DNA from: Arthrobacter sp. zg-Y820
GTDB taxonomy: Bacteria; Actinomycetota; Actinomycetes; Actinomycetales; Micrococcaceae
Direction: 5' to 3'
Assembly: GCF_030142155.1 (NCBI RefSeq)
Contig: NZ_CP126247.1
Location: 806,001-870,000 of the forward strand
Length of the DNA stretch: 64,000 nt
The notes below the pieces were generated by a model. That model made no database searches. It was not told where the DNA came from and saw only the letters and a list, made by a program, of their open reading frames with translations. Of this stretch, positions 1-64,000 are shown one piece after another (position 1 is the first letter of the stretch; each line of letters starts with the position of its first letter). Both the position numbers and the translations under genes were made by a program.

Positions 1-1
1 C

Positions 2-865
2 CAGCTGGCCGCCGGCCAGGACATTGGAGCGGATATCGTCACGCTCACTGACTGGATGGCCGGACGGCTGATCCGGCTGGGGTACACGCAGGAACTGGAC
101 CGGGGCAACCTGCCCAACGCCGGGAATCTGCTGGCCGGGCTGCAGGACGTGGATTTTGATCCCGGGCGGAAGCATTCCCTCACCTGGCAGTCCGGGTTCG
201 CCGGCATCGTGTGGAACAAGGAGGCGTTCCCGCAGGGGCTGCGGAATGTCTCGGACCTGTGGCAGCCGGAGCTGAAGGGGCGGGTTGAAGTCCTGGATGA
301 AATGCGGGACACCATGGGGCTGCTGATGATGGAAAACGGCGTTGACGTCACGGGGAACTGGGGCAGCGATGAGTTCGAAAATGCCCTCGATGTTCTCGCC
401 AAGCAAATCTCGGACGGACAGATCCGCCAGGTCAAGGGCAATTCCTACAAGGAGGACCTGATTTCCGGCGACGCCCTGGCCGTCATCGGCTGGTCCGGCG
501 ACATCACCCAGCTGAACTTCGAGGAGGGCGACAAATGGGGGTTCGCCCTGCCCGAAGCGGGCGGCACCCTCTGGTCCGACAACCTGCTGGTTCCGATCGG
601 CTCGCCGCACAAGGCCAATGCGGAGAAGCTGATGAACTATTACCTGGAGCCGGAAAACGCTGCGACGGTCGCCGCTTACGTCAACTACATCTGCCCGGTG
701 GAGGGTGCCCGCGAAGCGATGGAATCCATCGATCCCGAACTGGCGGAGAACCCGTTGATCTTTCCCACCGAGGACTACCTGTCCCGCGCCCATGTGGTCC
801 GCACCCTCACCCCCGATGAGGAAACGGACTTCAGCGACCGGTTCCAGACCGCAATCGGCAACTGA
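2..865 (+). CDS. potD: Polyamine-type ABC transporter substrate-binding protein (5' end outside window)
   Basis: Lipid-anchored or periplasm-like binding protein of a PotABCD-type importer. The open frame runs off the left edge, so the signal peptide and first part are missing; the visible part reads from codon 2 of the window without a stop and begins with a DIVTLTDWMAGRLI segment typical of PotD-like proteins. It ends PDEETDFSDRFQTAIGN. Its stop overlaps the ATG of the ATPase gene by one base (TGATG), so the two are translationally coupled. Spermidine/putrescine as substrate is inferred from family resemblance; other small organic cations are possible. Confidence 0.85.
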   Translation, partial: QLAAGQDIGADIVTLTDWMAGRLIRLGYTQELDRGNLPNAGNLLAGLQDVDFDPGRKHSLTWQSGFAGIVWNKEAFPQGLRNVSDLWQPELKGRVEVLDEMRDTMGLLMMENGVDVTGNWGSDEFENALDVLAKQISDGQIRQVKGNSYKEDLISGDALAVIGWSGDITQLNFEEGDKWGFALPEAGGTLWSDNLLVPIGSPHKANAEKLMNYYLEPENAATVAAYVNYICPVEGAREAMESIDPELAENPLIFPTEDYLSRAHVVRTLTPDEETDFSDRFQTAIGN

Positions 866-2019
866 TGGCCGCCGTAGATCTGCTGCCGGAGCCCGGATCC
901 CGCCAGGAGGCTGCCGGGGGAGACCTGGTGCTCAGCGGACTCTCCAAGCGCTTTGCCGGGTTCACCGCCGTCGACCAGTTGGATCTGGTGATTCCCGCGG
1001 GCTCCTTCTTCGCGCTGCTGGGCCCCTCCGGCTGCGGCAAGACCACCACCCTGAGGATGGTCGCCGGGCTGGAACAGCCCACTGCCGGGACCATCAGCAT
1101 CGGCACCCGGGACATCACCGCGGCCGGGGCGCATCAGCGTCCGGTCAACACGGTGTTCCAGAACTATGCACTCTTTCCCCACATGAGCGTCCTGGACAAC
1201 GTGGCCTTTGGGCTCAAGCGGCGCAAGGTGCGCGATGCCGAAGCCCAGGCCAAAGCGGCGCTGGAACTGGTGGAACTGGGACACCTGGGCAGTCGCCGTC
1301 CCGCCCAGCTCTCCGGCGGGCAGCAGCAGCGCGTGGCCCTGGCCCGCGCCGTCGTCAACCGCCCTGCCGTCCTCCTGCTGGACGAACCGCTGGGCGCCCT
1401 GGACATGAAGTTGCGCCGGCAGATGCAGGGGGAGCTGAAGAAGATCCAAACCGAAGTCGGCCTGACCTTCGTCCACGTCACGCACGATCAGGAGGAGGCC
1501 ATGACCATGGCCGACACGGTCGCGGTCATGAACAGCGGACGGGTGGAACAGATGGGAGCACCCCGGGAACTGTATGAATTGCCGCGTACGGCCTTCGTGG
1601 CGAACTTCCTGGGCAAGTCCAACCTGATGCCCGCCGAGGTCATCGGAGAAGACGGGGAACACCTGCTGCTCCTGGCCGGCGGGCACCGCCTGCAGGTGCG
1701 CAAGGACAGGGCCACTGACCACAGCGGCCGGGTGCTGATCGGCATCCGGCCCGAAAAGCTGCTGATGAGGCCGGGTGCGGCGGAACCGGCCGGGACAACT
1801 CTGCGGGGACTGGTCCTGGACGCCTCGTTCACCGGGGCCAGCACCGAGTACCTGGTGGAGGTGGAAGGGATGGGCCCGATGGGTGTCTTCAGCCAGAACC
1901 ACGGCGGTGTCCTGGCGGCGGCGGGGGACCGGGTGGCACTGAGCTGGGACGCCGGGCACGCGTTTGGGCTCAGTGGCACCGAGGACCGCGACGCCGGCGC
2001 AGGCGAGGACGCCCTCTGA
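865..2019 (+). CDS. potA: ABC transporter ATP-binding protein, PotA type
   Basis: Cytoplasmic ATPase of the importer, 384 aa. Walker A is GPSGCGKTT (about residue 53), the signature is LSGGQQQR, Walker B reads [11 protein letters not shown], and the H-loop is [11 protein letters not shown]-terminal TOBE-like region of about 120 residues follows ([10 protein letters not shown]), as usual for PotA/MalK-type subunits. It starts on the last base of the preceding stop and its own TGA overlaps the ATG of the permease, so the four genes form one tightly coupled operon. Confidence 0.92.
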
Positions 2020-2963
2020 TGGCGCTGCTCACCGCGGCCGGCGGAAAAGCGGGGGCCGGCGGAGCGGGAACGGCCGGCGGCGATCCGGAGCTCGACGCCG
2101 CGCGCCGCAACGGCCGCACGGGATACCTGCTGATCCTGCCGGGATTCCTCTTTATGCTCCTGTTTTTCGTCCTGCCGGTCTTCTCCCTGCTGGCCACCTC
2201 CCTGTACGTGAAACCCGAGGGCGCGGACATCGGCCAGTTCGTGCCGGCACTGGAATTCGGCAACTACGCGGTGGTGCTCCAGGACTATTGGCCGGCAATT
2301 GTTCGATCCTTTGGCTTCGCGCTCGCGGCTACTGTCGCAGCGCTCCTGATCGGCTACCCCATGGCCTATCTGGTGGCAGTCCGGCTGCGGGAGCATCGGC
2401 TGCTCAAAGGAATCCTCCTGGTGCTGATCATCGCCCCGTTCTTCACCAGTTTCATCCTCCGGACCCAAGCCTGGAAGCAGATCCTGTCCGACGAAGGACC
2501 GGTGGTCGCGGTCCTGCGGACGCTGTCCCTGCTGCCGGAGGACGGCCGGCTGACCGCCACGGCCTTCGCCGTGATTTGCGGCCTGACCTATAATTTCCTG
2601 CCGTTCATGACGCTGCCCATCTATGCCTCGCTGGAACGGATGGACATCCGGATGATTGAAGCCGGCGGCGACCTCTACGCCAGTCCGGCCAGCACCTTCC
2701 GCCGGATCACCCTTCCGTTGTCCCTGCCCGGAGTGATCGCCGGAACCCTGCTCACCTTCATTCCGGCAACGGGGGACTATGTGAACGCCGCGCTGCTCGG
2801 CAACAACCAGAACACCACGATGATCGGGCAGGTGATCGATTCACGGTTCTTCCGGGTGGTGGACTATCCCGGAGCCGCGGCGCTGTCCTTCCTGCTGATG
2901 CTGGCGATCCTGTTCCTCGTGATCCTGTACGTCCGGCGCTTCGGCACCAAGGAACTGATGTGA
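2019..2963 (+). CDS. potB: ABC transporter permease, PotB type
   Basis: Inner-membrane permease of 314 aa with a hydrophilic N-terminal stretch of about 40 residues and then about six hydrophobic helices. The binding-protein-dependent permease loop (EAGGDLYASPASTFRRITLPLSLPG) near residue 210 contacts the ATPase. The order binding protein, ATPase, PotB, PotC with overlapping ends supports a single heteromeric importer. The N-terminal region is rich in Gly/Ala and may be disordered. Confidence 0.9.
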   Translation: MALLTAAGGKAGAGGAGTAGGDPELDAARRNGRTGYLLILPGFLFMLLFFVLPVFSLLATSLYVKPEGADIGQFVPALEFGNYAVVLQDYWPAIVRSFGFALAATVAALLIGYPMAYLVAVRLREHRLLKGILLVLIIAPFFTSFILRTQAWKQILSDEGPVVAVLRTLSLLPEDGRLTATAFAVICGLTYNFLPFMTLPIYASLERMDIRMIEAGGDLYASPASTFRRITLPLSLPGVIAGTLLTFIPATGDYVNAALLGNNQNTTMIGQVIDSRFFRVVDYPGAAALSFLLMLAILFLVILYVRRFGTKELM

Positions 2964-3787
2964 GGGCTCCCATGCACACGAACGCTCCCCTTCAGAGGGC
3001 CATTGGCCGCTGCCTGGTTCCGGTCAGCGGCGGGCTCGCGTTCCTGTTCCTGCTGATACCGATCGGCTATGTGTTCGCCTTTTCCTTCAACGATGCCGGA
3101 CGCACCAACCTCACCTGGCGCGGGTTCACGCTGGCCAACTGGCAGAACCCCTGCGGTGCCCCCGAAGTGTGCGAGTCGCTGGCGAACAGCCTGCAGATCG
3201 GCGTGATTTCCACGGTGCTGGCAACAGCCCTGGGAACGGCCATCGCCGTCGGGCTGGTGCGCTACCGCTTCCGCTTCAGCGCCACCGCCAACATGCTCAT
3301 TTTCCTTCCGCTGGCCACGCCCGAGGTGGTGCTGGGTGCCTCGCTGCTGGCGCAGTTCCTCAACGTGGGCGCCGAACTGGGCAAGGGAACGCTCATCATC
3401 GCGCACACCATGTTCTGCATTTCGTTTGTGGTGGTGACGGTGAAGGCGAGAGTCGCCGGGCTCGACCCGAAGCTGGAGGAGGCCGCAGCGGATCTCTACG
3501 CCTCACCGCTGCAGGCGTTCTGGCGGATCACCTTTCCCCTGCTGCTGCCGGGCATCATGGCTGCCGCACTGTTGGCCTTCGCCATGAGCTTTGACGATTT
3601 CATCATTACCAATTTCAATTCCGGGAACGTTGATACTTTTCCAAAGTTCATTTACGTGGCAGCGACCCGCGGGATTCCGGCGCAGGCCAATGTCATTGGC
3701 TCGATAATGTTCATTGTCTCGCTGCTGCTGGTTGTCGGCGGGCAGGTCCTTGCCCATCACCGGGCCAAGCAGCTCGCTGCCAGATAA
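2960..3787 (+). CDS. potC: ABC transporter permease, PotC type
   Basis: Second permease, 275 aa with about six membrane helices. The coupling loop is EAAADLYASPLQAFWRITFPLLLPG near residue 175. The frame opens with a GTG at 2960 that overlaps the previous TGA; an ATG at 2972 is an alternative start, four codons in. It is the last gene of the operon; no strong hairpin follows, only a 19-bp tandem duplication. Confidence 0.9.
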   Translation: MRAPMHTNAPLQRAIGRCLVPVSGGLAFLFLLIPIGYVFAFSFNDAGRTNLTWRGFTLANWQNPCGAPEVCESLANSLQIGVISTVLATALGTAIAVGLVRYRFRFSATANMLIFLPLATPEVVLGASLLAQFLNVGAELGKGTLIIAHTMFCISFVVVTVKARVAGLDPKLEEAAADLYASPLQAFWRITFPLLLPGIMAAALLAFAMSFDDFIITNFNSGNVDTFPKFIYVAATRGIPAQANVIGSIMFIVSLLLVVGGQVLAHHRAKQLAAR

Positions 3788-3819
3788 ACGGCTGCCAGAC
3801 AGCTGGCCGCCAGACGCCG

Positions 3820-3857
3820 GAACCGGGGACCATCAGCGGAACCGCGGACCATCAGCG
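3820..3857. repeat. Two tandem 19-bp units
   Basis: Two adjacent copies of GAACCGNGGACCATCAGCG differing at one base, lying between the convergent potC and DUF3253 genes. The second unit covers the stop codon of the minus-strand gene, so the end of that protein (IRIRRPR) may have been altered by the duplication. Confidence 0.75.
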
Positions 3858-4175
3858 GGGTCGGCGGATCCGGATGGGGCCCCTGGCCGCGGCCAGGTCG
3901 ACCACGTTGCCGTGCTGGGTTATTTCCACCTCGCCGCGCTCGGCCAGCCGTGCGGCAGCCCGGCGCACCGGTTCCATGAGCGGCCGCCAATCTTCCGGTG
4001 CAACGGCGCGTGCCGCATCCGAGGGACAGATGGTGGAGGTCTCAGCCCGTGCAGCGAGCAGGGCCAGGATGGCTGCTTCCAGCTGGCCCTCCCCGGCACG
4101 GCCCGGTTCCCCGCTGGCGGTCGCTGCCGGGTGCTCCCCGGCGTCGTGCCGGTTCCGGTTCTCCATGGAGACCAT
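3852..4175 (-). CDS. DUF3253 domain protein
   Basis: Small soluble protein of about 107 aa if translation begins at the ATG at 4175; a longer frame opens at 4214. The conserved part runs from EAAILALLAARAETSTICPSDAARAVAP to the end. It looks like a winged-helix fold and resembles the DUF3253 family, found in proteobacteria and actinobacteria, whose biochemical role is unknown. It converges with the potABCD operon and diverges from the AHSA1 gene. Confidence 0.75.
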   Translation of the reverse strand: MVSMENRNRHDAGEHPAATASGEPGRAGEGQLEAAILALLAARAETSTICPSDAARAVAPEDWRPLMEPVRRAAARLAERGEVEITQHGNVVDLAAARGPIRIRRPR

Positions 4176-4297
4176 TGTGCCTGCCAAAACGGCCACGGCA
4201 ACGGTTCTGCCCATCCGGATCAGCGGAGGGGATCCCAGATCCGCCCTCAGCGGTTCACACTGGACAAAACGTGCCGCCCGCCTCGAAAGGAACTGCC

Positions 4298-4783
4298 ATG
4301 AGGGATCCCATATCTCCGCAGAGCCCCGAAGAGCAACTGCTCATCGAGCGGGCCTTTCCCGTTCCGCAGCAGGCCGTCTATGACGCCTGGGCAGATCTGT
4401 CCGCCGCGACCGAATGGTGGGGGCCCGAAGGGTTCATGGTTCCGGCCGACCGCGTCAGCAGCGAGAACCGGGTGGGCGGGACCTACCGTGCCTGCATGGT
4501 CAACACGGTCACCGGCGACGAGCTGTGGTGGGGAGGCGTCCTGCGGAACATTGAGCCGCCGAACCGGCTCGCCATGACCCAGCAGTGGCTGGGCGCGGAC
4601 GGAACCCCGGCGAGTTCGGAAACACTTATCACCGTGGACCTGTTCCCGCATCACGACGGCACGCGCATGGTTTTCCGGCAGGGACCGTTCACCGACCGGC
4701 GTGATGCGGACGGCCACCGGACGGGTTGGAACTCGTCCTTTGACCGGCTCTCGCGCTACCTTGCGCGGCACCGCGGCGAGTGA
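4298..4783 (+). CDS. SRPBCC / AHSA1 family protein
   Basis: 161-aa protein with the START-like helix-grip fold of the AHSA1 family (EEQLLIERAFPVPQQAVYDAWADLSAATEWWGPEGF near the N-terminus, GWNSSFDRLSRYL at the C-terminus). Such proteins bind small hydrophobic ligands or act as stand-alone stress proteins; the ligand cannot be read from sequence. The start is the ATG at 4298, preceded by AAAGGA. The longer upstream frame lacks family similarity and is rejected. It stands as a single gene. Confidence 0.85.
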   Translation: MRDPISPQSPEEQLLIERAFPVPQQAVYDAWADLSAATEWWGPEGFMVPADRVSSENRVGGTYRACMVNTVTGDELWWGGVLRNIEPPNRLAMTQQWLGADGTPASSETLITVDLFPHHDGTRMVFRQGPFTDRRDADGHRTGWNSSFDRLSRYLARHRGE

Positions 4784-4958
4784 CCGCGGCGAGCGTTTGC
4801 GGGGAGCGACCGCGGCGGATGCCGCCGTCGTCGTCGTGCGCGGTGTGATTCAGAACCTGCCGGGCGTGAAATAAGCCGGCGGCCTTTGCAGTTGCACCTA
4901 ATAACGTGTCCGGGGCAAACAGCTCTGGGACACCCATGCAACGAAAGGCCGAAATTAC

Positions 4959-5948
4959 ATGACTGTCCCGCTTTCGATCCTCGATCTGGCCATCATCGAC
5001 GAGGGCGAAACCGCGCGCGACTCCTTCGCGTCCAGCCTGGCCCTGGCCCGGCATGCCGAGAAGCTGGGCTACACGCGGATTTGGTACGCCGAGCACCACA
5101 ACATGCCCACCATCGCCTCGTCCGCGACCAGCGTCCTGGTCGGTTACATCGCCGCCAACACGCAGAGCATCCGGTTGGGCGCCGGCGGAGTCATGCTGCC
5201 CAACCATGCACCGCTCACCATCGCTGAGCAGTTCGGCACGCTGGAAACCCTCTTCCCGGGGCGCATCGACCTGGGTCTGGGCCGTGCACCGGGCAGCGAC
5301 CAAAAGACCATGCGCGCGCTGCGCCGCGACCCGATGTCGGCCGACAGCTTCCCGCAGGATGTGCAGGAGCTGCAGGGATACCTCACCGGCAACACGCTCA
5401 TTCCCGGCATCGACGCCACCCCGGGGAAGGGCACCAACGTGCCGTTGTACATCCTGGGCTCGTCCCTGTTCGGCGCCAAGCTGGCTGCCGCGCTGGGGCT
5501 GCCGTACTCCTTTGCATCGCATTTCGCTCCGCAGGCCCTGCAGGACGCAGTGGCCATATACCGCCGCGACTTCCGGCCCTCCGAACAGCTGGCGGAGCCG
5601 TACGTCATTGCCGGCGTCAACGCCATCGCCGCTGACACCACGGAAGAAGCACGGCAGATGTTCGAGGACGGACAGCGCCGCCGCGTCACCCAGCTCTTCG
5701 GACGCGACCGGACCTTCACGCCCGAGGAAGCCGATCTCATCCTGGAATCCCCGGGCGGCCAGCAGGTCAAGCAGATGGGCCGCTACTCCGCAGTGGGCAC
5801 CCCCGCCGAGGTCCGGGACTACCTGGACTGGTTCGCCACCCACGCCGACGCCGACGAGCTGATCATCGCCACCCAGACCGCCACCCTCGAGCCCCGGCTG
5901 CACTCGTTCGAGCTGCTGGCCGGGGTCACGGAGCTGGCCAAGGCATAG
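4959..5948 (+). CDS. LLM-class flavin-dependent oxidoreductase (MsnO8-like)
   Basis: 329-aa bacterial-luciferase-like TIM-barrel monooxygenase. Diagnostic stretches are [15 protein letters not shown] at the N-terminus, [39 protein letters not shown] and [11 protein letters not shown]; these match the MsnO8 subgroup, which uses FMNH2 from a separate reductase. The substrate is unknown. The start ATG follows a purine-rich AACGAAAGG. It is monocistronic; the region downstream to 6274 holds dispersed repeats and no gene. Confidence 0.87.
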
Positions 5949-6066
5949 CCCGACGGCGCCGGTCCCGGTCCCTCGCGCTACGCTCGGCTGCCCTCGGCGT
6001 CCTCCGGGCGCCGGGCAGATTCCGGGCCGGGCTGGAGCACGGGCGGTGGAAGTCCCTCTCAGCTGC

Positions 6067-6205
6067 GAGAGAGCAGCTATGGCGGGTTTCGGCTTCCCCC
6101 GCGATCCGAGAGCGCAGATATGGCGGGTTAAATCGTGCTTTTCCCGCCATAGCTGCGCTTTCGCTGTGCCCGGCGGGCCGAAACCGACCATATCTGCGCT
6201 TTCGG
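6067..6205. repeat. Cluster of four copies of a dispersed ~22-bp intergenic repeat
   Basis: Four copies of the consensus GAGAGYGCAGMTATGGCGGG lie in a 326-bp gene-free gap (5949-6274). Plus-strand copies are at 6067-6089 and 6107-6130; minus-strand copies are at 6143-6163 and 6184-6205. The second and third copies form an inverted pair with about 20-bp arms and two mismatches around a short spacer. Further copies occur at 53296-53482. No protein explains them. Confidence 0.8.
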
Positions 6206-6274
6206 TGTGGTCGGCAGTCCGAAGCGCAGACCGTGTCCGCCCGACCGCTGCGGTGCCTGTGCCAGAATCGACGC

Positions 6275-6742
6275 ATGATTGAAACTCCGCAGGTCATCCA
6301 GTGTTCCGTCGGCATGCGCTGGGGAGACATGGACGCCTACGGGCATGTGAACAACGTGGAAATCCTCCGAATTCTGGAAGAAGCCCGCATCCATGCCTTC
6401 GGCCCGCCCGGCGGCACCGGGGGACCGGGCCGGGAACCCGTCGTCGCGCTCTTCAACAACGTGCCAGCGGGGACCCAGGCACTGGTCGCCGAGCACCGGG
6501 TGAAATACCTGTCACCGCTGACGTACCGGAACATTCCGGCTGACATTGCCGTCTGGATTAGTGCACTCAAAGGGGCCAGCCTCACCATTGCCTACGTCAT
6601 CCGCGATCCCGTCACCGCGCAGACCTGCGCGAAGGCGGAGACAACCCTCGCCTTCGTCGACGGCGATACGGGCCGGCTGCTGCGGATTGCGCCGGAGCAG
6701 AAGGCTCTGATGCTGCCGTATCTCGGGGCTTCCGTTTTCTAG
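6275..6742 (+). CDS. Acyl-CoA thioesterase, 4HBT hotdog fold
   Basis: 155-aa single-domain hotdog protein. The motif MRWGDMDAYGHVNNVEILRILEEAR carries the catalytic Asp/His/Asn arrangement of YbgC-type 4-hydroxybenzoyl-CoA thioesterases. The C-terminal half (VKYLSPLTYRNIPADIAVWI, TLAFVDGDTGRLLRI) also fits. The ATG at 6275 is chosen because the preceding 14 codons lie outside the domain. It is flanked on both sides by intergenic repeats and has no operon partner. Confidence 0.87.
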   Translation: MIETPQVIQCSVGMRWGDMDAYGHVNNVEILRILEEARIHAFGPPGGTGGPGREPVVALFNNVPAGTQALVAEHRVKYLSPLTYRNIPADIAVWISALKGASLTIAYVIRDPVTAQTCAKAETTLAFVDGDTGRLLRIAPEQKALMLPYLGASVF

Positions 6743-6807
6743 GCGATATGTCTTCCAACCGATAGGAAGAACCTCCAAACTATGGGGGCGCCGTCGCGGG
6801 CCATGAA

Positions 6808-7085
6808 GCCCGCCGTATCTGCACGCTGGAGCGGCCGGGTGAATCTCTCGTGCAGGTCAGGCACTCTGAAAGGCCGCATGGGAATCTCTCGTGCAGATCA
6901 GGCACTCTGAAGGGCCGTTTTCGTCGCTTTGAGGACGTGATCTGCACGAAGGATTTATCCGGAGGACCTGATCTGCACGAAGGATGCCGAAAAGCCCATT
7001 AGTGCCTCCCGCGGTGCCGCAACCGACCCCGAAAGTGCAGCTCTGGGGGGATACTGTCCGCGATAGTACAGATCTGAGGGGATTG
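6808..7085. repeat. Second repeat cluster in a 523-bp gene-free region (6743-7265)
   Basis: Contains a minus copy of the GCAGATAYGGCGGG family near 6808-6826. Two 36-bp direct repeats follow at 6841-6876 and 6882-6917 (two mismatches, core TCGTGCAGATCAGG). Two inverted copies of that core lie at about 6935-6954 and 6967-6988. Degenerate copies at 7030-7052 and 7061-7082 carry GTGCAGCTCTGG and GTACAGATCTGA. No credible ORF covers the stretch. Confidence 0.75.
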
Positions 7086-7153
7086 GACCTTGGGATGAAC
7101 CCGTTGACTGTCCAAACGCCCCACCCAACAAACACCCCGCCCAAAACCCACCC

Positions 7154-7180
7154 GTCCCGGCCAGTATCACTCGCCGGGAC
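7154..7180. promoter_or_regulatory. Inverted repeat upstream of the double TetR gene
   Basis: Perfect 8-bp arms GTCCCGGC and GCCGGGAC separated by 11 bp, about 85 bp before the regulator start. The arms resemble the TCCC/GGGA half-sites found at three promoters inside the neighbouring steroid island but have a longer spacer. Autoregulation is inference. Confidence 0.45.
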
Positions 7181-7265
7181 CGCCGCCACCGGTCCTTCAG
7201 CGCTGTGATAAAGATTGGGTGGCCGAAGCTGACGGAGTTTCGGGCCGGAGAGCATCGGATGGGCA

Positions 7266-8600
7266 GTGGCGCAGCGCAAGACAGACCGAAAGAATCTGCA
7301 GGGGGAACAGACCCGTACCCGGATTCTCGAAGAAACCATGCACCTGACCGCCCGGTATGGGTACGACGGCACCAAGCTTGCCATGGTCAGAAAGGCCACC
7401 GGCCTCTCAGCCAGTTCCATTTACTGGCATTTCGCCAACAAGGACCAGCTGATCGCAGCAGCCTTGGAACAAGCATTCACCGTGCAGTCGCAGTCCCTGC
7501 CCAACTGGTTGGAGTCTTCGCCGGGGGAGTCCCGGAGGGCCGACCTGTACAGCAATATCCTGCAGCTGCCCCGGCTTGACTCCAAGATGGATTACTGGCG
7601 GTTTGGCCTCCAGCTGACCGTGGTCCACCCGCCGGTCGCTTCACCGGCCCGGGACCGGTTCCTGCAGATCCGCCGCGAGAGCACTGACTGGCTGGCCCGG
7701 TGGTGGGAGCGGACCCTGCCGGAACAGATGGAGCAGCGAAAGGCTGCGGCGCTGCTGCTGGGCAGGTGCACCCTGGCTATCCGCGACAGTGAGTTCATCC
7801 AACGGCACGGCAGCCGGCAGCTCGACGGCGGCCGCGTCACCTGGCTGATCTCGGCATGCTTGGACATCATGGCGGACCTGACCGTTGAACTGGCTCCGGA
7901 CCGGCGGCTTGATGCCGTGTTCGAGCCGGTACCGCCGGTCTACGAACCGGTCCCGTCTGCCGCGGCGGCCGGAGCCGAGGGCGGGCGCGAGGCGTTCCTG
8001 CGGGCTGCGGAGGAAACCATAGCGGAGTTCGGCTACGACGGCGTCACCGTCGCCAGAGTGTGCGAGAAGGCTGCCCTTCCAGCCAGTTCGCTGTACTGGT
8101 CCTTCAAGGACAAGGACGCCCTGATCGCGACTGTGATCGACAATGCCCGCCGCGGCTGGGAGACCGCACGGCCGAATCTGCAGCCGCGGCCCGCCGACGG
8201 CGACTGGTCGGTCATCCTGCGCGGGTTCTTCCTGCGTGCCCTGGAGGGTCGTGCCGCGGAAACACGGATCCGGCGGCTGGGACTGCTGCTGATGCTTCAA
8301 CCCGCCGTTGGACCCGAGGGGAGCAGCCAGCGCCTGGAGCCGGTGCTGCAGAGCATGCAAAGCATGACCGGGGAATGGCTCCGAAGCGTGCTTTCCCCGG
8401 AGCTGGCGGAGGAACCGAGGGCGGAGCTGGCCGACTATCTGTCCGAGTGCATTTTCCGGATTCTTGACGGGCTTATGCTGAGCCGGCAGATCGACGGAAG
8501 CCACTGGGACCCCGAGGTGCTGGCGGAACTGACGAGCACGGCGCTGTACCGTGTCGCCGCCCTGGTTCAGGGCGGCGACACCATCCCCGGCGGATCCTGA
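7266..8600 (+). CDS. Double-domain TetR-family transcriptional regulator
   Basis: 444-aa protein with two complete TetR units in tandem. The first DNA-binding domain is at about residues 15-60 (TRTRILEETMHLTARYGYDGTKL, ending SASSIYWHFANKDQLI). The second is at about 240-290 (FLRAAEETIAEFGYDGVTV, ending PASSLYWSFKDKDALI). Each is followed by a helical ligand-binding region, so one chain may mimic a TetR dimer. GTG start; no strong Shine-Dalgarno. It converges with the minus-strand hsaB operon and is a plausible regulator of steroid catabolism, by position only. Confidence 0.85.
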   Translation: MAQRKTDRKNLQGEQTRTRILEETMHLTARYGYDGTKLAMVRKATGLSASSIYWHFANKDQLIAAALEQAFTVQSQSLPNWLESSPGESRRADLYSNILQLPRLDSKMDYWRFGLQLTVVHPPVASPARDRFLQIRRESTDWLARWWERTLPEQMEQRKAAALLLGRCTLAIRDSEFIQRHGSRQLDGGRVTWLISACLDIMADLTVELAPDRRLDAVFEPVPPVYEPVPSAAAAGAEGGREAFLRAAEETIAEFGYDGVTVARVCEKAALPASSLYWSFKDKDALIATVIDNARRGWETARPNLQPRPADGDWSVILRGFFLRALEGRAAETRIRRLGLLLMLQPAVGPEGSSQRLEPVLQSMQSMTGEWLRSVLSPELAEEPRAELADYLSECIFRILDGLMLSRQIDGSHWDPEVLAELTSTALYRVAALVQGGDTIPGGS

Positions 8601-8640
8601 TCCCGGCAGCTGCTGGAACCAGGACCGTCCGGGACGCCGA

Positions 8641-9831
8641 TCAGGGTTGGCTGCCGGCGGCCGCGCCAAGCGTCCTGGCGGCGGCCAGCAGCTCCTCGGC
8701 CCAGGCCAGGATCCGTTCCGCCGGGGCGGAGCTCGGCAGGTTAGCGATGCGCAGGACCAGCCGGACCTTCCCGGCCGCGTCGAACACCGGCGCGAGCAGG
8801 GAGTCGACGTCGTAGGTCTGGCCGGGTTCAAGGGTGACCGGCGCGTAGCTGCTGGAGGTGCGGGAGATGATCTCGCGGATGTCGCGCTCCTGGGCCGGCG
8901 TGTAGCCGCCGGAGGAGTACTCGCGCAGGGCCTCGATGATCCGTTCGTCCCGGTAGTCGCCGCGCATTGTCAACGACCAGCCGCGGCGCCGCACTGCTTC
9001 GAGGCGCTCACGGTACTGCTCCTGCGTGCATTCGTCGCTGGGCAGCGCCCGGGACAGCCATTGGTCAACCGCCGCGGCATCTTCCCAGGCAACGCAGAGC
9101 TCGCCCCAGGGCGGCATGAGCGGAATCCGTTCGCCCAGCCGTGCTTCGGCGTCGGAAGCTCCGGCAGTGGCAACATTGACTGCCATCTGGTCGCTGATTA
9201 CGGCCATGGCGGTGCACTCCACTGACAGCGTGGCCGCCAGCCGGTCGATTTCCGCCCGGCCCCGTTCGGCCAGGCGCACACCGGTTATCAGGTCCGCCTC
9301 GAAAGGCGCGCTGAGCGACAGCGGAGCGAATCTTCCATAACCGCCCTGGAAAAACAGCAGCGGTGCCACCGGCCGGCAAACCTGCAGCTCGGACACGGCA
9401 CCGATGACAATGTGGTGGTCCCCGGCGTCGTTGATTGATGCGAAGGTGCAATCAATGAAGGCGACGACGCCGTCCAGCACCGGCGCGCCCAGCGGCGACG
9501 GCTGCCAGGGCACGCCGTCGAACTTGTCGGCGGCCCGGCCGGCAAACCGGCGGCACAGGTCCTCCTGGTCCGCGGCCAGCACATTCACGCAGAAGGCCTT
9601 CGCGGTCCGCAGCCGCTGGAAGGTCTGCGAGGCCACGGTGGGCAGGAATGCAACCAGGGGCGGATCCAGGGACACCGAGGTGAAGGAACCCACGATCATG
9701 CCCACGGGCGCGCCGTCTTCGGCAATGCCGGTGATAAGGACCACACCGGTGGGGAAGTGGCCCAGCACATTGCGGAACGTCAGCGGATCGCCGGTGGCGG
9801 CACGCTGTTCTCCGATACTGATTTCGGTCAT
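8641..9831 (-). CDS. hsaB: Flavin reductase (HsaB-type) fused to an IclR-effector-like domain
   Basis: 396 aa from the ATG at 9831, which has AAAGGAAA upstream. Residues about 10-170 are a flavin reductase domain (FRNVLGHFPTGVVLITG, HIVIGAVSEL, FFQGGYGRF). This supplies reduced flavin to HsaA for hydroxylation of 3-HSA. The remaining ~200 residues lack a helix-turn-helix but resemble an IclR ligand-binding domain (LRIANLPSSAPAERILAWAEELLAAART). Ordinary HsaB is about 190 aa, so the C-terminal half is an addition. Last gene of hsaE-G-F-B. Confidence 0.82.
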   Translation of the reverse strand: MTEISIGEQRAATGDPLTFRNVLGHFPTGVVLITGIAEDGAPVGMIVGSFTSVSLDPPLVAFLPTVASQTFQRLRTAKAFCVNVLAADQEDLCRRFAGRAADKFDGVPWQPSPLGAPVLDGVVAFIDCTFASINDAGDHHIVIGAVSELQVCRPVAPLLFFQGGYGRFAPLSLSAPFEADLITGVRLAERGRAEIDRLAATLSVECTAMAVISDQMAVNVATAGASDAEARLGERIPLMPPWGELCVAWEDAAAVDQWLSRALPSDECTQEQYRERLEAVRRRGWSLTMRGDYRDERIIEALREYSSGGYTPAQERDIREIISRTSSSYAPVTLEPGQTYDVDSLLAPVFDAAGKVRLVLRIANLPSSAPAERILAWAEELLAAARTLGAAAGSQP

Positions 9832-9861
9832 CGTATTTCCTTTGTCCAAACCATTTTCGGG

Positions 9862-10869
9862 CTAGTTCCGGGCCAGCAGATCCAGTGCCACGTCCACAAT
9901 CATGTCCTCCTGGCCGCCCACCATCCGCCGCTTGCCCAGCTCCATCAGGATGTCGGTGGTGGGGATTCCGTACCGGGTGCTGGCGGTCTCGGCGTGGCGC
10001 AGGAAGCTGGAGTAGACCCCGGCGTAGCCAAGCGACAGGGTTTCCCGGTCCACCCGGACCGGGCGGTCCTGCAGCGGACGGACCAGGTCATCGGCGGCAT
10101 CCATCAGGGCCGACAGGTTGCAGCCGTGGTCAATTCCGAACTTGTCAGCGGCGGCGATGAACGCCTCCAGCGGAGCGTTGCCGGCGCCGGCACCCATGCC
10201 GGCCAGCGAGGCATCCACCCGGTTGGCGCCGTGCTCCACGGCGGTCAGGGAGTTAGCCACGCTCAGCGAGAGGTTCTCGTGGGCGTGGATGCCGATCTCC
10301 GTGGCCGGATCCAGTACCTGCCGGAAGGCGTCCACCCGTTCGGCCACGCCCGGCATGGTCAGCGCGCCGCCGGAGTCGACCACGTACACGCAGGTGGCGC
10401 CGTAGCTTTCCATCAGCTTCGCCTGCTTGGCCAGCTCCGCCGGCGGGATCATGTGGGACATCATCAAGAAGCCCACGGTGTCCATGCCCAGGTTGCGGGC
10501 GGCGCCGATGTGCTGCGCCGACACGTCGGCTTCGGTGCAGTGGGTGGCTATGCGCACCACCGAGGCGCCGGCGCTGTTCGCGTCCTTGAGGTGATGGATG
10601 GTGGCGATGCCGGGCAGCGCCAGCGTGGCAACCTTGGCCTGCTTGACGGCGGCCGCGACGGCGGAGATCCACTCCAGATCGGTGTGCGCGCCGAAACCGT
10701 AGACACAGGAGGAGCCGTTGATGCCGTCGCCGTGGGCGACCTCGATGGAGGCGACGCCGGCGGCGTCGAGCGCGGTGGCGATCGCCACCGCCTGGTCCAC
10801 CGTGTACTGGTGCCGGATGGCGTGCATGCCGTCCCGCAGGGTCACGTCGGAGATGTAGAGCCTGCTCAT
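9862..10869 (-). CDS. hsaF: 4-hydroxy-2-oxovalerate/oxohexanoate aldolase
   Basis: 335-aa HMGL-like metal-dependent aldolase of the DmpG/BphI/HsaF family, beginning [19 protein letters not shown], which carries the catalytic Arg-Asp pair. [15 protein letters not shown] is the metal-binding His region. It splits 4-hydroxy-2-oxohexanoate into pyruvate and propanal. It overlaps the dehydrogenase gene by 4 bp, matching the known physical complex that channels the aldehyde. Confidence 0.93.
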
Positions 10870-11858
10870 GCTGATGCCTCCTGCATTGCCGGGGTTGTGC
10901 CTGGTTCTTCGCCGCGCTTTTGGACCCCGCCGCGTTCGGCCCAGCGCTCGGCCACGGCCATTGCTGCGGAGGTCATGATGTCCAGGTTCCCGGCGTAGGC
11001 GGGAAGGTAGTGCGCAGCGCCGGTCACTTCGAGCATCACCGTCACGCGGGTGCCCTCGAATTTCCCCGAGCCCGGCATGTGGAGCGCGGTGTCTCCGGCG
11101 AAGGTTTCGAACTGCACTGCCTGCTTGAGCTTGTAGCCCGGAACGTATTTCTGCACCGCTGCGGCCATGGCGCCGATTGAGGCCTCGATGGCGGCATGGT
11201 CAGGCTGGCCCTCCACCAGGCAGTACACGGTGTTGCGCATCAGCATCGGCGGCTCGGCCGGGTTCATGATGATGATGGCCTTGCCCTCGGCCGCACCGCC
11301 CACCTCGACCAGTGCCTGCGAGGTGGTTTCGGTGAACTCGTCGATGTTGGCCCGGGTGCCGGGCCCGGCGGAACGGGACGCAACCGAGGACACGATTTCC
11401 GCGTACCGCACCGGTGCCACCTGCGAGACTGCGGCCACCATGGGCACCGTCGCCTGGCCGCCGCACGTCACCATGTTCAGGTTGGGTTCGTCCAGATGGT
11501 CCTCGAGGTTAACCACGGGGACGCAATAGGGCCCGACGGCGGCCGGCGTCAGGTCCAGCACCCGCACGCCGGTGTCCTTCAGCAGGTCCCAATTGGTCAG
11601 GTGGGCCGAGGCGCTGGTGGCATCAAAGACAACCTTGATGTCCTTGAAGTTGGGCAGGTCGAGCAAACCTTGGATGCCGTCGGCCGTTGTGGGAACGCCC
11701 ATCCCGGCCGCACGCCGGAGCCCGTCGGAATCCGGATCGATTCCTACCATGGCTCCCATTTCCAGCCGTTCGGACCCGCGAATTACCTTGATCATCAGAT
11801 CGGTGCCGATGTTGCCGGAGCCGATGATGGCCACCGGCCAGCGTTCGTTGTTGCCCAC
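10866..11858 (-). CDS. hsaG: Acylating acetaldehyde/propanal dehydrogenase
   Basis: 330-aa CoA-acylating aldehyde dehydrogenase (DmpF/MhpF/HsaG). The N-terminal Rossmann motif is [15 protein letters not shown]; the catalytic cysteine lies in [14 protein letters not shown]. It converts propanal plus CoA to propionyl-CoA with NAD+. It overlaps hsaF and starts on the last base of the hsaE stop. The last ~15 residues ([17 protein letters not shown]) are low-complexity. Confidence 0.93.
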
Positions 11859-12673
11859 TAGTTCTCCTCATGTTTGATGCGGACCTGTCCAAGTCCCTGA
11901 ATGCTTGCAACTGCGTTGGCGCCTGGGGGAAAGGCGACCATGGGACCGAGGGCGCCTGTCATCAGGACTTGTCCGGCCCGGAGCGGCCGCTCCAGCTGTG
12001 CCATGCGCCGAACCAGCCAAAGCGCCGCCCGGTAGGGGTGGCCGAGGCAGGCGGCGCCCGAGCCCACGGATTCCACCACGCCGTTGACCTCCATGACCAT
12101 GCCGGCCACCGCGAGGTCCAGCGCCGACGGCAGCACCGGGCGCGTTCCGGTGACGATCCGTCCGCTGGAGGCGTTGTCGGCGATGGTGTCCAGGATGGAG
12201 ATGTCCCAGTTCCGGATCCTCGAGCCGACGATTTCGATGGCGGGCAGCAGATGGTCCACGGCCGCTATCAGTTCGCTCAGGGTGGTGTCCGGTTCGACGA
12301 GATCCTTCTTCAGGACCAGTGCCACCTCGGCTTCCACCCGCGGCTGCAGGACCTCGCCGGCAGCGAGGATTTCACCGTCGGCAAGGCACATGTCGGCGAA
12401 CAGGACGCCGAAGTCGGGCTGGTCCACGCCCATCTGGGACTGGACCGCCTTGGAGGTAAGGCCGATCTTGCGGCCGACCACCCGTCGGCCCTCCGCGATC
12501 CACACGTCCTCGTTTGCCCGCTGCACTGCGTAGGCGGCGCCGATCCCGCCGGCGGAAAGCGCATCGTGAATCGGATCGATCACCACGCCGTCCCGTTCGG
12601 CGCGACGCAAACGCGCGGCCAGTTCTTCAAGACCGGCCGTATCAGCAGGTGCTGTTTCGATGGTTGCCGTCAT
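11858..12673 (-). CDS. hsaE: 2-hydroxyhexa-2,4-dienoate hydratase
   Basis: 271-aa hydratase of the MhpD/BphH/HsaE family. It adds water to the dienoate released by HsaD to give 4-hydroxy-2-oxohexanoate. Family signatures include [26 protein letters not shown], a metal-binding EVALVLKKD region, and [16 protein letters not shown]. The ATG at 12673 has GGGAGG four bases upstream and is preferred over the TTG at 12685. First gene of hsaE-G-F-B, expressed from a promoter in 12674-12760. Confidence 0.93.
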
Positions 12674-12696
12674 TAGTCCTCCCAAATGAGGGCTCC

Positions 12697-12750
12697 AGTA
12701 TCACTTGGGTGGTGCGTGCGACGGCGCGGCAGTCCCGGAGAGCGGGATGG
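12697..12750 (-). promoter_or_regulatory. hsaE promoter and palindromic operator
   Basis: On the minus strand a -10 box GATACT lies at 12702-12697. A palindrome with TCCC at 12733-12736 and GGGA at 12744-12747 (7-bp spacer) is centred at 12740, 40.5 bp from the centre of the -10. The same arrangement recurs upstream of hsaA and kshA. The placement fits an activator site just upstream of the -35 position, but no binding is shown. Confidence 0.6.
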
Positions 12751-12882
12751 CAGCGGGTGGCGGCAGTTTGTCGGAGGCCTGTAGTGATGTGTACAGTGAA
12801 CCCATGATGTGCTGCAGCTCACATCGCCGCAGCTTCGGCTGTCCCGCTATTGGTTAGCTGCGCCAAGGAGGTTTTACAGCCA

Positions 12883-12945
12883 ATGAATGTCTGTCACTTG
12901 GTGCCACTGCGACGTGTGGCTCGTATTTTCGGGCGGTCCCGATGA
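12883..12945 (+). CDS. 20-codon leader ORF coupled to the IclR gene
   Basis: A short frame encoding MNVCHLVPLRRVARIFGRSR, with a perfect AAGGAGG at 12865-12871 (11-nt spacing). Its TGA overlaps the ATG of the iclR gene (ATGA). The regulator has no Shine-Dalgarno of its own, so translation by coupling is likely. The basic, HLV-containing peptide loosely recalls actinobacterial leader peptides annotated near sulfur genes. Whether it is a regulatory peptide or simply a coupling device is unknown. Confidence 0.5.
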   Translation: MNVCHLVPLRRVARIFGRSR

Positions 12946-13739
12946 GTGTTTCCACGAGTTCACGAAGCACTTCGGCAGTTGCCTGGCCGTCACCGGCAAG
13001 CGCACCGCCTCCGGCCATGGCGGCCAGAATGACGCTGATCATGGAGACGTTTGAGTCCCGGACGGTTCGGCTTCTGCTCGACGAGATTGCTACCCGGACG
13101 CGTCTTCCCCGGTCCACAACACACCGGATCCTGGACCAACTGGTTCAGCTGGGCTGGCTCGAACACACCCCCGACGGTTACGGAATGGGCTGGCGGTCAC
13201 TGCAGTTCAGCGGGCTGGACGATGGAAACAGCCGGATCCGTGCCGAGGCTGCACCGCTGCTGCACAGCCTGCAGATGCGCACCGGGATGGTGGTGCATCT
13301 TGCCGTCCTCAAGGGAGCCAACATTCACTACTTGGATAAAGCAGGCGGCCGCTCGGCCACGTTGGTTCCGTCGCGCGTGGGCGGCATCGCTCCGGCGCAT
13401 GCAACGGCACTGGGCAAGGCGATGCTCGCCTGGCTGAATCCCGAGCAGGTGGATGACCTGTTCAAGAACGGCCTGCCCCCGTCGACCGGACGGACGATCA
13501 GCGATTCGAGCACGCTCTACGCCGAGCTTCACCGCATCCGGCAGCGCGGCGGGCTGGCCTTCGAATCCGGCGAGAGCTACGAGGGCATCGCCTGCGTGGC
13601 GGCCGCAATCCGCAGCCGCCGGAAACCGGTGGCAAGCATTTCGCTGGTGGGGACGTGCTCCGATCCCATCGAACGGGTGGCCCCGCTGGTCATGGACGCC
13701 GCCCGCCAGGTGTCGGAGGCTCTGTTTCCCGGCCAGTAG
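12942..13739 (+). CDS. IclR-family transcriptional regulator
   Basis: 265-aa regulator. The winged helix-turn-helix is at about residues 30-80 (ESRTVRLLLDEIATRTRLPRSTTHRILDQLVQLGWLEH). The IclR effector domain follows (HATALGKAMLAWLNPEQVDDLF, RQRGGLAFESGESYEGIACVAAAI). The first ~25 residues are Ser/Ala/Pro-rich. It diverges from hsaE-G-F-B across 268 bp that contain the TCCC-N7-GGGA palindrome, so it is the best candidate for binding that site. It converges with the NTF2-fold gene. Confidence 0.9.
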   Translation: MSVSTSSRSTSAVAWPSPASAPPPAMAARMTLIMETFESRTVRLLLDEIATRTRLPRSTTHRILDQLVQLGWLEHTPDGYGMGWRSLQFSGLDDGNSRIRAEAAPLLHSLQMRTGMVVHLAVLKGANIHYLDKAGGRSATLVPSRVGGIAPAHATALGKAMLAWLNPEQVDDLFKNGLPPSTGRTISDSSTLYAELHRIRQRGGLAFESGESYEGIACVAAAIRSRRKPVASISLVGTCSDPIERVAPLVMDAARQVSEALFPGQ

Positions 13740-13785
13740 CGTTTCTGTGCCGAGTATTTCGCTGCCGGGCGCGGGCATGTACTGG

Positions 13786-14265
13786 TCAGCTGCCGGCGGC
13801 CGGCGGGGTCAGCATGCCGCGAACCGAGCGGCGGCTGAACTTCCATCCCTGCGCGGTCCGAACGAGCTCGTCGGTGTAGATGCCGAGGGAATCGTTGAGG
13901 CTGCCGTCCAGGCGCCGGCCGAAGGCGTGAAAGTACGCGGTGCAGGCGGCGGAATTTCCGTCAACGGTGATGATGTGGTTGGACGTCAGATGACAGGTGC
14001 CGGCGTTGGAAGCCATGGTCGCTGCGAAGAACTCCCGGAGAGCCTTCGTGCCCTGAATCGCCGGGATTCCCCAGCCGCTGCCGTCCCAGACTCCGTCGTC
14101 GGTGAACAGGGACACCAGTTCGTCCAGCAGGCCGCCGTCGAGGTTGCCGGCGTACTCGTGCGTCAGCCGACGGATCTGTTCGATGTCGGTGATTCCGGCG
14201 TCGTTGTCCACGGTGCCGTTGCCCGCGTCGTTGCCCACGGTGCCGGGAAGGGATGAAGCTGTCAT
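13786..14265 (-). CDS. SnoaL/NTF2-fold protein in the steroid island
   Basis: 159-aa alpha+beta-barrel protein of the SnoaL_4 type (QIRRLTHEYAGNLDGGLLDELVSLFTDDGVWDGSGWG). This fold includes ketosteroid isomerases and dioxygenase beta-like subunits. Lying behind hsaA-hsaC in the same direction, it may act on a steroid intermediate, but no catalytic residues could be assigned. AAGGA lies 6 nt before the ATG. The N-terminus has a small duplicated Gly/Asn/Asp stretch (GTVGNDAG, GTVDNDAG) matching a DNA repeat near 14200-14245. Confidence 0.78.
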   Translation of the reverse strand: MTASSLPGTVGNDAGNGTVDNDAGITDIEQIRRLTHEYAGNLDGGLLDELVSLFTDDGVWDGSGWGIPAIQGTKALREFFAATMASNAGTCHLTSNHIITVDGNSAACTAYFHAFGRRLDGSLNDSLGIYTDELVRTAQGWKFSRRSVRGMLTPPAAGS

Positions 14266-14393
14266 CGCGGGTCCTTGTCGGGGGAGGGTCGTCAGGAAGG
14301 AAAGGCAAGCAAGTCAGAAAGCCAGGTCCGGGGGGGAGACAGGGGCGGTTTCCCGCGCTCTGCCTCTCCGCCGGACCTGTTCCGGGCGAACCG

Positions 14394-15320
14394 CTAGTTA
14401 GCGGAAACGGTCTGGGGAGGTACAAACGCAGCGTAGGGCTCGCTCGCTGATTTGTCGTGTCCCCAGTAGCTTTCGGCGGTGATCTCCTCGGACGTGTAAT
14501 ACGTCTCGTCCACGAGCATTCCGGCCGTGCCGTATTCGATATCCCAGCCGCCGGGTGCGCGGACGTAGAACGAGACCATCTTGTCGTTGGTGTGGCGGCC
14601 CAGGGACGCGCTGAGGGTGAACCCCAGCTTGTTGACCTTGTCCTGGGCGCGGCCGACGGTGTCCAGGTCCTCGACCTCCACCATCAGGTGGACCAGTCCC
14701 GGCGCTTCGCCGTGCGGTGCCGGGCCGATGGCCAGGCTGTGGTGGCGCTGGTTGATCCCGAAGAAACGGAATCGAACGGCCGGACGGCGCGCTCCGAGGC
14801 GGACGGCGCCGCGCGGCAGGAAGCCCAGGACATTCGTGTAGAAGGAGGTGGTTTCCTCCATCTTGGTGGTGGGCAGCACTACGTGGCCCATGCCGTGGTC
14901 CCCGGTGATGAACTTCTGTCCGTATCCGGTCAGCACCGGGCTGTGGTCCAGGCGGGGGCCGAAGAAGATCTCCACGGGGGTGCCGCCGGGATCGGTGAAG
15001 GTAATGACCTGCTCCAGGCCGCGCTCGTCGGAGGCTTCTTCGCTGAGCCAGGTGACGGGGAAACCCGCTGCTTCCACATCCTTGGCCACGGCGGCCAGCG
15101 CGAACTGGTCGCGGACCTCCCAACCCACTGCCAGGACCTTGTCGGAGTCGCCCGGAAGCACGATCAGGCGGGCTTCGCGTTCGTCCATCCGCAGGTACAG
15201 GCCCTCCGGATTCGGGCCCTTCGCCTCAGCGAATCCCAGGCCGTCGAGGGTCAGTTCGCGCCAGCGGTCAATGTGCTGGGTCTGGACTTTCAGATAGCCC
15301 AGTCCTCGGATATGCGTCAT
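14394..15320 (-). CDS. hsaC: Extradiol catechol dioxygenase (3,4-DHSA dioxygenase)
   Basis: 308-aa type I extradiol dioxygenase with two VOC modules. Likely Fe(II) ligands are His in GMGHVVLPT, His in NQRHHSLAIG and Glu in GWDIEYGTAG, as in BphC/HsaC. It opens the catechol ring of 3,4-DHSA by meta cleavage. ATG at 15320 has GAGGA 5 nt upstream; a longer frame opens at 15356. It follows hsaA by 51 bp in the same direction. Confidence 0.92.
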   Translation of the reverse strand: MTHIRGLGYLKVQTQHIDRWRELTLDGLGFAEAKGPNPEGLYLRMDEREARLIVLPGDSDKVLAVGWEVRDQFALAAVAKDVEAAGFPVTWLSEEASDERGLEQVITFTDPGGTPVEIFFGPRLDHSPVLTGYGQKFITGDHGMGHVVLPTTKMEETTSFYTNVLGFLPRGAVRLGARRPAVRFRFFGINQRHHSLAIGPAPHGEAPGLVHLMVEVEDLDTVGRAQDKVNKLGFTLSASLGRHTNDKMVSFYVRAPGGWDIEYGTAGMLVDETYYTSEEITAESYWGHDKSASEPYAAFVPPQTVSAN

Positions 15321-15371
15321 GTCATTCCTCGCTTTACTTTTGGGTGTTGCTGCCAAATGGGGGGGAGGCGC

Positions 15372-16556
15372 CTAGACCATGCCGGTCAGGTTGGCCGGCG
15401 GTTCCATGCCCAGCTCCGTGAGGACTGCGGCATGGTAGTTGGGGCCCGGCACATGGATGGCGTGGGCCAGGCCCATGTGCGCATCGCGCCAGAAGCGCTG
15501 GATGGGGTTGTTCAGGCGCAGTCCGTTGCCGCCCGAGCGGGAGAGGATGGCGTCGATTCCGGCAGTGGCACGCCAGGCTGCCTGGATCTGCGTCCGGCGG
15601 CCCACCGCCCGCTGTTCCAGGGTGACCTCGCGGCCGGCTGCGACGGTGTCATAGATCCTGTTGATGTTGTCCAGCAGCGCCGTCCTGGAGGCCCGGATCT
15701 CGCCGGCGGCCTCGCTGACCGCGTACATGCTGTACGGGTCATCGGTGCTCTTGGAACCGTTGACCTGCTGGCGGTTGCGCTGGTAGTTCAGGTGGGCCTG
15801 CAAGGCACCCTCTGCGATGCCCACGACCGCGGCGGTGAGGCCGAGGGGGAACAGGCTGTAGAACGGGATCCGGTGGATCGGCTCGGTTTTGCCCGCGTCA
15901 CGGGCCACCTTGCCGGAGAAAAGGTCAGCCTGCTTCAGCACGCGGTATTCCGGGACGAAGACGTCCTTGATGATGACGTCCTTGCTGCCGGTGCCCCGCA
16001 GTCCCACGACCTCCCACGAATCCTCGACAATCGTGTAGTCGGCACGGGGAATGACGACGTGCAGGGACTGGCGCGGGACGGCCGGCTTGCCCTCGCTGTC
16101 GCCGAGGAACGCCCCGAGAATGACCCAGGAGGCATGGTCCGTGCCGCTGGAAAACTGCCAGTGTCCGCTGAGCCGGTAACCGTCGTCGGTCGGGGTGGCA
16201 ACGCCCATGGGCGCGTAGGGGGAGGAGACCCAGGTGTCCTGGTCAGCTCCCCAGATTTCCTCCTGCAGCTTCGGGGACATGACGTCCAGCTCCCAGGGAT
16301 GGACGCCGACGACGCCGGCAACCCAGCCCGCGGCTCCGTCAAGGCTGGCGATCTTCATGACCGTTTCGGCGAAGTCCGCCGGATGCGCCCGGGTGCCGCC
16401 GTATTCAACCGGAGCAAGCAGCTTCATGACCCCGGACTGGCGCAGGATGTCAACGGTGCCGTCACTGAGTTTGCCCAGATCTTCATTGATCTGTGCGAAG
16501 GAGCGAAGCTCCTCCCCGCGCTCGGTCAGCACGTCTGAACATGCGGTAATCGTCAT
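15372..16556 (-). CDS. hsaA: 3-HSA hydroxylase, oxygenase component
   Basis: 394-aa flavin-dependent monooxygenase with an acyl-CoA-dehydrogenase fold. Recognisable segments are LRQSGVMKLLAPVEYGG, SLDGAAGWVAGVVGVHPWELD, WQFSSGTDHASWVILGA and NPIQRFWRDAHMGLAHAIHVPGPNY. With the reductase HsaB it ortho-hydroxylates the phenolic A ring of 3-HSA. It is the first gene of a minus-strand unit (hsaA-hsaC-NTF2) and diverges from hsaD. Confidence 0.92.
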   Translation of the reverse strand: MTITACSDVLTERGEELRSFAQINEDLGKLSDGTVDILRQSGVMKLLAPVEYGGTRAHPADFAETVMKIASLDGAAGWVAGVVGVHPWELDVMSPKLQEEIWGADQDTWVSSPYAPMGVATPTDDGYRLSGHWQFSSGTDHASWVILGAFLGDSEGKPAVPRQSLHVVIPRADYTIVEDSWEVVGLRGTGSKDVIIKDVFVPEYRVLKQADLFSGKVARDAGKTEPIHRIPFYSLFPLGLTAAVVGIAEGALQAHLNYQRNRQQVNGSKSTDDPYSMYAVSEAAGEIRASRTALLDNINRIYDTVAAGREVTLEQRAVGRRTQIQAAWRATAGIDAILSRSGGNGLRLNNPIQRFWRDAHMGLAHAIHVPGPNYHAAVLTELGMEPPANLTGMV

Positions 16557-16605
16557 TGGATCGCTTCTCGCTTTCTCTCCGGGGCGCAGACCGCCACTTG
16601 TGCAA

Positions 16606-16659
16606 AATCTAGGCGCGTTTCCGCCGGGGGAGCGGGAAATGTCCCAGTCACCGGGATTT
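16606..16659 (-). promoter_or_regulatory. hsaA promoter and palindromic operator (shared hsaA/hsaD intergenic)
   Basis: Minus-strand -10 box TAGATT at 16611-16606. Palindrome TCCC (16642-16645), 7-bp spacer, GGGA (16653-16656), centred at 16649 and 40.5 bp from the -10 centre. The same spacing is seen at hsaE and about 39.5 bp at kshA. On the plus strand a weak TTTATC at 16685 lies about 38 bp on the other side and could serve hsaD. Confidence 0.6.
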
Positions 16660-16780
16660 GCCGCCCGGCCTGTCGCAGCCCCGATTTATCCCGGTCATCG
16701 AGACCCGTGCAACGGCCCGAGCGGGCACTGTTTATGGTTCTCGTAGACCGAAGAGATTCGCACATCGAGGAGCCTGAGAA

Positions 16781-17683
16781 ATGACCACGGACCTTCGCCA
16801 CGAGCCGGGCAAGACGGCCCCGATCAGTGATGGATCATCCCTGCGCGAGCTGCAGACGGAGCACGGGGTGCTGCGCTACCACGAAGCCGGCGACGGACCG
16901 CCGCTGGTGTTCCTGCACGGTTCCGGCCCCGGGGTGACCGGCATGCGGAACTTCGGGGGCATCCTTCCGGCGTTCGCCGAGCACTTCCGCTGCTACGTGC
17001 TGGAGTTTCCGGGCTTCGGCGTCAGCGACGCCACTGACCTGCATCCCATGCAGGCGGGCGCACAAGCGGTCACCGATTTCCTCGACGGCCTGGGCCTGGA
17101 CCGCGTTGACATCATCGGCAACTCGATGGGCGGCATGATCGGCACCCGGTACGCCATCAGCCATCCCGACCGGGTTCGCCGCCTGGTGACCCTGGGTGGC
17201 ATGGGCGTGAACATTTTCAGCCCTTCGCCCGCTGAAGGCATCAACCTCCTGATCGCCTTCACCGAGGACCCCACGCGGGAACGGCTGGTTCAGTGGCTGC
17301 GGTCCATGGTTTACGACCAGGAGCTGGTCACTGAGGAACTGATCAACGAGCGCTGGCAGCAGGCGACGGATCCGTTGACCCTGGCCAGTGCGCGGAAGAT
17401 GTACAGCAGGGCGGCAATGAAGGCGACGGCGGCTGCGGCAGCCGCTTCAGATGCGGCGCCCGGTTGGACCCAGCTGCACAAGCTCAAGGCCAAAACCCTG
17501 ATCACCTGGGGGCGTGATGACCGCGTCTCCCCGCTGGACGGTGTGCTTGTTCCGCTGCGGACCATTCCCGATGTGGAACTGCATGTGTTCCCCAACTGCG
17601 GCCACTGGGCCATGATCGAGCAGAAGGCGGCCTTCGAGAGCACTGTCCTCGCGTTCCTGCGGCGGGAAGAGGTTCCAGAGTGA
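16781..17683 (+). CDS. hsaD: Meta-cleavage product hydrolase (4,9-DSHA hydrolase)
   Basis: 300-aa alpha/beta hydrolase of the BphD/HsaD family. The oxyanion region is VFLHGSGPGVTGMRNFGG, the nucleophile elbow is DIIGNSMGGMIGTRYA (Ser), the acid Asp is in TLITWGRDDRVSPLDG, and the His is in VFPNCGHWAMIEQ. It hydrolyses the C-C bond of the HsaC product to the CD-ring acid and 2-hydroxyhexa-2,4-dienoate. GAGGAG lies 8 nt before the ATG. It overlaps kshB by 4 bp. Confidence 0.93.
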   Translation: MTTDLRHEPGKTAPISDGSSLRELQTEHGVLRYHEAGDGPPLVFLHGSGPGVTGMRNFGGILPAFAEHFRCYVLEFPGFGVSDATDLHPMQAGAQAVTDFLDGLGLDRVDIIGNSMGGMIGTRYAISHPDRVRRLVTLGGMGVNIFSPSPAEGINLLIAFTEDPTRERLVQWLRSMVYDQELVTEELINERWQQATDPLTLASARKMYSRAAMKATAAAAAASDAAPGWTQLHKLKAKTLITWGRDDRVSPLDGVLVPLRTIPDVELHVFPNCGHWAMIEQKAAFESTVLAFLRREEVPE

Positions 17684-18867
17684 ACAATGCGATGACGAGC
17701 AATGCGATGACGAACGATGCGAAAACGAGCAATGCGATGACGAACGAAGCTATGACGAGCGTAAAGAGTGCGGCAGTGAACACCGTGACCACGGAGATCG
17801 CGACCACGGAGACCGTGACGGCGAACGCCGCGCCGGCGGCCACCCCGCTGCAGGTGCGGGTGGTTGAGGTGATCCGCGAAACAGCTGACGCGCACACACT
17901 GGTGCTGGAGCCTGCGGGCGGCAGCGGGGAAACCATCAGCTACAAGCCCGGACAGTTCCTGACGGTTCGGATACCGAGTGAGCGGCCGTCCGGCGCCGCC
18001 CGCTGCTACTCCCTGTGCAGCTCGCCGCTGCAGGACGAAAAGCTGAAAATCACCGTCAAGCGAACCCGGGAGGGCTACGGTTCCAACTGGCTCTGCGACA
18101 ACGTGGTGGAAGGACACATGCTGGACATCCTGCGTCCCGCCGGTACCTTCACTCCGCACTCGCTGACCACTGACTTCCTCCTCTTTGCCGGCGGCAGCGG
18201 GGTGACCCCGGTGATGTCCATCATCAAGTCAGCCCTGGCCGGGGGAACCGGGCTCATCACCCTGATCTACGCCAACCAGGATGAATCGTCGGTGATCTTC
18301 CGCGAGGAGCTCATCGCGTTGACCAAAGCGCATCCGGGCCGGCTCAACGTAATTCACTGGCTGGGAACCGTTCAGGGCCTGCCCGACACAGCGTCCATCG
18401 GTGCCCTGGCTGCTCCGTACACCGACCGGGAAGTATTCATCTGCGGCCCGGGACCGTTCATGGACTGCGTCGCGTTATCCCTGAACACGCTGGGCATGCC
18501 GCCGGAGCGGATCCACATCGAACGCTTTACGTCCCTGGGGACTGATCCCTTTGCCCCCGTGGCCGTCGTCGTCGACGACACAACGGGGGAGAACGCGGTT
18601 GTGGAGGTGCAGCTGGACGGCCAGAGCAGCTCCGTGGCCTGGCCCGGCGGAAACCGTCTCTTGGACGTCCTGCTCAACGCCGGCCTCGACGCACCGTTCT
18701 CCTGCAGGGAGGGCGCCTGCAGCGCCTGCGTCTGCAGAGTCCTCGAAGGCGAGGTGCGGATGGAAAAGAACGAGGTTCTGGATGACACGGACCTCCGCGA
18801 GGGCTACACGCTGGCATGCCAGGCGGTCCCCGTCAGCGCGAAGGTCAGGGTTACGTACGACGAGTAG
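17680..18867 (+). CDS. kshB: 3-ketosteroid 9alpha-hydroxylase reductase with repetitive N-terminus
   Basis: 395-aa oxidoreductase. FAD domain with RCYSLCSSPL, NAD domain with FLLFAGGSGVTPVMSIIKSAL, and a C-terminal plant-type 2Fe-2S domain with CREGACSACVC and a distal Cys. It passes electrons from NADH to KshA. GTG start within the hsaD stop, with GAAGAGG 7 nt upstream. The first ~30 residues are five pentapeptide units of type [NDE]A[MK]T[SN] encoded by 15-bp repeats, then a Thr/Ala-rich spacer; this extension is absent from ordinary KshB. Confidence 0.9.
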   Translation: MNNAMTSNAMTNDAKTSNAMTNEAMTSVKSAAVNTVTTEIATTETVTANAAPAATPLQVRVVEVIRETADAHTLVLEPAGGSGETISYKPGQFLTVRIPSERPSGAARCYSLCSSPLQDEKLKITVKRTREGYGSNWLCDNVVEGHMLDILRPAGTFTPHSLTTDFLLFAGGSGVTPVMSIIKSALAGGTGLITLIYANQDESSVIFREELIALTKAHPGRLNVIHWLGTVQGLPDTASIGALAAPYTDREVFICGPGPFMDCVALSLNTLGMPPERIHIERFTSLGTDPFAPVAVVVDDTTGENAVVEVQLDGQSSSVAWPGGNRLLDVLLNAGLDAPFSCREGACSACVCRVLEGEVRMEKNEVLDDTDLREGYTLACQAVPVSAKVRVTYDE

Positions 18868-18890
18868 GGCCCCGAAGCCTGAACACACAC

Positions 18891-18932
18891 GAAGAAGGAG
18901 GAGAGCCGGAAATCCGGCCCTCCTCCTTCTTC
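18891..18932. terminator. Bidirectional hairpin between kshB and the kshA operon
   Basis: Arms at 18891-18910 and 18913-18932 pair over about 20 bp with one mismatch around a 2-nt loop (core GAAGAAGGAGGA/TCCTCCTTCTTC). It lies between converging transcription units and reads as a terminator in both directions, with short T-rich flanks. Confidence 0.85.
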
Positions 18933-18969
18933 GTTGTATTGCCTTCTTGGAGCTGCGTGCTTCCGGGAA

Positions 18970-19251
18970 CTACTGATCGAGCTCGTCCCGATAGACGACT
19001 TCGATCCTGCCTTCCACCGAGGCCTGGCGGATGCTGGCCGCCAGCGTCTCGCAGCCGGCGAACTGTTCGGCGGGATTGTCCCCGCGGCAGGAGAGCGGTC
19101 GTTCCCTGCAGGCACTCTGGGCTGCCGCGTTCCACTGGATGCTGGTCTGCTGCCAATCCGACTTGCGGACCAGCACGGTGGCGGCACATTCACCGCAGCC
19201 CAGCGGCTGCATCGGGGTGTCTATGAGCCTGACATCGGAGGGTGCTGCCAT
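18970..19251 (-). CDS. Small cysteine-rich protein coupled to KshA
   Basis: 93 aa with five cysteines at residues 19, 22, 48, 55 and 67 (LGCGECAATVL, a CX2C pair). No match to a named family was recognised; it does not show the four-Cys spacing of a plant-type ferredoxin or rubredoxin. The start codon uses the last base of the kshA stop (TGATG), so it is made with KshA and may help cluster insertion, electron transfer or oxygenase stability. Function unknown. Confidence 0.7.
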   Translation of the reverse strand: MAAPSDVRLIDTPMQPLGCGECAATVLVRKSDWQQTSIQWNAAAQSACRERPLSCRGDNPAEQFAGCETLAASIRQASVEGRIEVVYRDELDQ

Positions 19252-20408
19252 CAGATCAGCTGTCCCGCTGCAGCCTTGCGCAGCGCCAGGTTCTGCGCCA
19301 CTTCCTTCTGCCAGCTTTCATTGGGCCTGCTGGTGTCCAGCTCGTGCTCAAAGCGGTCAGTCATCTCCGGCGTGACATCGGCAACGTCAACGAAGAACTG
19401 CTCGTACCAGCGGCGCAGCTGGTAGACGGCGCCGTCCTCCTCGCACAGGAGCGGGTTGTCGATCTGGGCCTTGTTCTGCCAGATCTCCACATCCTGGTTG
19501 AAGCCGTGCAGGATGTGCTTCGCCTGGGTGGCCGCGATCTCGTCGGGGTCGCCCACCAGTTCCGGCCTCTTCTCCACGATGATGCCGGACATCAGCACAA
19601 AGGAGTTCTCATCAATGGGGTAGTGCGCATTGAGAAGGACGGTTTTCATGTCGAAGTTCTCATAGACGTACGTCAGGTCATCGATCATGAAGGAAGGGCC
19701 GTAGTAGGACGCCACTGAACTGGTCTTCACCATCTTCGGGGCGGCGGGATCGGGGTTCGGCGGGGCAAGATCCTCACGCCTCTTCCCGTCGAAATACTGC
19801 GTGGCAATGTGGCCCTCGAAAACGTTCTTGAAATACGTCGGGAAGTTTCCGTGGATGTAGAAGAAGTGAGCCATGTCGACAACGTTGTCCATGACTTCAC
19901 GGGTGCTGGTGTTGACCACAAGTTCGTTCCAGACCCATTTGGTCCAGCCATCATCCTGCGCGCCCTGGATCCGGGGGATGACGACGTCGGCCGGCGGCGG
20001 GTTTCCTTCCGGGTCGTTCCAGATGAACAACAGCCCGTCCTGTTCGAGCGTCGGCCAGGTGCTGGTCCGGGCGCGCAGCGGAACGCGGCGGCTGTACGGA
20101 ATGGCCTTGCAGCGGCCGTCGCCGCCCCAGCGCCAGTCGTGGAACGGGCAGGCAATCTCGTTGCCCTTGACCGTGCCCTTTGACAGGTCCCCGCCCAAGT
20201 GGCGGCAATTGGCGTCGAGGACGTTGACCTTGCCGTCTTCTCCGCTGAAGATCACGAGCTTCTGGCCAAACGCGTTAATGGTGTGCGGAGTGCCGTCCTT
20301 GAACTTCTCCACCAGGCCCAGACAGTGCCAACCGCGGGCGAACCGCGTGCGTACTTCGCCGGTTTCGATCTGTCTGATTTGGTCCTGGTCTGACTCAACA
20401 ATGCTCAT
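19251..20408 (-). CDS. kshA: 3-ketosteroid 9alpha-hydroxylase, Rieske oxygenase
   Basis: 385-aa Rieske non-haem iron oxygenase. Cluster ligands are in CRHLGGDLSKG and CPFHDWRW (CXH-X16-CX2H pattern). Mononuclear iron ligands are in EVMDNVVDMAHFFYIHGNFPTYFKNVFEG, a stretch highly typical of KshA. It 9alpha-hydroxylates AD/ADD-type 3-ketosteroids; with KstD this triggers ring-B opening. It is divergent from kstD and followed by the coupled cysteine-rich gene. Confidence 0.93.
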   Translation of the reverse strand: MSIVESDQDQIRQIETGEVRTRFARGWHCLGLVEKFKDGTPHTINAFGQKLVIFSGEDGKVNVLDANCRHLGGDLSKGTVKGNEIACPFHDWRWGGDGRCKAIPYSRRVPLRARTSTWPTLEQDGLLFIWNDPEGNPPPADVVIPRIQGAQDDGWTKWVWNELVVNTSTREVMDNVVDMAHFFYIHGNFPTYFKNVFEGHIATQYFDGKRREDLAPPNPDPAAPKMVKTSSVASYYGPSFMIDDLTYVYENFDMKTVLLNAHYPIDENSFVLMSGIIVEKRPELVGDPDEIAATQAKHILHGFNQDVEIWQNKAQIDNPLLCEEDGAVYQLRRWYEQFFVDVADVTPEMTDRFEHELDTSRPNESWQKEVAQNLALRKAAAGQLI

Positions 20409-20457
20409 GCGGAATTCGTCCCTTCGGATATTCGGAGTCGAACGTCTCGAAACTTGA

Positions 20458-20510
20458 ATCTACGCACACGCGAACGGGCGCAGGACGGCCAGTCCCGATG
20501 TGTGGGACAG
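20458..20510 (-). promoter_or_regulatory. kshA promoter and palindromic operator (shared kshA/kstD intergenic)
   Basis: Minus-strand -10 box TAGATT at 20463-20458, identical to that of hsaA. Palindrome TCCC (20493-20496), 7-bp spacer, GGGA (20504-20507), centred at 20500 and 39.5 bp from the -10 centre. On the plus strand GAATCT near 20537 sits symmetrically and could be part of the kstD promoter. Confidence 0.6.
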
Positions 20511-20613
20511 GGGGAGCACTTGTTTTTTCCGGCTGAGAATCTGGAGGGCAGGCCTGCCTGCGGAAGCTTGCATGGAGGCCTGCGTTCCACCGGCGACGAC
20601 GAAAAGGGAAACC

Positions 20614-22179
20614 ATGGCAAGCGGCCAGACAGCTAGGCAGGATTGGGACGGCGAATTCGACGTCGTTGTGGTGGGTTCCGGGGCAGGTGCCATGGCTGGA
20701 GCGTTCAGTGCGGCCTCCCGCGGGCTGAAAACGGTGGTGGTGGAGAAAACCAACCTCCTGGGCGGAGCCTCGAGCTACGCCGGGGCCTCCTGCTGGCTTC
20801 CGGGCACCCAGGTGCAGGAGAGGGCCGGAGTCGAGGATTCAACCGAGGCGGCGGCCGCCTATTTGGAGTCCCTGCTGGGCACGGAACAGGCCGAGCGCCG
20901 GGAGGCCTTTCTGGCCACCGCGCCGGAACTGGTCAAGGCGCTTGAACACGATCCGGCGCTCGAATTCCGCTGGACCGCCTTCCCCGACTATTTTGCGGGT
21001 CCGGGAAGGATGGATCTGGGACGCTCCATGATGCCCGTGGCTCTTCCGCGGGAGGAAATCGGCGAGCTGGCCGACTTGGTGCGCCCGCCCATCGACCGTG
21101 ACAACCGCGGGGAACAGCATCCGGACGGTCCGCTCACCGCGGGCCAGGCCCTGATCGGACGCCTGCTGCTGGCCTTCACGAACACCGGCAACGGCGTGGT
21201 CCGCACCGGAACGGCGATGACGGATCTCATCGTCGAGGACGGAAAGGTCCTGGGAGTGGCGGTGGACACCGCCGACGGCCCGCAGCGCCTGCGCGCCGCA
21301 TCGGGAGTGCTCCTTGGCGCCGGGGGCTTTGAGGGCAACGAACAGATGCGCCGGGAGAACGGAACCCCCGGATCTGCCAGCTGGAGCATGTCTCCGCGCA
21401 GCGCCAACACAGGGACGGCCATCCGGGCCGCACAGGAGGCCGGAGCCGCCGTCGACCTGATGGATGAGGCGTGGTGGTGCCCCGGAACGGAGCAGCCCTC
21501 AGGAAAAGCCGCGTTCACCCTCGGCTTCCGCGGCGGTCTCATGGTGGACGGTAACGGAAAACGCTACGCCAACGAGTCCCTGCCGTACGACCAGATGGGC
21601 CGCGAAATGGCCGCCGCCGCGGCGGACCGCATTCCCTCCTGGTTCATCTTCGATTCCCGCTTCGGCGGCCAGCTGCCCGCCATCATGCGGCCCGACAACA
21701 CGCCGCCCGCCGAGCACCTTGCCGCCGGAACCTGGATCCAGGCCGAGTCGCTGGGTGAACTTGCCGAACGCACCGGCCTTCCCGCCGGCGCACTCGCGGA
21801 GTCCGTGCAGCGGTTCAACGGATTCGCCGCCGCCGGTGTCGATGAGGACTTCCACCGAGGTGAGGACCCCTACGACCTCTTCTTCGCGGATCCCTCGCAT
21901 GGACCCAACCCTGCCCTCGTGGCACTGGATCAGCCGCCGTACTTCGCCGCGCGGATGGTGCTCAGCGATCTGGGCACCAAGGGCGGCCTGCGCACGGACA
22001 AGGATGCCCGCGTGCTCACCGGCAGCGGAGAACCGATTCCGGGGCTCTACGCGGTGGGCAACTCGAGTGCCTCCTTCTCCGGCCGGTTCTACCCGGGTCC
22101 CGGCATCCCGCTCGGCACAGCAATGGTCTTCGCCTACCGCGCGGTACAGGCCATGGCCGGGCCGGCGGCGGAGCGGTAG
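20614..22179 (+). CDS. kstD: 3-ketosteroid delta1-dehydrogenase
   Basis: 521-aa FAD enzyme of the KstD/succinate-dehydrogenase-like flavoprotein family. The dinucleotide motif is DVVVVGSGAGAMAGAFSAASRG; a second FAD contact is VLLGAGGFEGNEQMR; the C-terminal FYPGPGIPLGTAMVFAYRA carries the active-site Tyr/Gly region of the family. It desaturates C1-C2 of ring A. The ATG at 20614 is preceded by AAAGGGA; the 38 codons upstream are rejected. Substrate assignment rests partly on divergence from kshA. Confidence 0.88.
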   Translation: MASGQTARQDWDGEFDVVVVGSGAGAMAGAFSAASRGLKTVVVEKTNLLGGASSYAGASCWLPGTQVQERAGVEDSTEAAAAYLESLLGTEQAERREAFLATAPELVKALEHDPALEFRWTAFPDYFAGPGRMDLGRSMMPVALPREEIGELADLVRPPIDRDNRGEQHPDGPLTAGQALIGRLLLAFTNTGNGVVRTGTAMTDLIVEDGKVLGVAVDTADGPQRLRAASGVLLGAGGFEGNEQMRRENGTPGSASWSMSPRSANTGTAIRAAQEAGAAVDLMDEAWWCPGTEQPSGKAAFTLGFRGGLMVDGNGKRYANESLPYDQMGREMAAAAADRIPSWFIFDSRFGGQLPAIMRPDNTPPAEHLAAGTWIQAESLGELAERTGLPAGALAESVQRFNGFAAAGVDEDFHRGEDPYDLFFADPSHGPNPALVALDQPPYFAARMVLSDLGTKGGLRTDKDARVLTGSGEPIPGLYAVGNSSASFSGRFYPGPGIPLGTAMVFAYRAVQAMAGPAAER

Positions 22180-22183
22180 CGCA

Positions 22184-22238
22184 ACGACGACGGCGGTAGC
22201 CGGCGCTTGGCCGCCGCTGCCGCTGCCGCCGTCGTCGT
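22184..22238. terminator. ACGACGACGGCGG-type hairpin after kstD
   Basis: Perfect 13-bp inverted arms at 22184-22196 and 22226-22238, separated by 29 bp that can pair further (GCGG/CCGC). There is no T-tract. The same arm sequence forms the hairpin after the catalase gene, suggesting a reused terminator or REP-like element. Confidence 0.6.
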
Positions 22239-22433
22239 GGTCGTCGAACCGGCCCCTGGGCTGCTCCCGGGCCTGTTGCCGCCACCGCTCCACGGCTAGC
22301 ATTTTCCCTACGGCCAGCGGCCGTCTCCGGCGCCCTCCTCCGCAATGCCAGCCCCGCCCTCCCGGTGTTATTGACGCCGCTGACTGTCCGGAACCGCCCT
22401 CCGGTCCCGGCCATGCATCGTGAGGAGAACATC

Positions 22434-22982
22434 GTGTGGTGGCACAATCTGGGAATCACGCCGTTGGAAGGACTGTGGGTCGTCCTGTCGGCATTTGGCA
22501 TCTATGCGGCATTTTTCGTCCTCATCCGCTTGGCCGGACAGCGCGCACTGGCCAGCTGGTCAACGATGGACAAGGCCATCGTCATTGCCTTCGGATCGGT
22601 GCTGGGGCGCGTCGTGCTGGGGTACACCCCCACGCTGGCCGCCGGCGTCATTGCGCTGGCGACCATGTTTGCGCTGTTCCGGCTCGAGGCCCTCCTGCGG
22701 CGGACCAGGCGCGGCGCCTACCTTTCGAGCACACCGATTCTGCTGATGGCCGGAGACCAGGTCGTGGCGTCCGGCCTCCGTGCGGCCCGAATCGTGGAGG
22801 ACGAGGTTTACTTCAAACTGCGCCAGGCGGGCATCAGGAACTTCTCCGAAGTCGGTCTGGTCATTCTGGAACCCACGGGAGACGTCAGCGTTCTGCGCCG
22901 CGGGGAACTCATCGACCCCGTGCTCCTGAGCCGAATCACGGACAAGGGCAGCATCCCGGCCCACCTGTTGCTGCCCGGATAA
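22434..22982 (+). CDS. DUF421 membrane protein (YetF/YcaP type)
   Basis: 182 aa with two to three N-terminal membrane helices (PLEGLWVVLSAFGIYAAFFVLIRLAGQRALASW, AAGVIALATMFALFRLEALL) and a cytosolic alpha/beta domain (LLMAGDQVVASGLRAARIVEDEVYFKLRQAGI, VGLVILEPTGDVSVLRRG), as in the DUF421 family. GAGGAGA lies just before the GTG at 22434; an ATG at 22413 is possible. Role unknown; it stands alone. Confidence 0.85.
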   Translation: MWWHNLGITPLEGLWVVLSAFGIYAAFFVLIRLAGQRALASWSTMDKAIVIAFGSVLGRVVLGYTPTLAAGVIALATMFALFRLEALLRRTRRGAYLSSTPILLMAGDQVVASGLRAARIVEDEVYFKLRQAGIRNFSEVGLVILEPTGDVSVLRRGELIDPVLLSRITDKGSIPAHLLLPG

Positions 22983-23066
22983 GCGGACTCCCGGCGGGGT
23001 CTCCGGCCCGCTGAAGGCCGTCCGGGGCAGGGCTGGAAATGACCGGCGCGGAGGCCGGTTACCCCT

Positions 23067-23236
23067 TTGGGCAAATGTGGTGTAGAGTCATACTCAGTTG
23101 TTGGTTGTTGCGCATTTTGTATTTCAAGTGGCGAAACCCAAACGGGCTAGCCGCTTTTCTGTAAAAGCGGTAAGGAACACCGCGACTGAAGCTCCCCGAA
23201 AGTCGGGAATCGCTTCAATCCAGAAGGAATATTAAA
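23067..23236 (+). promoter_or_regulatory. Promoter and structured 5' leader of cold-shock gene 1
   Basis: Candidate -35 TTGGGC (23067-23072), 16-bp spacer, -10 CATACT (23089-23094). The predicted leader is about 140 nt. It contains GGCGAAACCCAAA followed by GCCGCTTTT, then a hairpin with outer stem TGAAGC/GCTTCA around TCCCCGAAAGTCGGGA, and AGAAGGA before the ATG. The order of elements is conserved in the leader of the second cold-shock gene. Confidence 0.65.
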
Positions 23237-23440
23237 ATGGCTACAGGTACAGTAAAATGGTTCAACTCCGAAAAGGGCTTCGGCTTCATCGAGCCGGATG
23301 ACGGAAGCGCCGACGTGTTCGCTCACTACTCCGCTATCAACTCCAATGGTTACAAGTCCCTGGACGAGAACCAGAAGGTTTCCTTTGATACCGAGCAGGG
23401 CCCCAAGGGTCCCCAGGCTACGAACATCCAGGCGCTCTAA
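23237..23440 (+). CDS. cspA: Cold-shock protein, CspA family (copy 1)
   Basis: 67-aa OB-fold nucleic-acid-binding protein. RNP1 is [10 protein letters not shown] and RNP2 is DVFAHYSAI; it opens [17 protein letters not shown]. It acts as an RNA chaperone. It differs from the copy at 26194 at only a few residues ([10 protein letters not shown] versus [17 protein letters not shown] versus AVNIQAL). Long leader upstream and a perfect hairpin terminator downstream give a self-contained unit. Confidence 0.96.
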
Positions 23441-23479
23441 TCTAGAGACTTTGGTTCAGTACTTGTACTGATCTGCCTT

Positions 23480-23514
23480 ACAAAAGCAGGACGGGTTTCC
23501 CGTCCTGCTTTTGT
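23480..23514 (+). terminator. Intrinsic terminator of cold-shock gene 1
   Basis: Perfect 16-bp stem with a 3-nt loop, 40 bp after the stop; the stem core AAGCAGGACGGG/CCCGTCCTGCTT is the same as in the terminator of the second cold-shock gene. The right arm ends in TTTTGTG. Confidence 0.93.
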
Positions 23515-24086
23515 GTTTAACTGCAGTCGTCCGATGGCCCGGCCTGCCTGATGGCCCGCCTGCCTGATGGCCCGGCCCGCCTGATAATCGAGTAGTGCCG
23601 TTGGACCCGTCAGCCTGGGCAACGCGACCCCGAAATTCGTTCGGTTTGGCCTGAATCGACGGTTTTGGGAAATCCCTGCCACTGCGGACCTGCAGGAATT
23701 TCCCAAAACGGCTACGGAATCCCGAAATGGCAGCCGAATCCGGAAACGGCGGGAGAAACAGGCTGGTCCAGATCCGGTCAACCCAAGCCAGGACCGCCCG
23801 GTAGCGGTAATTCGGCCAGTTGTTCCGCCGCGACCCCTGCGCGCCGCACTGGTTCCCACTGTTTGACCACTCCTGGGGCTGGTGGGGTCACGAGAGTGCA
23901 CATCTGCCACAAAGGGTGGGAACCCGTGTGCCAGCAGGCCCAAAAGCACCCGGAATGACCCAGGAACCGCCAGAACCCCTCCCGGCAGGGGGGGAGCACG
24001 GAGGTGCCCCGCCCCCGGCCGGGTTCCCTAGGGGTCAGCCCCGTGCCCCGGCACGTTCCACGGGGACCAGCCGCGTCCCCCGAGGA
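23515..24086. other. Gene-free region with tandem and inverted repeats
   Basis: No credible gene in 572 bp. It holds three tandem units of about 17 bp (GATGGCCCGGCCTGCCT type) at 23533-23582. An 18-bp inverted repeat has arms at 23662-23679 and 23692-23709 (one mismatch, core TTTTGGGAAAT/ATTTCCCAAAA). A 9-bp inverted pair is at 23851-23859 and 23916-23924, and a degenerate GAGAGTGCACATCTGCC copy of the dispersed repeat sits near 23892. A weak CCCCGTG/CACGGGG hairpin at 24039-24065 may end the glutaminase transcript. Confidence 0.65.
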
Positions 24087-25979
24087 TCAGTCGCGGGCCC
24101 GCAGGGCGCTTTCCCGAATGTACTGCTCCACCCGCGTGTAGGCGTCCCGGGTGAGCGCCTTCCACAGCTCCATCGCCAGCCGTGGGTTCTCCTCCTCCAG
24201 AGACTCCATCGCGTCGGCGGTCAGGACCTTGAGCCGGACCTCGCCGGCCGCCTTCACCGTTGTTTCCTGCCGCTTATCCGTGCCCAGGGCCATTTCGCCG
24301 AAGGTCATGCCGGGGCCGAGGGTGGTGAGCTTGATCCGTGAACCGTCCGGCGCGGGCATGGATGTGGCAATCGTGCCCGAGACGATGAAGAACACCCCGC
24401 CGAACCGCTGCCCGACCCGTCGGACCAGGTCACCGTCTTCGTAGACCAGGTCTTCCATCCGTTCCTGGACCGCCTGCGCATCCTCCGGGTCGAGATGGCT
24501 CAGGACCGGCGAATCGACGGGTTCCATGATGTCCGGCATGACCAGCTCGGATCCGTAGGCATCAATGAGCTGCGTCTCGCAGTGTTCGACGGCGGCATTG
24601 CGGGTCGCGAAGGACGGCACCTCCCAGCCCCGCTTCGCCAGCTCATCGGTGACCGTTCCTTCGCCATCGACCAGCACCAATCCGCGGCCGCTCTCGACCA
24701 GCATCTCCGCGGACTCGGCGAACAGGCGGAGCGCCACCTCGGACACCTCGTCGACGCTGCGCAGATCCAGGACCACGACTTCGACGTCGTCGTCCAGCTG
24801 GGAAAGCGCCCGCACCACCGATTCCGCCCCGGCGAAGAGCAGATCTCCGTTGAGCTCCAGGACTTGCGCGCGGTGGCCGTGGCTGCGGAGCACTTCAACG
24901 GCTTCATCGGTGCGCCGGATGCCTGAGGGTGCGGCAGTGATGTCGTAGACGTTGCGGATGGCGGAGCGGCCGGTGCGGGCTGCCCGGACGAAATGCAGCT
25001 GCATGTCGTGGGAGATCCGCTGGCTGGTGGCGACGCCGCGGACACTGGAGCCGTGCGCGTCCAGCGGGGGAGAGTACACGGCAAGGCCCACCTGCCCGGG
25101 CAGGACGGCGATGGTTCCGCCGCCAACCCCGGATTTGGCCGGCATGCCGACACTGGAAAGCCAGGCGCCGGCGTCGTCGTACATGCCGCAGGTGGCCATC
25201 ACTGACAGGACGCGTTCCACGGAGGCAATGTCCAGGACCTGGTCGTCGGTGATCGGATTGCGGCCGCTGTTGGCCAGGGTGGCCGCCATCCGGGCGAGGT
25301 CCAGCGCGTTGACCATGACCGAGCACTGGCGGAAGTAGTCCTTGATGACCGGTGTGGGATCGGATTCGATGATGTCGAAGGACCGCAGGAGATAGGCCAG
25401 GGCATGGTTGCGGTGGCCGGACTTGAGCTCGGACCGATAGATCCGTTCGCTCACGGACAGCTGGCGGCCGGCGAAGGCCGAATAGGTGTTCAGGATCCGG
25501 TTGAAGCGGGTGATGCCGCCGGAGCCGCGCACCAGGGAAGTGGCGGTAAGGGCCCCCGCGTTGATCATGGCGTTGGCCGGGCGTCCGGTTCCTTCGGCCA
25601 GGGACATCTCGTTGAAGGAATCTCCGGAGGGCTCAACGTCGACTTTGGCGTCCACGGCTTCCATGCCGCGGTCCGCCAGTGCCAGCCCGTAGGTGAAGGG
25701 CTTGGAGATGGACTGGATGCTGAATTCCTCCCGGGTGTCGCCAATCTCATAGACGTACCCGTCGGCCGTTGCCAGCGCGATGCCGAAATTATCCGGGTTT
25801 ACGTTGGCCATGGCCGGAATGCTGCTGTACGGCTTGCCATCCTTCAGCTCCGCGATCTCCGCGTGGATTTGTTGAAGGTAGGTGTCGATGGGGGAGGACA
25901 TGGGGGGAAGACCGGGGGAGGAGGCTGCGGCAGGCTCATGGGATGAACCCGAAGCGGCGGAAACGGTGGTGGAACGCAT
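24087..25979 (-). CDS. glsA: Glutaminase A fused to STAS and cyclic-nucleotide-binding domains
   Basis: 630 aa. Residues about 30-340 are a serine-dependent beta-lactamase-like glutaminase (SIQSISKPFTYGLAL with the catalytic SXXK, AMINAGALTAT, RSELKSGHRNHALAYLL, MPAKSGVGGG). About 345-460 is a STAS-like domain (VVVLDLRSVDEVSEVALRLF). About 500-620 is a cNMP-binding beta-barrel (VGQRFGGVFFIVSGTIATSM, FGEMALGTDKRQETTVKAAGEVRL). It converts glutamine to glutamate and ammonia; the fused domains suggest allosteric control. An internal ATG at 25901 is an alternative start. Confidence 0.92.
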   Translation of the reverse strand: MRSTTVSAASGSSHEPAAASSPGLPPMSSPIDTYLQQIHAEIAELKDGKPYSSIPAMANVNPDNFGIALATADGYVYEIGDTREEFSIQSISKPFTYGLALADRGMEAVDAKVDVEPSGDSFNEMSLAEGTGRPANAMINAGALTATSLVRGSGGITRFNRILNTYSAFAGRQLSVSERIYRSELKSGHRNHALAYLLRSFDIIESDPTPVIKDYFRQCSVMVNALDLARMAATLANSGRNPITDDQVLDIASVERVLSVMATCGMYDDAGAWLSSVGMPAKSGVGGGTIAVLPGQVGLAVYSPPLDAHGSSVRGVATSQRISHDMQLHFVRAARTGRSAIRNVYDITAAPSGIRRTDEAVEVLRSHGHRAQVLELNGDLLFAGAESVVRALSQLDDDVEVVVLDLRSVDEVSEVALRLFAESAEMLVESGRGLVLVDGEGTVTDELAKRGWEVPSFATRNAAVEHCETQLIDAYGSELVMPDIMEPVDSPVLSHLDPEDAQAVQERMEDLVYEDGDLVRRVGQRFGGVFFIVSGTIATSMPAPDGSRIKLTTLGPGMTFGEMALGTDKRQETTVKAAGEVRLKVLTADAMESLEEENPRLAMELWKALTRDAYTRVEQYIRESALRARD

Positions 25980-26037
25980 ACCTCAAGCCTAACGAGTAGT
26001 GCGGGCACTGAGGGTGCCCCCCTGAAGGGGCCCTGTG

Positions 26038-26193
26038 TATACTGGACCCAGTTGTAGCGTTGGGCATCTTGTGTTCAAGCGGCGAAACCCAAATCAGGGG
26101 CAAGCCGCTTTTTCTGTCAGGTGCCACTTTCCGGCGCCGCAGCGTGAAACTCCCCGAAGGTCGGGGGTGGTTTCTTTAGAAGGATGATTAAAA
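26038..26193 (+). promoter_or_regulatory. Promoter and structured 5' leader of cold-shock gene 2
   Basis: A consensus-like -10 TATACT at 26038-26043; no clear -35. The leader of about 145 nt repeats the layout of copy 1: an AAGCGGC/GCCGCTT stem enclosing GAAACCCAAA, then a hairpin TCCCCGA/TCGGGG flanked by GAAAC/GTTTC, then AGAAGGA. The outer stem pair differs from copy 1 by compensating bases (A-T here, G-C there). Confidence 0.7.
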
Positions 26194-26397
26194 ATGGCAA
26201 CAGGTACCGTGAAATGGTTCAACTCCGAAAAGGGCTTCGGCTTCATCGAGCCCGATGACGGAAGCGCCGACGTTTTCGCTCACTACTCCGCTATCAACTC
26301 GAGTGGCTACCGCTCGCTTGAAGAGAACCAGAAGGTTAGCTTCGACACCGAGCAGGGCCCCAAGGGTCCCCAGGCCGTAAACATCCAGGCCCTCTAA
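26194..26397 (+). CDS. cspA: Cold-shock protein, CspA family (copy 2)
   Basis: 67-aa OB-fold protein nearly identical to the one at 23237, with the same RNP1/RNP2 motifs. The pair is separated by the glutaminase gene on the opposite strand. Similarity extends into the leader and terminator, so the whole transcription unit was duplicated. Confidence 0.96.
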
Positions 26398-26434
26398 ATC
26401 TATTTTTAGGTTCCTCCGGGAATCGGCTTGAATA

Positions 26435-26470
26435 AGAAGCAGGACGGGAAGTGATTCCCGTCCTGCTTCT
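26435..26470. terminator. Intrinsic terminator between cspA copy 2 and the Fbp-type operon
   Basis: Perfect 16-bp stem with a 4-nt loop (AGAAGCAGGACGGGAA and its complement). It lies between converging genes and can serve both. Core identical to the terminator at 23480. Confidence 0.92.
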
Positions 26471-26496
26471 GCGTTAACGGTGCCGCGGGCTGCGCC

Positions 26497-28305
26497 CTAC
26501 AGTCGGGTGAGCCTGGCGTCGTCATCGGGCGCCGCCGCCTCGCGGGGCGCCTGAGCTGCCGGCTGCTCCGGAACCTCCGGCAGGACCACGGCCCGGCGGC
26601 GCTTCTTGCTCTTCACCGACCGCCCGTAGACCAGATACATGGTCGCCCCCATGATGATCATCAGCAGGACGGTGTAGACGAAGGTCAGGGCCATGGCGTC
26701 GCTGATGTTCTCGCCCTGGGTGCTGTTCTTGATGACGATGCCCAGTGGTTCGTACAGGGGATGGTAGAGAAACACGGCCGTGTCGTAGTCATCCAGGAGG
26801 CTGTTGAAGTTCAGCGCGGTGATGGCCGCCGCCGCCGGAAGCACAATGGGCAGCAGCACCCGCCGGAAGGTGTAGAGCGACTTCGCCCCGAGGATCGACG
26901 CTGCGTCCTCAAGGGAATCGCTGACCGAATAGAACGCAGCCTTGAGCATGCGCAGCGTGAATGGAATCTTGATGATGATGTAGGCGGCCAGCAGCACCCA
27001 CGCGGTCCCGGTCAGCACCTGACCGCCAAGGAACGCCGACGGCCGGTCGAAGGTCATGATCAGGCCCAGCGCAATGAGCGTCGAGGGCAGGATCCAGGGA
27101 ATGTGCAGCAGGTACTCCGCGGCCGTCGTGATCGGATTCCGGTACTTCTGCACCATCCGGGCCACAAACAGCAGACCGCCGACGACGACGACCGCCGCCA
27201 CCGCGCTGTAGGCCACGCTGACGGCGAACGGCCGGAAGGCGGACTCGTCGGTGAACACGGTGAGGTAGTTGTCCAGCGTGAAACGATCCCAGGCGAGCGT
27301 GGCCGAGGAGATGCTGGCGGTGTCGGTGAAGGAGAAGAGGACGATCAGCAGGATCGGCAGCGAGTACACCAGGAACAGTGCGTAGGCGGCAATGTGAACC
27401 AGGACGTTGGCCACCGGGTTTTCGATCTTTTGCTTTTGCATCCCGGCGGAGACCTTGGAGACGGAGAAATACGTGCCGCCCCGTTCCACCCGGCTCATGA
27501 TGGCGAGCATCACCACTGTGGCCAGGCCCAGGATCAGGGCCAGTAGCGCTGCGATGTCTCGGGAAGTCGAGCTGCCCGAGAAGGTCAGGATCATCGGGCT
27601 GATGGTCTGGAAGTTCTCCCCGCCCAGCACCTGCGGTGCGGTCAGGGCGCTAAGCCCGCCCAGGAACACCAGGATGGTGATCGCGAACAGCATGGGCCGC
27701 ATCATGGGCAGCACGATCCGCCAGAGGATCCGCAGCGTGGAGGCCCCCATATTCCGGGCCGCCTCGATGGTCTGGTAGTCCACTTTGCTCAGGGCCGACG
27801 AGAGGAACAGCATGTGGTTGGAGGTCGTGGAGAACGTCATGACGAACACCACTGCGAAGAACCCGCTGAACCAGCCCGGATCCAGTCCCGGGAACCACCC
27901 CAGGAGCAGGTTAGTGACAAAGCCGTTCTGGCCGTAGATGAATTTGTACCCGGCGACCAGGACAATCCCGCCATAGATCAGCGTGGTGGCGTACCCGAGC
28001 CACAGGATCCGGGCACCCTTGATGTCGAAGTACTGGGTGACCAGGACAATGAAAATACCCACGGCATTGACGGAAACGGACAGGACCACGGCGAGGATGA
28101 AGCTGTTGGTCAGGGACTTCATTGCCCGGTCCGAGCTCAGCAGTTTCTCGACCGCCCGTCCGGAGAACTCGCCCTTGGGAAAGAACGTCTCAGTCAGGAG
28201 GTTGATGTTGGGCAGGATCAGGAAGGTGCTGATGAACCACACCAGCACGAGGGAGGTCACCACCACCAGCGGGGAGCGCAGCATGCTCTTGACGGATGTT
28301 TTCAT
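26497..28305 (-). CDS. ABC transporter permease, fused two-unit FbpB type
   Basis: 602 aa with about twelve membrane helices in two homologous halves. The two coupling loops are TIEAARNMGASTLRILWRIVLPMMRP (about residue 185) and SLEDAASILGAKSLYTFRRVLLPIVLPA (about residue 465). Such fused permeases serve Fe(III) or 2-aminoethylphosphonate-type importers. The C-terminal tail (about 40 residues) is Arg/Pro/Ala-rich. It is downstream of the ATPase gene and last in the operon. Confidence 0.88.
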   Translation of the reverse strand: MKTSVKSMLRSPLVVVTSLVLVWFISTFLILPNINLLTETFFPKGEFSGRAVEKLLSSDRAMKSLTNSFILAVVLSVSVNAVGIFIVLVTQYFDIKGARILWLGYATTLIYGGIVLVAGYKFIYGQNGFVTNLLLGWFPGLDPGWFSGFFAVVFVMTFSTTSNHMLFLSSALSKVDYQTIEAARNMGASTLRILWRIVLPMMRPMLFAITILVFLGGLSALTAPQVLGGENFQTISPMILTFSGSSTSRDIAALLALILGLATVVMLAIMSRVERGGTYFSVSKVSAGMQKQKIENPVANVLVHIAAYALFLVYSLPILLIVLFSFTDTASISSATLAWDRFTLDNYLTVFTDESAFRPFAVSVAYSAVAAVVVVGGLLFVARMVQKYRNPITTAAEYLLHIPWILPSTLIALGLIMTFDRPSAFLGGQVLTGTAWVLLAAYIIIKIPFTLRMLKAAFYSVSDSLEDAASILGAKSLYTFRRVLLPIVLPAAAAITALNFNSLLDDYDTAVFLYHPLYEPLGIVIKNSTQGENISDAMALTFVYTVLLMIIMGATMYLVYGRSVKSKKRRRAVVLPEVPEQPAAQAPREAAAPDDDARLTRL

Positions 28306-28316
28306 CTGCTCGGAGC

Positions 28317-29333
28317 CTAGTACTGCAGAACGTTCGCGGGATCGATGAACAGATCGGCGCTGTCGCCCACATCCATCCGGGTCAGCCCGTTCTCGGTGAC
28401 GAGGGCCTTGATCCGGTTCTGGCCCGTGGTCACCGTGTAGCGCGAATGCATGCCGTGATAGCTGCGGGCAGACACCACGCCGTTGAGCTTCACCGCCCCG
28501 GGGCTGGCGGTCACGGGATCCAGGGACACCTTTTCCACCCGGAGGTAGGAGCTTTTTGCCGGATCCAGGGCCGCAGGGGAGCGTTCGTTCAGGCGGTGCA
28601 CCAGCTCGGCATCCAGGATGTTGATGTCTCCGATGAAGTTGCAGACAAATTCCGTGGCGGAACGCTCGTAAATTTCCTGTGGCGGCCCGACATGCTCGAC
28701 CACGCCCTTGTTGAACACTGCGATCCGGTCGGACATGGTGAGGGCTTCGTCCTGGTCGTGGGTGACGTAGACCGTGGTGATGCCGAACTGGCTCTGCAGG
28801 TCCTTGAGCTGGCTGCGCAGCTGGACGCGCAGCTTGGCGTCCAGGTTGGAGAGCGGTTCATCCAGCAGCAGGATTTTCGGTTTGAGCACCAGGGCGCGGG
28901 CAATGGCGACGCGCTGTTGCTGGCCGCCGGAAAGCTCCGAGACGTTCTTTTGCAGCTGTTCGTCGCTCAGTTCCATCTGACCGGCGATCTCGGTGACGAG
29001 CCGGGCGGTGTCGGTCTTGGAGTCCTTGCGCACCTTCAGGCCAAAAGCGATGTTTTCCCAGACATTCATGCTGGGGAACAGTGCATAGTTCTGGAACACC
29101 ATGCCGATGCTGCGCTTGTCGCTGGAAAGGTGGGTGACGCGCTTTCCGTCCACAAACACGTCTCCGCGGCTGGGACTGATAAACCCGGCGAGCGTGCGCA
29201 GCGCCGTGGTCTTTCCGCAGCCCGAAGGGCCCAGGAGGGTGAAAAACTCACCCTCCTGAATCTCCAGGTCGAGCTGGGGAATGGCGACGAAATCGTCGAA
29301 CGAAACCTCAATGTTGTCGTACCGGATCATCAT
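28317..29333 (-). CDS. ABC transporter ATP-binding protein, FbpC/PotA type
   Basis: 338 aa from the ATG at 29333. Walker [10 protein letters not shown], signature [15 protein letters not shown], Walker [18 protein letters not shown]-loop [12 protein letters not shown], then a TOBE region ([35 protein letters not shown]). AGGAAA precedes the start. It sits 8 bp after the binding-protein gene and 11 bp before the permease gene. Confidence 0.9.
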
Positions 29334-29341
29334 TTTTCCTG

Positions 29342-30394
29342 TCAGGGCATGTATTCGAGTTCGATTTTTTCCACCCACGCGGAGATATTGTCCCGAACGA
29401 ACAACCAGTCCATCTCCTGCGGGGGAATCGCCTCATAGGCCTCGAGCACTTCGGGATCGGTCATTTCCAGCGCCTTTTGGTTGGCCGGAAGGCTGGCGAA
29501 CTCGGCGGCAAAGGCACCCTGCGTTTCGCCGCTGCCGAACCAGTCGATGAACCGCTCCGCCTCGGTCTGCGTATCCGTGCCCTTGATGATGCCCACCTGC
29601 TCCACGGCGTACGGGACCCCGACCTCCGGGGCCATGACGCCGGCGTCGATGCCGTACTGCGCTTCGCGGGCAGGAAGGCCGCTGATGGTCATCTGCCCCA
29701 TGTCCACGGTGCCCGCGGCCATGCGGGCAAAGAGGTCTTCGCCTTCCACGGCCTTGGAGCCGTTTTCGAAGTAGCCGCGGACCTGCTCCCAGCCCTCGTC
29801 GGAAATGCCCAGGTCACCGGACTCATCCGGATAGCGGGTCAGGATGCTGGCCATGATGATCTGCTGCGTGGCCCCGGCCAGGGTGCTGACGGATTCGTAG
29901 CGTCCCTTGTACTGCTCGTCGGTCCACAGGTCGGTCCAGTCTTCGGGTGCGTCGGCTTCCGGAACGGCCGCGGTGTTGTAGGCCAGCACGATGCCCTGCT
30001 GCACGATCGGCCAGAAGGTTTCGCCGTCGCCCAGGCCCTCATCAACGTCACCGGACCACTCGGGCGTGTAGGGCTCCAGCAGGTCTTCGGCCTTGATCTG
30101 TTCGAAGTACATGTTGTTCAGCCCGAAGACGACGTCGGCCACCGGGTTGCCGCCCTCGGCGATGATGCGGTTGGTCAGGTCTCCGCCGCCGAGCCCGACG
30201 ATCTCCAGGTTGAAGCCCGCTGCCGTGGCCTGCTCCTTGAGCCAGTCACCCTTTCCGTCCGAGTCGGAGTTGGTGTAAACCACCAGCGTGGCCCCTTCGG
30301 AACCGCCTTCGTTACTGGAGCCGGCGGAAGAATCGCCGCATCCGGTGAGCAGCAGCGCTGCTGCCAGTCCGGCCCCGATGAATTTTTTACGCAC
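29342..30394 (-). CDS. ABC transporter substrate-binding lipoprotein, FbpA-like
   Basis: 350 aa from the GTG at 30394 with AAAGGA upstream; the frame continues further upstream but without a signal. Lipoprotein signal FIGAGLAAALLLTGCGDSS. The body (LVVYTNSDSDGKGDWLKEQATAAGFNLEIVGLGGGDLTNRIIAEGGNPVADVVFGL) is that of iron/phosphonate-type binding proteins. The ligand, Fe(III) or an organic compound, cannot be decided; the tyrosine pair of classical FbpA was not located with confidence. First gene of the operon, divergent from the peptide-transporter operon. Confidence 0.87.
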   Translation of the reverse strand: MRKKFIGAGLAAALLLTGCGDSSAGSSNEGGSEGATLVVYTNSDSDGKGDWLKEQATAAGFNLEIVGLGGGDLTNRIIAEGGNPVADVVFGLNNMYFEQIKAEDLLEPYTPEWSGDVDEGLGDGETFWPIVQQGIVLAYNTAAVPEADAPEDWTDLWTDEQYKGRYESVSTLAGATQQIIMASILTRYPDESGDLGISDEGWEQVRGYFENGSKAVEGEDLFARMAAGTVDMGQMTISGLPAREAQYGIDAGVMAPEVGVPYAVEQVGIIKGTDTQTEAERFIDWFGSGETQGAFAAEFASLPANQKALEMTDPEVLEAYEAIPPQEMDWLFVRDNISAWVEKIELEYMP

Positions 30395-30609
30395 GTCGTC
30401 GTGTCCTTTCAGTCCCCCCGGCCAAGCGCCGCGATGGCCTGAACCTATCCCCGATGTGCCGGTTCTGCAATCACCGACATTGGCGGGGCGGCCGAGCGAA
30501 ATTTCCGCTCTGTTCCCACGCGCGTCCATACTATGTAAGACAACATTTGGCGCCGGCCTCTGCCCGGCGCCCTCCGGGCTCGGCCCGGCCCCACTGATGG
30601 AGAACCCCG

Positions 30610-32151
30610 ATGCGCCGTATTCCTGCCCGCTCGCCGGCGGCTGCCCTGCTGCTGGCGGCCGCGCTGACGCTCAGCGCCTGTTCTGCCGGGTCCGGCGGGT
30701 CCTCGGCCCCCGATGCCGGCGGCAGCGGCAGCGGAGAAAACAGCGGCACCACCGGCGTCGTCGTCGCGCTGACCGGGGAACCGGCGAACCTTGACTTCAC
30801 CACCACCGCCGGCGCGGCCATTCCGCAGGCGCTGATGGCCAATGTGTACGAGGGGCTGGTGGAAATCGACCAGGACGGAACGGTCCAGCCCCTGCTGGCA
30901 TCCTCCTGGGACATCAGCGAGGACCGCACCACCTACACCTTCACCCTGCAGCCGGACGTGACGTTCAACAACGGTGCGGCGTTCACCGCCGAGGACGTGA
31001 AGTTCAGCTTGGAGCGCGTGAAGTCGGACTGGCTCTCCTCCCTGAAAACCAAGATGGACGTCGTGGAGTCCGTCACCGTGCTCAGCGACACCGAGGTGCA
31101 GGTGCAGCTCTCGCGCCCCTCCAACGCCTGGCTGTTCGATCTCGGCACCCCCGTGGGCGCCATGTTCGACGCAAGCGGCGTCGCGGACCTGGCCTCCACC
31201 GCCGTCGGCACCGGACCCTTCACCATCGAGGCCTGGAACCGCGGGGAGTCCATCGACTTCGCGGCGCGCCCGGACTACTGGGGGACCGCGCCCAAGGTGG
31301 ACACCGCGACGCTGCGCTACTTCGCCGACGCCGTCGCCACCACCAACGCGCTGCGCTCCGGGGACGTGGACGTGGTCTACAACATGCAGGCCCCCGAGCT
31401 GCTGCCGACCTTCGACGGCGACGACGGGTTCCAGGTCCTGGAGGGCACCTCCAACGGCGAAATCGTCCTGTCCATGAACAACGCCCGCGCGCCCTTCAAC
31501 GACATCCGCGTCCGGCAGGCAGTGCTGCACGCCGTGGACCGGCAGGCCGTGTTGGACACCGCGTGGAGCGGCTACGGCACATTGGTGGGCGCGCCGGTGC
31601 CGCCCACCGACCCCTATTACGAGGACCTCAACAACACCTACCCCTACGATCCGGAGAAGGCCCGCGCGCTTCTGGCCGAGGCCGGCGCCGAGAACCTGGA
31701 CATCACGTTCACCGTTCCCACCCGGCCCTACGCCACCGCCGTGTCCGAGATCGTGGTCTCCCAGTTGGCCGAGGTGGGCATCAACGCCACCATCGAATCC
31801 GCTGAGTTCCCGGCCGTCTGGCTGGACCGGGTCTTCACCCGGCACGACTACGACATGTCGGTGGTCCTGGCCGTGGAGAGCCGCGATGTGCTGACCATGT
31901 TCAACAACCCGGACTACTACCTCGGCTACGACAATGCCCGGATCAAGGACACCGCCGCAGCCGCGGACGCCGCCGACGAGGCAGGATACGTCTCCGGCAT
32001 GCAGGAGGTGGTGCGCACGATCAACGACGACGCCGCCGCCAACGTCTTGTTCCTGTTCCCCAATATTGTGGTGGCCAAGGCCGGCGTCACCGGCCTTCCC
32101 GCAAACTCGGTCACGGAGGCGCTGGATCTGGGCGCCGTGGGCTGGCAGTAG
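30610..32151 (+). CDS. Peptide-type ABC transporter substrate-binding lipoprotein (SBP family 5)
   Basis: 513 aa. Signal and lipobox AALTLSACSAG, then a Gly/Ser-rich linker. The SBP_bac_5 fold shows in LTGEPANLDFTTTAGAAIPQALMANVYEGLVEIDQDGTVQPLLASSWDISEDRTTYTFTLQPDVTFNNGAAFTAEDVKFSLERV. It probably binds di- or oligopeptides or another amphipathic solute. First gene of a five-component, four-gene operon. Confidence 0.9.
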   Translation: MRRIPARSPAAALLLAAALTLSACSAGSGGSSAPDAGGSGSGENSGTTGVVVALTGEPANLDFTTTAGAAIPQALMANVYEGLVEIDQDGTVQPLLASSWDISEDRTTYTFTLQPDVTFNNGAAFTAEDVKFSLERVKSDWLSSLKTKMDVVESVTVLSDTEVQVQLSRPSNAWLFDLGTPVGAMFDASGVADLASTAVGTGPFTIEAWNRGESIDFAARPDYWGTAPKVDTATLRYFADAVATTNALRSGDVDVVYNMQAPELLPTFDGDDGFQVLEGTSNGEIVLSMNNARAPFNDIRVRQAVLHAVDRQAVLDTAWSGYGTLVGAPVPPTDPYYEDLNNTYPYDPEKARALLAEAGAENLDITFTVPTRPYATAVSEIVVSQLAEVGINATIESAEFPAVWLDRVFTRHDYDMSVVLAVESRDVLTMFNNPDYYLGYDNARIKDTAAAADAADEAGYVSGMQEVVRTINDDAAANVLFLFPNIVVAKAGVTGLPANSVTEALDLGAVGWQ

Positions 32152-32157
32152 CCCAAC

Positions 32158-33105
32158 GTGGGAATCCGCCTGCTGATCAACGCGGCACGGTTTGTGCTGA
32201 CCTTCCTGGCAGCCACCGTTGCCGTGTTCTTCTTCATGCGCGCCATCCCCGGGGACCCGGCGCAGATTGCGCTCGGCGTCAACGCCACCCCGGAGCTGCT
32301 GGAGCAGACCCGCCGCGAATTCGGCACCGATCGCCCGCTCCCGGTGCAGTACTTTGACTGGGTGTCCGGCCTGCTCCGCGGGGATTTCGGCACCTCATAC
32401 ATCACCCGGACCGACATCAGCCCGCTGGTCCTGGACCGGTTGCAGGTCTCGCTGATCCTGGTCGGCCTGGCCATGGCGGCGGCCCTGCTGATTGCCGTGC
32501 CGTTCGGCACGCTGGCCGCACTGCGGCACCGCAAACCCAGCGGCGTGCTGCTCAGCGGCCTGAGCCAGCTGGGTGTTGCGGTGCCGGGCTTCCTGGCCGC
32601 GATCATGCTGGTGGTGGTGTTCGCCGTCGGGCTGGGCTGGTTCCCGGCCAACGGCTGGACCCCGCCCGGCGTGGACTTCGCCGATTTCCTGCACCGGGTC
32701 ACCCTGCCGGTGCTCGCCCTGGCCTCGGTGCAGGGTGCGGTCCTGACCCGCTACGTCCGCTCCGCCGTGCTGGAAGTGCTGAACGAGGACTATCTGCGCA
32801 CCGCCCGCGCCAAGGGCCTGGGCAAGCTCGAAGCCCTGGTTCGGCACGGGCTGCGCAACGCCGCGGTGCCGGTGCTGACCGTGGCCAGCGTGCAGCTGGC
32901 GGCGCTGATCATCGGCGCCGTCGTCATTGAACGCGTCTTCGTCATCCCCGGCCTGGGCTCCATGCTGCTGGACGCGGTGGGCAACCGGGACCTGCTCACC
33001 GTGCAGTCGGTTGTGATGGTGCTGGTGGCCCTGACCCTGATCATCAACCTGCTGGTCGACGTGCTCTACACCATCGTGGATCCCCGGCTCAGGAAGCGCA
33101 TATGA
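32158..33105 (+). CDS. dppB: ABC transporter permease, DppB type
   Basis: 315 aa with six membrane helices. N-terminal family features are FFMRAIPGDPAQIALG and RREFGTDRPLPVQYFDWVSGLLRGDFGTSYIT; the coupling loop is LNEDYLRTARAKGLGKLEALVRHGLRNAAVPVLT. GTG start 6 bp after the previous stop. It overlaps dppC by 4 bp. Confidence 0.93.
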   Translation: MGIRLLINAARFVLTFLAATVAVFFFMRAIPGDPAQIALGVNATPELLEQTRREFGTDRPLPVQYFDWVSGLLRGDFGTSYITRTDISPLVLDRLQVSLILVGLAMAAALLIAVPFGTLAALRHRKPSGVLLSGLSQLGVAVPGFLAAIMLVVVFAVGLGWFPANGWTPPGVDFADFLHRVTLPVLALASVQGAVLTRYVRSAVLEVLNEDYLRTARAKGLGKLEALVRHGLRNAAVPVLTVASVQLAALIIGAVVIERVFVIPGLGSMLLDAVGNRDLLTVQSVVMVLVALTLIINLLVDVLYTIVDPRLRKRI

Positions 33106-33926
33106 CCGTCCGGAAAATCTCGCCCACCCTGCTCTCCGGCGCCGTCCTGGTTGCCGTGGTGGTGCTGGCCGCCCTGCTGTCCTTTCTCTGGACCCCGTAC
33201 GACCCGGTGCAGGCGTTCCCCGCGGACCGGCTGCAGGGGTCCAGCGCCGAACATCTGATGGGCACCGACCGCTACGGGCGCGATGTCTTCTCCGGCATCC
33301 TGTACGGCGCCCGGATCACCCTGTTTGTCGGGCTGGTGGCGGTCGGCATCGCCGCGCTCATCGGCACCCCGCTGGGCATCCTCGCGGGCATGCGCCGCGG
33401 CGCGGTCGAGGAAGTCACCATGCGCGGCGCGGACATCCTGCTGGCGTTCCCGGCGCTGCTGCTGGCGATCATGTTCGGCGCCGTCTTCGGCGCGGGCACG
33501 ACGACGGCGATGGTCGCCATCGGGATCGGCTCCATCCCGGGCTTCGCCCGTGTCGCCCGGTCCGGAACCCTGCAGGTCATGAGCACCGAGTACGTGCTGG
33601 CCGCCCGGGCCGCCAGCCAGCCGGCGCTGCGCATCGCCCGCCGGCATGTGCTGCCCAACATCGCCGGGATGGTGGTGGTGCAGTGCTCGGTCACCTTCGG
33701 GCTGGCGGTCCTGGCCGAGGCCGCGCTGTCCTTCCTGGGCCTGGGCACTCCGCCGCCGGTGCCCTCCTGGGGCCGGATGCTGCAGGAATCGCAGCAGTTC
33801 CTGGGCACCTATCCGTCCTTGGCGCTCTGGCCCGGCGCGGCCATCGCGGTGGCGGTGCTCGGCTTCAACCTGCTCGGCGACGGGCTGCGGGACCGGTTCG
33901 ATCCCAAACTGAACGGAGAACGCTGA
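33102..33926 (+). CDS. dppC: ABC transporter permease, DppC type
   Basis: 274 aa. LMGTDRYGRDVFSGILYGARITLFVGLVAV is the typical DppC segment; the coupling loop is MSTEYVLAARAASQPALRIARRHVLPNIAG, and the end has LSFLGLGTPPPVPSWGRMLQESQ. The stop overlaps the ATPase ATG (TGATG). Confidence 0.93.
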   Translation: MTVRKISPTLLSGAVLVAVVVLAALLSFLWTPYDPVQAFPADRLQGSSAEHLMGTDRYGRDVFSGILYGARITLFVGLVAVGIAALIGTPLGILAGMRRGAVEEVTMRGADILLAFPALLLAIMFGAVFGAGTTTAMVAIGIGSIPGFARVARSGTLQVMSTEYVLAARAASQPALRIARRHVLPNIAGMVVVQCSVTFGLAVLAEAALSFLGLGTPPPVPSWGRMLQESQQFLGTYPSLALWPGAAIAVAVLGFNLLGDGLRDRFDPKLNGER

Positions 33927-35749
33927 TGGTGCGGCCGCTGCTGGATGTGGCCGGACTGACCGTCGCGGCCCGGGAGAAGGTGCTGGTGCAGGACTTTGCG
34001 CTGACCCTGGCCCGCGGCGAGCGGGTGGGCCTGATCGGCGAATCCGGATCCGGCAAGTCCCTGACCGCTGCGGCCCTCATGGGGCTGCTGCCCGAGGGTG
34101 TCTCCGCCACCGGCTCCGTGCGGCTGGACGGTGTCGATCACGACCTGATCGGCGCCTCCGACCGGCAGCTGAGCCGGCTGCGCGGCAACCGGCTGGGCAT
34201 GGTGTTCCAGGAACCCCTGACCGCCCTGAACCCGCTGATGAAGGTTGGGCAGCAGGTCGCCGAGGTGCTCACCCGGCACCGGACCGTGCCCGGACGGGCG
34301 GCCGCGGCGCAGCGCAGTGTGGACCTGCTGGGCTCCGTGCAGCTGCCGGATCCGGCCGAGGCCGCGCGGGCCTATCCGCACCAGCTCTCCGGCGGGCAGC
34401 GGCAACGGGTTCTGCTGGCCATGGCACTGGCCAACGATCCCGACCTGCTGATTTGCGACGAGCCCACCACCGCCCTGGACGTGAGCGTGCAGCGCCAGAT
34501 GCTGGAGCTGATATCCGACGGCGTCGCGCGCCGGGGAAGCGGACTGCTGTTCATCACCCATGACCTGGCCGTGGCCGCGAGCATCTGCGACCGCATCCTG
34601 GTGATGCGCAGCGGGACCCTGGTGGAACAGGGCGCCACAGACGAGGTGTTTTCCCGGCCGCAGCATCCCTATACCCGGGGGCTGCTGGCCGCCTCGGACC
34701 TGACCGCGACGGACGGCAACGGCCGGCTGTTCACAGTGGCCACCGCAGCCGGCTATACGCCGGCGGCCGCCCGGGCCACGCCGCCGGCTGCCCGGGCCAC
34801 GCCGCCGGCGCCCTCCGCCGACCAGGCGCCCGCTGCCGACCAGTTGCCGGCCGCCGAACCGGCACGAGCCGCGGAACCCGCGCCGGCCGCCGTCGAACGC
34901 ATCCCGACGCCGGACGAGGCGCCGGCCAGCCCGCTGATCCGGGTCCGGGACCTGACCCGCATCTACCGCCGCCAGCGCAGCTCGCTCTTCCGGCCGCCCG
35001 CCGAGGTGCACGCGCTGCGGGACGTTTCCTTCGATGTAGCCGCCGGGCAGCGGTTCGGTGTGGTGGGGGAGTCCGGCTCGGGCAAGTCCACCCTGCTGCG
35101 CATCCTTGCCGGGCTGGACCTGCCGTCGTCGGGCAGCGTGACGGTCGCCGGCAACGAGGTGGCCGGCTCCCGGGAGGGACAGCTGCGGGACCTGCGCCGC
35201 GAGCTGCAGATCGTGTTCCAGGATCCGATGGGGTCCCTGAACCCGCGGATGCGGGTGGGCGACATCATCGCCGAACCGCTGCTGCTGCCCGGCGTGCCCG
35301 TGCCCGCGCGCCACCATGCCGGGGCGGTGGCGCAGATGCTCGCCGCCGTCGGCTTGCCGCAGGAGGCCGCGGACCGGTTCCCGCACCAGTTCTCCGGCGG
35401 CCAGCGGCAGCGCATTGCCATTGCCCGCGCGCTGATCTGCGAACCGCGGATCCTGGTGGCCGATGAGCCGGTCAGCGCGCTGGACGTCTCGGTGCGGGCC
35501 CAGGTGCTGAACCTGCTCTCCGACCTCGTGGACAAATACCAGCTCACCCTGGTGTTTGTCTCCCACGACCTGGGCGTCGTGCGGCACCTGTGCGACACGG
35601 TGGCCGTCATGCACCGCGGCCGGATCGTGGAGACCGGTCCCACCGAGCAGATCTACGCCGCACCCGCACACGAGTACACGAAGACCCTTGTGGCGTCGTC
35701 GCTCTCGCTGCATGACGGGGAGCGGATGCGGGCTGCGGCCACGCCGTAG
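33926..35749 (+). CDS. Fused dipeptide-type ABC ATPase (DppD-DppF)
   Basis: 607 aa with two complete ATPase units. Unit 1: Walker A GESGSGKS (residues 38-45), signature LSGGQRQRVLLAMAL, LLICDEPTTALD. Unit 2: GESGSGKST, FSGGQRQRIAIARAL, ILVADEPVSALD. They are joined by about 65 residues rich in Ala and Pro with short repeats (ARATPP twice, from a 21-bp DNA repeat at 34771-34811). DppD and DppF are usually separate; one chain ensures 1:1 pairing. Last gene of the operon. Confidence 0.92.
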   Translation: MVRPLLDVAGLTVAAREKVLVQDFALTLARGERVGLIGESGSGKSLTAAALMGLLPEGVSATGSVRLDGVDHDLIGASDRQLSRLRGNRLGMVFQEPLTALNPLMKVGQQVAEVLTRHRTVPGRAAAAQRSVDLLGSVQLPDPAEAARAYPHQLSGGQRQRVLLAMALANDPDLLICDEPTTALDVSVQRQMLELISDGVARRGSGLLFITHDLAVAASICDRILVMRSGTLVEQGATDEVFSRPQHPYTRGLLAASDLTATDGNGRLFTVATAAGYTPAAARATPPAARATPPAPSADQAPAADQLPAAEPARAAEPAPAAVERIPTPDEAPASPLIRVRDLTRIYRRQRSSLFRPPAEVHALRDVSFDVAAGQRFGVVGESGSGKSTLLRILAGLDLPSSGSVTVAGNEVAGSREGQLRDLRRELQIVFQDPMGSLNPRMRVGDIIAEPLLLPGVPVPARHHAGAVAQMLAAVGLPQEAADRFPHQFSGGQRQRIAIARALICEPRILVADEPVSALDVSVRAQVLNLLSDLVDKYQLTLVFVSHDLGVVRHLCDTVAVMHRGRIVETGPTEQIYAAPAHEYTKTLVASSLSLHDGERMRAAATP

Positions 35750-35970
35750 CCGGGGCAGAGGACACACGGGGCAACACGCGCCGACGGCGGGCAAAGCTGG
35801 TTATACTTCCAAACAGCTTCAAGAACTGCGGCCGCCAAGCTCCGACTTGGCCGCATACCAACCCCACGCTCGTTGGGTGGTTCGGATGAAGAAGTGGCCT
35901 GCACTCGCCTTCGGGCAACCGGTGCGGGCAAGAGCACGCCGAAAGGACCGGCGCACGCCGCCGTATTCTC
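35750..35970. other. Intergenic region with possible promoter and structured leader
   Basis: A good -10 TATACT at about 35803-35808 points rightward, without a clear -35. Downstream are a GCGGCC..CCAAG/CTTGG..CCGC hairpin (about 35829-35855), a smaller hairpin around CCAACCC/GGGTGG, and GC-rich complementary segments up to the small ORF at 35971. No known riboswitch consensus was recognised. Confidence 0.35.
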
Positions 35971-36150
35971 ATGGACAACTTCCCAGCGCCCCTCACCGGC
36001 TCACAGTTACTCAACGGCTCACAGCACTCCAACCCTCCGGAGCCGCAGCCGGCCCTGCAGGCAGTGTCGCTGCACGACTATGAACTGCTGGTGACCACCC
36101 GTGCCTCCTTTGTGGATTTCCTGCTGGGGAACGGAAGAACCGCGGTATGA
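35971..36150 (+). CDS. Small protein overlapping the PIN gene (possible antitoxin)
   Basis: 59 codons, MDNFPAPLTGSQLL to FVDFLLGNGRTAV; its TGA overlaps the ATG of the PIN gene (ATGA), the arrangement of many vapBC pairs. The C-terminal half (LHDYELLVTTRASFVDFLLG) could be a helix that plugs a PIN domain. No ribbon-helix-helix or AbrB-type DNA-binding domain is apparent and no Shine-Dalgarno is evident, so the gene call is tentative. Confidence 0.5.
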   Translation: MDNFPAPLTGSQLLNGSQHSNPPEPQPALQAVSLHDYELLVTTRASFVDFLLGNGRTAV

Positions 36151-36566
36151 ACACTTCCTCGGGGCTGCTCCTGGACATTGGAATCCTCACCCGGATCCGC
36201 GGCGCCAGCCCGGACCCGGTGATCACGGACTTCCTGGCCCGCAGGCGGCACCAGCGGATGTTCATCTCGGCGTTGAGCCTGTGCGAACTGTCGCCCGCCC
36301 GGGACCCGGACAGCGCCGCGGAGGACGGCTGGGTCCGGGAACTGGCCACTCGCTTCGCAGCCAACATCCTGCCCGTGGACCATCACGTTGCGCTCGCGTG
36401 CGAACACAACGGTCCCCTCAGCCCGGCCGTCCTTGCGGCAACCGCCCGGCATCACCACTTGACCGTGGTCAGCGCCGATGCTGCCCGCTATGCGGGCCTG
36501 GACGTCCGGGTCCTGGATCCGCTGGCGGAGCCGCAGCCGCGCCCGGTTGAACCCGGTGACATCTGA
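36147..36566 (+). CDS. PIN-domain protein, VapC-like
   Basis: 139 aa. Acidic residues expected for metal binding are in LLLDIGILTRIRG (N-terminal Asp), SALSLCELSPARD (Glu) and VVSADAARYAGLDVRVLDP (Asp). LPVDHHVALACE and AATARHHHLTVV align with FitB/VapC ribonucleases. It may cleave RNA as a toxin or act in RNA processing. The NTRDF-type motif of common VapC is changed to SADAARYAG but keeps an Asp. Confidence 0.75.
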   Translation: MNTSSGLLLDIGILTRIRGASPDPVITDFLARRRHQRMFISALSLCELSPARDPDSAAEDGWVRELATRFAANILPVDHHVALACEHNGPLSPAVLAATARHHHLTVVSADAARYAGLDVRVLDPLAEPQPRPVEPGDI

Positions 36567-36670
36567 TTCCGGACGCGCATGCTCCCCGTGAGAGAATGCA
36601 TCGACTCTGGTGACCGCGAGCACAGTGGCTTGCGGCTGCCCAAATCTGCGTAGGTAAGGATTTCTGGCTC

Positions 36671-37972
36671 ATGGCCGACAACAGTTCTGTTCCCAGACCA
36701 CCGGTCGCGCATGCGGACCGGGTGGATGACGACGGCGGTGCTCCCGCGAAATGGAAGGTCGTCGGTCCCGGACTGGTGGTTGCCGCCACCGGCGTGGGCG
36801 CTGCCGACATGGTGGCCACCCTCGTCGCCGGTTCCAAATACGGTTACGACCTGCTCTGGGCAGTGATCCTGGGCGTGATCCTCAAGATCATCCTGGTGGA
36901 AGGCGCCGGACGCTACACGCTGGCCACCGGCAAGACCATCTTTGAAGGCTGGCGCTCACTCGGCAAGTGGACCACCTGGTACTTCGGTCCGTACATCATG
37001 ATCTGGGGCTTCGTCTACGGAGCCACCGCCATGTCCTCCGCCGCCTTGCCGCTGGCGGCGCTGTTCCCCGGCATCCCGCTGTGGGCCTTCGCCATCCTCA
37101 TGGGCCTGGCCGGCTTTGTCATGGTCTGGTTCGGCCGGTATGCGACCTTCGAAAAAATCACGGCCGCGCTGGTCGGCATCATGTTCATTACCGTGGTGGG
37201 CCTGGCCATCATCGCCGCGCCCAACTTGCCCGAAATGTTCTCCGGCCTGGTCCCGCGCATCCCCGAGGGGGGCGTGGTCTACACCCTCGCGCTGGCCGGC
37301 GGCGTGGGCGGCACCATTACCCTCGCCGCATACGGCTACTGGCTGCGGGAAAAGGGCTGGTACACGCCCAAGTGGATGAAGGTCATGCGCATCGACAACT
37401 CGATGGCCTACGTGATGACCGGCATCTTCGTGATCGCCATGCTGATCGTCGGCGCCGAGGTGGTCCGTTCCGCCGGAGTCTCGCTGAGCTCGGGCGACGA
37501 GGGCCTGCTGGACCTCTACGACGTCCTGAAGGCCAAATACGGCGACGTCGTTGGCACCGGGTTCCTGGTCGGATTCTGGGCTGCGTCCTTCTCTTCCATC
37601 ATCGGTGTCTGGAACGGCGTCTCCCTGATGTTCGCCGATTTCTGGGGCAACATGCGCGGCAAGGAATCCGGGCACCCGGACACCCGGATCGGCGGAAAGT
37701 ACTTCAAGTTCTACATCCTCTGGCTGACCTTCCCGCCGATGCTGCTGTTCCTGCTCGGCAAGCCGATCGGTCTGATCCTGGCCTACGGCGTCCTCGGATC
37801 GCTGTTCATGCCGTTCCTGGCCATCACGCTGCTGGGCCTGCTCAACGGGCGCCGGGTCCCCAAGGCCTGGGCGAACAAACTGCACACCAACATCGCTCTG
37901 GGAGTCACCGCACTGCTGTTCATCGTGCTCGGCATCCAGCAGCTCGTTGACGCCGTTGTGAAGGCGTTCTAA
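36671..37972 (+). CDS. Nramp-related membrane transporter with non-canonical metal site
   Basis: 433 aa with about eleven helices after a 27-residue soluble N-terminus. Nramp features: GPGLVVAATGVGAADMVATLVAGSKYGYDLLWAVILG in TM1 and GWRSLGKWTTWYFGPYIMIWG. Canonical DPGN in TM1 is replaced by GAAD (residues 43-46), and the MPH motif of TM6 by TLAAYGYW. It belongs to Nramp-like proteins whose substrate may not be Mn2+ or Fe2+. Followed by a strong terminator. Confidence 0.85.
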   Translation: MADNSSVPRPPVAHADRVDDDGGAPAKWKVVGPGLVVAATGVGAADMVATLVAGSKYGYDLLWAVILGVILKIILVEGAGRYTLATGKTIFEGWRSLGKWTTWYFGPYIMIWGFVYGATAMSSAALPLAALFPGIPLWAFAILMGLAGFVMVWFGRYATFEKITAALVGIMFITVVGLAIIAAPNLPEMFSGLVPRIPEGGVVYTLALAGGVGGTITLAAYGYWLREKGWYTPKWMKVMRIDNSMAYVMTGIFVIAMLIVGAEVVRSAGVSLSSGDEGLLDLYDVLKAKYGDVVGTGFLVGFWAASFSSIIGVWNGVSLMFADFWGNMRGKESGHPDTRIGGKYFKFYILWLTFPPMLLFLLGKPIGLILAYGVLGSLFMPFLAITLLGLLNGRRVPKAWANKLHTNIALGVTALLFIVLGIQQLVDAVVKAF

Positions 37973-38014
37973 AGCTCCGCGACTGCCCGGAGAACCCCGG
38001 ACGCACCACCCGAA

Positions 38015-38049
38015 CTGCCCTGCCGCAACTCCCCATCGCGGCAGGGCAG
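38015..38049 (+). terminator. Intrinsic terminator after the Nramp-like gene
   Basis: Arms CTGCCCTGCCGC (38015-38026) and its perfect complement (38038-38049) around an 11-nt loop, followed by TTTAG. It lies 43 bp past the stop. Confidence 0.88.
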
Positions 38050-38167
38050 TTTAGCGCAACGGAAACACTTCCGACAGGCCCTCAACCGGGGCTAAAAAAA
38101 GTGCTCACGCCCCATCTACGCCGCGATTCCCCTCAGCTACGCTTGAAGGGCGAGAAGAGGTTGCAGC

Positions 38168-39562
38168 ATGGAAAGTTTCGCGTCAGATGGCCTCAACCGG
38201 CTCATTTCAGGGCGTTACCGTCTTATCGAACCCATAGGCCACGGTGGCATGGCCACCGTCTATCGAGGGCAGGACGAAGCACTCGGCCGTGACATCGCCG
38301 TGAAGCTCTTCCGGGCCAGCGCAGTCTCTCCGGACGACGTTGACCGCCAGGAAACCGAAATGCGGTTACTGGCGTCCCTTTCCCACCCGGGCCTGGTGAC
38401 ACTTTTTGATGCCGGCAAGGACGACGCTGGCCGCGACGACGGCGAAGCCGGCGAACCCCGTGCCTTTTTGGTCATGGAGCTGGTCGACGGACCCGATCTG
38501 CGCAAGCACCTCCGCGACGTCGAGCGCATGTCCCTGGCCGATGCCGCGTACGTCGGTGCTGAGCTGGCCGGGGCGCTGGCCTACATCCACGGCCGCGGGG
38601 TCATCCACCGCGACGTCAAGCCGGCCAACATCCTGCTGCCCCCGGTGATCACCGGAACCCTGCCGAGGGCCAAGCTCACCGACTTCGGCATAGCGCGGAT
38701 GCTCGACGGCGCCCGGATCACCGCGGCCAATGCCACGCTCGGCACGGCCAACTATCTGAGTCCGGAACAGGCCAGCTCACAGGATGTGGGATTCTCCAGC
38801 GACATCTATTCCCTGGGGCTGGTGCTGCTGGAAGCCGTCACCGGACGCATCGAGTTCGGCGGCAGCGCCGTTGAGGCAGCGATCGCCCGCCTGAGCCGAA
38901 ACCCCGAAGTTCCGGATGAGCTCGGAAACTACTGGTGCTCGCTGCTGAAAGCCATGACGGCACGGGACCCCGATCAACGGCCGACGGCGGCGGAAGTCTC
39001 GGCAACGCTGCTGGAGTACCGCTGGTCGTCGGCTGAGACGGCGTCGGCCATTCCTTCAACCGGGCAGGGCGGGGGAACGGACACTGCTGACGACGGCGGC
39101 GTTCCCACCGGCGGAGTTCGCACCGCAGAGGATCCCCGCATCCCGGGCCGGACGGGTGAGCAGATGCCGGAACAGATGCCGGAACCGGAACCCGACCCCG
39201 AAAAGCTGTCCGCTCCCCATGATCCGGCTCCTGCCCGCGTCAAGCTGCCGCAGGGTTCGGCGCGAACGGGCGGCGTGTACCGGGCCGTGTCCCCGCCCCG
39301 GTTCCCGCCCCGGGTTGGATCCGGCCGCAAGCGAGCTGCAGCCGCGGCGTCGGTCTCCCCGGGCACCGTGCCGGCGCGGCCCTCGCGCCTGGCGCTGGCG
39401 GGGCGGACGCTGCTGGCAGTGGTCGCGATGGCTGTGCTGGCAGCGGCAGTGATGCTGGTCGCCGATCGGATGGGCATCTTCCCGCAGGATCAGGGATACC
39501 CCCAGGTTCCCGGGCAGCTCGGACAGCATCTCGAGGAACTGCAGGAGAGCGTCGCGCCATGA
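38168..39562 (+). CDS. Transmembrane Ser/Thr protein kinase (PknB-like)
   Basis: 464 aa. Kinase domain about residues 17-280: glycine loop GHGGMATVYRG, VAIK-type lysine in DIAVKLF, catalytic loop VIHRDVKPANILL, DFG in LTDFGIARML, APE-like ANYLSPEQA. A Pro/Glu/Gly-rich linker of about 130 residues follows, then one membrane helix (LALAGRTLLAVVAMAVLAAAVMLVA) and a 25-residue tail without PASTA domains. Its stop overlaps the next gene, so kinase and lipoprotein are co-expressed. Confidence 0.92.
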   Translation: MESFASDGLNRLISGRYRLIEPIGHGGMATVYRGQDEALGRDIAVKLFRASAVSPDDVDRQETEMRLLASLSHPGLVTLFDAGKDDAGRDDGEAGEPRAFLVMELVDGPDLRKHLRDVERMSLADAAYVGAELAGALAYIHGRGVIHRDVKPANILLPPVITGTLPRAKLTDFGIARMLDGARITAANATLGTANYLSPEQASSQDVGFSSDIYSLGLVLLEAVTGRIEFGGSAVEAAIARLSRNPEVPDELGNYWCSLLKAMTARDPDQRPTAAEVSATLLEYRWSSAETASAIPSTGQGGGTDTADDGGVPTGGVRTAEDPRIPGRTGEQMPEQMPEPEPDPEKLSAPHDPAPARVKLPQGSARTGGVYRAVSPPRFPPRVGSGRKRAAAAASVSPGTVPARPSRLALAGRTLLAVVAMAVLAAAVMLVADRMGIFPQDQGYPQVPGQLGQHLEELQESVAP

Positions 39563-39912
39563 GGCACCGGCGGGGCTGGCTGCTTGTGGCTTCGGGAACC
39601 GTGATCGCCGTGGCAGCCCTGACGGGATGCGAAGTCTCCAACCTGGGACCGGGGGCAGCCGAGGAGCTGCAGCAGCAGGTTTCGGACGTGAGCGAAGCCG
39701 CAGCGGCCGGCAGCTACGAGCAGGCTCTGCAGGCCCTGGACGATCTGACGGCGCGGCTGGACACCGCAACACGGCAGGGGGAGGTGTCGCTCAGCCGCCG
39801 GGAACGGATCAGCGATGCCATGGACGCCGTGCGCCTGAGCCTCGAAACCGAGATCGCACGCCACGACGATGCGCCGGCTCCCGGGCCAACGCCCGCTTCG
39901 TCGTCCGGCTAG
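39559..39912 (+). CDS. Small putative lipoprotein co-translated with the kinase
   Basis: 117 aa. Signal LLVASGTVIAVAALTGCEVS with a lipobox cysteine at about residue 24, then a Gln/Ala-rich helical region likely to form a coiled coil (AEELQQQVSDVSEAAAAGSYEQALQALDDLTARLDTATRQGEV). No family recognised. Overlap with the kinase gene (ATGA) suggests a sensor or ligand partner for its short outer tail; this is inference. Confidence 0.75.
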   Translation: MRHRRGWLLVASGTVIAVAALTGCEVSNLGPGAAEELQQQVSDVSEAAAAGSYEQALQALDDLTARLDTATRQGEVSLSRRERISDAMDAVRLSLETEIARHDDAPAPGPTPASSSG

Positions 39913-39946
39913 CCGGCGACAGCCGTTAACCGGAGATACTGGAGTC

Positions 39947-40357
39947 ATGACTTCACCAGCCAGTGTTTCCGCCATGCCTGCCCCCGATGACCGCTGTCCC
40001 TGCCTGAGCGGTGAGACCTACGGCGGTTGCTGCGGCAAGTATCACTCCGGAGCCGGCACCGCGCCGACGGCCGAAGCACTGATGCGTTCCCGGTATTCGG
40101 CCTTTGCCATCGGCGACCGGCAGTACCTGCTGGATACCTGGCACCCCTCGACCCGTCCGGCAGATCTGGAGCTGGACGCAGAACTGCAGTGGCGGCGCCT
40201 GGACATTGTGGAAACCTCCGCTGGCGGGCCGCTGGATGACCGCGGCGTCGTACACTTCCGTGCCCACTACCGCTCCGGAGCCGCCCGCGGCGTGCAGGAG
40301 GAAACCAGCCGCTTTGTCCGGATCAGCGGAGACTGGCTGTACCTGGACGGGGAATAG
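39947..40357 (+). CDS. YchJ-like (UPF0225) SEC-C motif protein
   Basis: 136 aa. N-terminal zinc-binding SEC-C motif RCPCLSGETYGGCCGKYHSG, then the YchJ domain TAEALMRSRYSAFAIGDRQYLLDTWHPSTRP and an NTF2-like C-terminus (FRAHYRSGAARGVQEETSRFVRISGDWLYLDG). Function unknown in the family. The ATG at 39947 has GGAG close upstream; upstream codons are not conserved. Confidence 0.9.
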   Translation: MTSPASVSAMPAPDDRCPCLSGETYGGCCGKYHSGAGTAPTAEALMRSRYSAFAIGDRQYLLDTWHPSTRPADLELDAELQWRRLDIVETSAGGPLDDRGVVHFRAHYRSGAARGVQEETSRFVRISGDWLYLDGE

Positions 40358-40430
40358 CCCGCTGCACTTCCGCTGCCTGCCGCACGCTCCTAGCCTTAAC
40401 GCACCGAACAAGCGAACAGGCGAGGACATC

Positions 40431-41486
40431 ATGAAAGCACTTGTGTATGAAGGGCCGGGCCAAAAGTCCTGGAAGGACGTTCCGGATCCGAAAATCCAGG
40501 AACCCCGCGACGTCATCGTAAAAATCGACACCACTACCATCTGCGGCACCGACCTCCACATCCTGAAGGGTGATGTACCGGCGGTCACACCGGGCAGGAT
40601 CCTCGGACACGAGGGCGTCGGCACCGTGACCGAAGCCGGGTCGGGCGTGACGTCCTTCAAAGTCGGGGACAAGGTGATTCTCTCCTGTGTCTCGGCGGAC
40701 GGCTCCTGCAGCTTCTGCAAGGACGGGCTCTACTCGCACTGCACCGGAGATGAAGGACAGTCCGGCATCGGCTGGATCTTCGGCCACCTGATCGACGGCA
40801 CCCAGGCCGAATACGTGCGCGTTCCCTACGCTGATACGTCCCTGTACCTGCTGCCCGAAAACGTCTCCCAGGAGCACGGCGTCCTGCTCAGCGATATTTT
40901 CCCCACCGGCTTCGAGATGGGTGTGCAGTACGGCCAGGTCCAGCCGGGCGATGTCGTCGCAGTGATCGGTGCTGGCCCCGTGGGGCTGGCTGTGATCGCG
41001 ACCGCGGGACTGTACGGTGCGGCGAAGATCATCGCCGTGGACCTGGACGCCAACCGGGTGGAGCAGGCCCAAAGGTTCGGTGCCACCCACGGCGTGAACT
41101 CCGGGGACGGAAATTGGCGCGAACAGATCATGGAGCTGACCGACGGCTGGGGCGTGGACGTCGCGGTGGAAGCCGTGGGCATCCCGAAGACGTTCGAGAT
41201 GTGCACCCAGATTGTCCGGCCCGGCGGCAACGTGGCCAACGTGGGGGTACACGGGACGCCCGTGAGCCTGGAGCTGGACCGGCTGTGGATTGAGAACATC
41301 AACATCAGCATGGGCCTGGTCAACACCAACACCCTCGCGATGCTGCTGAAGCTGATCGCCGAGGGCAAACTGCCGGCCGATGAATTCATCAGCCACCGGT
41401 ATGCGCTGGACGACATCCTCCAGGCCTACGACACGTTCTCCAAGGCCGCTGAGACCAACGCACTGAAGGTGATCCTCAACGCCTGA
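40431..41486 (+). CDS. Zinc-dependent alcohol dehydrogenase (MDR)
   Basis: 351 aa. Catalytic zinc residues in TTICGTDLHILKG and GHEGVGTV; structural-zinc cysteines in CVSADGSCSFCKDGLYSHC. Rossmann motif VIGAGPVGLAVIATAGLYGAAKIIAVDLD ends in Asp, favouring NAD+. It resembles the group annotated as isopropanol or formaldehyde-related Zn-ADHs. The ATG follows AGGCGAGGAC. A hairpin terminator separates it from the next dehydrogenase. Confidence 0.9.
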   Translation: MKALVYEGPGQKSWKDVPDPKIQEPRDVIVKIDTTTICGTDLHILKGDVPAVTPGRILGHEGVGTVTEAGSGVTSFKVGDKVILSCVSADGSCSFCKDGLYSHCTGDEGQSGIGWIFGHLIDGTQAEYVRVPYADTSLYLLPENVSQEHGVLLSDIFPTGFEMGVQYGQVQPGDVVAVIGAGPVGLAVIATAGLYGAAKIIAVDLDANRVEQAQRFGATHGVNSGDGNWREQIMELTDGWGVDVAVEAVGIPKTFEMCTQIVRPGGNVANVGVHGTPVSLELDRLWIENINISMGLVNTNTLAMLLKLIAEGKLPADEFISHRYALDDILQAYDTFSKAAETNALKVILNA

Positions 41487-41507
41487 CCCGCCGTTGAGCG
41501 ATAATGG

Positions 41508-41540
41508 TGGGGGCGGCGTGAACACCAGCCGCCCCCATTT
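41508..41540 (+). terminator. Intrinsic terminator between the two dehydrogenases
   Basis: Perfect 10-bp stem TGGGGGCGGC (41508-41517) with GCCGCCCCCA (41528-41537), 10-nt loop, then TTTTC. Confidence 0.88.
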
Positions 41541-41558
41541 TCAGTGAAAGAGGTTCCC

Positions 41559-42575
41559 ATGTCGGCCGGCACCATGCTTGCAGCACGCCTTAATGTCCAG
41601 ACGAAAGAGTTTGCGCTCCGGGAGGTTCCCATTCCGGATCCGGGTCCCGGCTTCGTCCGGGTCAAGGTGGGCGCCGCCGGGGTGTGCCTCTCCGACGTCC
41701 ACCTGATCCAGGGCCTGCTGCACCCCCAGTTCCTCGAGGGCAACGAGGTGACGCTCGGCCATGAGGTTGCGGGCACCGTGGACCTGCCGGGTCCCGGCGT
41801 CACGTCGGTCGCGGCGGGGGATCGCGTCGTCATTCAGGCGGGCTATGAATACAACGGCGTCACCCTGACCATGGGAGTGGATTACGACGGCGGCTGGGCC
41901 GAGTACGTCGTCGTCCCGGCCGGTGTCCTGGTGCCGCTGGGCGACGACATCCCGTTTGACCAGGCCGCGGTCATTCCGGACGCTGTCTCCACCCCCTGGG
42001 GAGCCATCACCTCCACCGCCGACGTGCGCGCCGGTGAAGCGGTTGGCGTCTGGGGCATCGGCGGACTGGGCGCCCACGGTGTGCAGCTGCTGCGCCTGAT
42101 CGGCGCCGCGCCCATCATCGCCGTCGACGTCCTTCCCGAGGCCCGGGCGCGTGCCCTCGAATTCGGCGCAGACTATGCCCTGGATCCGCTGGCCGCAGAC
42201 TTTTCCGACGCCATGAAGGCAGCCACCGCCGGCAACGGGCTGGACGTCGCCCTGGACTTCGCCGGTGTCGACGCCGTGCGGGCCCAGGCGGTTAAATCCC
42301 TGGGACGGCGCGGCCGGCTGGTGCTGGTGGGGCTCAGCGGAACTCCGATCACCATCAGTGACAGCACCGGGTTCTCCTATGCCCGCAAGCAAATCCTGGG
42401 CCACTACGGTTCCGAGGCGCACCACGTGCCGCAGCTGGTGCACCTGACCCGGCTGGGCCGGCTGGACTTCACCAAATCGGTCAGCGGACGCCTCCCGCTG
42501 AGCGAGGCTGTCCAAGCGGTCAAGCAGCTCGACGCCAAGGAAGGCAACCCGGTCCGTCTGGTGCTCATTCCCTAG
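41559..42575 (+). CDS. Medium-chain dehydrogenase lacking the structural-zinc lobe
   Basis: 338 aa. GVCLSDVHLIQG and LGHEVAGTVDLPG keep the catalytic-site Cys and His, but the usual four-cysteine structural zinc loop is replaced by YEYNGVTLTMGVDYDGGWAEYVVV. Rossmann segment VWGIGGLGAHGVQLLRLIGAAPIIAVD. ATG at 41559 has AAAGAGG 6 nt upstream. Substrate unknown. Confidence 0.85.
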   Translation: MSAGTMLAARLNVQTKEFALREVPIPDPGPGFVRVKVGAAGVCLSDVHLIQGLLHPQFLEGNEVTLGHEVAGTVDLPGPGVTSVAAGDRVVIQAGYEYNGVTLTMGVDYDGGWAEYVVVPAGVLVPLGDDIPFDQAAVIPDAVSTPWGAITSTADVRAGEAVGVWGIGGLGAHGVQLLRLIGAAPIIAVDVLPEARARALEFGADYALDPLAADFSDAMKAATAGNGLDVALDFAGVDAVRAQAVKSLGRRGRLVLVGLSGTPITISDSTGFSYARKQILGHYGSEAHHVPQLVHLTRLGRLDFTKSVSGRLPLSEAVQAVKQLDAKEGNPVRLVLIP

Positions 42576-42651
42576 CCGTCCCCTGCCCATGCGCGCCGGG
42601 CCGGTCTACGCTGGAAAGACCGCAGCTCCCCACCCGACAGATGGGTTTGGC

Positions 42652-43293
42652 GTGAATGAATTTGTGGCCCAGCGCTTCAACGACATCCTCTTTTCCAGTT
42701 GGCAGCACTTCAGCCTGGTGGCCCAGTGCCTGGTGGTGGCCGCCGTCCTCGCAGTGCTCGCGGCGGCTCTGACCTACCGCAGCCCGCTCCTGCGCTCAGC
42801 GGCGGACAGCATCAGCGCCGTAGGCCTGACCATTCCGTCCTTCGCCCTCATCGGGCTGCTGATCACGCCCCTGGGCTTCGGGGTGCTGCCCGCCGTCGTC
42901 GTCGTCGGGTTCTTTGCCCTGCTGCCGATCCTCCGCAACGCCATCGTGGGGCTGTCGGGGGTGCCGGCCAGCACTGTCGAGGCGGCGCGGGGTCTGGGGA
43001 TGGGACGGCTGCGCATCTTTTCCCGGATCGAGCTTCCGCTGGCGTGGCCGGTGATCCTGGCCGGTATCCGCGTTTCCGGGCAGATGGTGATGGGGATCGC
43101 CGCCGTGGCCGCGTACGCGCTGGGTCCCGGACTGGGCGGCTTTATCTTCTCCGGGCTGTCCCGGCTGGGCGGCGCCAACTCCCTGGAATCAGTGGTGACC
43201 GGAGTGGTTGGCGTGGTGCTGCTGGCCCTCATCCTGGATCTCCTGCTGGTGGGTCTGGGCAGGCTTACAATCCCGCGAGGTATCCGTGTCTGA
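42652..43293 (+). CDS. Osmoprotectant-type ABC permease 1 (OpuBB-like)
   Basis: 213 aa from the GTG at 42652, with six helices and the coupling loop ASTVEAARGLGMGRLRIFSRIELPLAWPVILAG. A TACGCT -10-like box near 42606 favours this start over an ATG at 42589. Such permeases import glycine betaine, choline or related solutes. Its end overlaps the ATPase gene by 8 bp. Confidence 0.87.
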   Translation: MNEFVAQRFNDILFSSWQHFSLVAQCLVVAAVLAVLAAALTYRSPLLRSAADSISAVGLTIPSFALIGLLITPLGFGVLPAVVVVGFFALLPILRNAIVGLSGVPASTVEAARGLGMGRLRIFSRIELPLAWPVILAGIRVSGQMVMGIAAVAAYALGPGLGGFIFSGLSRLGGANSLESVVTGVVGVVLLALILDLLLVGLGRLTIPRGIRV

Positions 43294-44515
43294 AACCACC
43301 CTTCCTGCGCCTCAGCCCGCCGGCTCGGCAGGCATCGTGCTCCAGGACGTGACCAAGCGCTTTCCCGGACAGGACCGCTCGGCGGTCAACGACCTCTCCA
43401 TGGAGATAGCGGCCGGCGACATGGTCATGCTGGTGGGCCCGTCAGGCTGCGGCAAAACGACCACCCTGAAAATGATCAACCGGCTCATCGAACCGACCTC
43501 CGGGCGGATCCTGCTCGGCGGGAACGACATCGAAGCGGTCAATGCCGACGAACTGCGCCGCGGCATCGGCTACGTGATCCAGGCGGGGGGCCTCTTTCCG
43601 CACCTGACCGTGGCAGCCAACATCGCCGTCGTGCCCTCCATGCTCGGCTGGGACAAAGCCCGGACCGGACGGCGGGTTGATGAGCTGCTGGAACTGGTCT
43701 CCCTGGACCCGGAGCGATACCGGGACCGGTATCCGAAGGAACTCTCCGGCGGCCAGCAGCAGCGCGTGGGCGTGGCGCGGGCCCTCGCGGCGGACCCGCC
43801 GGTGCTGCTCATGGATGAGCCGTTCGGCGCCGTGGACCCGATCACCCGGGAGCGCCTGCAGGAGGAAATGCTCAGCCTGCACGCAAACCTGCGGAAGACC
43901 ATTGTCTTCGTCACCCACGACTTCGATGAAGCCATCAAGCTCGGTGACAAGATCGCCGTGTTCGCCGAAGGCGGGCACCTGGTCCAGTACGATTCGCCGG
44001 CCCAAATCCTCGCTGCCCCGGCCAACGACTTTGTCCGGCAGTTCATCGGTTCCGACGCCGGGCTCAAACAGCTGGGCCTGGCCCGGGTCCGGGACGTGCC
44101 GGCGCTGCCGGTAGTTACCGGAACGCCGCAGGAGGGGCCGCGGGAGCTGCTTGCCCGCGCGCTGGCGGCCGGCCAGGACTACGCGGCTGTCGTCGACGGC
44201 GACGGCCGGCCCGTTTCCTGGCTTTCGGTCGCCGAACTGGAACAGCTTCCGTCACTGCCGGTCCAGCCGGCGCCGGACCTGCCGCTGGTGGGCCCGGACG
44301 ACAGCCTTGCCGACGCGCTGGATGCCATCTTGGTTTCCGTTCCGGGACTCGCCCTGGTGACCGATGCGCAGGGAAGGCTCGACGGCGTGATCGATGCCCC
44401 GCTGACCCTGCAGACCGTGCGTGCCCGGCGGCCCGCAGCGGCAGCGGTGGAGCCCGGCCGATCGCCGGGACAGCCCCCGGGAGCCCCGGCAGGTTCCACG
44501 GAAGCGGGGCGGTAA
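43286..44515 (+). CDS. Osmoprotectant-type ABC ATPase with CBS-like tail (OpuCA-like)
   Basis: 409 aa from the GTG at 43286. Walker [33 protein letters not shown], signature [37 protein letters not shown]-loop FVTHDFDEAIKLGD. The C-terminal ~120 residues contain CBS-like segments (PDDSLADALDAILVSVPGLALVTDAQGRLDGVID), which in OpuCA sense ionic strength. It overlaps permease genes on both sides. Confidence 0.9.
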   Translation: MSETTLPAPQPAGSAGIVLQDVTKRFPGQDRSAVNDLSMEIAAGDMVMLVGPSGCGKTTTLKMINRLIEPTSGRILLGGNDIEAVNADELRRGIGYVIQAGGLFPHLTVAANIAVVPSMLGWDKARTGRRVDELLELVSLDPERYRDRYPKELSGGQQQRVGVARALAADPPVLLMDEPFGAVDPITRERLQEEMLSLHANLRKTIVFVTHDFDEAIKLGDKIAVFAEGGHLVQYDSPAQILAAPANDFVRQFIGSDAGLKQLGLARVRDVPALPVVTGTPQEGPRELLARALAAGQDYAAVVDGDGRPVSWLSVAELEQLPSLPVQPAPDLPLVGPDDSLADALDAILVSVPGLALVTDAQGRLDGVIDAPLTLQTVRARRPAAAAVEPGRSPGQPPGAPAGSTEAGR

Positions 44516-45342
44516 TGAGCAGCAGCCAGATGGCCGGGCGGGTCGCAGCCCCGGCTCCGAGCTCGGCGGCGTCGAAGGAGCGGCGGTACACCAACACCGA
44601 AGCCGGTTCCCCGGCGCGGGACGATTCCCGGCGGGGGCTGGTCTGGCAGCTGGCCGGGATCGCCGCTGCGGTGGCGGTGCTGTTGTTCTGGCTCTCGGCA
44701 ACCGACCTGACGCAGACGGAACTGGCCACTCTGGCCCCGGCCACGCTCTGGGTGTACATCGCGGAGCATCTGCGGCTGACCCTGTTCTCGGCCGTGATAG
44801 TCCTCGTTGTGGCTCTTCCGCTCGGCGTCCTGCTGACCCGCAAACCGCTGCGCTTCCTGACCGGGCCGGTGCTCGCCGTGGTGAACGTCGGCCAGGCTGC
44901 ACCGGCGATCGGTCTCGTGGTGCTGCTGGCCTTCTGGCTGGGCTTCGGCTTTTGGACGGCGGTGGTGGCGCTGGTCCTTTACGCGCTGCTGCCGGTGCTG
45001 CGCAACACCATGGTGGGGTTGGACAGTGTGGATCCCCGGCTGGTCGAGGCCGGGCGAGGCATGGGCATGAGCGCCTCGCGGGTGCTGTTCCGGGTGGAGC
45101 TTCCCCTCGCCGTTCCCCTGATGCTGGCCGGGATCCGCACCGCCCTGGTGCTGCTTGTTGGAACGGCGGCCCTGGCCACCTTCATCAACGGCGGCGGGCT
45201 CGGGGTCCTGATCACCACCGGTGTGAACCTGAACCTTCCCCGGGTGCTGATCAGCGGCGCGGTCATGGTGGCACTGCTGGCCCTGCTGGTGGATTGGGTC
45301 GGCCGGTTGGTGGAGCATCTGGCCCGCCCGAAGGGACTCTGA
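44515..45342 (+). CDS. Osmoprotectant-type ABC permease 2 (OpuBD-like)
   Basis: 275 aa; about 50 soluble N-terminal residues, then membrane helices with the loop VDPRLVEAGRGMGMSASRVLFRVELPLAVPLMLAGIRTALVLLVGTAALATFINGGGLG, typical of OpuBD/YehW. Start on the last base of the ATPase stop; the stop overlaps the binding-protein ATG. Confidence 0.9.
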   Translation: MSSSQMAGRVAAPAPSSAASKERRYTNTEAGSPARDDSRRGLVWQLAGIAAAVAVLLFWLSATDLTQTELATLAPATLWVYIAEHLRLTLFSAVIVLVVALPLGVLLTRKPLRFLTGPVLAVVNVGQAAPAIGLVVLLAFWLGFGFWTAVVALVLYALLPVLRNTMVGLDSVDPRLVEAGRGMGMSASRVLFRVELPLAVPLMLAGIRTALVLLVGTAALATFINGGGLGVLITTGVNLNLPRVLISGAVMVALLALLVDWVGRLVEHLARPKGL

Positions 45343-46340
45343 TGCTGACATCGCTGCGTACCAGGGCTGCTGCCGCGCTGGCTGCCGCGCTCGCCGTCGT
45401 CGTCCTGGTCCTGGCCGGCTGCGGACTGCAGCCGGCCGGTTCCTACGTTCCGCCGGTCGCGGCAGGAAGCATTCGTCCGATTGAGGGGCTGCCCGAGGGG
45501 GCGTCAGTGACGGTGACGTCCAAGAATTTCACCGAACAGCTGATCCTGGGCAAGATGTCGGTCCTCGCGGCCAAAGCGGCTGGGTTTGAGGTCACCGACC
45601 TGAGCAATGCTCCCGGCAGCCTGCCGGCCCGTGAACTGCTGCGCAGCGGGCAGGCGGACATTATGTGGGAGTACACCGGCACCGCCTGGCTGACCTATTT
45701 GGGCAACGAGCAGGGAATTCCGGACCAGCAGGAGCAGTGGCAGGCGGTGTATGACGCCGACGCCGCAAACGGGCTGACGTGGGGAGCGCCGGCGGAGCTG
45801 AACAACACTTATGCGCTGGCCATGAGCCGTGAGCGGGCCGAGGAACTGGGGGTGAGCAGCATTTCGGAACTGGCCAGCCTGCCGGTGAATGAGCTGACGT
45901 TCTGCGTGGATGCTGAATTCAATTCCCGGCAGGACGGGTTCACCCCGATGCTGCAGCTTTACGACCTGCAGCGCGGCAGCGTCGTGCCGGAGCAGAACAT
46001 CGGGATCTATGACACCGGCGCGATCTACGGGGCTGTCGACCAGGGTGAATGCACGGTGGGGGAGGTCTTCGCCACCGACGGCCGGATCGATGCCCTGGAC
46101 CTGGTGGTGCTCGACGATGACCGCAACTTCTTTCCCGCCTACAACGCGGCTCCGGTGATCTACACCAAAACCCTGCAGGACTATCCGGCGCTGGAAGGTG
46201 TCCTGGAGCAGGTCGCGGCGAAACTCAACGATGAAACCATGCGCTCGCTAAACCTCAAGGTGGATGTGCAGGGGGAGGAACCGGAGCAGGTCGCCTATGA
46301 CTGGATGGTCGCGGAGGGCTTGGTCAGTCCGGCGGAGTAG
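45342..46340 (+). CDS. Osmoprotectant-binding lipoprotein (OpuBC/OpuCC-like)
   Basis: 332 aa. Lipoprotein signal ALAVVVLVLAGCGLQ. OpuAC domain: VTVTSKNFTEQLILGKMSVLAAKAAGFEVTDLSN, SGQADIMWEYTGTAWLTYLG, CTVGEVFATDGRIDALDLVVLDDDRNFFPAYNAAPVI. Betaine or choline binding is inferred from family. Last gene of the four-gene operon; converges with the hydrolase 6 bp downstream. Confidence 0.9.
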   Translation: MLTSLRTRAAAALAAALAVVVLVLAGCGLQPAGSYVPPVAAGSIRPIEGLPEGASVTVTSKNFTEQLILGKMSVLAAKAAGFEVTDLSNAPGSLPARELLRSGQADIMWEYTGTAWLTYLGNEQGIPDQQEQWQAVYDADAANGLTWGAPAELNNTYALAMSRERAEELGVSSISELASLPVNELTFCVDAEFNSRQDGFTPMLQLYDLQRGSVVPEQNIGIYDTGAIYGAVDQGECTVGEVFATDGRIDALDLVVLDDDRNFFPAYNAAPVIYTKTLQDYPALEGVLEQVAAKLNDETMRSLNLKVDVQGEEPEQVAYDWMVAEGLVSPAE

Positions 46341-46346
46341 GGGCTG

Positions 46347-47285
46347 CTACGCAAAGAAGGTCTGGATCTCGGCGAGGATTTCCTCCGGCGCTTCTTCAGG
46401 GAGGTAGTGCCCGGCGTCCACGGCGCGGCCGGTGACGCCGGGAACCGCTTTTTCCCAGAGCGCCAGGGGATCGAACTGAGTTTCGACGACGCCGTGCCGT
46501 CCCCAGAGCACGCGCAGCGGAACGTCGGGCGTGGTGCCGGCGTCGCGGTCTGCCTGGTCGTGTTCTAAATCGATGGTGGCTGCGGCCCGGTAGTCCTCGC
46601 ACATGGCGTGGGCGGCGCCGGGGGAGGAAAGCGCCGCGGCGTAGGCATCCAGCACGGGCGCGGGAAACGGCGCCAGGCCGGCATGGCGGGTGCCCATGAT
46701 GTTCTCCACATAGGACCGCGGGTTGGCCTCAATCAGGGCCTCGGGCAGCGGTTCCGGCTGGATCAGGAAAAACCAGTGGAAGTAGGACTCGGCGAAGGCC
46801 CGGTCCGTTGCCGCGTACATGTCCAGGGTGGGCGCAATGTCCAGGAACATCGCCCGGGACACCAGTCCGGGATAGTCCGCCAGCAGCCGGTGCCCCACCC
46901 GTGCTCCGCGGTCATGGGCGCACAACGCGAAGCTGCCGAAACCCCGTTCGGCACCGAAATGCTCCATCAACAGGGCGGCATCCTTCGCCATTTCCCGCTT
47001 GCTGTAGGTGGAATGGTCCGGTTCACCAACCGGTTTGGAGGAGCCGCCGTAGCCGCGCAGGTCCGGAGCCACCACCGTAAAGTCCTTTGCCAGAGCGTCG
47101 GCGATCCGGTGCCACATCAGGTGGGTTTCCGGATGCCCGTGCAGCAGCAACAGGGCGGGTTTGGGTGCTCCGCCTGCCGCGCTGCCGGTGTCGTCGGCCA
47201 CCGAGATGCGGCCGGTTACGGTGATGCCGTTCACGTCCACAGTGAAGGGCTGGTAGCGGGCAAAGCCGGTCAGGCCATCGGTCAT
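46347..47285 (-). CDS. Alpha/beta hydrolase, haloacetate-dehalogenase/epoxide-hydrolase type
   Basis: 312 aa from the ATG at 47285. Motifs: LLLLHGHPETHLMWHRIADALAKDFTVVAPDLRGYGGSSKP, nucleophile Asp in ALCAHDRGARVGHRLLADYPG, and C-terminal His in VDAGHYLPEEAPEEI. An Asp nucleophile with HDRG fits DehH1-type fluoroacetate dehalogenases and epoxide hydrolases. A longer upstream frame is not conserved. Confidence 0.85.
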   Translation of the reverse strand: MTDGLTGFARYQPFTVDVNGITVTGRISVADDTGSAAGGAPKPALLLLHGHPETHLMWHRIADALAKDFTVVAPDLRGYGGSSKPVGEPDHSTYSKREMAKDAALLMEHFGAERGFGSFALCAHDRGARVGHRLLADYPGLVSRAMFLDIAPTLDMYAATDRAFAESYFHWFFLIQPEPLPEALIEANPRSYVENIMGTRHAGLAPFPAPVLDAYAAALSSPGAAHAMCEDYRAAATIDLEHDQADRDAGTTPDVPLRVLWGRHGVVETQFDPLALWEKAVPGVTGRAVDAGHYLPEEAPEEILAEIQTFFA

Positions 47286-47374
47286 TGTCTTTTCCTTTTC
47301 AGCGCCGTCGTGTGCAGGGCCCCACCTAACCACCTCGACTCCTCCGCCGCCAAGGGCGGGGCTAGGCTTCCAGC

Positions 47375-47677
47375 ATGGAATCCAACCTGCCCCGGGCCGA
47401 GTTCGCCTTCCCCGGCCCGCTCCGCGATGCCCTGGTCGCTGCCATCCTGGACGGTACGAAGACCAGCACCACCAGTCTGGCCTGCCAGTACGGCGGCGAC
47501 GGCGGCGAACCGCTGCCACGCCCCGGCGACCGCTCCGTCCTGATCGACAGCAACGAAGACCCGCTGGCGATCCTGGAAGTGACGGAGGTCCGGCTGGTTC
47601 CGCTGGGTTCGGTGGATGTGCCGCATGCGCGGGACGAGGGTGAAGGCCACGAGCGCTTCCGCGTTGTCAGTACCTAG
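47375..47677 (+). CDS. ASCH-domain protein, apparently shortened
   Basis: 100 aa. ESNLPRAEFAFPGPLRDALVAAILDGTKTSTTSLACQYG and VLIDSNEDPLAILEVTEVRLVPLGSVDVPHARDEGEG match the ASCH fold of RNA-associated proteins. Family members usually continue for about 40 residues with a W-rich segment; here it ends HERFRVVST. The missing part coincides with the 3' end of the converging ATPase gene, which overlaps by 4 bp. It could be functional but truncated, or decaying. Confidence 0.65.
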   Translation: MESNLPRAEFAFPGPLRDALVAAILDGTKTSTTSLACQYGGDGGEPLPRPGDRSVLIDSNEDPLAILEVTEVRLVPLGSVDVPHARDEGEGHERFRVVST

Positions 47678-48426
47678 AAGTGGCGCAGGAAACGCTCGGG
47701 CCCGCTGAGGAAATTCCGCCAGTTGGCCACCAGTTCGAGCTCCTCCCACGCTGCCGGCCGCAGCCCCCACGGACCAACTTCCAGCAGCGTGGCACCGGGC
47801 AGCGCGGCGAGAATCGGCGAGTGGGTGGAGAGCAGCACCTGGGATTCGGGGTCGTCCAGGATTTCCTTCAGCGTGGCCAGCAGCGAGAGGCTGCCCGCAA
47901 AGGACAGCGCCGACTCCGGTTCGTCCAGGACCCACAACCCGGATCCCCGGAACCGGTCGCCTACCAGCTCCAGGAAGGACTCCCCGTGGGAGAGCGAGTG
48001 GAAATCGATGTCGGGGGAGCCGGTACTCGGGTTTTTTTCCAGATAGGTATAAAACCCGTGCATGGTCTCGGCCCGCAGGAAAAACCCCCGGCGGGAGCCG
48101 CCCGGGGTGCGGATCAGGTGCAGATGCTCAGCAAGGTCGGATTCCGTGGCCCTGGTGCTGTGCTGGGCACCCGTCGATCCGCCTTCGGGAGAGAGCCCGA
48201 AGGCCAGTGCCACGGATTCCACCAGAGTGGACTTGCCGGATCCGTTTTCGCCGACCAGGACCGTGGCGCGGCCCAGATCCAGTCCCTGGTCCAGCAGTTG
48301 CGCCACTGCGGGCACAGTGGCCGGCCAGCGGGTTCGCGCCAGCGGCAGGTGCTGGCTCTCCTGCACGCGCCGGATTGGATACGCGTGCGGAAGTGGAGTT
48401 TGGCTGCGGCCCATGGCGTCGATCAT
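47674..48426 (-). CDS. AAA/ABC-type ATPase, RecF-like single-gene family
   Basis: 250 aa. Walker A LVGENGSGKSTL, signature-like LSHGESFLEL, Walker B LWVLDEPESALS, H-loop LLSTHSPILAALPG. The domain is complete with no coiled coil or membrane part; such stand-alone proteins are often annotated as AAA family ATPases of unknown role, some linked to defence or DNA repair. No nuclease partner is adjacent. Confidence 0.85.
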   Translation of the reverse strand: MIDAMGRSQTPLPHAYPIRRVQESQHLPLARTRWPATVPAVAQLLDQGLDLGRATVLVGENGSGKSTLVESVALAFGLSPEGGSTGAQHSTRATESDLAEHLHLIRTPGGSRRGFFLRAETMHGFYTYLEKNPSTGSPDIDFHSLSHGESFLELVGDRFRGSGLWVLDEPESALSFAGSLSLLATLKEILDDPESQVLLSTHSPILAALPGATLLEVGPWGLRPAAWEELELVANWRNFLSGPERFLRHF

Positions 48427-48455
48427 GCCACGACAGTCCAGTGGTCAGAAACCAC

Positions 48456-49274
48456 TCAGAAACCGGTCAGCTCATCCCGCCACGCTGAGAATACGGCGCC
48501 CGCTTCGCCGTCGGCGGTGTGCGCCTGGTCGCTCAGGCTGCGGGCGACGGCGCCGGGCGCCGCCAGCTCGAACCGGCGCGCCCGGTGTGGTTCGGTCCCG
48601 GAGTCCGGCGGCAGCACCGCAGGGCGCCACCCCACCGCCGTCGTACTGGCCACGATCTTGGAGCTGCCCAGGATTCCGACGGCGCGGTCCCGCGGTCCGG
48701 TCAGGTCCAGATCCTCGTACAGGCAGTCGCCGTCCGGTCCGGTGGCACGCGTGATGCTGCGCAGCCGGCCGCCGGGCTCGCCGCTGCGGCCCAGCACCAG
48801 CGTCTCCCGGAGAAGCGCGCGGGCACCGGAAGCCAGCCGAAGCCGGGTCTCCCGGTGGACATTGGATCCGCCGGCGGAGACGAAGGATGCACCGTCCCAG
48901 ATCAGTGCTGCGTTCTCACCCACCTCCGCGTGCAGCGACCAGCGGGAGGGCACCAGGTCGGCGTCGTAGGCCACCAGGCCTGCCGGTTCCACCACTTCCA
49001 GCGTGACGCCGGAGCCCACCGAAACCTCGATCCGTACGTCGTCGCCGCCCAGCAGCATCATGTGGATGCCGATCAGGGCCACGCGCAGGTGCAGCGGATT
49101 CCCGGTGCCGTGAACCGGACGCGGGGCCAGATAAAGCCCCTGGTCCAGCACCGAAAACCGTGCCCTGCCGCCGGACAGCTCAGTGGTTATGCGGGTGGAC
49201 CTGGGCGCCGTCGGACGGGCTGCCTCCACGCGGAGCTCAGTGGCGGTGCTGGACAGCGTCCGGCTCCTCATCAT
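48456..49274 (-). CDS. ureD: Urease accessory protein UreD/UreH
   Basis: About 272 aa if started at ATG 49274, overlapping ureG by 38 bp; GTG at 49229, after the ureG stop, is an alternative. UreD features: [85 protein letters not shown]. It is the scaffold that docks UreF-UreG on apo-urease. Last gene of the urease operon. Confidence 0.85.
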
Positions 49275-50013
49275 GCGTGTGGATGTAGCCGCCGTCATCG
49301 TCGGCGTGGAAATGCGGCGCCATCGGCCCGGGATCCTGCGGAGTATGGGTGCCGGCGCGGTGCAGGGCCACCATGGAACGCACCCAGGCGCTGAGCTTGT
49401 CGATCGTGTCCTGCTGCTTCCGGGAGAGGGCCAGCACCGGCCCGCCCTCGCGTGCTTCGGTGGCATCGGCCACCATCAGCTCCACATCGACGTCCACATA
49501 CGGGGCCAGGTCGATCTTGTTGATCACCAGCAGATCGGCGCGGGCGATGCCGGGGCCGCCCTTGCGGGCAACGTCGCCGCCGCCGGCCACGTCCAGCACA
49601 AAGATCTGGGCGTCCACCAGGGCGGGGGAGAAGGTGGCGGTGAGGTTGTCGCCGCCGCTTTCCACCAGCACCAGATCCAGCGGAGCAAAGTCTGCTTCCA
49701 GATCTTCCACGGCGAGCAGATTGGTGGTGACGTCGTCGCGGATGGCCGTGTGCGGGCAGGCTCCGGTTTCCACCGCGCGGATGCGTTCGGCGGGCAGGAC
49801 GCCGGCCGAGCGGAGGAACTTCGCGTCCTCGTCGGTGTAGATGTCATTGGTGATTACGCCGATGGACAGCTCCTCGGACATGGCGCGGCAGATGGTGGCG
49901 ATCAGCGAGCTCTTGCCGGTGCCCACCGGCCCGGCGACGCCCAGCCGCAGCGAACGGGTCGGATCGTCGGCGGACATGGCGCTTTCACTCTTCGGTGCAG
50001 TGTTTTCAGGCAA
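49237..50013 (-). CDS. ureG: Urease accessory GTPase UreG with histidine-rich C-terminus
   Basis: 258 aa from a TTG at 50013 preceded by AAGGAGG (7-nt spacing) and overlapping the ureF stop. P-loop [13 protein letters not shown], metal-site region [14 protein letters not shown], switch [26 protein letters not shown]. The C-terminal ~38 residues hold seven or more histidines ([19 protein letters not shown] and QHRH). No ureE lies in the operon, so this tail may deliver nickel; in other actinobacteria a His-rich stretch is usually N-terminal. Confidence 0.9.
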
Positions 50014-50734
50014 CGAACAGCCTCCTTGTTCTTTCGGTGTGGTCTTCGGCCCAGTGCTCCATCCAGGGAGCGCTGAGGGCGGGGATGTCGTCAACGGTCT
50101 GCGTCTGCAGGGCTTCGGCGACGACGGCGTTGATCTGCGGTTCGGCCTTCAGGATCCAGGCGGTGGCGGACATCGGGTCGATGGGCAGCAGCTTCAGGGC
50201 GGCGGCAACCACTGACTGCGCATCGTCATAGCAGCAGAGCCGGGCCAGCTGCCGTTCGCCCACTCCCAGCGCCTGGGCCGCAACGCCCAGCGCCACCGGT
50301 CGGGTGGGACGCGGAGCTTCCCGTTTCAGGACGACGACGGCGGGGTCCCCGGGTTTGAGCGTCGCCGCCAGCCGCAGCATTCCCCGGCCCAGACGGCGGG
50401 AAGCTTCCCGCTGCGCGGCGGAGGGAGTCCGGGCGTCGAGCGCGGACTCCAGGGCGGCGAAACCGGGGCCCTGGGCACTGAGCTCCCGGGCATGCCGGTG
50501 CGCCAGCACGGCCGCCGAGGTCTCCATCCGGACCACGGTCTGCAGCCGGGACACCAGATAGGGATAAACGCCGTCCACCTGCAGCCCGGCCATTACCGCC
50601 GGCTCCAATCCGGCCGAATGCGAGTAGGCGCCCGAAGGCAACCGTGAATCGGCAAGGAGGAAGGCGGCGATTGCTGATTCCCCGGCACCGCTGGCACCCC
50701 CGGCACCCCCGCCGTCGTCGTCCGCGTTCGTCAT
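50006..50734 (-). CDS. ureF: Urease accessory protein UreF
   Basis: 242 aa. [22 protein letters not shown] is the UreF signature; the rest is all-helical ([39 protein letters not shown] near the end). It acts with UreD as the platform for UreG. The N-terminus is Gly/Asp-rich. It starts 9 bp after ureC and overlaps ureG. Confidence 0.9.
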
Positions 50735-50743
50735 GTCGGCGGC

Positions 50744-52450
50744 CTAGAACAGCGTGTAGCGCTGGGTCAGAGGCAGCTCGGCGGCGGGAGCGGGTTCGAT
50801 GACCTGCCCGTCGATGCTGACCAGGAACGTCTCCGGATTCACCTGGATGTCCGGCAGCGCGGTGTTGTTCGGCAGGGATGCCTTGGTCACGTCGCGGGTG
50901 GAACGGATGGCGGTCAGTGTCCGGACCAGCCCGAGCTTGTCGGCCAGCCCGTCATCCAGTGCGGCCTGGGCGACGAAGGAGGTGGACAGATGCGGCGCCG
51001 AGGACGCCCGTCCGGCCAGGGCCTCGCGCATCCAGACCGGCTGCGGGGTCGGCAGCGACGCGTTGGGATCGCCCATCTGCCCCGCGACAATCGCGCCGCC
51101 CTTGATCACCAGGGACGGCCGGATGCCGAAGAACGCCGGATTCCACAGGACCAGGTCCGCCATCTTGCCGGCCTCGATCGATCCGACCTCGGAATCGATG
51201 CCGTGGGCAACGGCCGGGCAGATGGTGTATTTGGCAATGTAGCGGCGAACCCGTTCGTTGTCCGCGGGCAGCGCCGATTCCGAGGCGCCCATGTAGTTCT
51301 TCATCACGTGTGCCACCTGCCAGGTGCGCGTGATGGTTTCGCCGATCCTGCCCATCGCCTGGGCATCGGAGGAGGTGATGGACATGGCGCCCAGGTCCTG
51401 CAGCACGTCTTCGGCCATCATGGTGTTGGCCCGGATCCGTGACTCGGCGAACGCCAGGTCCTCGGGGATGCGCGGGTTCAAGTGATGGCAGACCATCAGC
51501 ATGTCCAGGTGTTCGGCGACGGTATTGACGGTGAACGGCAGGGTGGGATTGGTCGATGCCGGCAGCACGTTGGCGGCCGAGGCCACGGTGATGATGTCCG
51601 GGGCGTGTCCGCCGCCGGCGCCTTCGGCGTGGAAGACGTGGATGCCGCGGCCCCTGATCGCCTCCAGGGTGTGCTGCACGTAGCCGGCTTCGTTGAGGGA
51701 GTCGGCATGCAGCGCCACCTGGACGCCCCATCGGTCCGCGGCGGTCAGCGCCGCGTCGATTGCCGCCGGGGTGGAGCCCCAGTCCTCGTGCACCTTGTAC
51801 CCGGCGGCTCCGGCCAGGGCCTGTTCCTCCAGGGCAGCCTGGCTGACCGTGTTGCCCTTGCCATAGAGCAGGAAGTTCATCGGCAGCGTGTCCAGGGCGC
51901 GGTGCATCACCTGCAGGTTCCAGGCGCCCGGAGTGACCGTGGTGGCCTTGGACCCTTCGGCGGGTCCGGTGCCGCCGCCGCCCACCGTGGTGATGCCGGA
52001 GGCCAGGGCCTCACGCAGTGCATCGGTGCCCAGCAGATGGACGTGGGTATCAATTCCGCCGGCGGTGAGGATCCGTCCTTCACCGGCAATGACTTCGGTT
52101 CCGGGGCCGATCACCAGCTCCGGAGAAATGTTGTCCATGATGTCCGGATTGCCGGACTTGCCGATTCCGGCGATGCGCCCGTTCTTCACGCCGACGTCGG
52201 CGCGGACGATGCCCCAGTGGTCCACGATCAGCACGTTGGTGATGATCAGGTCAGGAGCACCTTCAGCGGAAGTCCGTGTGGACTGGGCCATCGATTCGCG
52301 GATGTTCTTACCGCCGCCGAAAACCGATTCGTCGCCGCCGAAGGTGTAGTCCTTTTCCGGGCTGATCCACAGGTCAGTGTCGCCGAGCCGGACGGAGTCT
52401 CCGACGGTGGGGCCGTACAGGTGCGCGTAGTCGCGTCGGTTGATCTGCAT
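50744..52450 (-). CDS. ureC: Urease subunit alpha
   Basis: 568 aa. Nickel ligands and catalytic residues are visible: [14 protein letters not shown] (two His), the carbamylated Lys in [32 protein letters not shown], the flap [22 protein letters not shown], and [11 protein letters not shown]. It hydrolyses urea to ammonia and carbamate in the cytoplasm. ATG at 52450 is 2 bp after ureB. All active-site elements are intact. Confidence 0.97.
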
Positions 52451-52451
52451 G

Positions 52452-52829
52452 TCAGCGGACCGTTCCGGACTCGGAGCCGGGGCCGGGCTCCGCGCCGGAG
52501 CCACGGGTGCCGTCGCCGTCGTCGTCGTGCCGGATCTGCAGGCCAGGCACGACGCCCGCACCCGCCAGCCGGACCAGCGACACTTCCCGGGACGCCCCGG
52601 GTTCGAACCGCACAGCCGTGCCGGCCGGCACATTCAGCCGGAACCCGCGGGCAGCCGGCCGGTCGAAGGCCAGGGCGGTGTTCACATCGGCGAAGTGGAA
52701 GTGTGAGCCGATCTGGACCGGCCGGTCGCCGGTGTTCGTGACGACCAGCGCTCGGGATTCCCGGCCCGCATTCAGCTCGAGGCTGCCGGCGGCGGTGCGG
52801 ACCTCACCGGGGATCAGGGGGGCGCTCAT
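52452..52829 (-). CDS. ureB: Urease subunit beta
   Basis: 125 aa. Opens [53 protein letters not shown], the diagnostic UreB segment. The last ~25 residues ([24 protein letters not shown]) are an acidic, Gly-rich tail beyond the conserved domain. It overlaps ureA by 4 bp. Confidence 0.95.
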
Positions 52830-53128
52830 GAGATGGGCTCCGTGATCGTTACCAGCTTGCGGCCGTCGGGAAACGTCGCTTCGATCTGGAGGTCCGGGAT
52901 CATCTCCGGGACGCCTTCCATGACGTCATCCCGGGTGAGGACCCGGCGGCCCTCACTCATCAGGTCGGCGACTCCGCCGCCCTCGCGCGCCCGTTCCATG
53001 ACCCAGCAGGAAATCAGGGCCACGGCTTCCGGATAATTGAGCTTGAGTCCGCGCGAACGCCGGTCGCGCGCGACCATGCCGGCCACGCTGAGCAGCAGCT
53101 TTTCCGTATCCGATGGCGTGAGAAACAT
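52826..53128 (-). CDS. ureA: Urease subunit gamma
   Basis: 100 aa, standard length. [50 protein letters not shown] and [23 protein letters not shown] are family-diagnostic. First gene of ureABCFGD; the promoter must lie in the repeat-rich gap upstream (53129-53512). No NikR-like or nitrogen-control site was recognised. Confidence 0.96.
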
Positions 53129-53226
53129 GGGGAGATTGTGGCACTGCTATGTTTCCGGTGTGTTGCGTGTTACCTGCGGGCAGCAGCTCCGCTAGTTTCT
53201 GGGCGGGGTCGTCAGGCCATCCCGCC

Positions 53227-53482
53227 GGAATCTATCGTGCAGATAACGGGCTCTGCCGGATTCCTTTGCCACTTCAACCAAGCCCGCCAGCTCACTGAGA
53301 GTGCAGCTATGGCGGGTTTGAGCGCGGCCCCGGCACCGAGTGTGCAGCTGTGGCGGGTTCCGTCCGATTCAAGTCGTCAGACGTGGACTCTCGGCGGCAG
53401 GTGCTGCCCGTATCCCACCAGACGTGTACTCTCGGCGCGGCCCGGGCGCCCAGAGTGCAGATACGGCGGGTTTGAGCGCGCC
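53227..53482. repeat. Third cluster of the dispersed intergenic repeat
   Basis: The 384-bp gap 53129-53512 holds no gene. It contains AATCTATCGTGCAGATAACGG (53229 region), and plus copies of the GAGAGYGCAGMTATGGCGGG family at 53296-53318, 53337-53358 and 53451-53473. Two related segments, AGACGTGGACTCTCGGCG and AGACGTGTACTCTCGGCG, lie near 53380 and 53420. The same families occur at 6067-7085. Confidence 0.8.
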
Positions 53483-53512
53483 CAAGGCCCTTCGGCGGTT
53501 GCCGTACGTGGA

Positions 53513-54127
53513 CTACTTGGACTTCCGGCCGGCTCTGCGGTCCTTGGACTTCCGGGATTCCTTGGCCTTCTTCGCTGCCTTCACAGTGACGGCGGCGGCA
53601 CCGGCCTTGGCCGGAGCGGGCAACGTGGCCTTTTTCGCTGCCTTCACGGCCGCGGCAGCGGCACCCGCCTTGACCGGCGTCGGCACCTTGACCTCTTTGA
53701 TCTTGGTGACTTCCTTGATCTTGGTCCTGTTTTTGCGGTCCAGGATCAGGGACGCAGCAATGCCGGCCATCCAGACGTCCTTGGCCAGCGGCGTGCCCTG
53801 AGCGGTGGGCCGGACACCATCAGCTTCGGTCAGGCCCGGAGTCTTTGCATACATGGTGAGCATTCCGCCGGAGAACGCGCCAAGCACCAGTCCGGCGAGG
53901 CGGCTCGGAATGAACGGCATCAGCAGGGTCAGTCCCACCGTGATCTCGGCTGCGCTGAGCAGCTTGCCGAAGCGGGCAGAATCAAGGTCCAGGACCTGGG
54001 GAAAGGCGTTGGAAGCCATCTGCTGCAGGCCGGCGGCGCTTTCCTCGTCCAGATTGCGCTTGCCCAGGCCGGAATTCAGGATGTAGGCGCCGGAGGCCAG
54101 GCGCAGCGGAATGTGGCTGATTCTCAT
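53513..54127 (-). CDS. DoxX-like membrane protein with histone-H1-like lysine/alanine tail
   Basis: 204 aa from ATG 54127 (GGAAGGA upstream). Residues 1-140 have about four membrane helices in a DoxX-type arrangement (LRLASGAYILNSGLGKRNLDEESAAGLQQMA, ITVGLTLLMPFIPSRLAGLVLGAFSGGML). Residues about 141-204 are basic and repetitive: KIKEVTKIKEVKV, two copies of KAGAAA..VKAAKKA, ending SRKSKDRRAGRKSK. The tail resembles actinobacterial H1-like/HupB tails and may bind nucleic acid or cell-wall polymers. Confidence 0.8.
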   Translation of the reverse strand: MRISHIPLRLASGAYILNSGLGKRNLDEESAAGLQQMASNAFPQVLDLDSARFGKLLSAAEITVGLTLLMPFIPSRLAGLVLGAFSGGMLTMYAKTPGLTEADGVRPTAQGTPLAKDVWMAGIAASLILDRKNRTKIKEVTKIKEVKVPTPVKAGAAAAAVKAAKKATLPAPAKAGAAAVTVKAAKKAKESRKSKDRRAGRKSK

Positions 54128-54371
54128 GGGGGATCCTTCCGGTGAAGTCGCTGACAACCATGAGCCTACGGCCGGGACGGGCAGCGCGCCAGAGCAAGTA
54201 ATCCAACCGGAGGCCGGGTGCGGCGGGCCGGTCGGCGGCTCCCGGACCGGGGGATACCTGAACTACGTGAGCGGACAACACGCCGCCGGTGGTTAACCCT
54301 CGACTCGAAACTCTGCTTTTATGGAGGAGAACGAAAGCAGTAGCAGCTGTCGTCGACACTGGAAGGTCCTC

Positions 54372-55268
54372 ATGGATTCCCTCCCGGCCGAACATCCCCG
54401 GCCGCGTCACTTTATTCTTCATCTCAGCGACACGCACCTGGTCGGCGGCACGAACCCGCTCTACGGCGCAGTTGACAGCCAGGCCAAGCTGGCCGAGCTG
54501 TTCGCCAGACTGGAAGTTTCAGGACAAAAGCCCGAAGCCATCGTCTTCACCGGCGACCTGGCGGACAAGGGCGAACCGCAGGCGTACAGCAAACTCCGCG
54601 ACATCGTGGCCCCGGTTGCCGCACGGATGGGCGCCCGGCTGATCTGGGCCATGGGCAACCACGACAACCGCGAAAACCTCAAGAGCGCGCTGCTGGGCGA
54701 AGTCCCGGACATGGCACCGGTGGACCGCGTGTATCTGGTCAACGGACTCCGGATTATCACGCTGGACACCACGGTGCCCGGGTACCACCACGGTGAGCTC
54801 AGCGGAGCCCAGCTGAACTGGCTCCGGAACGTTTTAAAGACGCCGGCACCGGAGGGCACCATCCTGGCCATGCACCACCCGCCGGTCCCCAGCGTTCAGG
54901 ACCTGACCGTCCTGGTGGAGCTGCGCCATCAGCGGGATCTCGCCGCCGTCCTGGAAGGAACGGATGTCCGGTCCATCATTGCGGGCCACCTGCACTACTC
55001 GACGTTTGCCACATTTGCCGGCATCCCCGTGTCCGTGGCGTCAGCGACCTGTTACACCCAGGATCTGACCACCCCGGGAACCCGCGGCCAGGACGCCGGG
55101 CAGGCGTACAACATGGTGCACGTCTATGAGGACTCAGTGGTGCATTCGGTCGTGCCGTTGGAGGAGAACAAAACGGTCGGCGAGCGGGTGGACGAGGCGG
55201 AAACCCGCCGCCGCCTGGATGCGGCCGGCGTCCGCATCCTCGACGCGCAGCAGCTGGCCTCCGCCTGA
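54372..55268 (+). CDS. Class III cyclic-nucleotide-type phosphodiesterase (CpdA/Rv0805-like)
   Basis: 298 aa from ATG 54372, with GGAAGG 5 nt upstream; a frame from 54321 is less likely. The dinuclear metal motifs are complete: [48 protein letters not shown]. It probably hydrolyses 3',5'-cyclic nucleotides or other phosphodiesters. The last ~45 residues form a charged helical extension. Confidence 0.9.
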
Positions 55269-55310
55269 GGCGTTACCTCCGCCTGAGGCGTTAACCCTTA
55301 GCCTGGGGCG

Positions 55311-55748
55311 TCAGCCCTCCTCTGCATGGCGCTCAGGCTCCGGGCCCAGATTGAAGAAGCGCCCGGTGACGCTTTCCGGGCGAATCTCCACGTAGCGGTA
55401 CTTCAGCGTCCGCACCCACGGCTGCAGCGGCAGTGCATCGGCTGCGTCGATCTCGCTTTGATTCTCAAGCTGGCGCGTAGTGCCCTTGACGACAACTGAC
55501 CAGGCCTGGTCACTGTGAATCCCGTCGGCCTCGAAGGCCACGTGGTCGTTCACGGTCAACTCTGCCAGCTTGGTGCCCGGGCTGGTACGGAAGAGGAGAA
55601 CGCCGTCGTGCGCGTAATAGTTGAGCGGATAAATGCTCGGCCGGTTGTTTACGCTGACCGCCAAACGGCCATGGAAGGTCTTCTCCAGGTATTTCCAGCT
55701 CTGCTCGGGGGTTAAATCCACAACGGGCGGGAGATCTTCAGTAGTCAT
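55311..55748 (-). CDS. Pyridoxamine-5'-phosphate-oxidase-fold flavoprotein
   Basis: 145 aa from ATG 55748. Split-barrel features: ARLAVSVNNRPSIYPLNYYAHDGVLLFRTSPGTKLAEL-like segment, HVAFEADGIHSDQAWSVVVKGTTRQLE, and VRTLKYRYVEIRPESVTGRFF. It belongs to the PNPOx-like family that binds FMN or F420; the substrate is unknown. It diverges from the catalase gene across 142 bp, hinting at shared stress control. Confidence 0.87.
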   Translation of the reverse strand: MTTEDLPPVVDLTPEQSWKYLEKTFHGRLAVSVNNRPSIYPLNYYAHDGVLLFRTSPGTKLAELTVNDHVAFEADGIHSDQAWSVVVKGTTRQLENQSEIDAADALPLQPWVRTLKYRYVEIRPESVTGRFFNLGPEPERHAEEG

Positions 55749-55890
55749 GGCCCCAGTGTGCCAAGCGGCGGCGGTTGCCGCCACTGCGGGCGGCGGCGAG
55801 GCGCAGTTGACGTGTGAAGCAGACCGCACTAAGAGTTGAAGTGGAACACCTCACCCTGATCAGTTCGAACACCGACACGGAGAGAACGTA

Positions 55891-57564
55891 ATGACTGACG
55901 CAGAAAACCCGATCCCCGCCGGCGGCGAGCAGCAGAAGCCCGTCCGACAGCACCTGACCACCCGTCAGGGCCACCCGGTTTACGACAACCAGAACAGCCG
56001 CACCGTGGGCCCTCGCGGCCCGGCCACTCTGGAGAATTATCCCTTCCTCGAGAAAATCAGCCACTTCGACCGCGAACGCATCCCCGAGCGCGTGGTGCAC
56101 GCCCGCGGTTTCGTGGCCTACGGCGAGTTCGAAGCGTCAGGGAAATGGGGAGATGAGCCGATCTCCCGCTACACCCGGGCCCGGCTGCTCTCCGAACCGG
56201 GCAAGAAGACCGATGTCGCCATCCGGTTCTCGACGGTCATTGGCGGCCGCGATTCTTCCGAGACCTCCCGCGACCCCCGTGGTTTCGCGGTGAAGTTCTA
56301 CACCGAGGACGGGAACTGGGACCTGGTCGGCAACAACCTCGGCGTCTTCTTCATCCGCGACGCAATCAAGTTCCCGGACGTCATCCATTCCCTGAAGCCG
56401 GACCCCATCACCTTCCGGCAGGAACCGGCACGGATCTTCGACTTCATGTCCCAGACCCCCGAATCCATGCACATGCTGGTGAACCTGTTCAGCCCGCGCG
56501 GCATTCCGTCGGACTACCGGCACATGCAGGGTTTTGGCGTGAACACCTACAAATGGGTGAACGAGCAGGGCGACACCAAGCTGGTTAAATACCACTGGCT
56601 GCCGCAGCAGGGCGTGAAATCCCTGACCGAGGAGGACGCCGCCAACATCCAGGCCAACGACCTGGGGCATGCCTCCAAGGACCTGTATGAGGCCATCGAA
56701 AGCGGCAACTACCCCAAGTGGGACCTCTACGTGCAGATGATGGATGACCACGATCATCCGGAGCTGGACTGGGATCCGCTCGATGACACCAAGACCTGGC
56801 CGGAGCAGGACTTCGAGCCCAAGTTCGTGGGCACCATGACGCTGAACCGGAACATCACCGACCATCACAACGAGGCTGAGCAGATTTCCTTCGGCACCGG
56901 TGTGCTGGTGGACGGGCTGGACTTCTCCGACGACAAGATGCTGGTGGGGCGCACCTTCAGCTATTCGGATACCCAGCGTTACCGGGTCGGGCCGAACTAC
57001 CTGCAACTGCCGGTGAACTCACCCAAGCACGCACCGGCGGCCACCAACCAGCGCGGCGGCCAGATGTCGTACTTCACCGACCTCGCGCCGGGGCAGAATC
57101 CGCATGTGAATTACGAACCCTCAATCACCGGCGGCATCCCGGAAGCGCTCAAGCCGGCCCATGAGGAGCAGGGGCCGGACCTTACCGGCAAGCTGACCCG
57201 TGCCCGTCTGCCGCGCACCAACGACTACATCCAGGCCGGCCAGCGCTTCCAGCTGATGGAACAGTGGGAGAAGGACGATCTGGTCGCCAACTTCACCGCC
57301 AACATCAGCGAGGCGATCCGTCCGGTCCAGGAGCGGATGCTGTGGCACTTCTACATGTGCGACGACGAACTCGGCGCGCGTGTCGGCGACGGCCTGGGCA
57401 TCGGATTGGATGAGGTGAAGGACCTGGGGCCGCTGGCCACCCAGACCCTGTCCGAGGCTGAAAAGGCCTGGATGAAGAACCTGGGGCACAACGGGCCGCG
57501 CAACGTTGAGGGCCTGACCATGACGCACTGCGTTCCCAACGAGCACGTGGTGGTCAGCCGCTAG
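55891..57564 (+). CDS. katA: Catalase, monofunctional haem type
   Basis: 557 aa. Distal His in [20 protein letters not shown], distal Asn in [21 protein letters not shown], proximal haem Tyr in [23 protein letters not shown]. The N-terminus [22 protein letters not shown] is typical. The C-terminal extension of about 60 residues past the core is short, so it is a small-subunit catalase. GGAGAGAACG precedes the ATG. Confidence 0.96.
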
Positions 57565-57593
57565 CGGCGCCTGCACCAAGAACGCGTCAGACA

Positions 57594-57640
57594 ACGACGA
57601 CGGCGGGGCCCCGCACGCAAGGGGGCTCCGCCGTCGTCGT
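57594..57640. terminator. ACGACGACGGCGG-type bidirectional hairpin after katA
   Basis: Perfect 13-bp outer arms (57594-57606 and 57628-57640), extended inward by GGCCCC/GGGGGCT with one mismatch. It lies in the 83-bp gap between convergent katA and the Stealth gene. No T-tract. Same arms as the hairpin at 22184. Confidence 0.75.
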
Positions 57641-57647
57641 GCGTGCG

Positions 57648-59276
57648 CTAGTTTTCCCAGGGCGCCTTGATCGGGAAGAACTTCTCCAGGAAGTCCGTGA
57701 CGCGCTCGGCGCGTTCCTGGGCCGGGACTTCCGGGAAGCTGCCGTCGTTGAGGCAGAACAGGTCCATGTTCCGCTTGGCCAGGAGCTTGTCCATCTGCTT
57801 CAGGCCGGCATAGGACGTGGTGTCCACGTACTTCACCTTCGCGGTTTCCTGGGTCACCGCACGCGCGGTGAGCAGCGCGTAGTAGTGGTACAGCGAGTTG
57901 GTCACCGATATGTTGTCCTTGGCGCGGAATCTGCTCCCCGCCGTGGCGGCGAACTCATCCGGAAACGCGTTTTCCATTTCCAGGAGCACGCTCTTTCGCA
58001 GCGGAGCGGCCGTGTGTTCCAGATGCCGGGTGGTGATCCGGCCAAAGCGCTCCCACAGCAGGCGCCGGTTGACGCGCGCTGCGTTTTCGAAGCCGCTGCG
58101 CTCGGAATCGTTCGCGCCCAAACCGATCCGGGTGCTGGCTTCGATGAACTTGGTGATGCCGCCGGGGGAGAAGAACAGATCCGGTCCCACCGGCCGGCCG
58201 AAGAACATGTCGTCGTTGGAGTACAGGAAATGCTCCGCCAGGCCCGGGATGTGCTGCAGCTGGGCCTCGACCGCCTGCGAGTTGTGCGTGGGCAGCACCG
58301 AGGGATCCTTGAAATGCTCCTCCGCGCGCACAAAGGTCACCGACGGATGGTCGGCCAGCCACTCGGGACGGTCCGAGTCCGTGGCGATGAAAATCCGGCG
58401 GATCCACGGTGCGAACATGTACACCGAGCGCAGGGCGTACTTGAGCTCGTTGACGTGGCGGAACCGGGCCTCGTGGTCGTCGCCTTCACCAACGACGGCG
58501 TCCTTCATCCGGGCCGCGCGCGCAGCCTGGTACTCGGCGGAGCTGCCGTCTACCCAGGAGAAGACGAGATCCACGTCGAAGTCGATGTCGGTGGCATGGT
58601 CGGCGAACATGTTCTCGATGGTCGGCCAGGTCAGTCCGTGCTTTTCCACGGTGCCGCGGACCACTTCACTGGCCGGCAGGGTGCGGCGGGTCAGCGAATT
58701 CTCCACCGGCAGCGTGATCGCCGGGCCGGTGAGGTCCCAAAGCTCCAGCTGCACGCCGGCGGAGGGACCGAAGGTGAGGTTGGTGCCGCTGACGGCGCGG
58801 GGGCGGAAGACTCGGATGATCCGGGACTTGTCCGCCGGCCAGAGTTCGCCGTCGGCGATGAGCAGGGTACGGGTCTTTTTGGTGTCGACGCTGCGCGCGT
58901 AGAAGGGTTCCTCGCGGCAGGCCTCGACCATGGCGCGGCGCAGTTCTTCGCGGTGTGCGAGGTCAATGGCGATGACCGGGCGCTGGTCGTTGCCGCGCAC
59001 CAGAAGGTAGGTGATGCCGGCGTTGTCCAGGATTTTCCGGACAAACAGCAGGTCTTGGACCATGGCCTGGTGCGGGGTCAGGCCGGTGTCCATCAGCGTC
59101 AGGCGGCCCTTGACCTTGACGACGTCGGGCCGGTGCTCTACCCGCTCGATGACTGCCAGAGAGGCGGTCTGGAGATTTTCGCTTTCATGCACGGGCTCGG
59201 GGGTACCGAAATACACATCGTGTTCTGCGGCTATATCTGTAATCGGAACCTCCAATAAGTTCGTGTGTGCGGGCAT
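57648..59276 (-). CDS. Stealth-family sugar-phosphate transferase
   Basis: 542 aa. Stealth CR1 IDFDVDLVFSWVDGSSAEYQAAR (about residue 235), CR2 RFRHVNELKYALRSVYMFAPWIRRIFIATDSDRPEWL, CR3 HNSQAVEAQLQHIPGLAEHFLYSNDDMFFGRPVGPDLFF, and a C-terminal CR4-like region. These enzymes transfer hexose-1-phosphate and build capsule or cell-surface polymers. The ~225-residue N-terminal part is less conserved. The start at 59276 is tentative; the frame stays open to 59435. Confidence 0.9.
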   Translation of the reverse strand: MPAHTNLLEVPITDIAAEHDVYFGTPEPVHESENLQTASLAVIERVEHRPDVVKVKGRLTLMDTGLTPHQAMVQDLLFVRKILDNAGITYLLVRGNDQRPVIAIDLAHREELRRAMVEACREEPFYARSVDTKKTRTLLIADGELWPADKSRIIRVFRPRAVSGTNLTFGPSAGVQLELWDLTGPAITLPVENSLTRRTLPASEVVRGTVEKHGLTWPTIENMFADHATDIDFDVDLVFSWVDGSSAEYQAARAARMKDAVVGEGDDHEARFRHVNELKYALRSVYMFAPWIRRIFIATDSDRPEWLADHPSVTFVRAEEHFKDPSVLPTHNSQAVEAQLQHIPGLAEHFLYSNDDMFFGRPVGPDLFFSPGGITKFIEASTRIGLGANDSERSGFENAARVNRRLLWERFGRITTRHLEHTAAPLRKSVLLEMENAFPDEFAATAGSRFRAKDNISVTNSLYHYYALLTARAVTQETAKVKYVDTTSYAGLKQMDKLLAKRNMDLFCLNDGSFPEVPAQERAERVTDFLEKFFPIKAPWEN

Positions 59277-59449
59277 GGCGGGCCGCGGCTGAAGAGTGCG
59301 GCTCGTGCGGCTCTGCACATAGTGTGGTGCTGGTCTCCGGGGTGCGGCCCGGATGTGCCGAGCATTCCCCGGAAAACCCGGATGCTCTGGGCGCGGGTGC
59401 CGCTGCTGAGTAGCATTGGGTGCTAGCGCGGACATCTCCGGGAGCTGAT

Positions 59450-60097
59450 GTGAGATACCGTAACACCACGCTGGCTGCGGCGACGCTGCTTGTGCTCAGT
59501 ATGTCATCCTGTGCCGTTCCGTCGGGTACGGGTGAGACCTCCGGCACCCCGGCAGCCTGGGTGTCCTATACGACGCCGGACGGATCCCTGGTCTTTGAGC
59601 ACCGGGCGGACTGGACGGTGCAGGAGAAGCCGCCGCTCGCCAACGATCCCGCCGGTGGCATTTCGGTCCAGGTGAACGACGCCGAGGGAGACATGGTGGC
59701 CCGGCTCGACACCGGGATCATCACCGACCTGGTCTGCGCCGATCCCGATGAGCAGGCGGCTTACACGGAGTACGACACCGAGCCCATGCCGGAACTGGAC
59801 TCGGAGCAGGGCACCGAGCAGCGGTTCGTTTACCGTTCCGTGGCGCCGTCCTCTCCGGAACGGGGCGAGGCAGTCGCCACCTATGCGGTGATCAGTGAAA
59901 TCGGTGACCGCGGCCAGTGCGGTCTGTTTGATTTCTTCACCTTTACGGAGTCCAGCGGCGGGCGCTTCGCCGGTTCTTATCCTTCGGACGCGGTGGGCGC
60001 GGGGCAGTCCTATCTCGAGGGTGCTGCCGCGTACGAAACCAGTGACGAGTTCCGGGACGTGAAGCGGATGCTGGTATCACTGCGGGATACGCGCTAG
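59450..60097 (+). CDS. Secreted lipoprotein upstream of the DUF6318/PKD cassette
   Basis: 215 aa from GTG 59450 with GGAG 5 nt upstream. Lipobox LLVLSMSSCAVP. The mature part is acidic with Tyr/Ser/Asp-rich beta segments (YTTPDGSLVFEHRADWTVQEKPPL, FVYRSVAPSSPERGEAVATYAVISEIGDRGQCGLFDFFTF). Family not recognised. Its last ~17 codons belong to a direct repeat copied at 61857, where a truncated VKQTLVSLRDTR end survives. Confidence 0.8.
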   Translation: MRYRNTTLAAATLLVLSMSSCAVPSGTGETSGTPAAWVSYTTPDGSLVFEHRADWTVQEKPPLANDPAGGISVQVNDAEGDMVARLDTGIITDLVCADPDEQAAYTEYDTEPMPELDSEQGTEQRFVYRSVAPSSPERGEAVATYAVISEIGDRGQCGLFDFFTFTESSGGRFAGSYPSDAVGAGQSYLEGAAAYETSDEFRDVKRMLVSLRDTR

Positions 60098-60166
60098 TTC
60101 CCTTTAGCGCCGCGGGTTTCCGGGTTTCTCTGGCGTCCTGTGGATAACTCCGTATGCTGTGCCGCA
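60047..60166. repeat. Direct repeat copy 1 bounding the DUF6318/PKD cassette
   Basis: Covers the end of the lipoprotein gene and a likely promoter with -10 TATGCT at 60153-60158. The second copy is at 61857-61978; by eye about 14 mismatches over about 112 aligned positions. Recombination between copies would remove the two genes in between. Confidence 0.8.
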
Positions 60167-60224
60167 GCCTCGTACTATTGGCGTCACTCACAGTCCCGCA
60201 CGATTTTGCCCTGGGGGTTCTTGA

Positions 60225-60935
60225 ATGTTCCGCACTGGTTTTCGCTCTGATAACTTTTCTGCTGCCCGGCTAGGCGCCCTTGGGCTCGCTGCGGTGTTGG
60301 TGCTGGGTGGGTGTTCGGGTTCCGGCGATGATCCCGGTGCCGAGGCCGCTGAAGGCTCGAATAGTGCTGCGCCGAGTGGGAGTGCCAGTGCTGGCGGTGA
60401 TGTTACCGAGTCTGCCTCCGCGTCTCCGACCCCGACGCCCACGCCGACCCCTACTGCTGCCTACAAGCCGGCGACTGCTGAGGGACCTGCCGAGAACGTC
60501 CCCCTGCCCGTAATGCCCGAGCTGGCGAAGCAGGAATCGAAGGAGGGTCTCGAGGCCTTCGCCGAGTACTGGTATGCGCTGGCCAACTATGGGTACGAAA
60601 CCGGCGACCCTGAACCTGTTCGTGCTGTTAGTGCTGAAACGTGCATCACCTGTAGGAGTTACTACCGCGTTATTCAAAAGGGTTACGTAGACGACGATTG
60701 GATGGTTGGTGGGAAACTCCATGTTCAAGATGTGAGCTCTAATTTTGTGGCCACCGTCGACGGTTATTTTCAAGCGACAACCCTGATCCTCCAAGACGAG
60801 ATGCAATTCTTTGGTCCAGAGGGAGTTCAAGGGACGGAAACCGAAAGCAGTACCCCAGGAGTTCAACTCATGGAAGCCCAATATGTTTCAGGGTCCGGGT
60901 GGTATGTAATCATCCTGGAAACGCTAGAAATGTGA
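60225..60935 (+). CDS. DUF6318 family lipoprotein
   Basis: 236 aa. Signal LGALGLAAVLVLGGCSGSG, then a Ser/Ala-rich linker ending in a (TP)n run at about residues 68-76. The DUF6318 domain follows: ENVPLPVMPELAKQESKEGLEAFAEYWYALANYGYETGDPEPVRAVSAETCITCRSYYRVI, with a CXXC. Function unknown; typical of Arthrobacter-like genomes. Base composition drops from about two-thirds GC to about half after 60600, so the 3' part and the next gene look imported or recombined. Confidence 0.85.
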   Translation: MFRTGFRSDNFSAARLGALGLAAVLVLGGCSGSGDDPGAEAAEGSNSAAPSGSASAGGDVTESASASPTPTPTPTPTAAYKPATAEGPAENVPLPVMPELAKQESKEGLEAFAEYWYALANYGYETGDPEPVRAVSAETCITCRSYYRVIQKGYVDDDWMVGGKLHVQDVSSNFVATVDGYFQATTLILQDEMQFFGPEGVQGTETESSTPGVQLMEAQYVSGSGWYVIILETLEM

Positions 60936-60939
60936 TGCG

Positions 60940-61836
60940 ATGGTACTCAAGGTAAAAGCCCCCTTAGTCTTCTGTATTATTATGCTAGCGCTCGTTAGTT
61001 CCTCGTTCACTCCGGCTTACGGTGAGACAGACGGTGAAGGGAAGCTGCTGCCAGGGGGAGTCGAAGGTATCGTGCGTGAGCGGGACCCAGCGACGGGGAA
61101 CATTGTCCCGGTCAACGTGGGGACACCGGAAAGTTTGTTTGGCTTTTACTATCGCCCGGTCTGCTTTGATGATGAAACCGGTGATATCGACTGCTTGGCA
61201 GGCCAACCCGTGGAATGTGATGCTGCGCCGGATGGTAAGTATGTGTGGTGGTACAGCGGTTTGAAGGCAACCCCTCGAGAGACCTGGCCCAGGTACGGTG
61301 ACACCCCCACCTGTATCTACACCTCGGATCCTGACGAAGTTGCCGCTGAGCTGGTCGGATTGGTCCTCACAGAATTCCAGACGGCGCCGATCGATCCCGG
61401 TCAGTTCACACTGCAACCGAGCCCTTTCTCCTTAGTCAACATGCCCACTAACCTGTATGCCGACGCACGGGAGCAGACATTCGACATGTCGCTGCTGGGG
61501 CAGAGCATACGGATCCAGGTCCGCCCCACGGAGTATGAGTGGAATTACGGGGATGGAACCATATATGGGCCGTCGTCCCGTCCAGGAGGCCCGCTTCCGG
61601 ATGACCTTGTCGGGGACGCGACGCAAACAAGCCACATTTATGAGGAACCCGGTGAGTATTTCGTATCCGTTGCAATTTACTTTTCCGGCAGATACTCGAT
61701 CAACGGCGGTCCGATGATACCCATTGACGGCCGAGCCCTGGCATTCCCACCGACGCAGACTATTAGCGTCTGGGAATCTGAATCCCGAAGTGTGGCCGAC
61801 GATTGCCTCGCCAATCCTGCTGGTTTTGGCTGTTAG
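60940..61836 (+). CDS. Secreted PKD-domain protein
   Basis: 298 aa. Signal peptide LVFCIIMLALVSSSFTPAYG. The middle has four to five Cys (VCFDDETGDIDCLAGQPVECD, CIYTSDP). The C-terminal ~110 residues are a PKD-like beta-sandwich (EYEWNYGDGTIYG, TSHIYEEPGEYFVSVAIYFSGRYS) ending SVADDCLANPAGFGC. It starts 4 bp after DUF6318 and is likely co-translated. GC content is visibly below that of neighbours. A paralogous 3' fragment lies at 62044. Confidence 0.83.
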   Translation: MVLKVKAPLVFCIIMLALVSSSFTPAYGETDGEGKLLPGGVEGIVRERDPATGNIVPVNVGTPESLFGFYYRPVCFDDETGDIDCLAGQPVECDAAPDGKYVWWYSGLKATPRETWPRYGDTPTCIYTSDPDEVAAELVGLVLTEFQTAPIDPGQFTLQPSPFSLVNMPTNLYADAREQTFDMSLLGQSIRIQVRPTEYEWNYGDGTIYGPSSRPGGPLPDDLVGDATQTSHIYEEPGEYFVSVAIYFSGRYSINGGPMIPIDGRALAFPPTQTISVWESESRSVADDCLANPAGFGC

Positions 61837-61856
61837 GCGGGTTGTTCCGGGATAGG

Positions 61857-61978
61857 CGCGTTCCCAGACGTAAAGCAGACGCTGGTGTCGCTGCGGGATA
61901 CGCGCTAGTTCCCTTTACTGCCGTGGGTCTCCGGTTTTGTCTGGTGTCCTGAGGATAACTCCGTATGCTTTGCCGCAG
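61857..61978. repeat. Direct repeat copy 2
   Basis: Repeats 60047-60166, including the codons for LVSLRDTR-stop and the -10 TATGCT (61964-61969). Here the promoter runs straight into a tandem 7-bp repeat instead of a DUF6318 gene, so the second cassette has lost its front genes. Confidence 0.8.
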
Positions 61979-62043
61979 AACGCAGAACGCAGAACGCAGA
62001 ACGCAGAACGCAGAACGCAGAACGCAGAACGCAGAACGCAGAG
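61974..62043. repeat. Nine perfect tandem 7-bp units (CGCAGAA), plus one imperfect
   Basis: Units run without interruption from 61974 to 62036, then CGCAGAG. The array starts about 5 bp after the -10 box, at the predicted transcription start. Translated in the frame of the downstream fragment it reads QNAERRT three times; any change not a multiple of three units shifts the frame. Confidence 0.95.
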
Positions 62044-62314
62044 CGAATTGAGCTATGATTCCGGGGCACCCCTGCCTGACCTGCAAATCGGTGAACCGAC
62101 CGCGACAAGCCACGCTTACACATCGACCGGTAATTTTCAGATTCATGCCACCGTGTACTTCACCGCGGAGTATTCCCTGAACGGCGGCCCGATGATTCCG
62201 ATTGACGGGCGCGGCATCTTCGATACGCCGCCCGAAACCGTCAGCGTCTGGAAATCCGAATCCCGCAACGTTGCCGATGACTGCCTCGTGAACCCTGCCG
62301 GTTTCGGCTGCTAG
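62044..62314 (+). pseudogene. 3' fragment of a second PKD-domain gene
   Basis: Encodes about 90 residues, SYDSGAPLPDLQIGEPT to NVADDCLVNPAGFGC, clearly paralogous to the end of the gene at 60940 (shared YSxNGGPMIPIDGR, PPxTxSVWxSESR, ADDCLxNPAGFGC). No start codon or Shine-Dalgarno is available downstream of the promoter; signal peptide and N-terminal half are missing. A remnant of a second cassette. Confidence 0.85.
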
Positions 62315-62327
62315 CCACTCGCAGGCG

Positions 62328-63128
62328 CTAGCTGGTCAGGAAACCTGGCCGCGGCACCCGGAAAAGCGTCCGAGGATCCTGCAACAGCGCGGGATGCTCA
62401 AACTCGGATCTCAGGATTTCGCCAGTGACCGTGACGGGGCGCGTCGCGGTGTCGTTCGTCAGCCGCACCGGACCCACGGTGCCGGTGCGCAGCACGGCGC
62501 GGTCGGCTCCCAGCAGGACGACGTCGTCGCCCTCGTCCATGTCCTCCAGGAACCGCACCAGCTGCCGGCCCTTCTTGCCGACGATGGGAGTGCCTTTTGC
62601 CGACAGCATGGGCAACACAATCCTTGGATTATCGGCAGAACCTCCGGCCGCAGGCCGGGCAACCCAGAGGGCGTCGCCGCCGGGCTCGGCGGGAAGCGCG
62701 GGATGCTCCGGCTCCGGCCAGACATAGGGTAGCCCGGCACGGGTGTCCGGAAAGAGCGGCCCGTACACGTCGGGCGACTTAAGTATGAGGTTGGAGCGGT
62801 GGCTCTCGTGGAACGCGGCGTCACCGAACCACGGCGGCAGCACGACGTCGGCGCCGTCGGACTCGGGCGCGAACTCCAGAAGCTGCTCGTAGACGGTGTC
62901 GGCGTGACCGCGGGCGATCCATTCCTTGGTCATGGCCAGCCCGTAGGCGGTCAGCGCCGGCACATACCCCATCCACATCTTCATCGCGGGATGGCTCTGC
63001 CAACCGTAATCGGGGATGACCAGGGCGCGCAGCACCTGCAACGTCTCTACCCGCTGTTTGCCCAGCCGGGCCTGGTCCAGAACGCCGGCACTGCGGCTGA
63101 AACTGTCATAGGGGAGAAACGTTTGCAC
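62328..63128 (-). CDS. MSMEG_6728-like / Pyr_excise family protein
   Basis: 266 aa. The N-terminal half, MQTFLPYDSFSRSAGVLDQARLGKQRVETLQVLRALVIPDYGWQSHPAMKMWMGYVPAL, resembles the pyrimidine-dimer DNA glycosylase (T4 endonuclease V-like) family and actinobacterial proteins named MSMEG_6728 family. The C-terminal half is unfamiliar. Whether it is a DNA repair enzyme is uncertain. It converges with the PKD remnant. Confidence 0.75.
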   Translation of the reverse strand: MQTFLPYDSFSRSAGVLDQARLGKQRVETLQVLRALVIPDYGWQSHPAMKMWMGYVPALTAYGLAMTKEWIARGHADTVYEQLLEFAPESDGADVVLPPWFGDAAFHESHRSNLILKSPDVYGPLFPDTRAGLPYVWPEPEHPALPAEPGGDALWVARPAAGGSADNPRIVLPMLSAKGTPIVGKKGRQLVRFLEDMDEGDDVVLLGADRAVLRTGTVGPVRLTNDTATRPVTVTGEILRSEFEHPALLQDPRTLFRVPRPGFLTS

Positions 63129-63236
63129 CGGACCAGTGTGTCATTCCCCGGCCCGACGGCGAAGGAAGCTCCGCAGCATCGGCGGGGAGCGCGGGGGAGC
63201 CGGAAGGGGTCACGGGTCCAGCTCAGGCACGCCCGG

Positions 63237-63872
63237 CTAGTATTCCGCGTACAGTTCGCCAACCCGCAGCGGAACATCCGTCCGGTTGTCGGGACCCGGA
63301 AGCGGGCAGGCCCAGGCCTCGTCATAAGCGCACGACGGGTTGTACAAAAAGTTGAAATCCAGGAGCAAACTCCCGGGAGCGGCGCCGGCACCGAGGTCTG
63401 CCCCCTTGATCGTGTCCAGCAAATACCGCCCGCCGCCGTAGCTGCCGCCGTCCGTGCCGGAAAGCCCGTCGCGCAGCGGCAGGAAAATCCCGCCGCCGTA
63501 CGAGGCCAGCCGCCACACGGCGAGCCGGCCCACGCCGTCGGCCTCCACGGTGCCCAGCCGGACAAAGGGCACGACGCCGTCAGTCCCGGTGGGCACGTCC
63601 ATCACCTGGCCCGCGCCGTCGTCGTCGATCACCGCATCGCAGCGCAAATCCGGATCGTAGGCGCCGATCTCCAGGCCGCGGAAGCGCGCCCGGGCCGCCG
63701 GCTTTAGCGGCGACGCCGGATGCTCGGCGAAGAGCCGGTCCCGTTCCGCGCGCCACAGTCCGTGCGCGTACGACGGCGACACCTCCTGCGCAGTGAGTCG
63801 CACCTGGGCGTACAGGCCGAACACGCGCTGCCGCCAATCCGCTGTCTGAAGGACCGAAACGGGGGAAACCAT
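63237..63872 (-). CDS. DUF1684 domain protein
   Basis: 211 aa from ATG 63872. DUF1684 segments: WRAERDRLFAEHPASPLKPAARARFRGLEIGAYDPDLR, RLAVWRLASYGGGIFLPLRDGLSGTDGGSYGGGRYLLDTIKGADLG, LLLDFNFLYNPSCAYDEAWACPLPGPDNR. Function of the family is unknown. It diverges from the TauE gene with only 22 bp between start codons. Confidence 0.88.
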   Translation of the reverse strand: MVSPVSVLQTADWRQRVFGLYAQVRLTAQEVSPSYAHGLWRAERDRLFAEHPASPLKPAARARFRGLEIGAYDPDLRCDAVIDDDGAGQVMDVPTGTDGVVPFVRLGTVEADGVGRLAVWRLASYGGGIFLPLRDGLSGTDGGSYGGGRYLLDTIKGADLGAGAAPGSLLLDFNFLYNPSCAYDEAWACPLPGPDNRTDVPLRVGELYAEY

Positions 63873-63894
63873 GCGCTCAGCGTAGTGTGTTCGA

Positions 63895-64000
63895 GTGACT
63901 ACCGGACTCCTCATCGTCGTACTCGTGGCTGTTTTCATCGGAGCCATCGCACAGCGGATTGCCGGATTGGGGTTCGCCCTGCTCATCTCGCCGTTCCTGG
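63895..64000 (+). CDS. TauE/SafE-type membrane transporter (3' end outside window)
   Basis: Partial: GTG at 63895 opens TTGLLIVVLVAVFIGAIAQRIAGLGFALLISPFL, a hydrophobic helix pair with the AQRxAGLGFAL motif of sulfite/organosulfonate exporter TauE/SafE proteins. It continues beyond the window. The start is close to that of DUF1684, so the two promoters must overlap coding sequence. Confidence 0.7.
   Translation, partial: MTTGLLIVVLVAVFIGAIAQRIAGLGFALLISPFL

Follow-up and report, generated by a model that had tools for sequence, protein, structure and literature searches.

A DUF6318/PKD gene pair of Arthrobacter with block exchange across the gene junction: a possible cognate specificity pair

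In the window (i.e., the whole stretch of 64,000 nucleotides of Arthrobacter sp. zg-Y820 that was analysed), a gene for a DUF6318 lipoprotein and a gene for a secreted PKD-domain protein lie between two direct repeats. The initial annotation saw there an exchangeable surface-protein cassette, recombining through these repeats. Three questions are raised by this locus: (i) which unit is exchanged; (ii) what the repeats and the remnants behind them represent; (iii) what the pair may do. The features of the locus are collected in Table 1.

Table 1. Features of the DUF6318/PKD locus, with positions in the window.
Feature	Position	Strand	Remark
LP, lipoprotein-like gene adjoining the module	59420..60097	+	ORF; start codon uncertain; 3' end within repeat 1
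Direct repeat copy 1 (LP 3' end and upstream part of leader)	60046..60167	+	
Conserved DUF6318 leader	60138..60224	+	alignment of 16 upstream regions
DUF6318 constant part	60225..60608	+	signal peptide, lipobox cysteine C30, Pro/Thr linker, first ~48 domain residues
DUF6318 variable C half, allele A	60609..60935	+	
N-terminal part of the PKD gene (encodes a signal peptide and a cysteine-rich domain)	60940..61419	+	varies together with the DUF6318 C half
PKD domain	61387..61779	+	approximately residues 150-280 (protein of 298)
Direct repeat copy 2 (remnant of the LP 3' end, shortened leader)	61857..61978	+	
7-bp tandem array CGCAGAA	61974..62042	+	9.9 copies, 100% matches
PKD gene 3' fragment, allele C	62048..62314	+	70/88 to module-1 PKD of genome G003

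The two proteins and the pairing of their genes

The DUF6318 protein matches PF19843 over residues 79-228 (134.1 bits, for a cut-off of 23.8) and has an NTF2-like fold. Its identity with other NTF2-like proteins (ARC6, VirB8/TraM-type, CaMKII hub) is about 5-18% among the matches listed, and the shared fold shows no function. The DUF6318 profile matches solved structures in the signal/linker region only (best E 0.042). No mention of DUF6318 or PF19843 was found in the open-licence PMC literature. For the PKD protein, the PKD domain is recognised both by profile and by fold; the sequence search against solved structures gives two weak matches (E 0.88 and 0.95). Pfam assigns to this protein the PKD domain only, no toxin or enzymatic domain being recognised, and no fold is recognised for the N domain, a region which is poorly modelled and lies outside the fold matches. 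From its signal peptide, the PKD protein is assumed to be exported. PADLOC returns one weak match for the module (ZorF model, E 0.0038, residues 37-110), which covers mostly linker and was taken as an effect of composition; the PHROGs search returns no match.

The Pfam assignments of the genes flanking the module in the window are Stealth and Pyr_excise, together with LP, which has no Pfam family at E<=1 and is found at the site in 27 of the 28 genomes of the genus carrying a module there. No integrase is present among the neighbours with Pfam matches, either in the window or at the other loci. Matches to Zeta_toxin among neighbours belong to SRP54 and dynamin-like GTPases. It must be noted that an ADP-ribosylglycohydrolase-like gene adjoins the Kocuria pair.

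All 34 intact PKD genes of the genus have DUF6318 directly upstream, while 30 of the 64 intact DUF6318 genes are without an intact PKD gene behind them («intact» meaning an open frame >195 aa for DUF6318 or >240 aa for PKD). The core of the leader, TGTGGAYAA, lies at most 130 nt upstream of 32/34 module and 19/30 orphan DUF6318 genes of the genus; many orphans beyond this clade have neither the leader nor the shared N half. Of the 119 genomes searched over the genus, the family and the order, at least 98 have DUF6318 and 99 have the PKD partner; here family-level counts of DUF6318 orphans are lower bounds and some family-level PKD genes «without DUF6318» may have weak DUF6318 matches beyond those listed.

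Exchange of a block across the gene junction

The base composition agrees with the initial annotation, i.e., the two genes are low in GC with reference to their surroundings and a step occurs inside DUF6318 (0.65 for the N part, 0.48 for the C half, the latter with a GC3 of 0.46). The GC content of the PKD gene is 0.56-0.57 and that of the five flanking genes 0.63-0.69. Nevertheless a recent foreign origin cannot be read from these values: the block is low in GC3 throughout the genus (means of 0.56 for the DUF6318 C half of modules and 0.58 for the PKD N-terminal part, against 0.74-0.87 for the flanking genes), thus low GC alone is no sign of such an origin here.

The comparison of 28 congeneric genomes supports the cassette exchange: conserved 5' halves precede variable 3' halves, the copy number varies and copies decay. 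Modules are also present or absent at another chromosomal site, with 3/8 relatives carrying one there. Exchange itself is well supported. As the exchanged unit the data support a single block, made up of the DUF6318 C-terminal half and the PKD N-terminal part. Between genomes G001 and G003 identity is 94% for Pyr_excise and 97% for the N half of DUF6318, against 33% for its C half and 36% for the PKD N-terminal part. Between G011 and G027, dS is 0.016-0.043 in four flanking genes, whereas the DUF6318 C half is saturated and the PKD N-terminal part has a dS of 1.72; fast divergence without recombination is ruled out by this difference. A breakpoint is found at the DUF6318 boundary in 5/5 genome pairs, and breakpoints lie within both genes in 3/5, G011/G027 included. 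The DUF6318 and PKD trees show block alleles common to several species; the first DUF6318 trees were flagged for few columns and long branches. In AU tests the grouping given by each DUF6318 half is rejected on the data of the other half (p 9e-20 and 2e-11), these groups having been named post hoc from the trees.

Over 33 modules the DUF6318 C half is correlated with the PKD N-terminal part (r 0.75; 0.95 within this clade) rather than with its own N half (r 0.38, partial -0.08; 0.24 within this clade). This set omits G009 and G053 and takes in the two other modules of G013. At the present site G013 has frameshifts in the module and also in the LP, Stealth and Pyr_excise genes; since its flanking genes are frameshifted too, these were read as probable sequencing errors, and G013 was omitted from the comparison of segment identities and from the flanking-gene correlations. 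In the latter, used as a control, the halves of five flanking genes agree across all genomes (r 0.85-0.91); the clade-I values are uneven (LP 0.83, PYR 0.61, G63 0.24, CAT 0.95, and STE -0.68 on three rows). A windowed scan places the peak of the link with the DUF6318 C half at PKD residues 41-130, with lower values at 1-30, where the signal peptide is variable anyway, and at the end. Physical linkage alone could be the source of much of this correlation. The adjacent gene is exchanged together with the specificity part, as in effector-immunity pairs, with one counter-example: between G008 and G026 the DUF6318 C half is swapped and PKD from codon ~60-80 onward is not, so strict cognate pairing would need to rest on the N-terminal end of PKD.

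Repeats, array and PKD fragment

The two direct repeats (122 nt, 86%, blastn E 5e-36) do enclose the two genes, and each contains the 3' end of LP, copy 2 encoding FPDVKQTLVSLRDTR-stop; the array and the PKD 3' fragment follow the second repeat as annotated. The «same promoter» ascribed to both copies holds in part: the upstream part of the leader is present in copy 2, but the match stops at 61978, short of the place equivalent to the TACTAT box, which lies at 60173-60178 beside copy 1 and is read by us as a -10 box.

Two other elements of the annotation are not supported. The material behind the second repeat is not a decayed duplicate of the neighbouring module: the fragment is a different allele, with identities of 70/88 to the module-1 PKD of G003 and 66/88 to the second-site PKD of G013, against 49/83 to its neighbour. 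In the PKD tree it groups with these same two sequences (starred) and is flagged as a long branch. Nor do the repeats of about 115 bp appear as sites of exchange, the second copy of the LP 3' end being found only in this genome (blastn, 40 loci). A scan for the LP end at protein level gave two weak extra matches (E 0.21, loci L081 and L095) inside PKD genes, which were taken as chance. Module copies are homologous in the leader, in DUF6318 up to about codon 110-125 and, for certain pairs, in the 3' part of PKD. The 122-nt repeats have the appearance of a scar left locally by an insertion rather than of a general exchange site.

This strain carries an allele A module, and downstream of it lie the ruins of one of allele C. 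The simplest account of the duplicated LP end is that an insertion or duplication took place in the leader region and left it as a scar; the stretch between the leader and about codon 208 of PKD may then have been deleted, and the 7-bp array may have grown. The repeat, array and fragment of this window, taken alone, would also fit an ordinary local duplication with decay and fast sequence change but no exchange. This is very improbable in view of the saturated synonymous sites next to barely diverged flanks, the sharp breakpoints, the cross-species alleles and the allelic identity of the fragment.

A possible cognate specificity pair

With a probability of about 0.5, the locus is a hotspot for a two-gene DUF6318/PKD module with block exchange which would serve as a cognate specificity pair. 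The DUF6318 C half and the PKD N-terminal part (or, in certain lineages, PKD as a whole) are replaced as a unit by old and strongly diverged cross-species alleles; the N half of DUF6318 and its leader track the flanking genes or become homogenised within a genome; and extra intact DUF6318 genes persist partnerless. The secreted PKD protein could be the diversifying partner, acting at the surface of neighbours or of the cell itself, and the DUF6318 lipoprotein its cognate protector or receptor; orphan DUF6318 genes may then be retained against foreign PKD alleles, like orphan immunity genes.

Several properties of the orphans bear on this point. In the second module of G003, DUF6318 is kept (229 aa) and PKD is broken. 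The orphan C halves of G006, G003 and G013 are nearest to the G001 module (63, 69 and 85%), one G001 orphan is 92% like a G013 module, and some orphans best match their own module; matches to foreign modules are partly expected from numbers, since there is about one own module for many foreign ones. Six orthologous orphan pairs have a C-half dN/dS of 0.18-0.62. Orphans are unlikely donors for complete swaps, because the PKD part of the block is absent from them.

The module bears a likeness to effector-immunity systems in which orphan immunity genes occur. T6SS effector-immunity modules of Vibrio cholerae carry orphan immunity arrays (PMC5361080). The Arthrobacter pair shares with them (i) allele types of which one takes the place of another at the same site; (ii) partnerless genes of the putative protector side beside the module, several of which clearly match modules of other genomes, as is partly expected from numbers; (iii) a conserved upstream stretch as a possible anchor. 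It differs by having neither T6SS nor VgrG, by its order (lipoprotein gene first), by a partner which is a signal-peptide PKD protein, by a specificity block spanning the junction of two genes and by protein roles which are here putative. The immunity genes esaG and tipC of firmicute T7SS are tandem paralogues (PMC9484751). Like DUF6318, they combine homology blocks with variable regions, inter-paralogue recombination leading to mosaics and changes in copy number; unlike them, DUF6318 is a lipoprotein with no T7SS toxin gene recognised here, and the half of it that varies travels with a portion of its partner's gene.

Several observations count against a weapon: no enzymatic or toxin domain is recognised in a protein whose N domain is poorly modelled, the pair is near-universal, which is unusual for weapons, and no dedicated secretion, delivery or toxin gene stands beside the module, either in the flanks of the window or among the 20 neighbours scanned at other loci, which are mostly housekeeping genes. 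The near-universal presence is in line with an obligate DUF6318-PKD surface complex under pressure from phages or predators, in which recombination would vary the exposed face and so evade phages. The position of DUF6318 immediately upstream of PKD (gaps of -23 to +32 nt), a block spanning both genes and the lack of a recognised toxin domain also agree with such a complex; adjoining gene parts would travel together for compatibility, and orphans might be alternative anchors. We hold this reading as a whole to be rather unlikely. By itself, an envelope complex gives no reason for keeping 30/64 partnerless DUF6318 genes under purifying selection against 0/34 partnerless PKD genes.

In the quorum-sensing systems ComQXPA and agr, one hypervariable specificity block covers adjoining parts of neighbouring genes. 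One contiguous block over adjoining gene parts, common to several species, would likewise suit kin or mating-type-like recognition or signalling, where PKD would be the signal or handle read by its cognate lipoprotein and the block would set communication groups. This is improbable: unlike in those systems, no gene for a kinase, a regulator or a signal peptide precursor was recognised next to the module, its flanks in the window being Stealth, LP and Pyr_excise.

On the cognate-pair reading, the two-gene unit has the look of a system for recognition, or for attack and protection, that has so far escaped study. Tentatively, it could represent a polymorphic system of self/non-self discrimination in Micrococcales which has yet to be described, with a lipid-anchored NTF2-like DUF6318 protector or receptor, a secreted PKD partner, a junction-spanning specificity block and orphan protectors, and with no dedicated secretion machine. 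The allele groups supply matched and mismatched pairs, thus the question is directly testable. The locus is also a clear example from nature of a protein in which one half is inherited together with half of its neighbour, and not with the remainder of the same protein; if the pair is a system of antagonism or recognition, this system would be widespread in Micrococcales.

The locus and its site in the genus

The DUF6318 gene of the window is the sole PF19843 match in its own genome, and the leader, i.e., the conserved stretch upstream of DUF6318, is present there at the two repeat copies only. Stealth-family proteins are hexose-phosphate transferases; the one encoded here has all four conserved regions (CR1-CR4), and its gene is divergently oriented and adjoins LP. 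In the Pyr_excise protein, residues 1-76 form a pyrimidine dimer DNA glycosylase domain; the other ~190 residues, fused to it, have no family assigned.

Features of the locus and tandem repeats elsewhere in the window
Feature	Position	Strand	Remark
Stealth-family gene (STE)	57648-59435	-	
LP, lipoprotein-like gene	59420-60097	+	
DUF6318 gene	60225-60935	+	134.1 bits (cut-off 23.8)
PKD-domain gene	60940-61836	+	
Second LP 3' end with truncated leader, then 7-bp array, then PKD 3' fragment	between PKD-domain and Pyr_excise genes		
Pyr_excise gene (PYR)	62328-63128	-	
Tandem repeat, 15-bp / 30-bp	17682-17760		about five units
Tandem repeat, 18-bp	55258-55311		2-3 units with a core that is palindromic; lies where a metallophosphoesterase-like gene ends (name read from the ORF)

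The search covered 119 genomes (G numbers), including 28 others of the genus Arthrobacter (Micrococcaceae, Micrococcales). The module, i.e., DUF6318 plus PKD, is located between the Stealth and Pyr_excise genes (main site) in all genus genomes but one (28/29, that of the window counted); in the exception, G009, it is found elsewhere. LP is detected at the main site in 27/28 genomes, the exception being G002. The initial annotation had supposed that copies are gained and lost, and copy number indeed varies at this site: DUF6318 and PKD are each intact in a single copy in 14/28 genomes, and 13/28 have more (at most four DUF6318 or two PKD). In G013 (Arthrobacter sp. ATA002, L080 / L125) the main-site module is frameshifted; LP, Stealth, Pyr_excise, DUF6318 and PKD are all broken in this way, and since all five genes are affected, this suggests assembly or sequencing errors. 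A second site adjoins a G6PD-like gene and amtB. A module and orphans (intact DUF6318 without intact PKD behind) occupy it in G001, G003 and G013; nothing of the kind lies there in G000, G006, G010, G019 and G021. Two records titled Arthrobacter gandavensis, JCM 13316 (G010, L105) and SR10 (G004, L116), belong to different subclades in the LP and Pyr_excise trees; one of them may be misnamed.

A block crossing the gene boundary

As the initial annotation anticipated (variable 3' halves behind conserved 5' halves), the leader and the first ~110-125 DUF6318 codons (DUF6318-N) track the flanking genes, while the remainder (DUF6318-C) and the PKD start (PKD-N) do not. Between G001 and G003, identity is 94% for Pyr_excise, 88% for LP and 97% for DUF6318-N, vs. 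33% for DUF6318-C and 36% for PKD-N. The clearest pair is G011/G027: dS is 0.036, 0.043, 0.016 and 0.020 for the flanking genes LP, PYR, G63 and CAT, and within the module 0.07 (DUF6318-N), saturated (DUF6318-C), 1.72 (PKD-N) and 0.13 (PKD-C). The dS comparison reveals no diverged block in G014/G028, G015/G027 and G004/G025. In the sliding comparison of five chosen pairs, identity drops at DUF6318 codons ~105-125. It is regained at PKD codon ~135 in G011/G027 and G022/G025 and at ~60-80 in G008/G026; no recovery occurs within PKD in G001/G003 and G006/G010.

DUF6318-C and PKD-N are inherited together. Over 33 modules, DUF6318-C distances correlate with those of PKD-N (r 0.75; 0.71 given DUF6318-N) and hardly with those of DUF6318-N (r 0.38; -0.08 given PKD-N); the values for the 11 modules of clade I, that of the window, are 0.95 and 0.24, respectively. 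As a control, the N half was compared with the C half for LP, PYR, G63, STE and CAT: r is 0.85-0.91 when all genomes are taken (17-27 rows per gene), and uneven within clade I (LP 0.83, PYR 0.61, G63 0.24, STE -0.68 with three rows, CAT 0.95). For 28 clade-I DUF6318 genes, AU tests on groups chosen after inspection of the trees reject the group of the N half when run with C-half data (p 9e-20), and that of the C half when run with N-half data (p 2e-11). Same-genome tandem DUF6318 copies have N / C identities of 0.98 / 0.29 (G003), 0.91 / 0.35 (G016), 0.91 / 0.53 (G018) and 0.94 / 0.64 (G012); in other genomes module and orphan diverge in both halves (e.g., 0.48 / 0.28 in G004). The saturated synonymous sites mean import of old alleles rather than rapid change of the block where it stands. 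The block is very probably exchanged between genomes.

Two allele states in zg-Y820

The intact pair is of allele A, common to G010, G021, the third G013 locus and the decayed second G003 module. The PKD 3' fragment is of allele C (70/88 to G003 module 1, 66/88 to the G013 second-site module, vs. 49/83 to the neighbouring intact PKD). Two allele states thus lie side by side. The repeat copies are 86% alike, and zg-Y820 and G010 are 85.7% alike over the same stretch. Because these values are so close, an old duplication would explain the likeness of the repeats no better than the arrival of a related species' module beside the resident one. After such an arrival, the resident module may have lost a stretch reaching from the leader to PKD codon ~208. 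The array (CGCAGAA) may have expanded at the deletion junction.

Orphans, pairing and putative function

In the genus, each of the 34 intact PKD genes is preceded by DUF6318 (gap of -23 to +32 nt); 30/64 intact DUF6318 genes are not directly followed by an intact PKD. In other genera of the family, among the DUF6318 matches listed, 51/56 PKD matches have DUF6318 upstream (among the five without are two short matches at contig starts and one of 63 residues) and 25/76 DUF6318 matches are without PKD. G030 (L100, L101), which is small and comes from a different genus within the family, contains an extreme array of ten DUF6318 matches with one weak PKD match.

The leader core precedes 32/34 module DUF6318 genes and 19/30 orphans (12/17 in clade I). 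The C-half dN/dS of six orthologous orphan pairs is 0.18-0.62, with few changes. Orphan C halves of G006, G003 and G013 are nearest to the G001 module (63, 69 and 85%), and one orphan of G001 is 92% like a G013 module. Orphans of G018 and of the G013 second site are nearest to their own module; some have no good match (e.g., 35% in G022).

In the literature covered, with subscription papers mostly outside it, neither a mention of DUF6318 or PF19843 nor an article joining Arthrobacter, PKD domain, lipoprotein and hypervariable was found. Among the articles covered, the closest patterns are the recombining immunity paralogues of firmicutes (PMC9484751) and the Vibrio cholerae T6SS effector-immunity array, in which modules are added, a conserved upstream stretch serves as anchor and old immunity genes stay (PMC5361080). 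DUF6318/PKD is not assigned to such systems, because no toxin domain is recognised and no secretion genes adjoin; any toxicity is putative. A protector or receptor function of DUF6318 is proposed tentatively, at somewhat less than even odds. Block exchange together with such a function is taken as the best explanation, with a confidence of 0.5 for the two combined.
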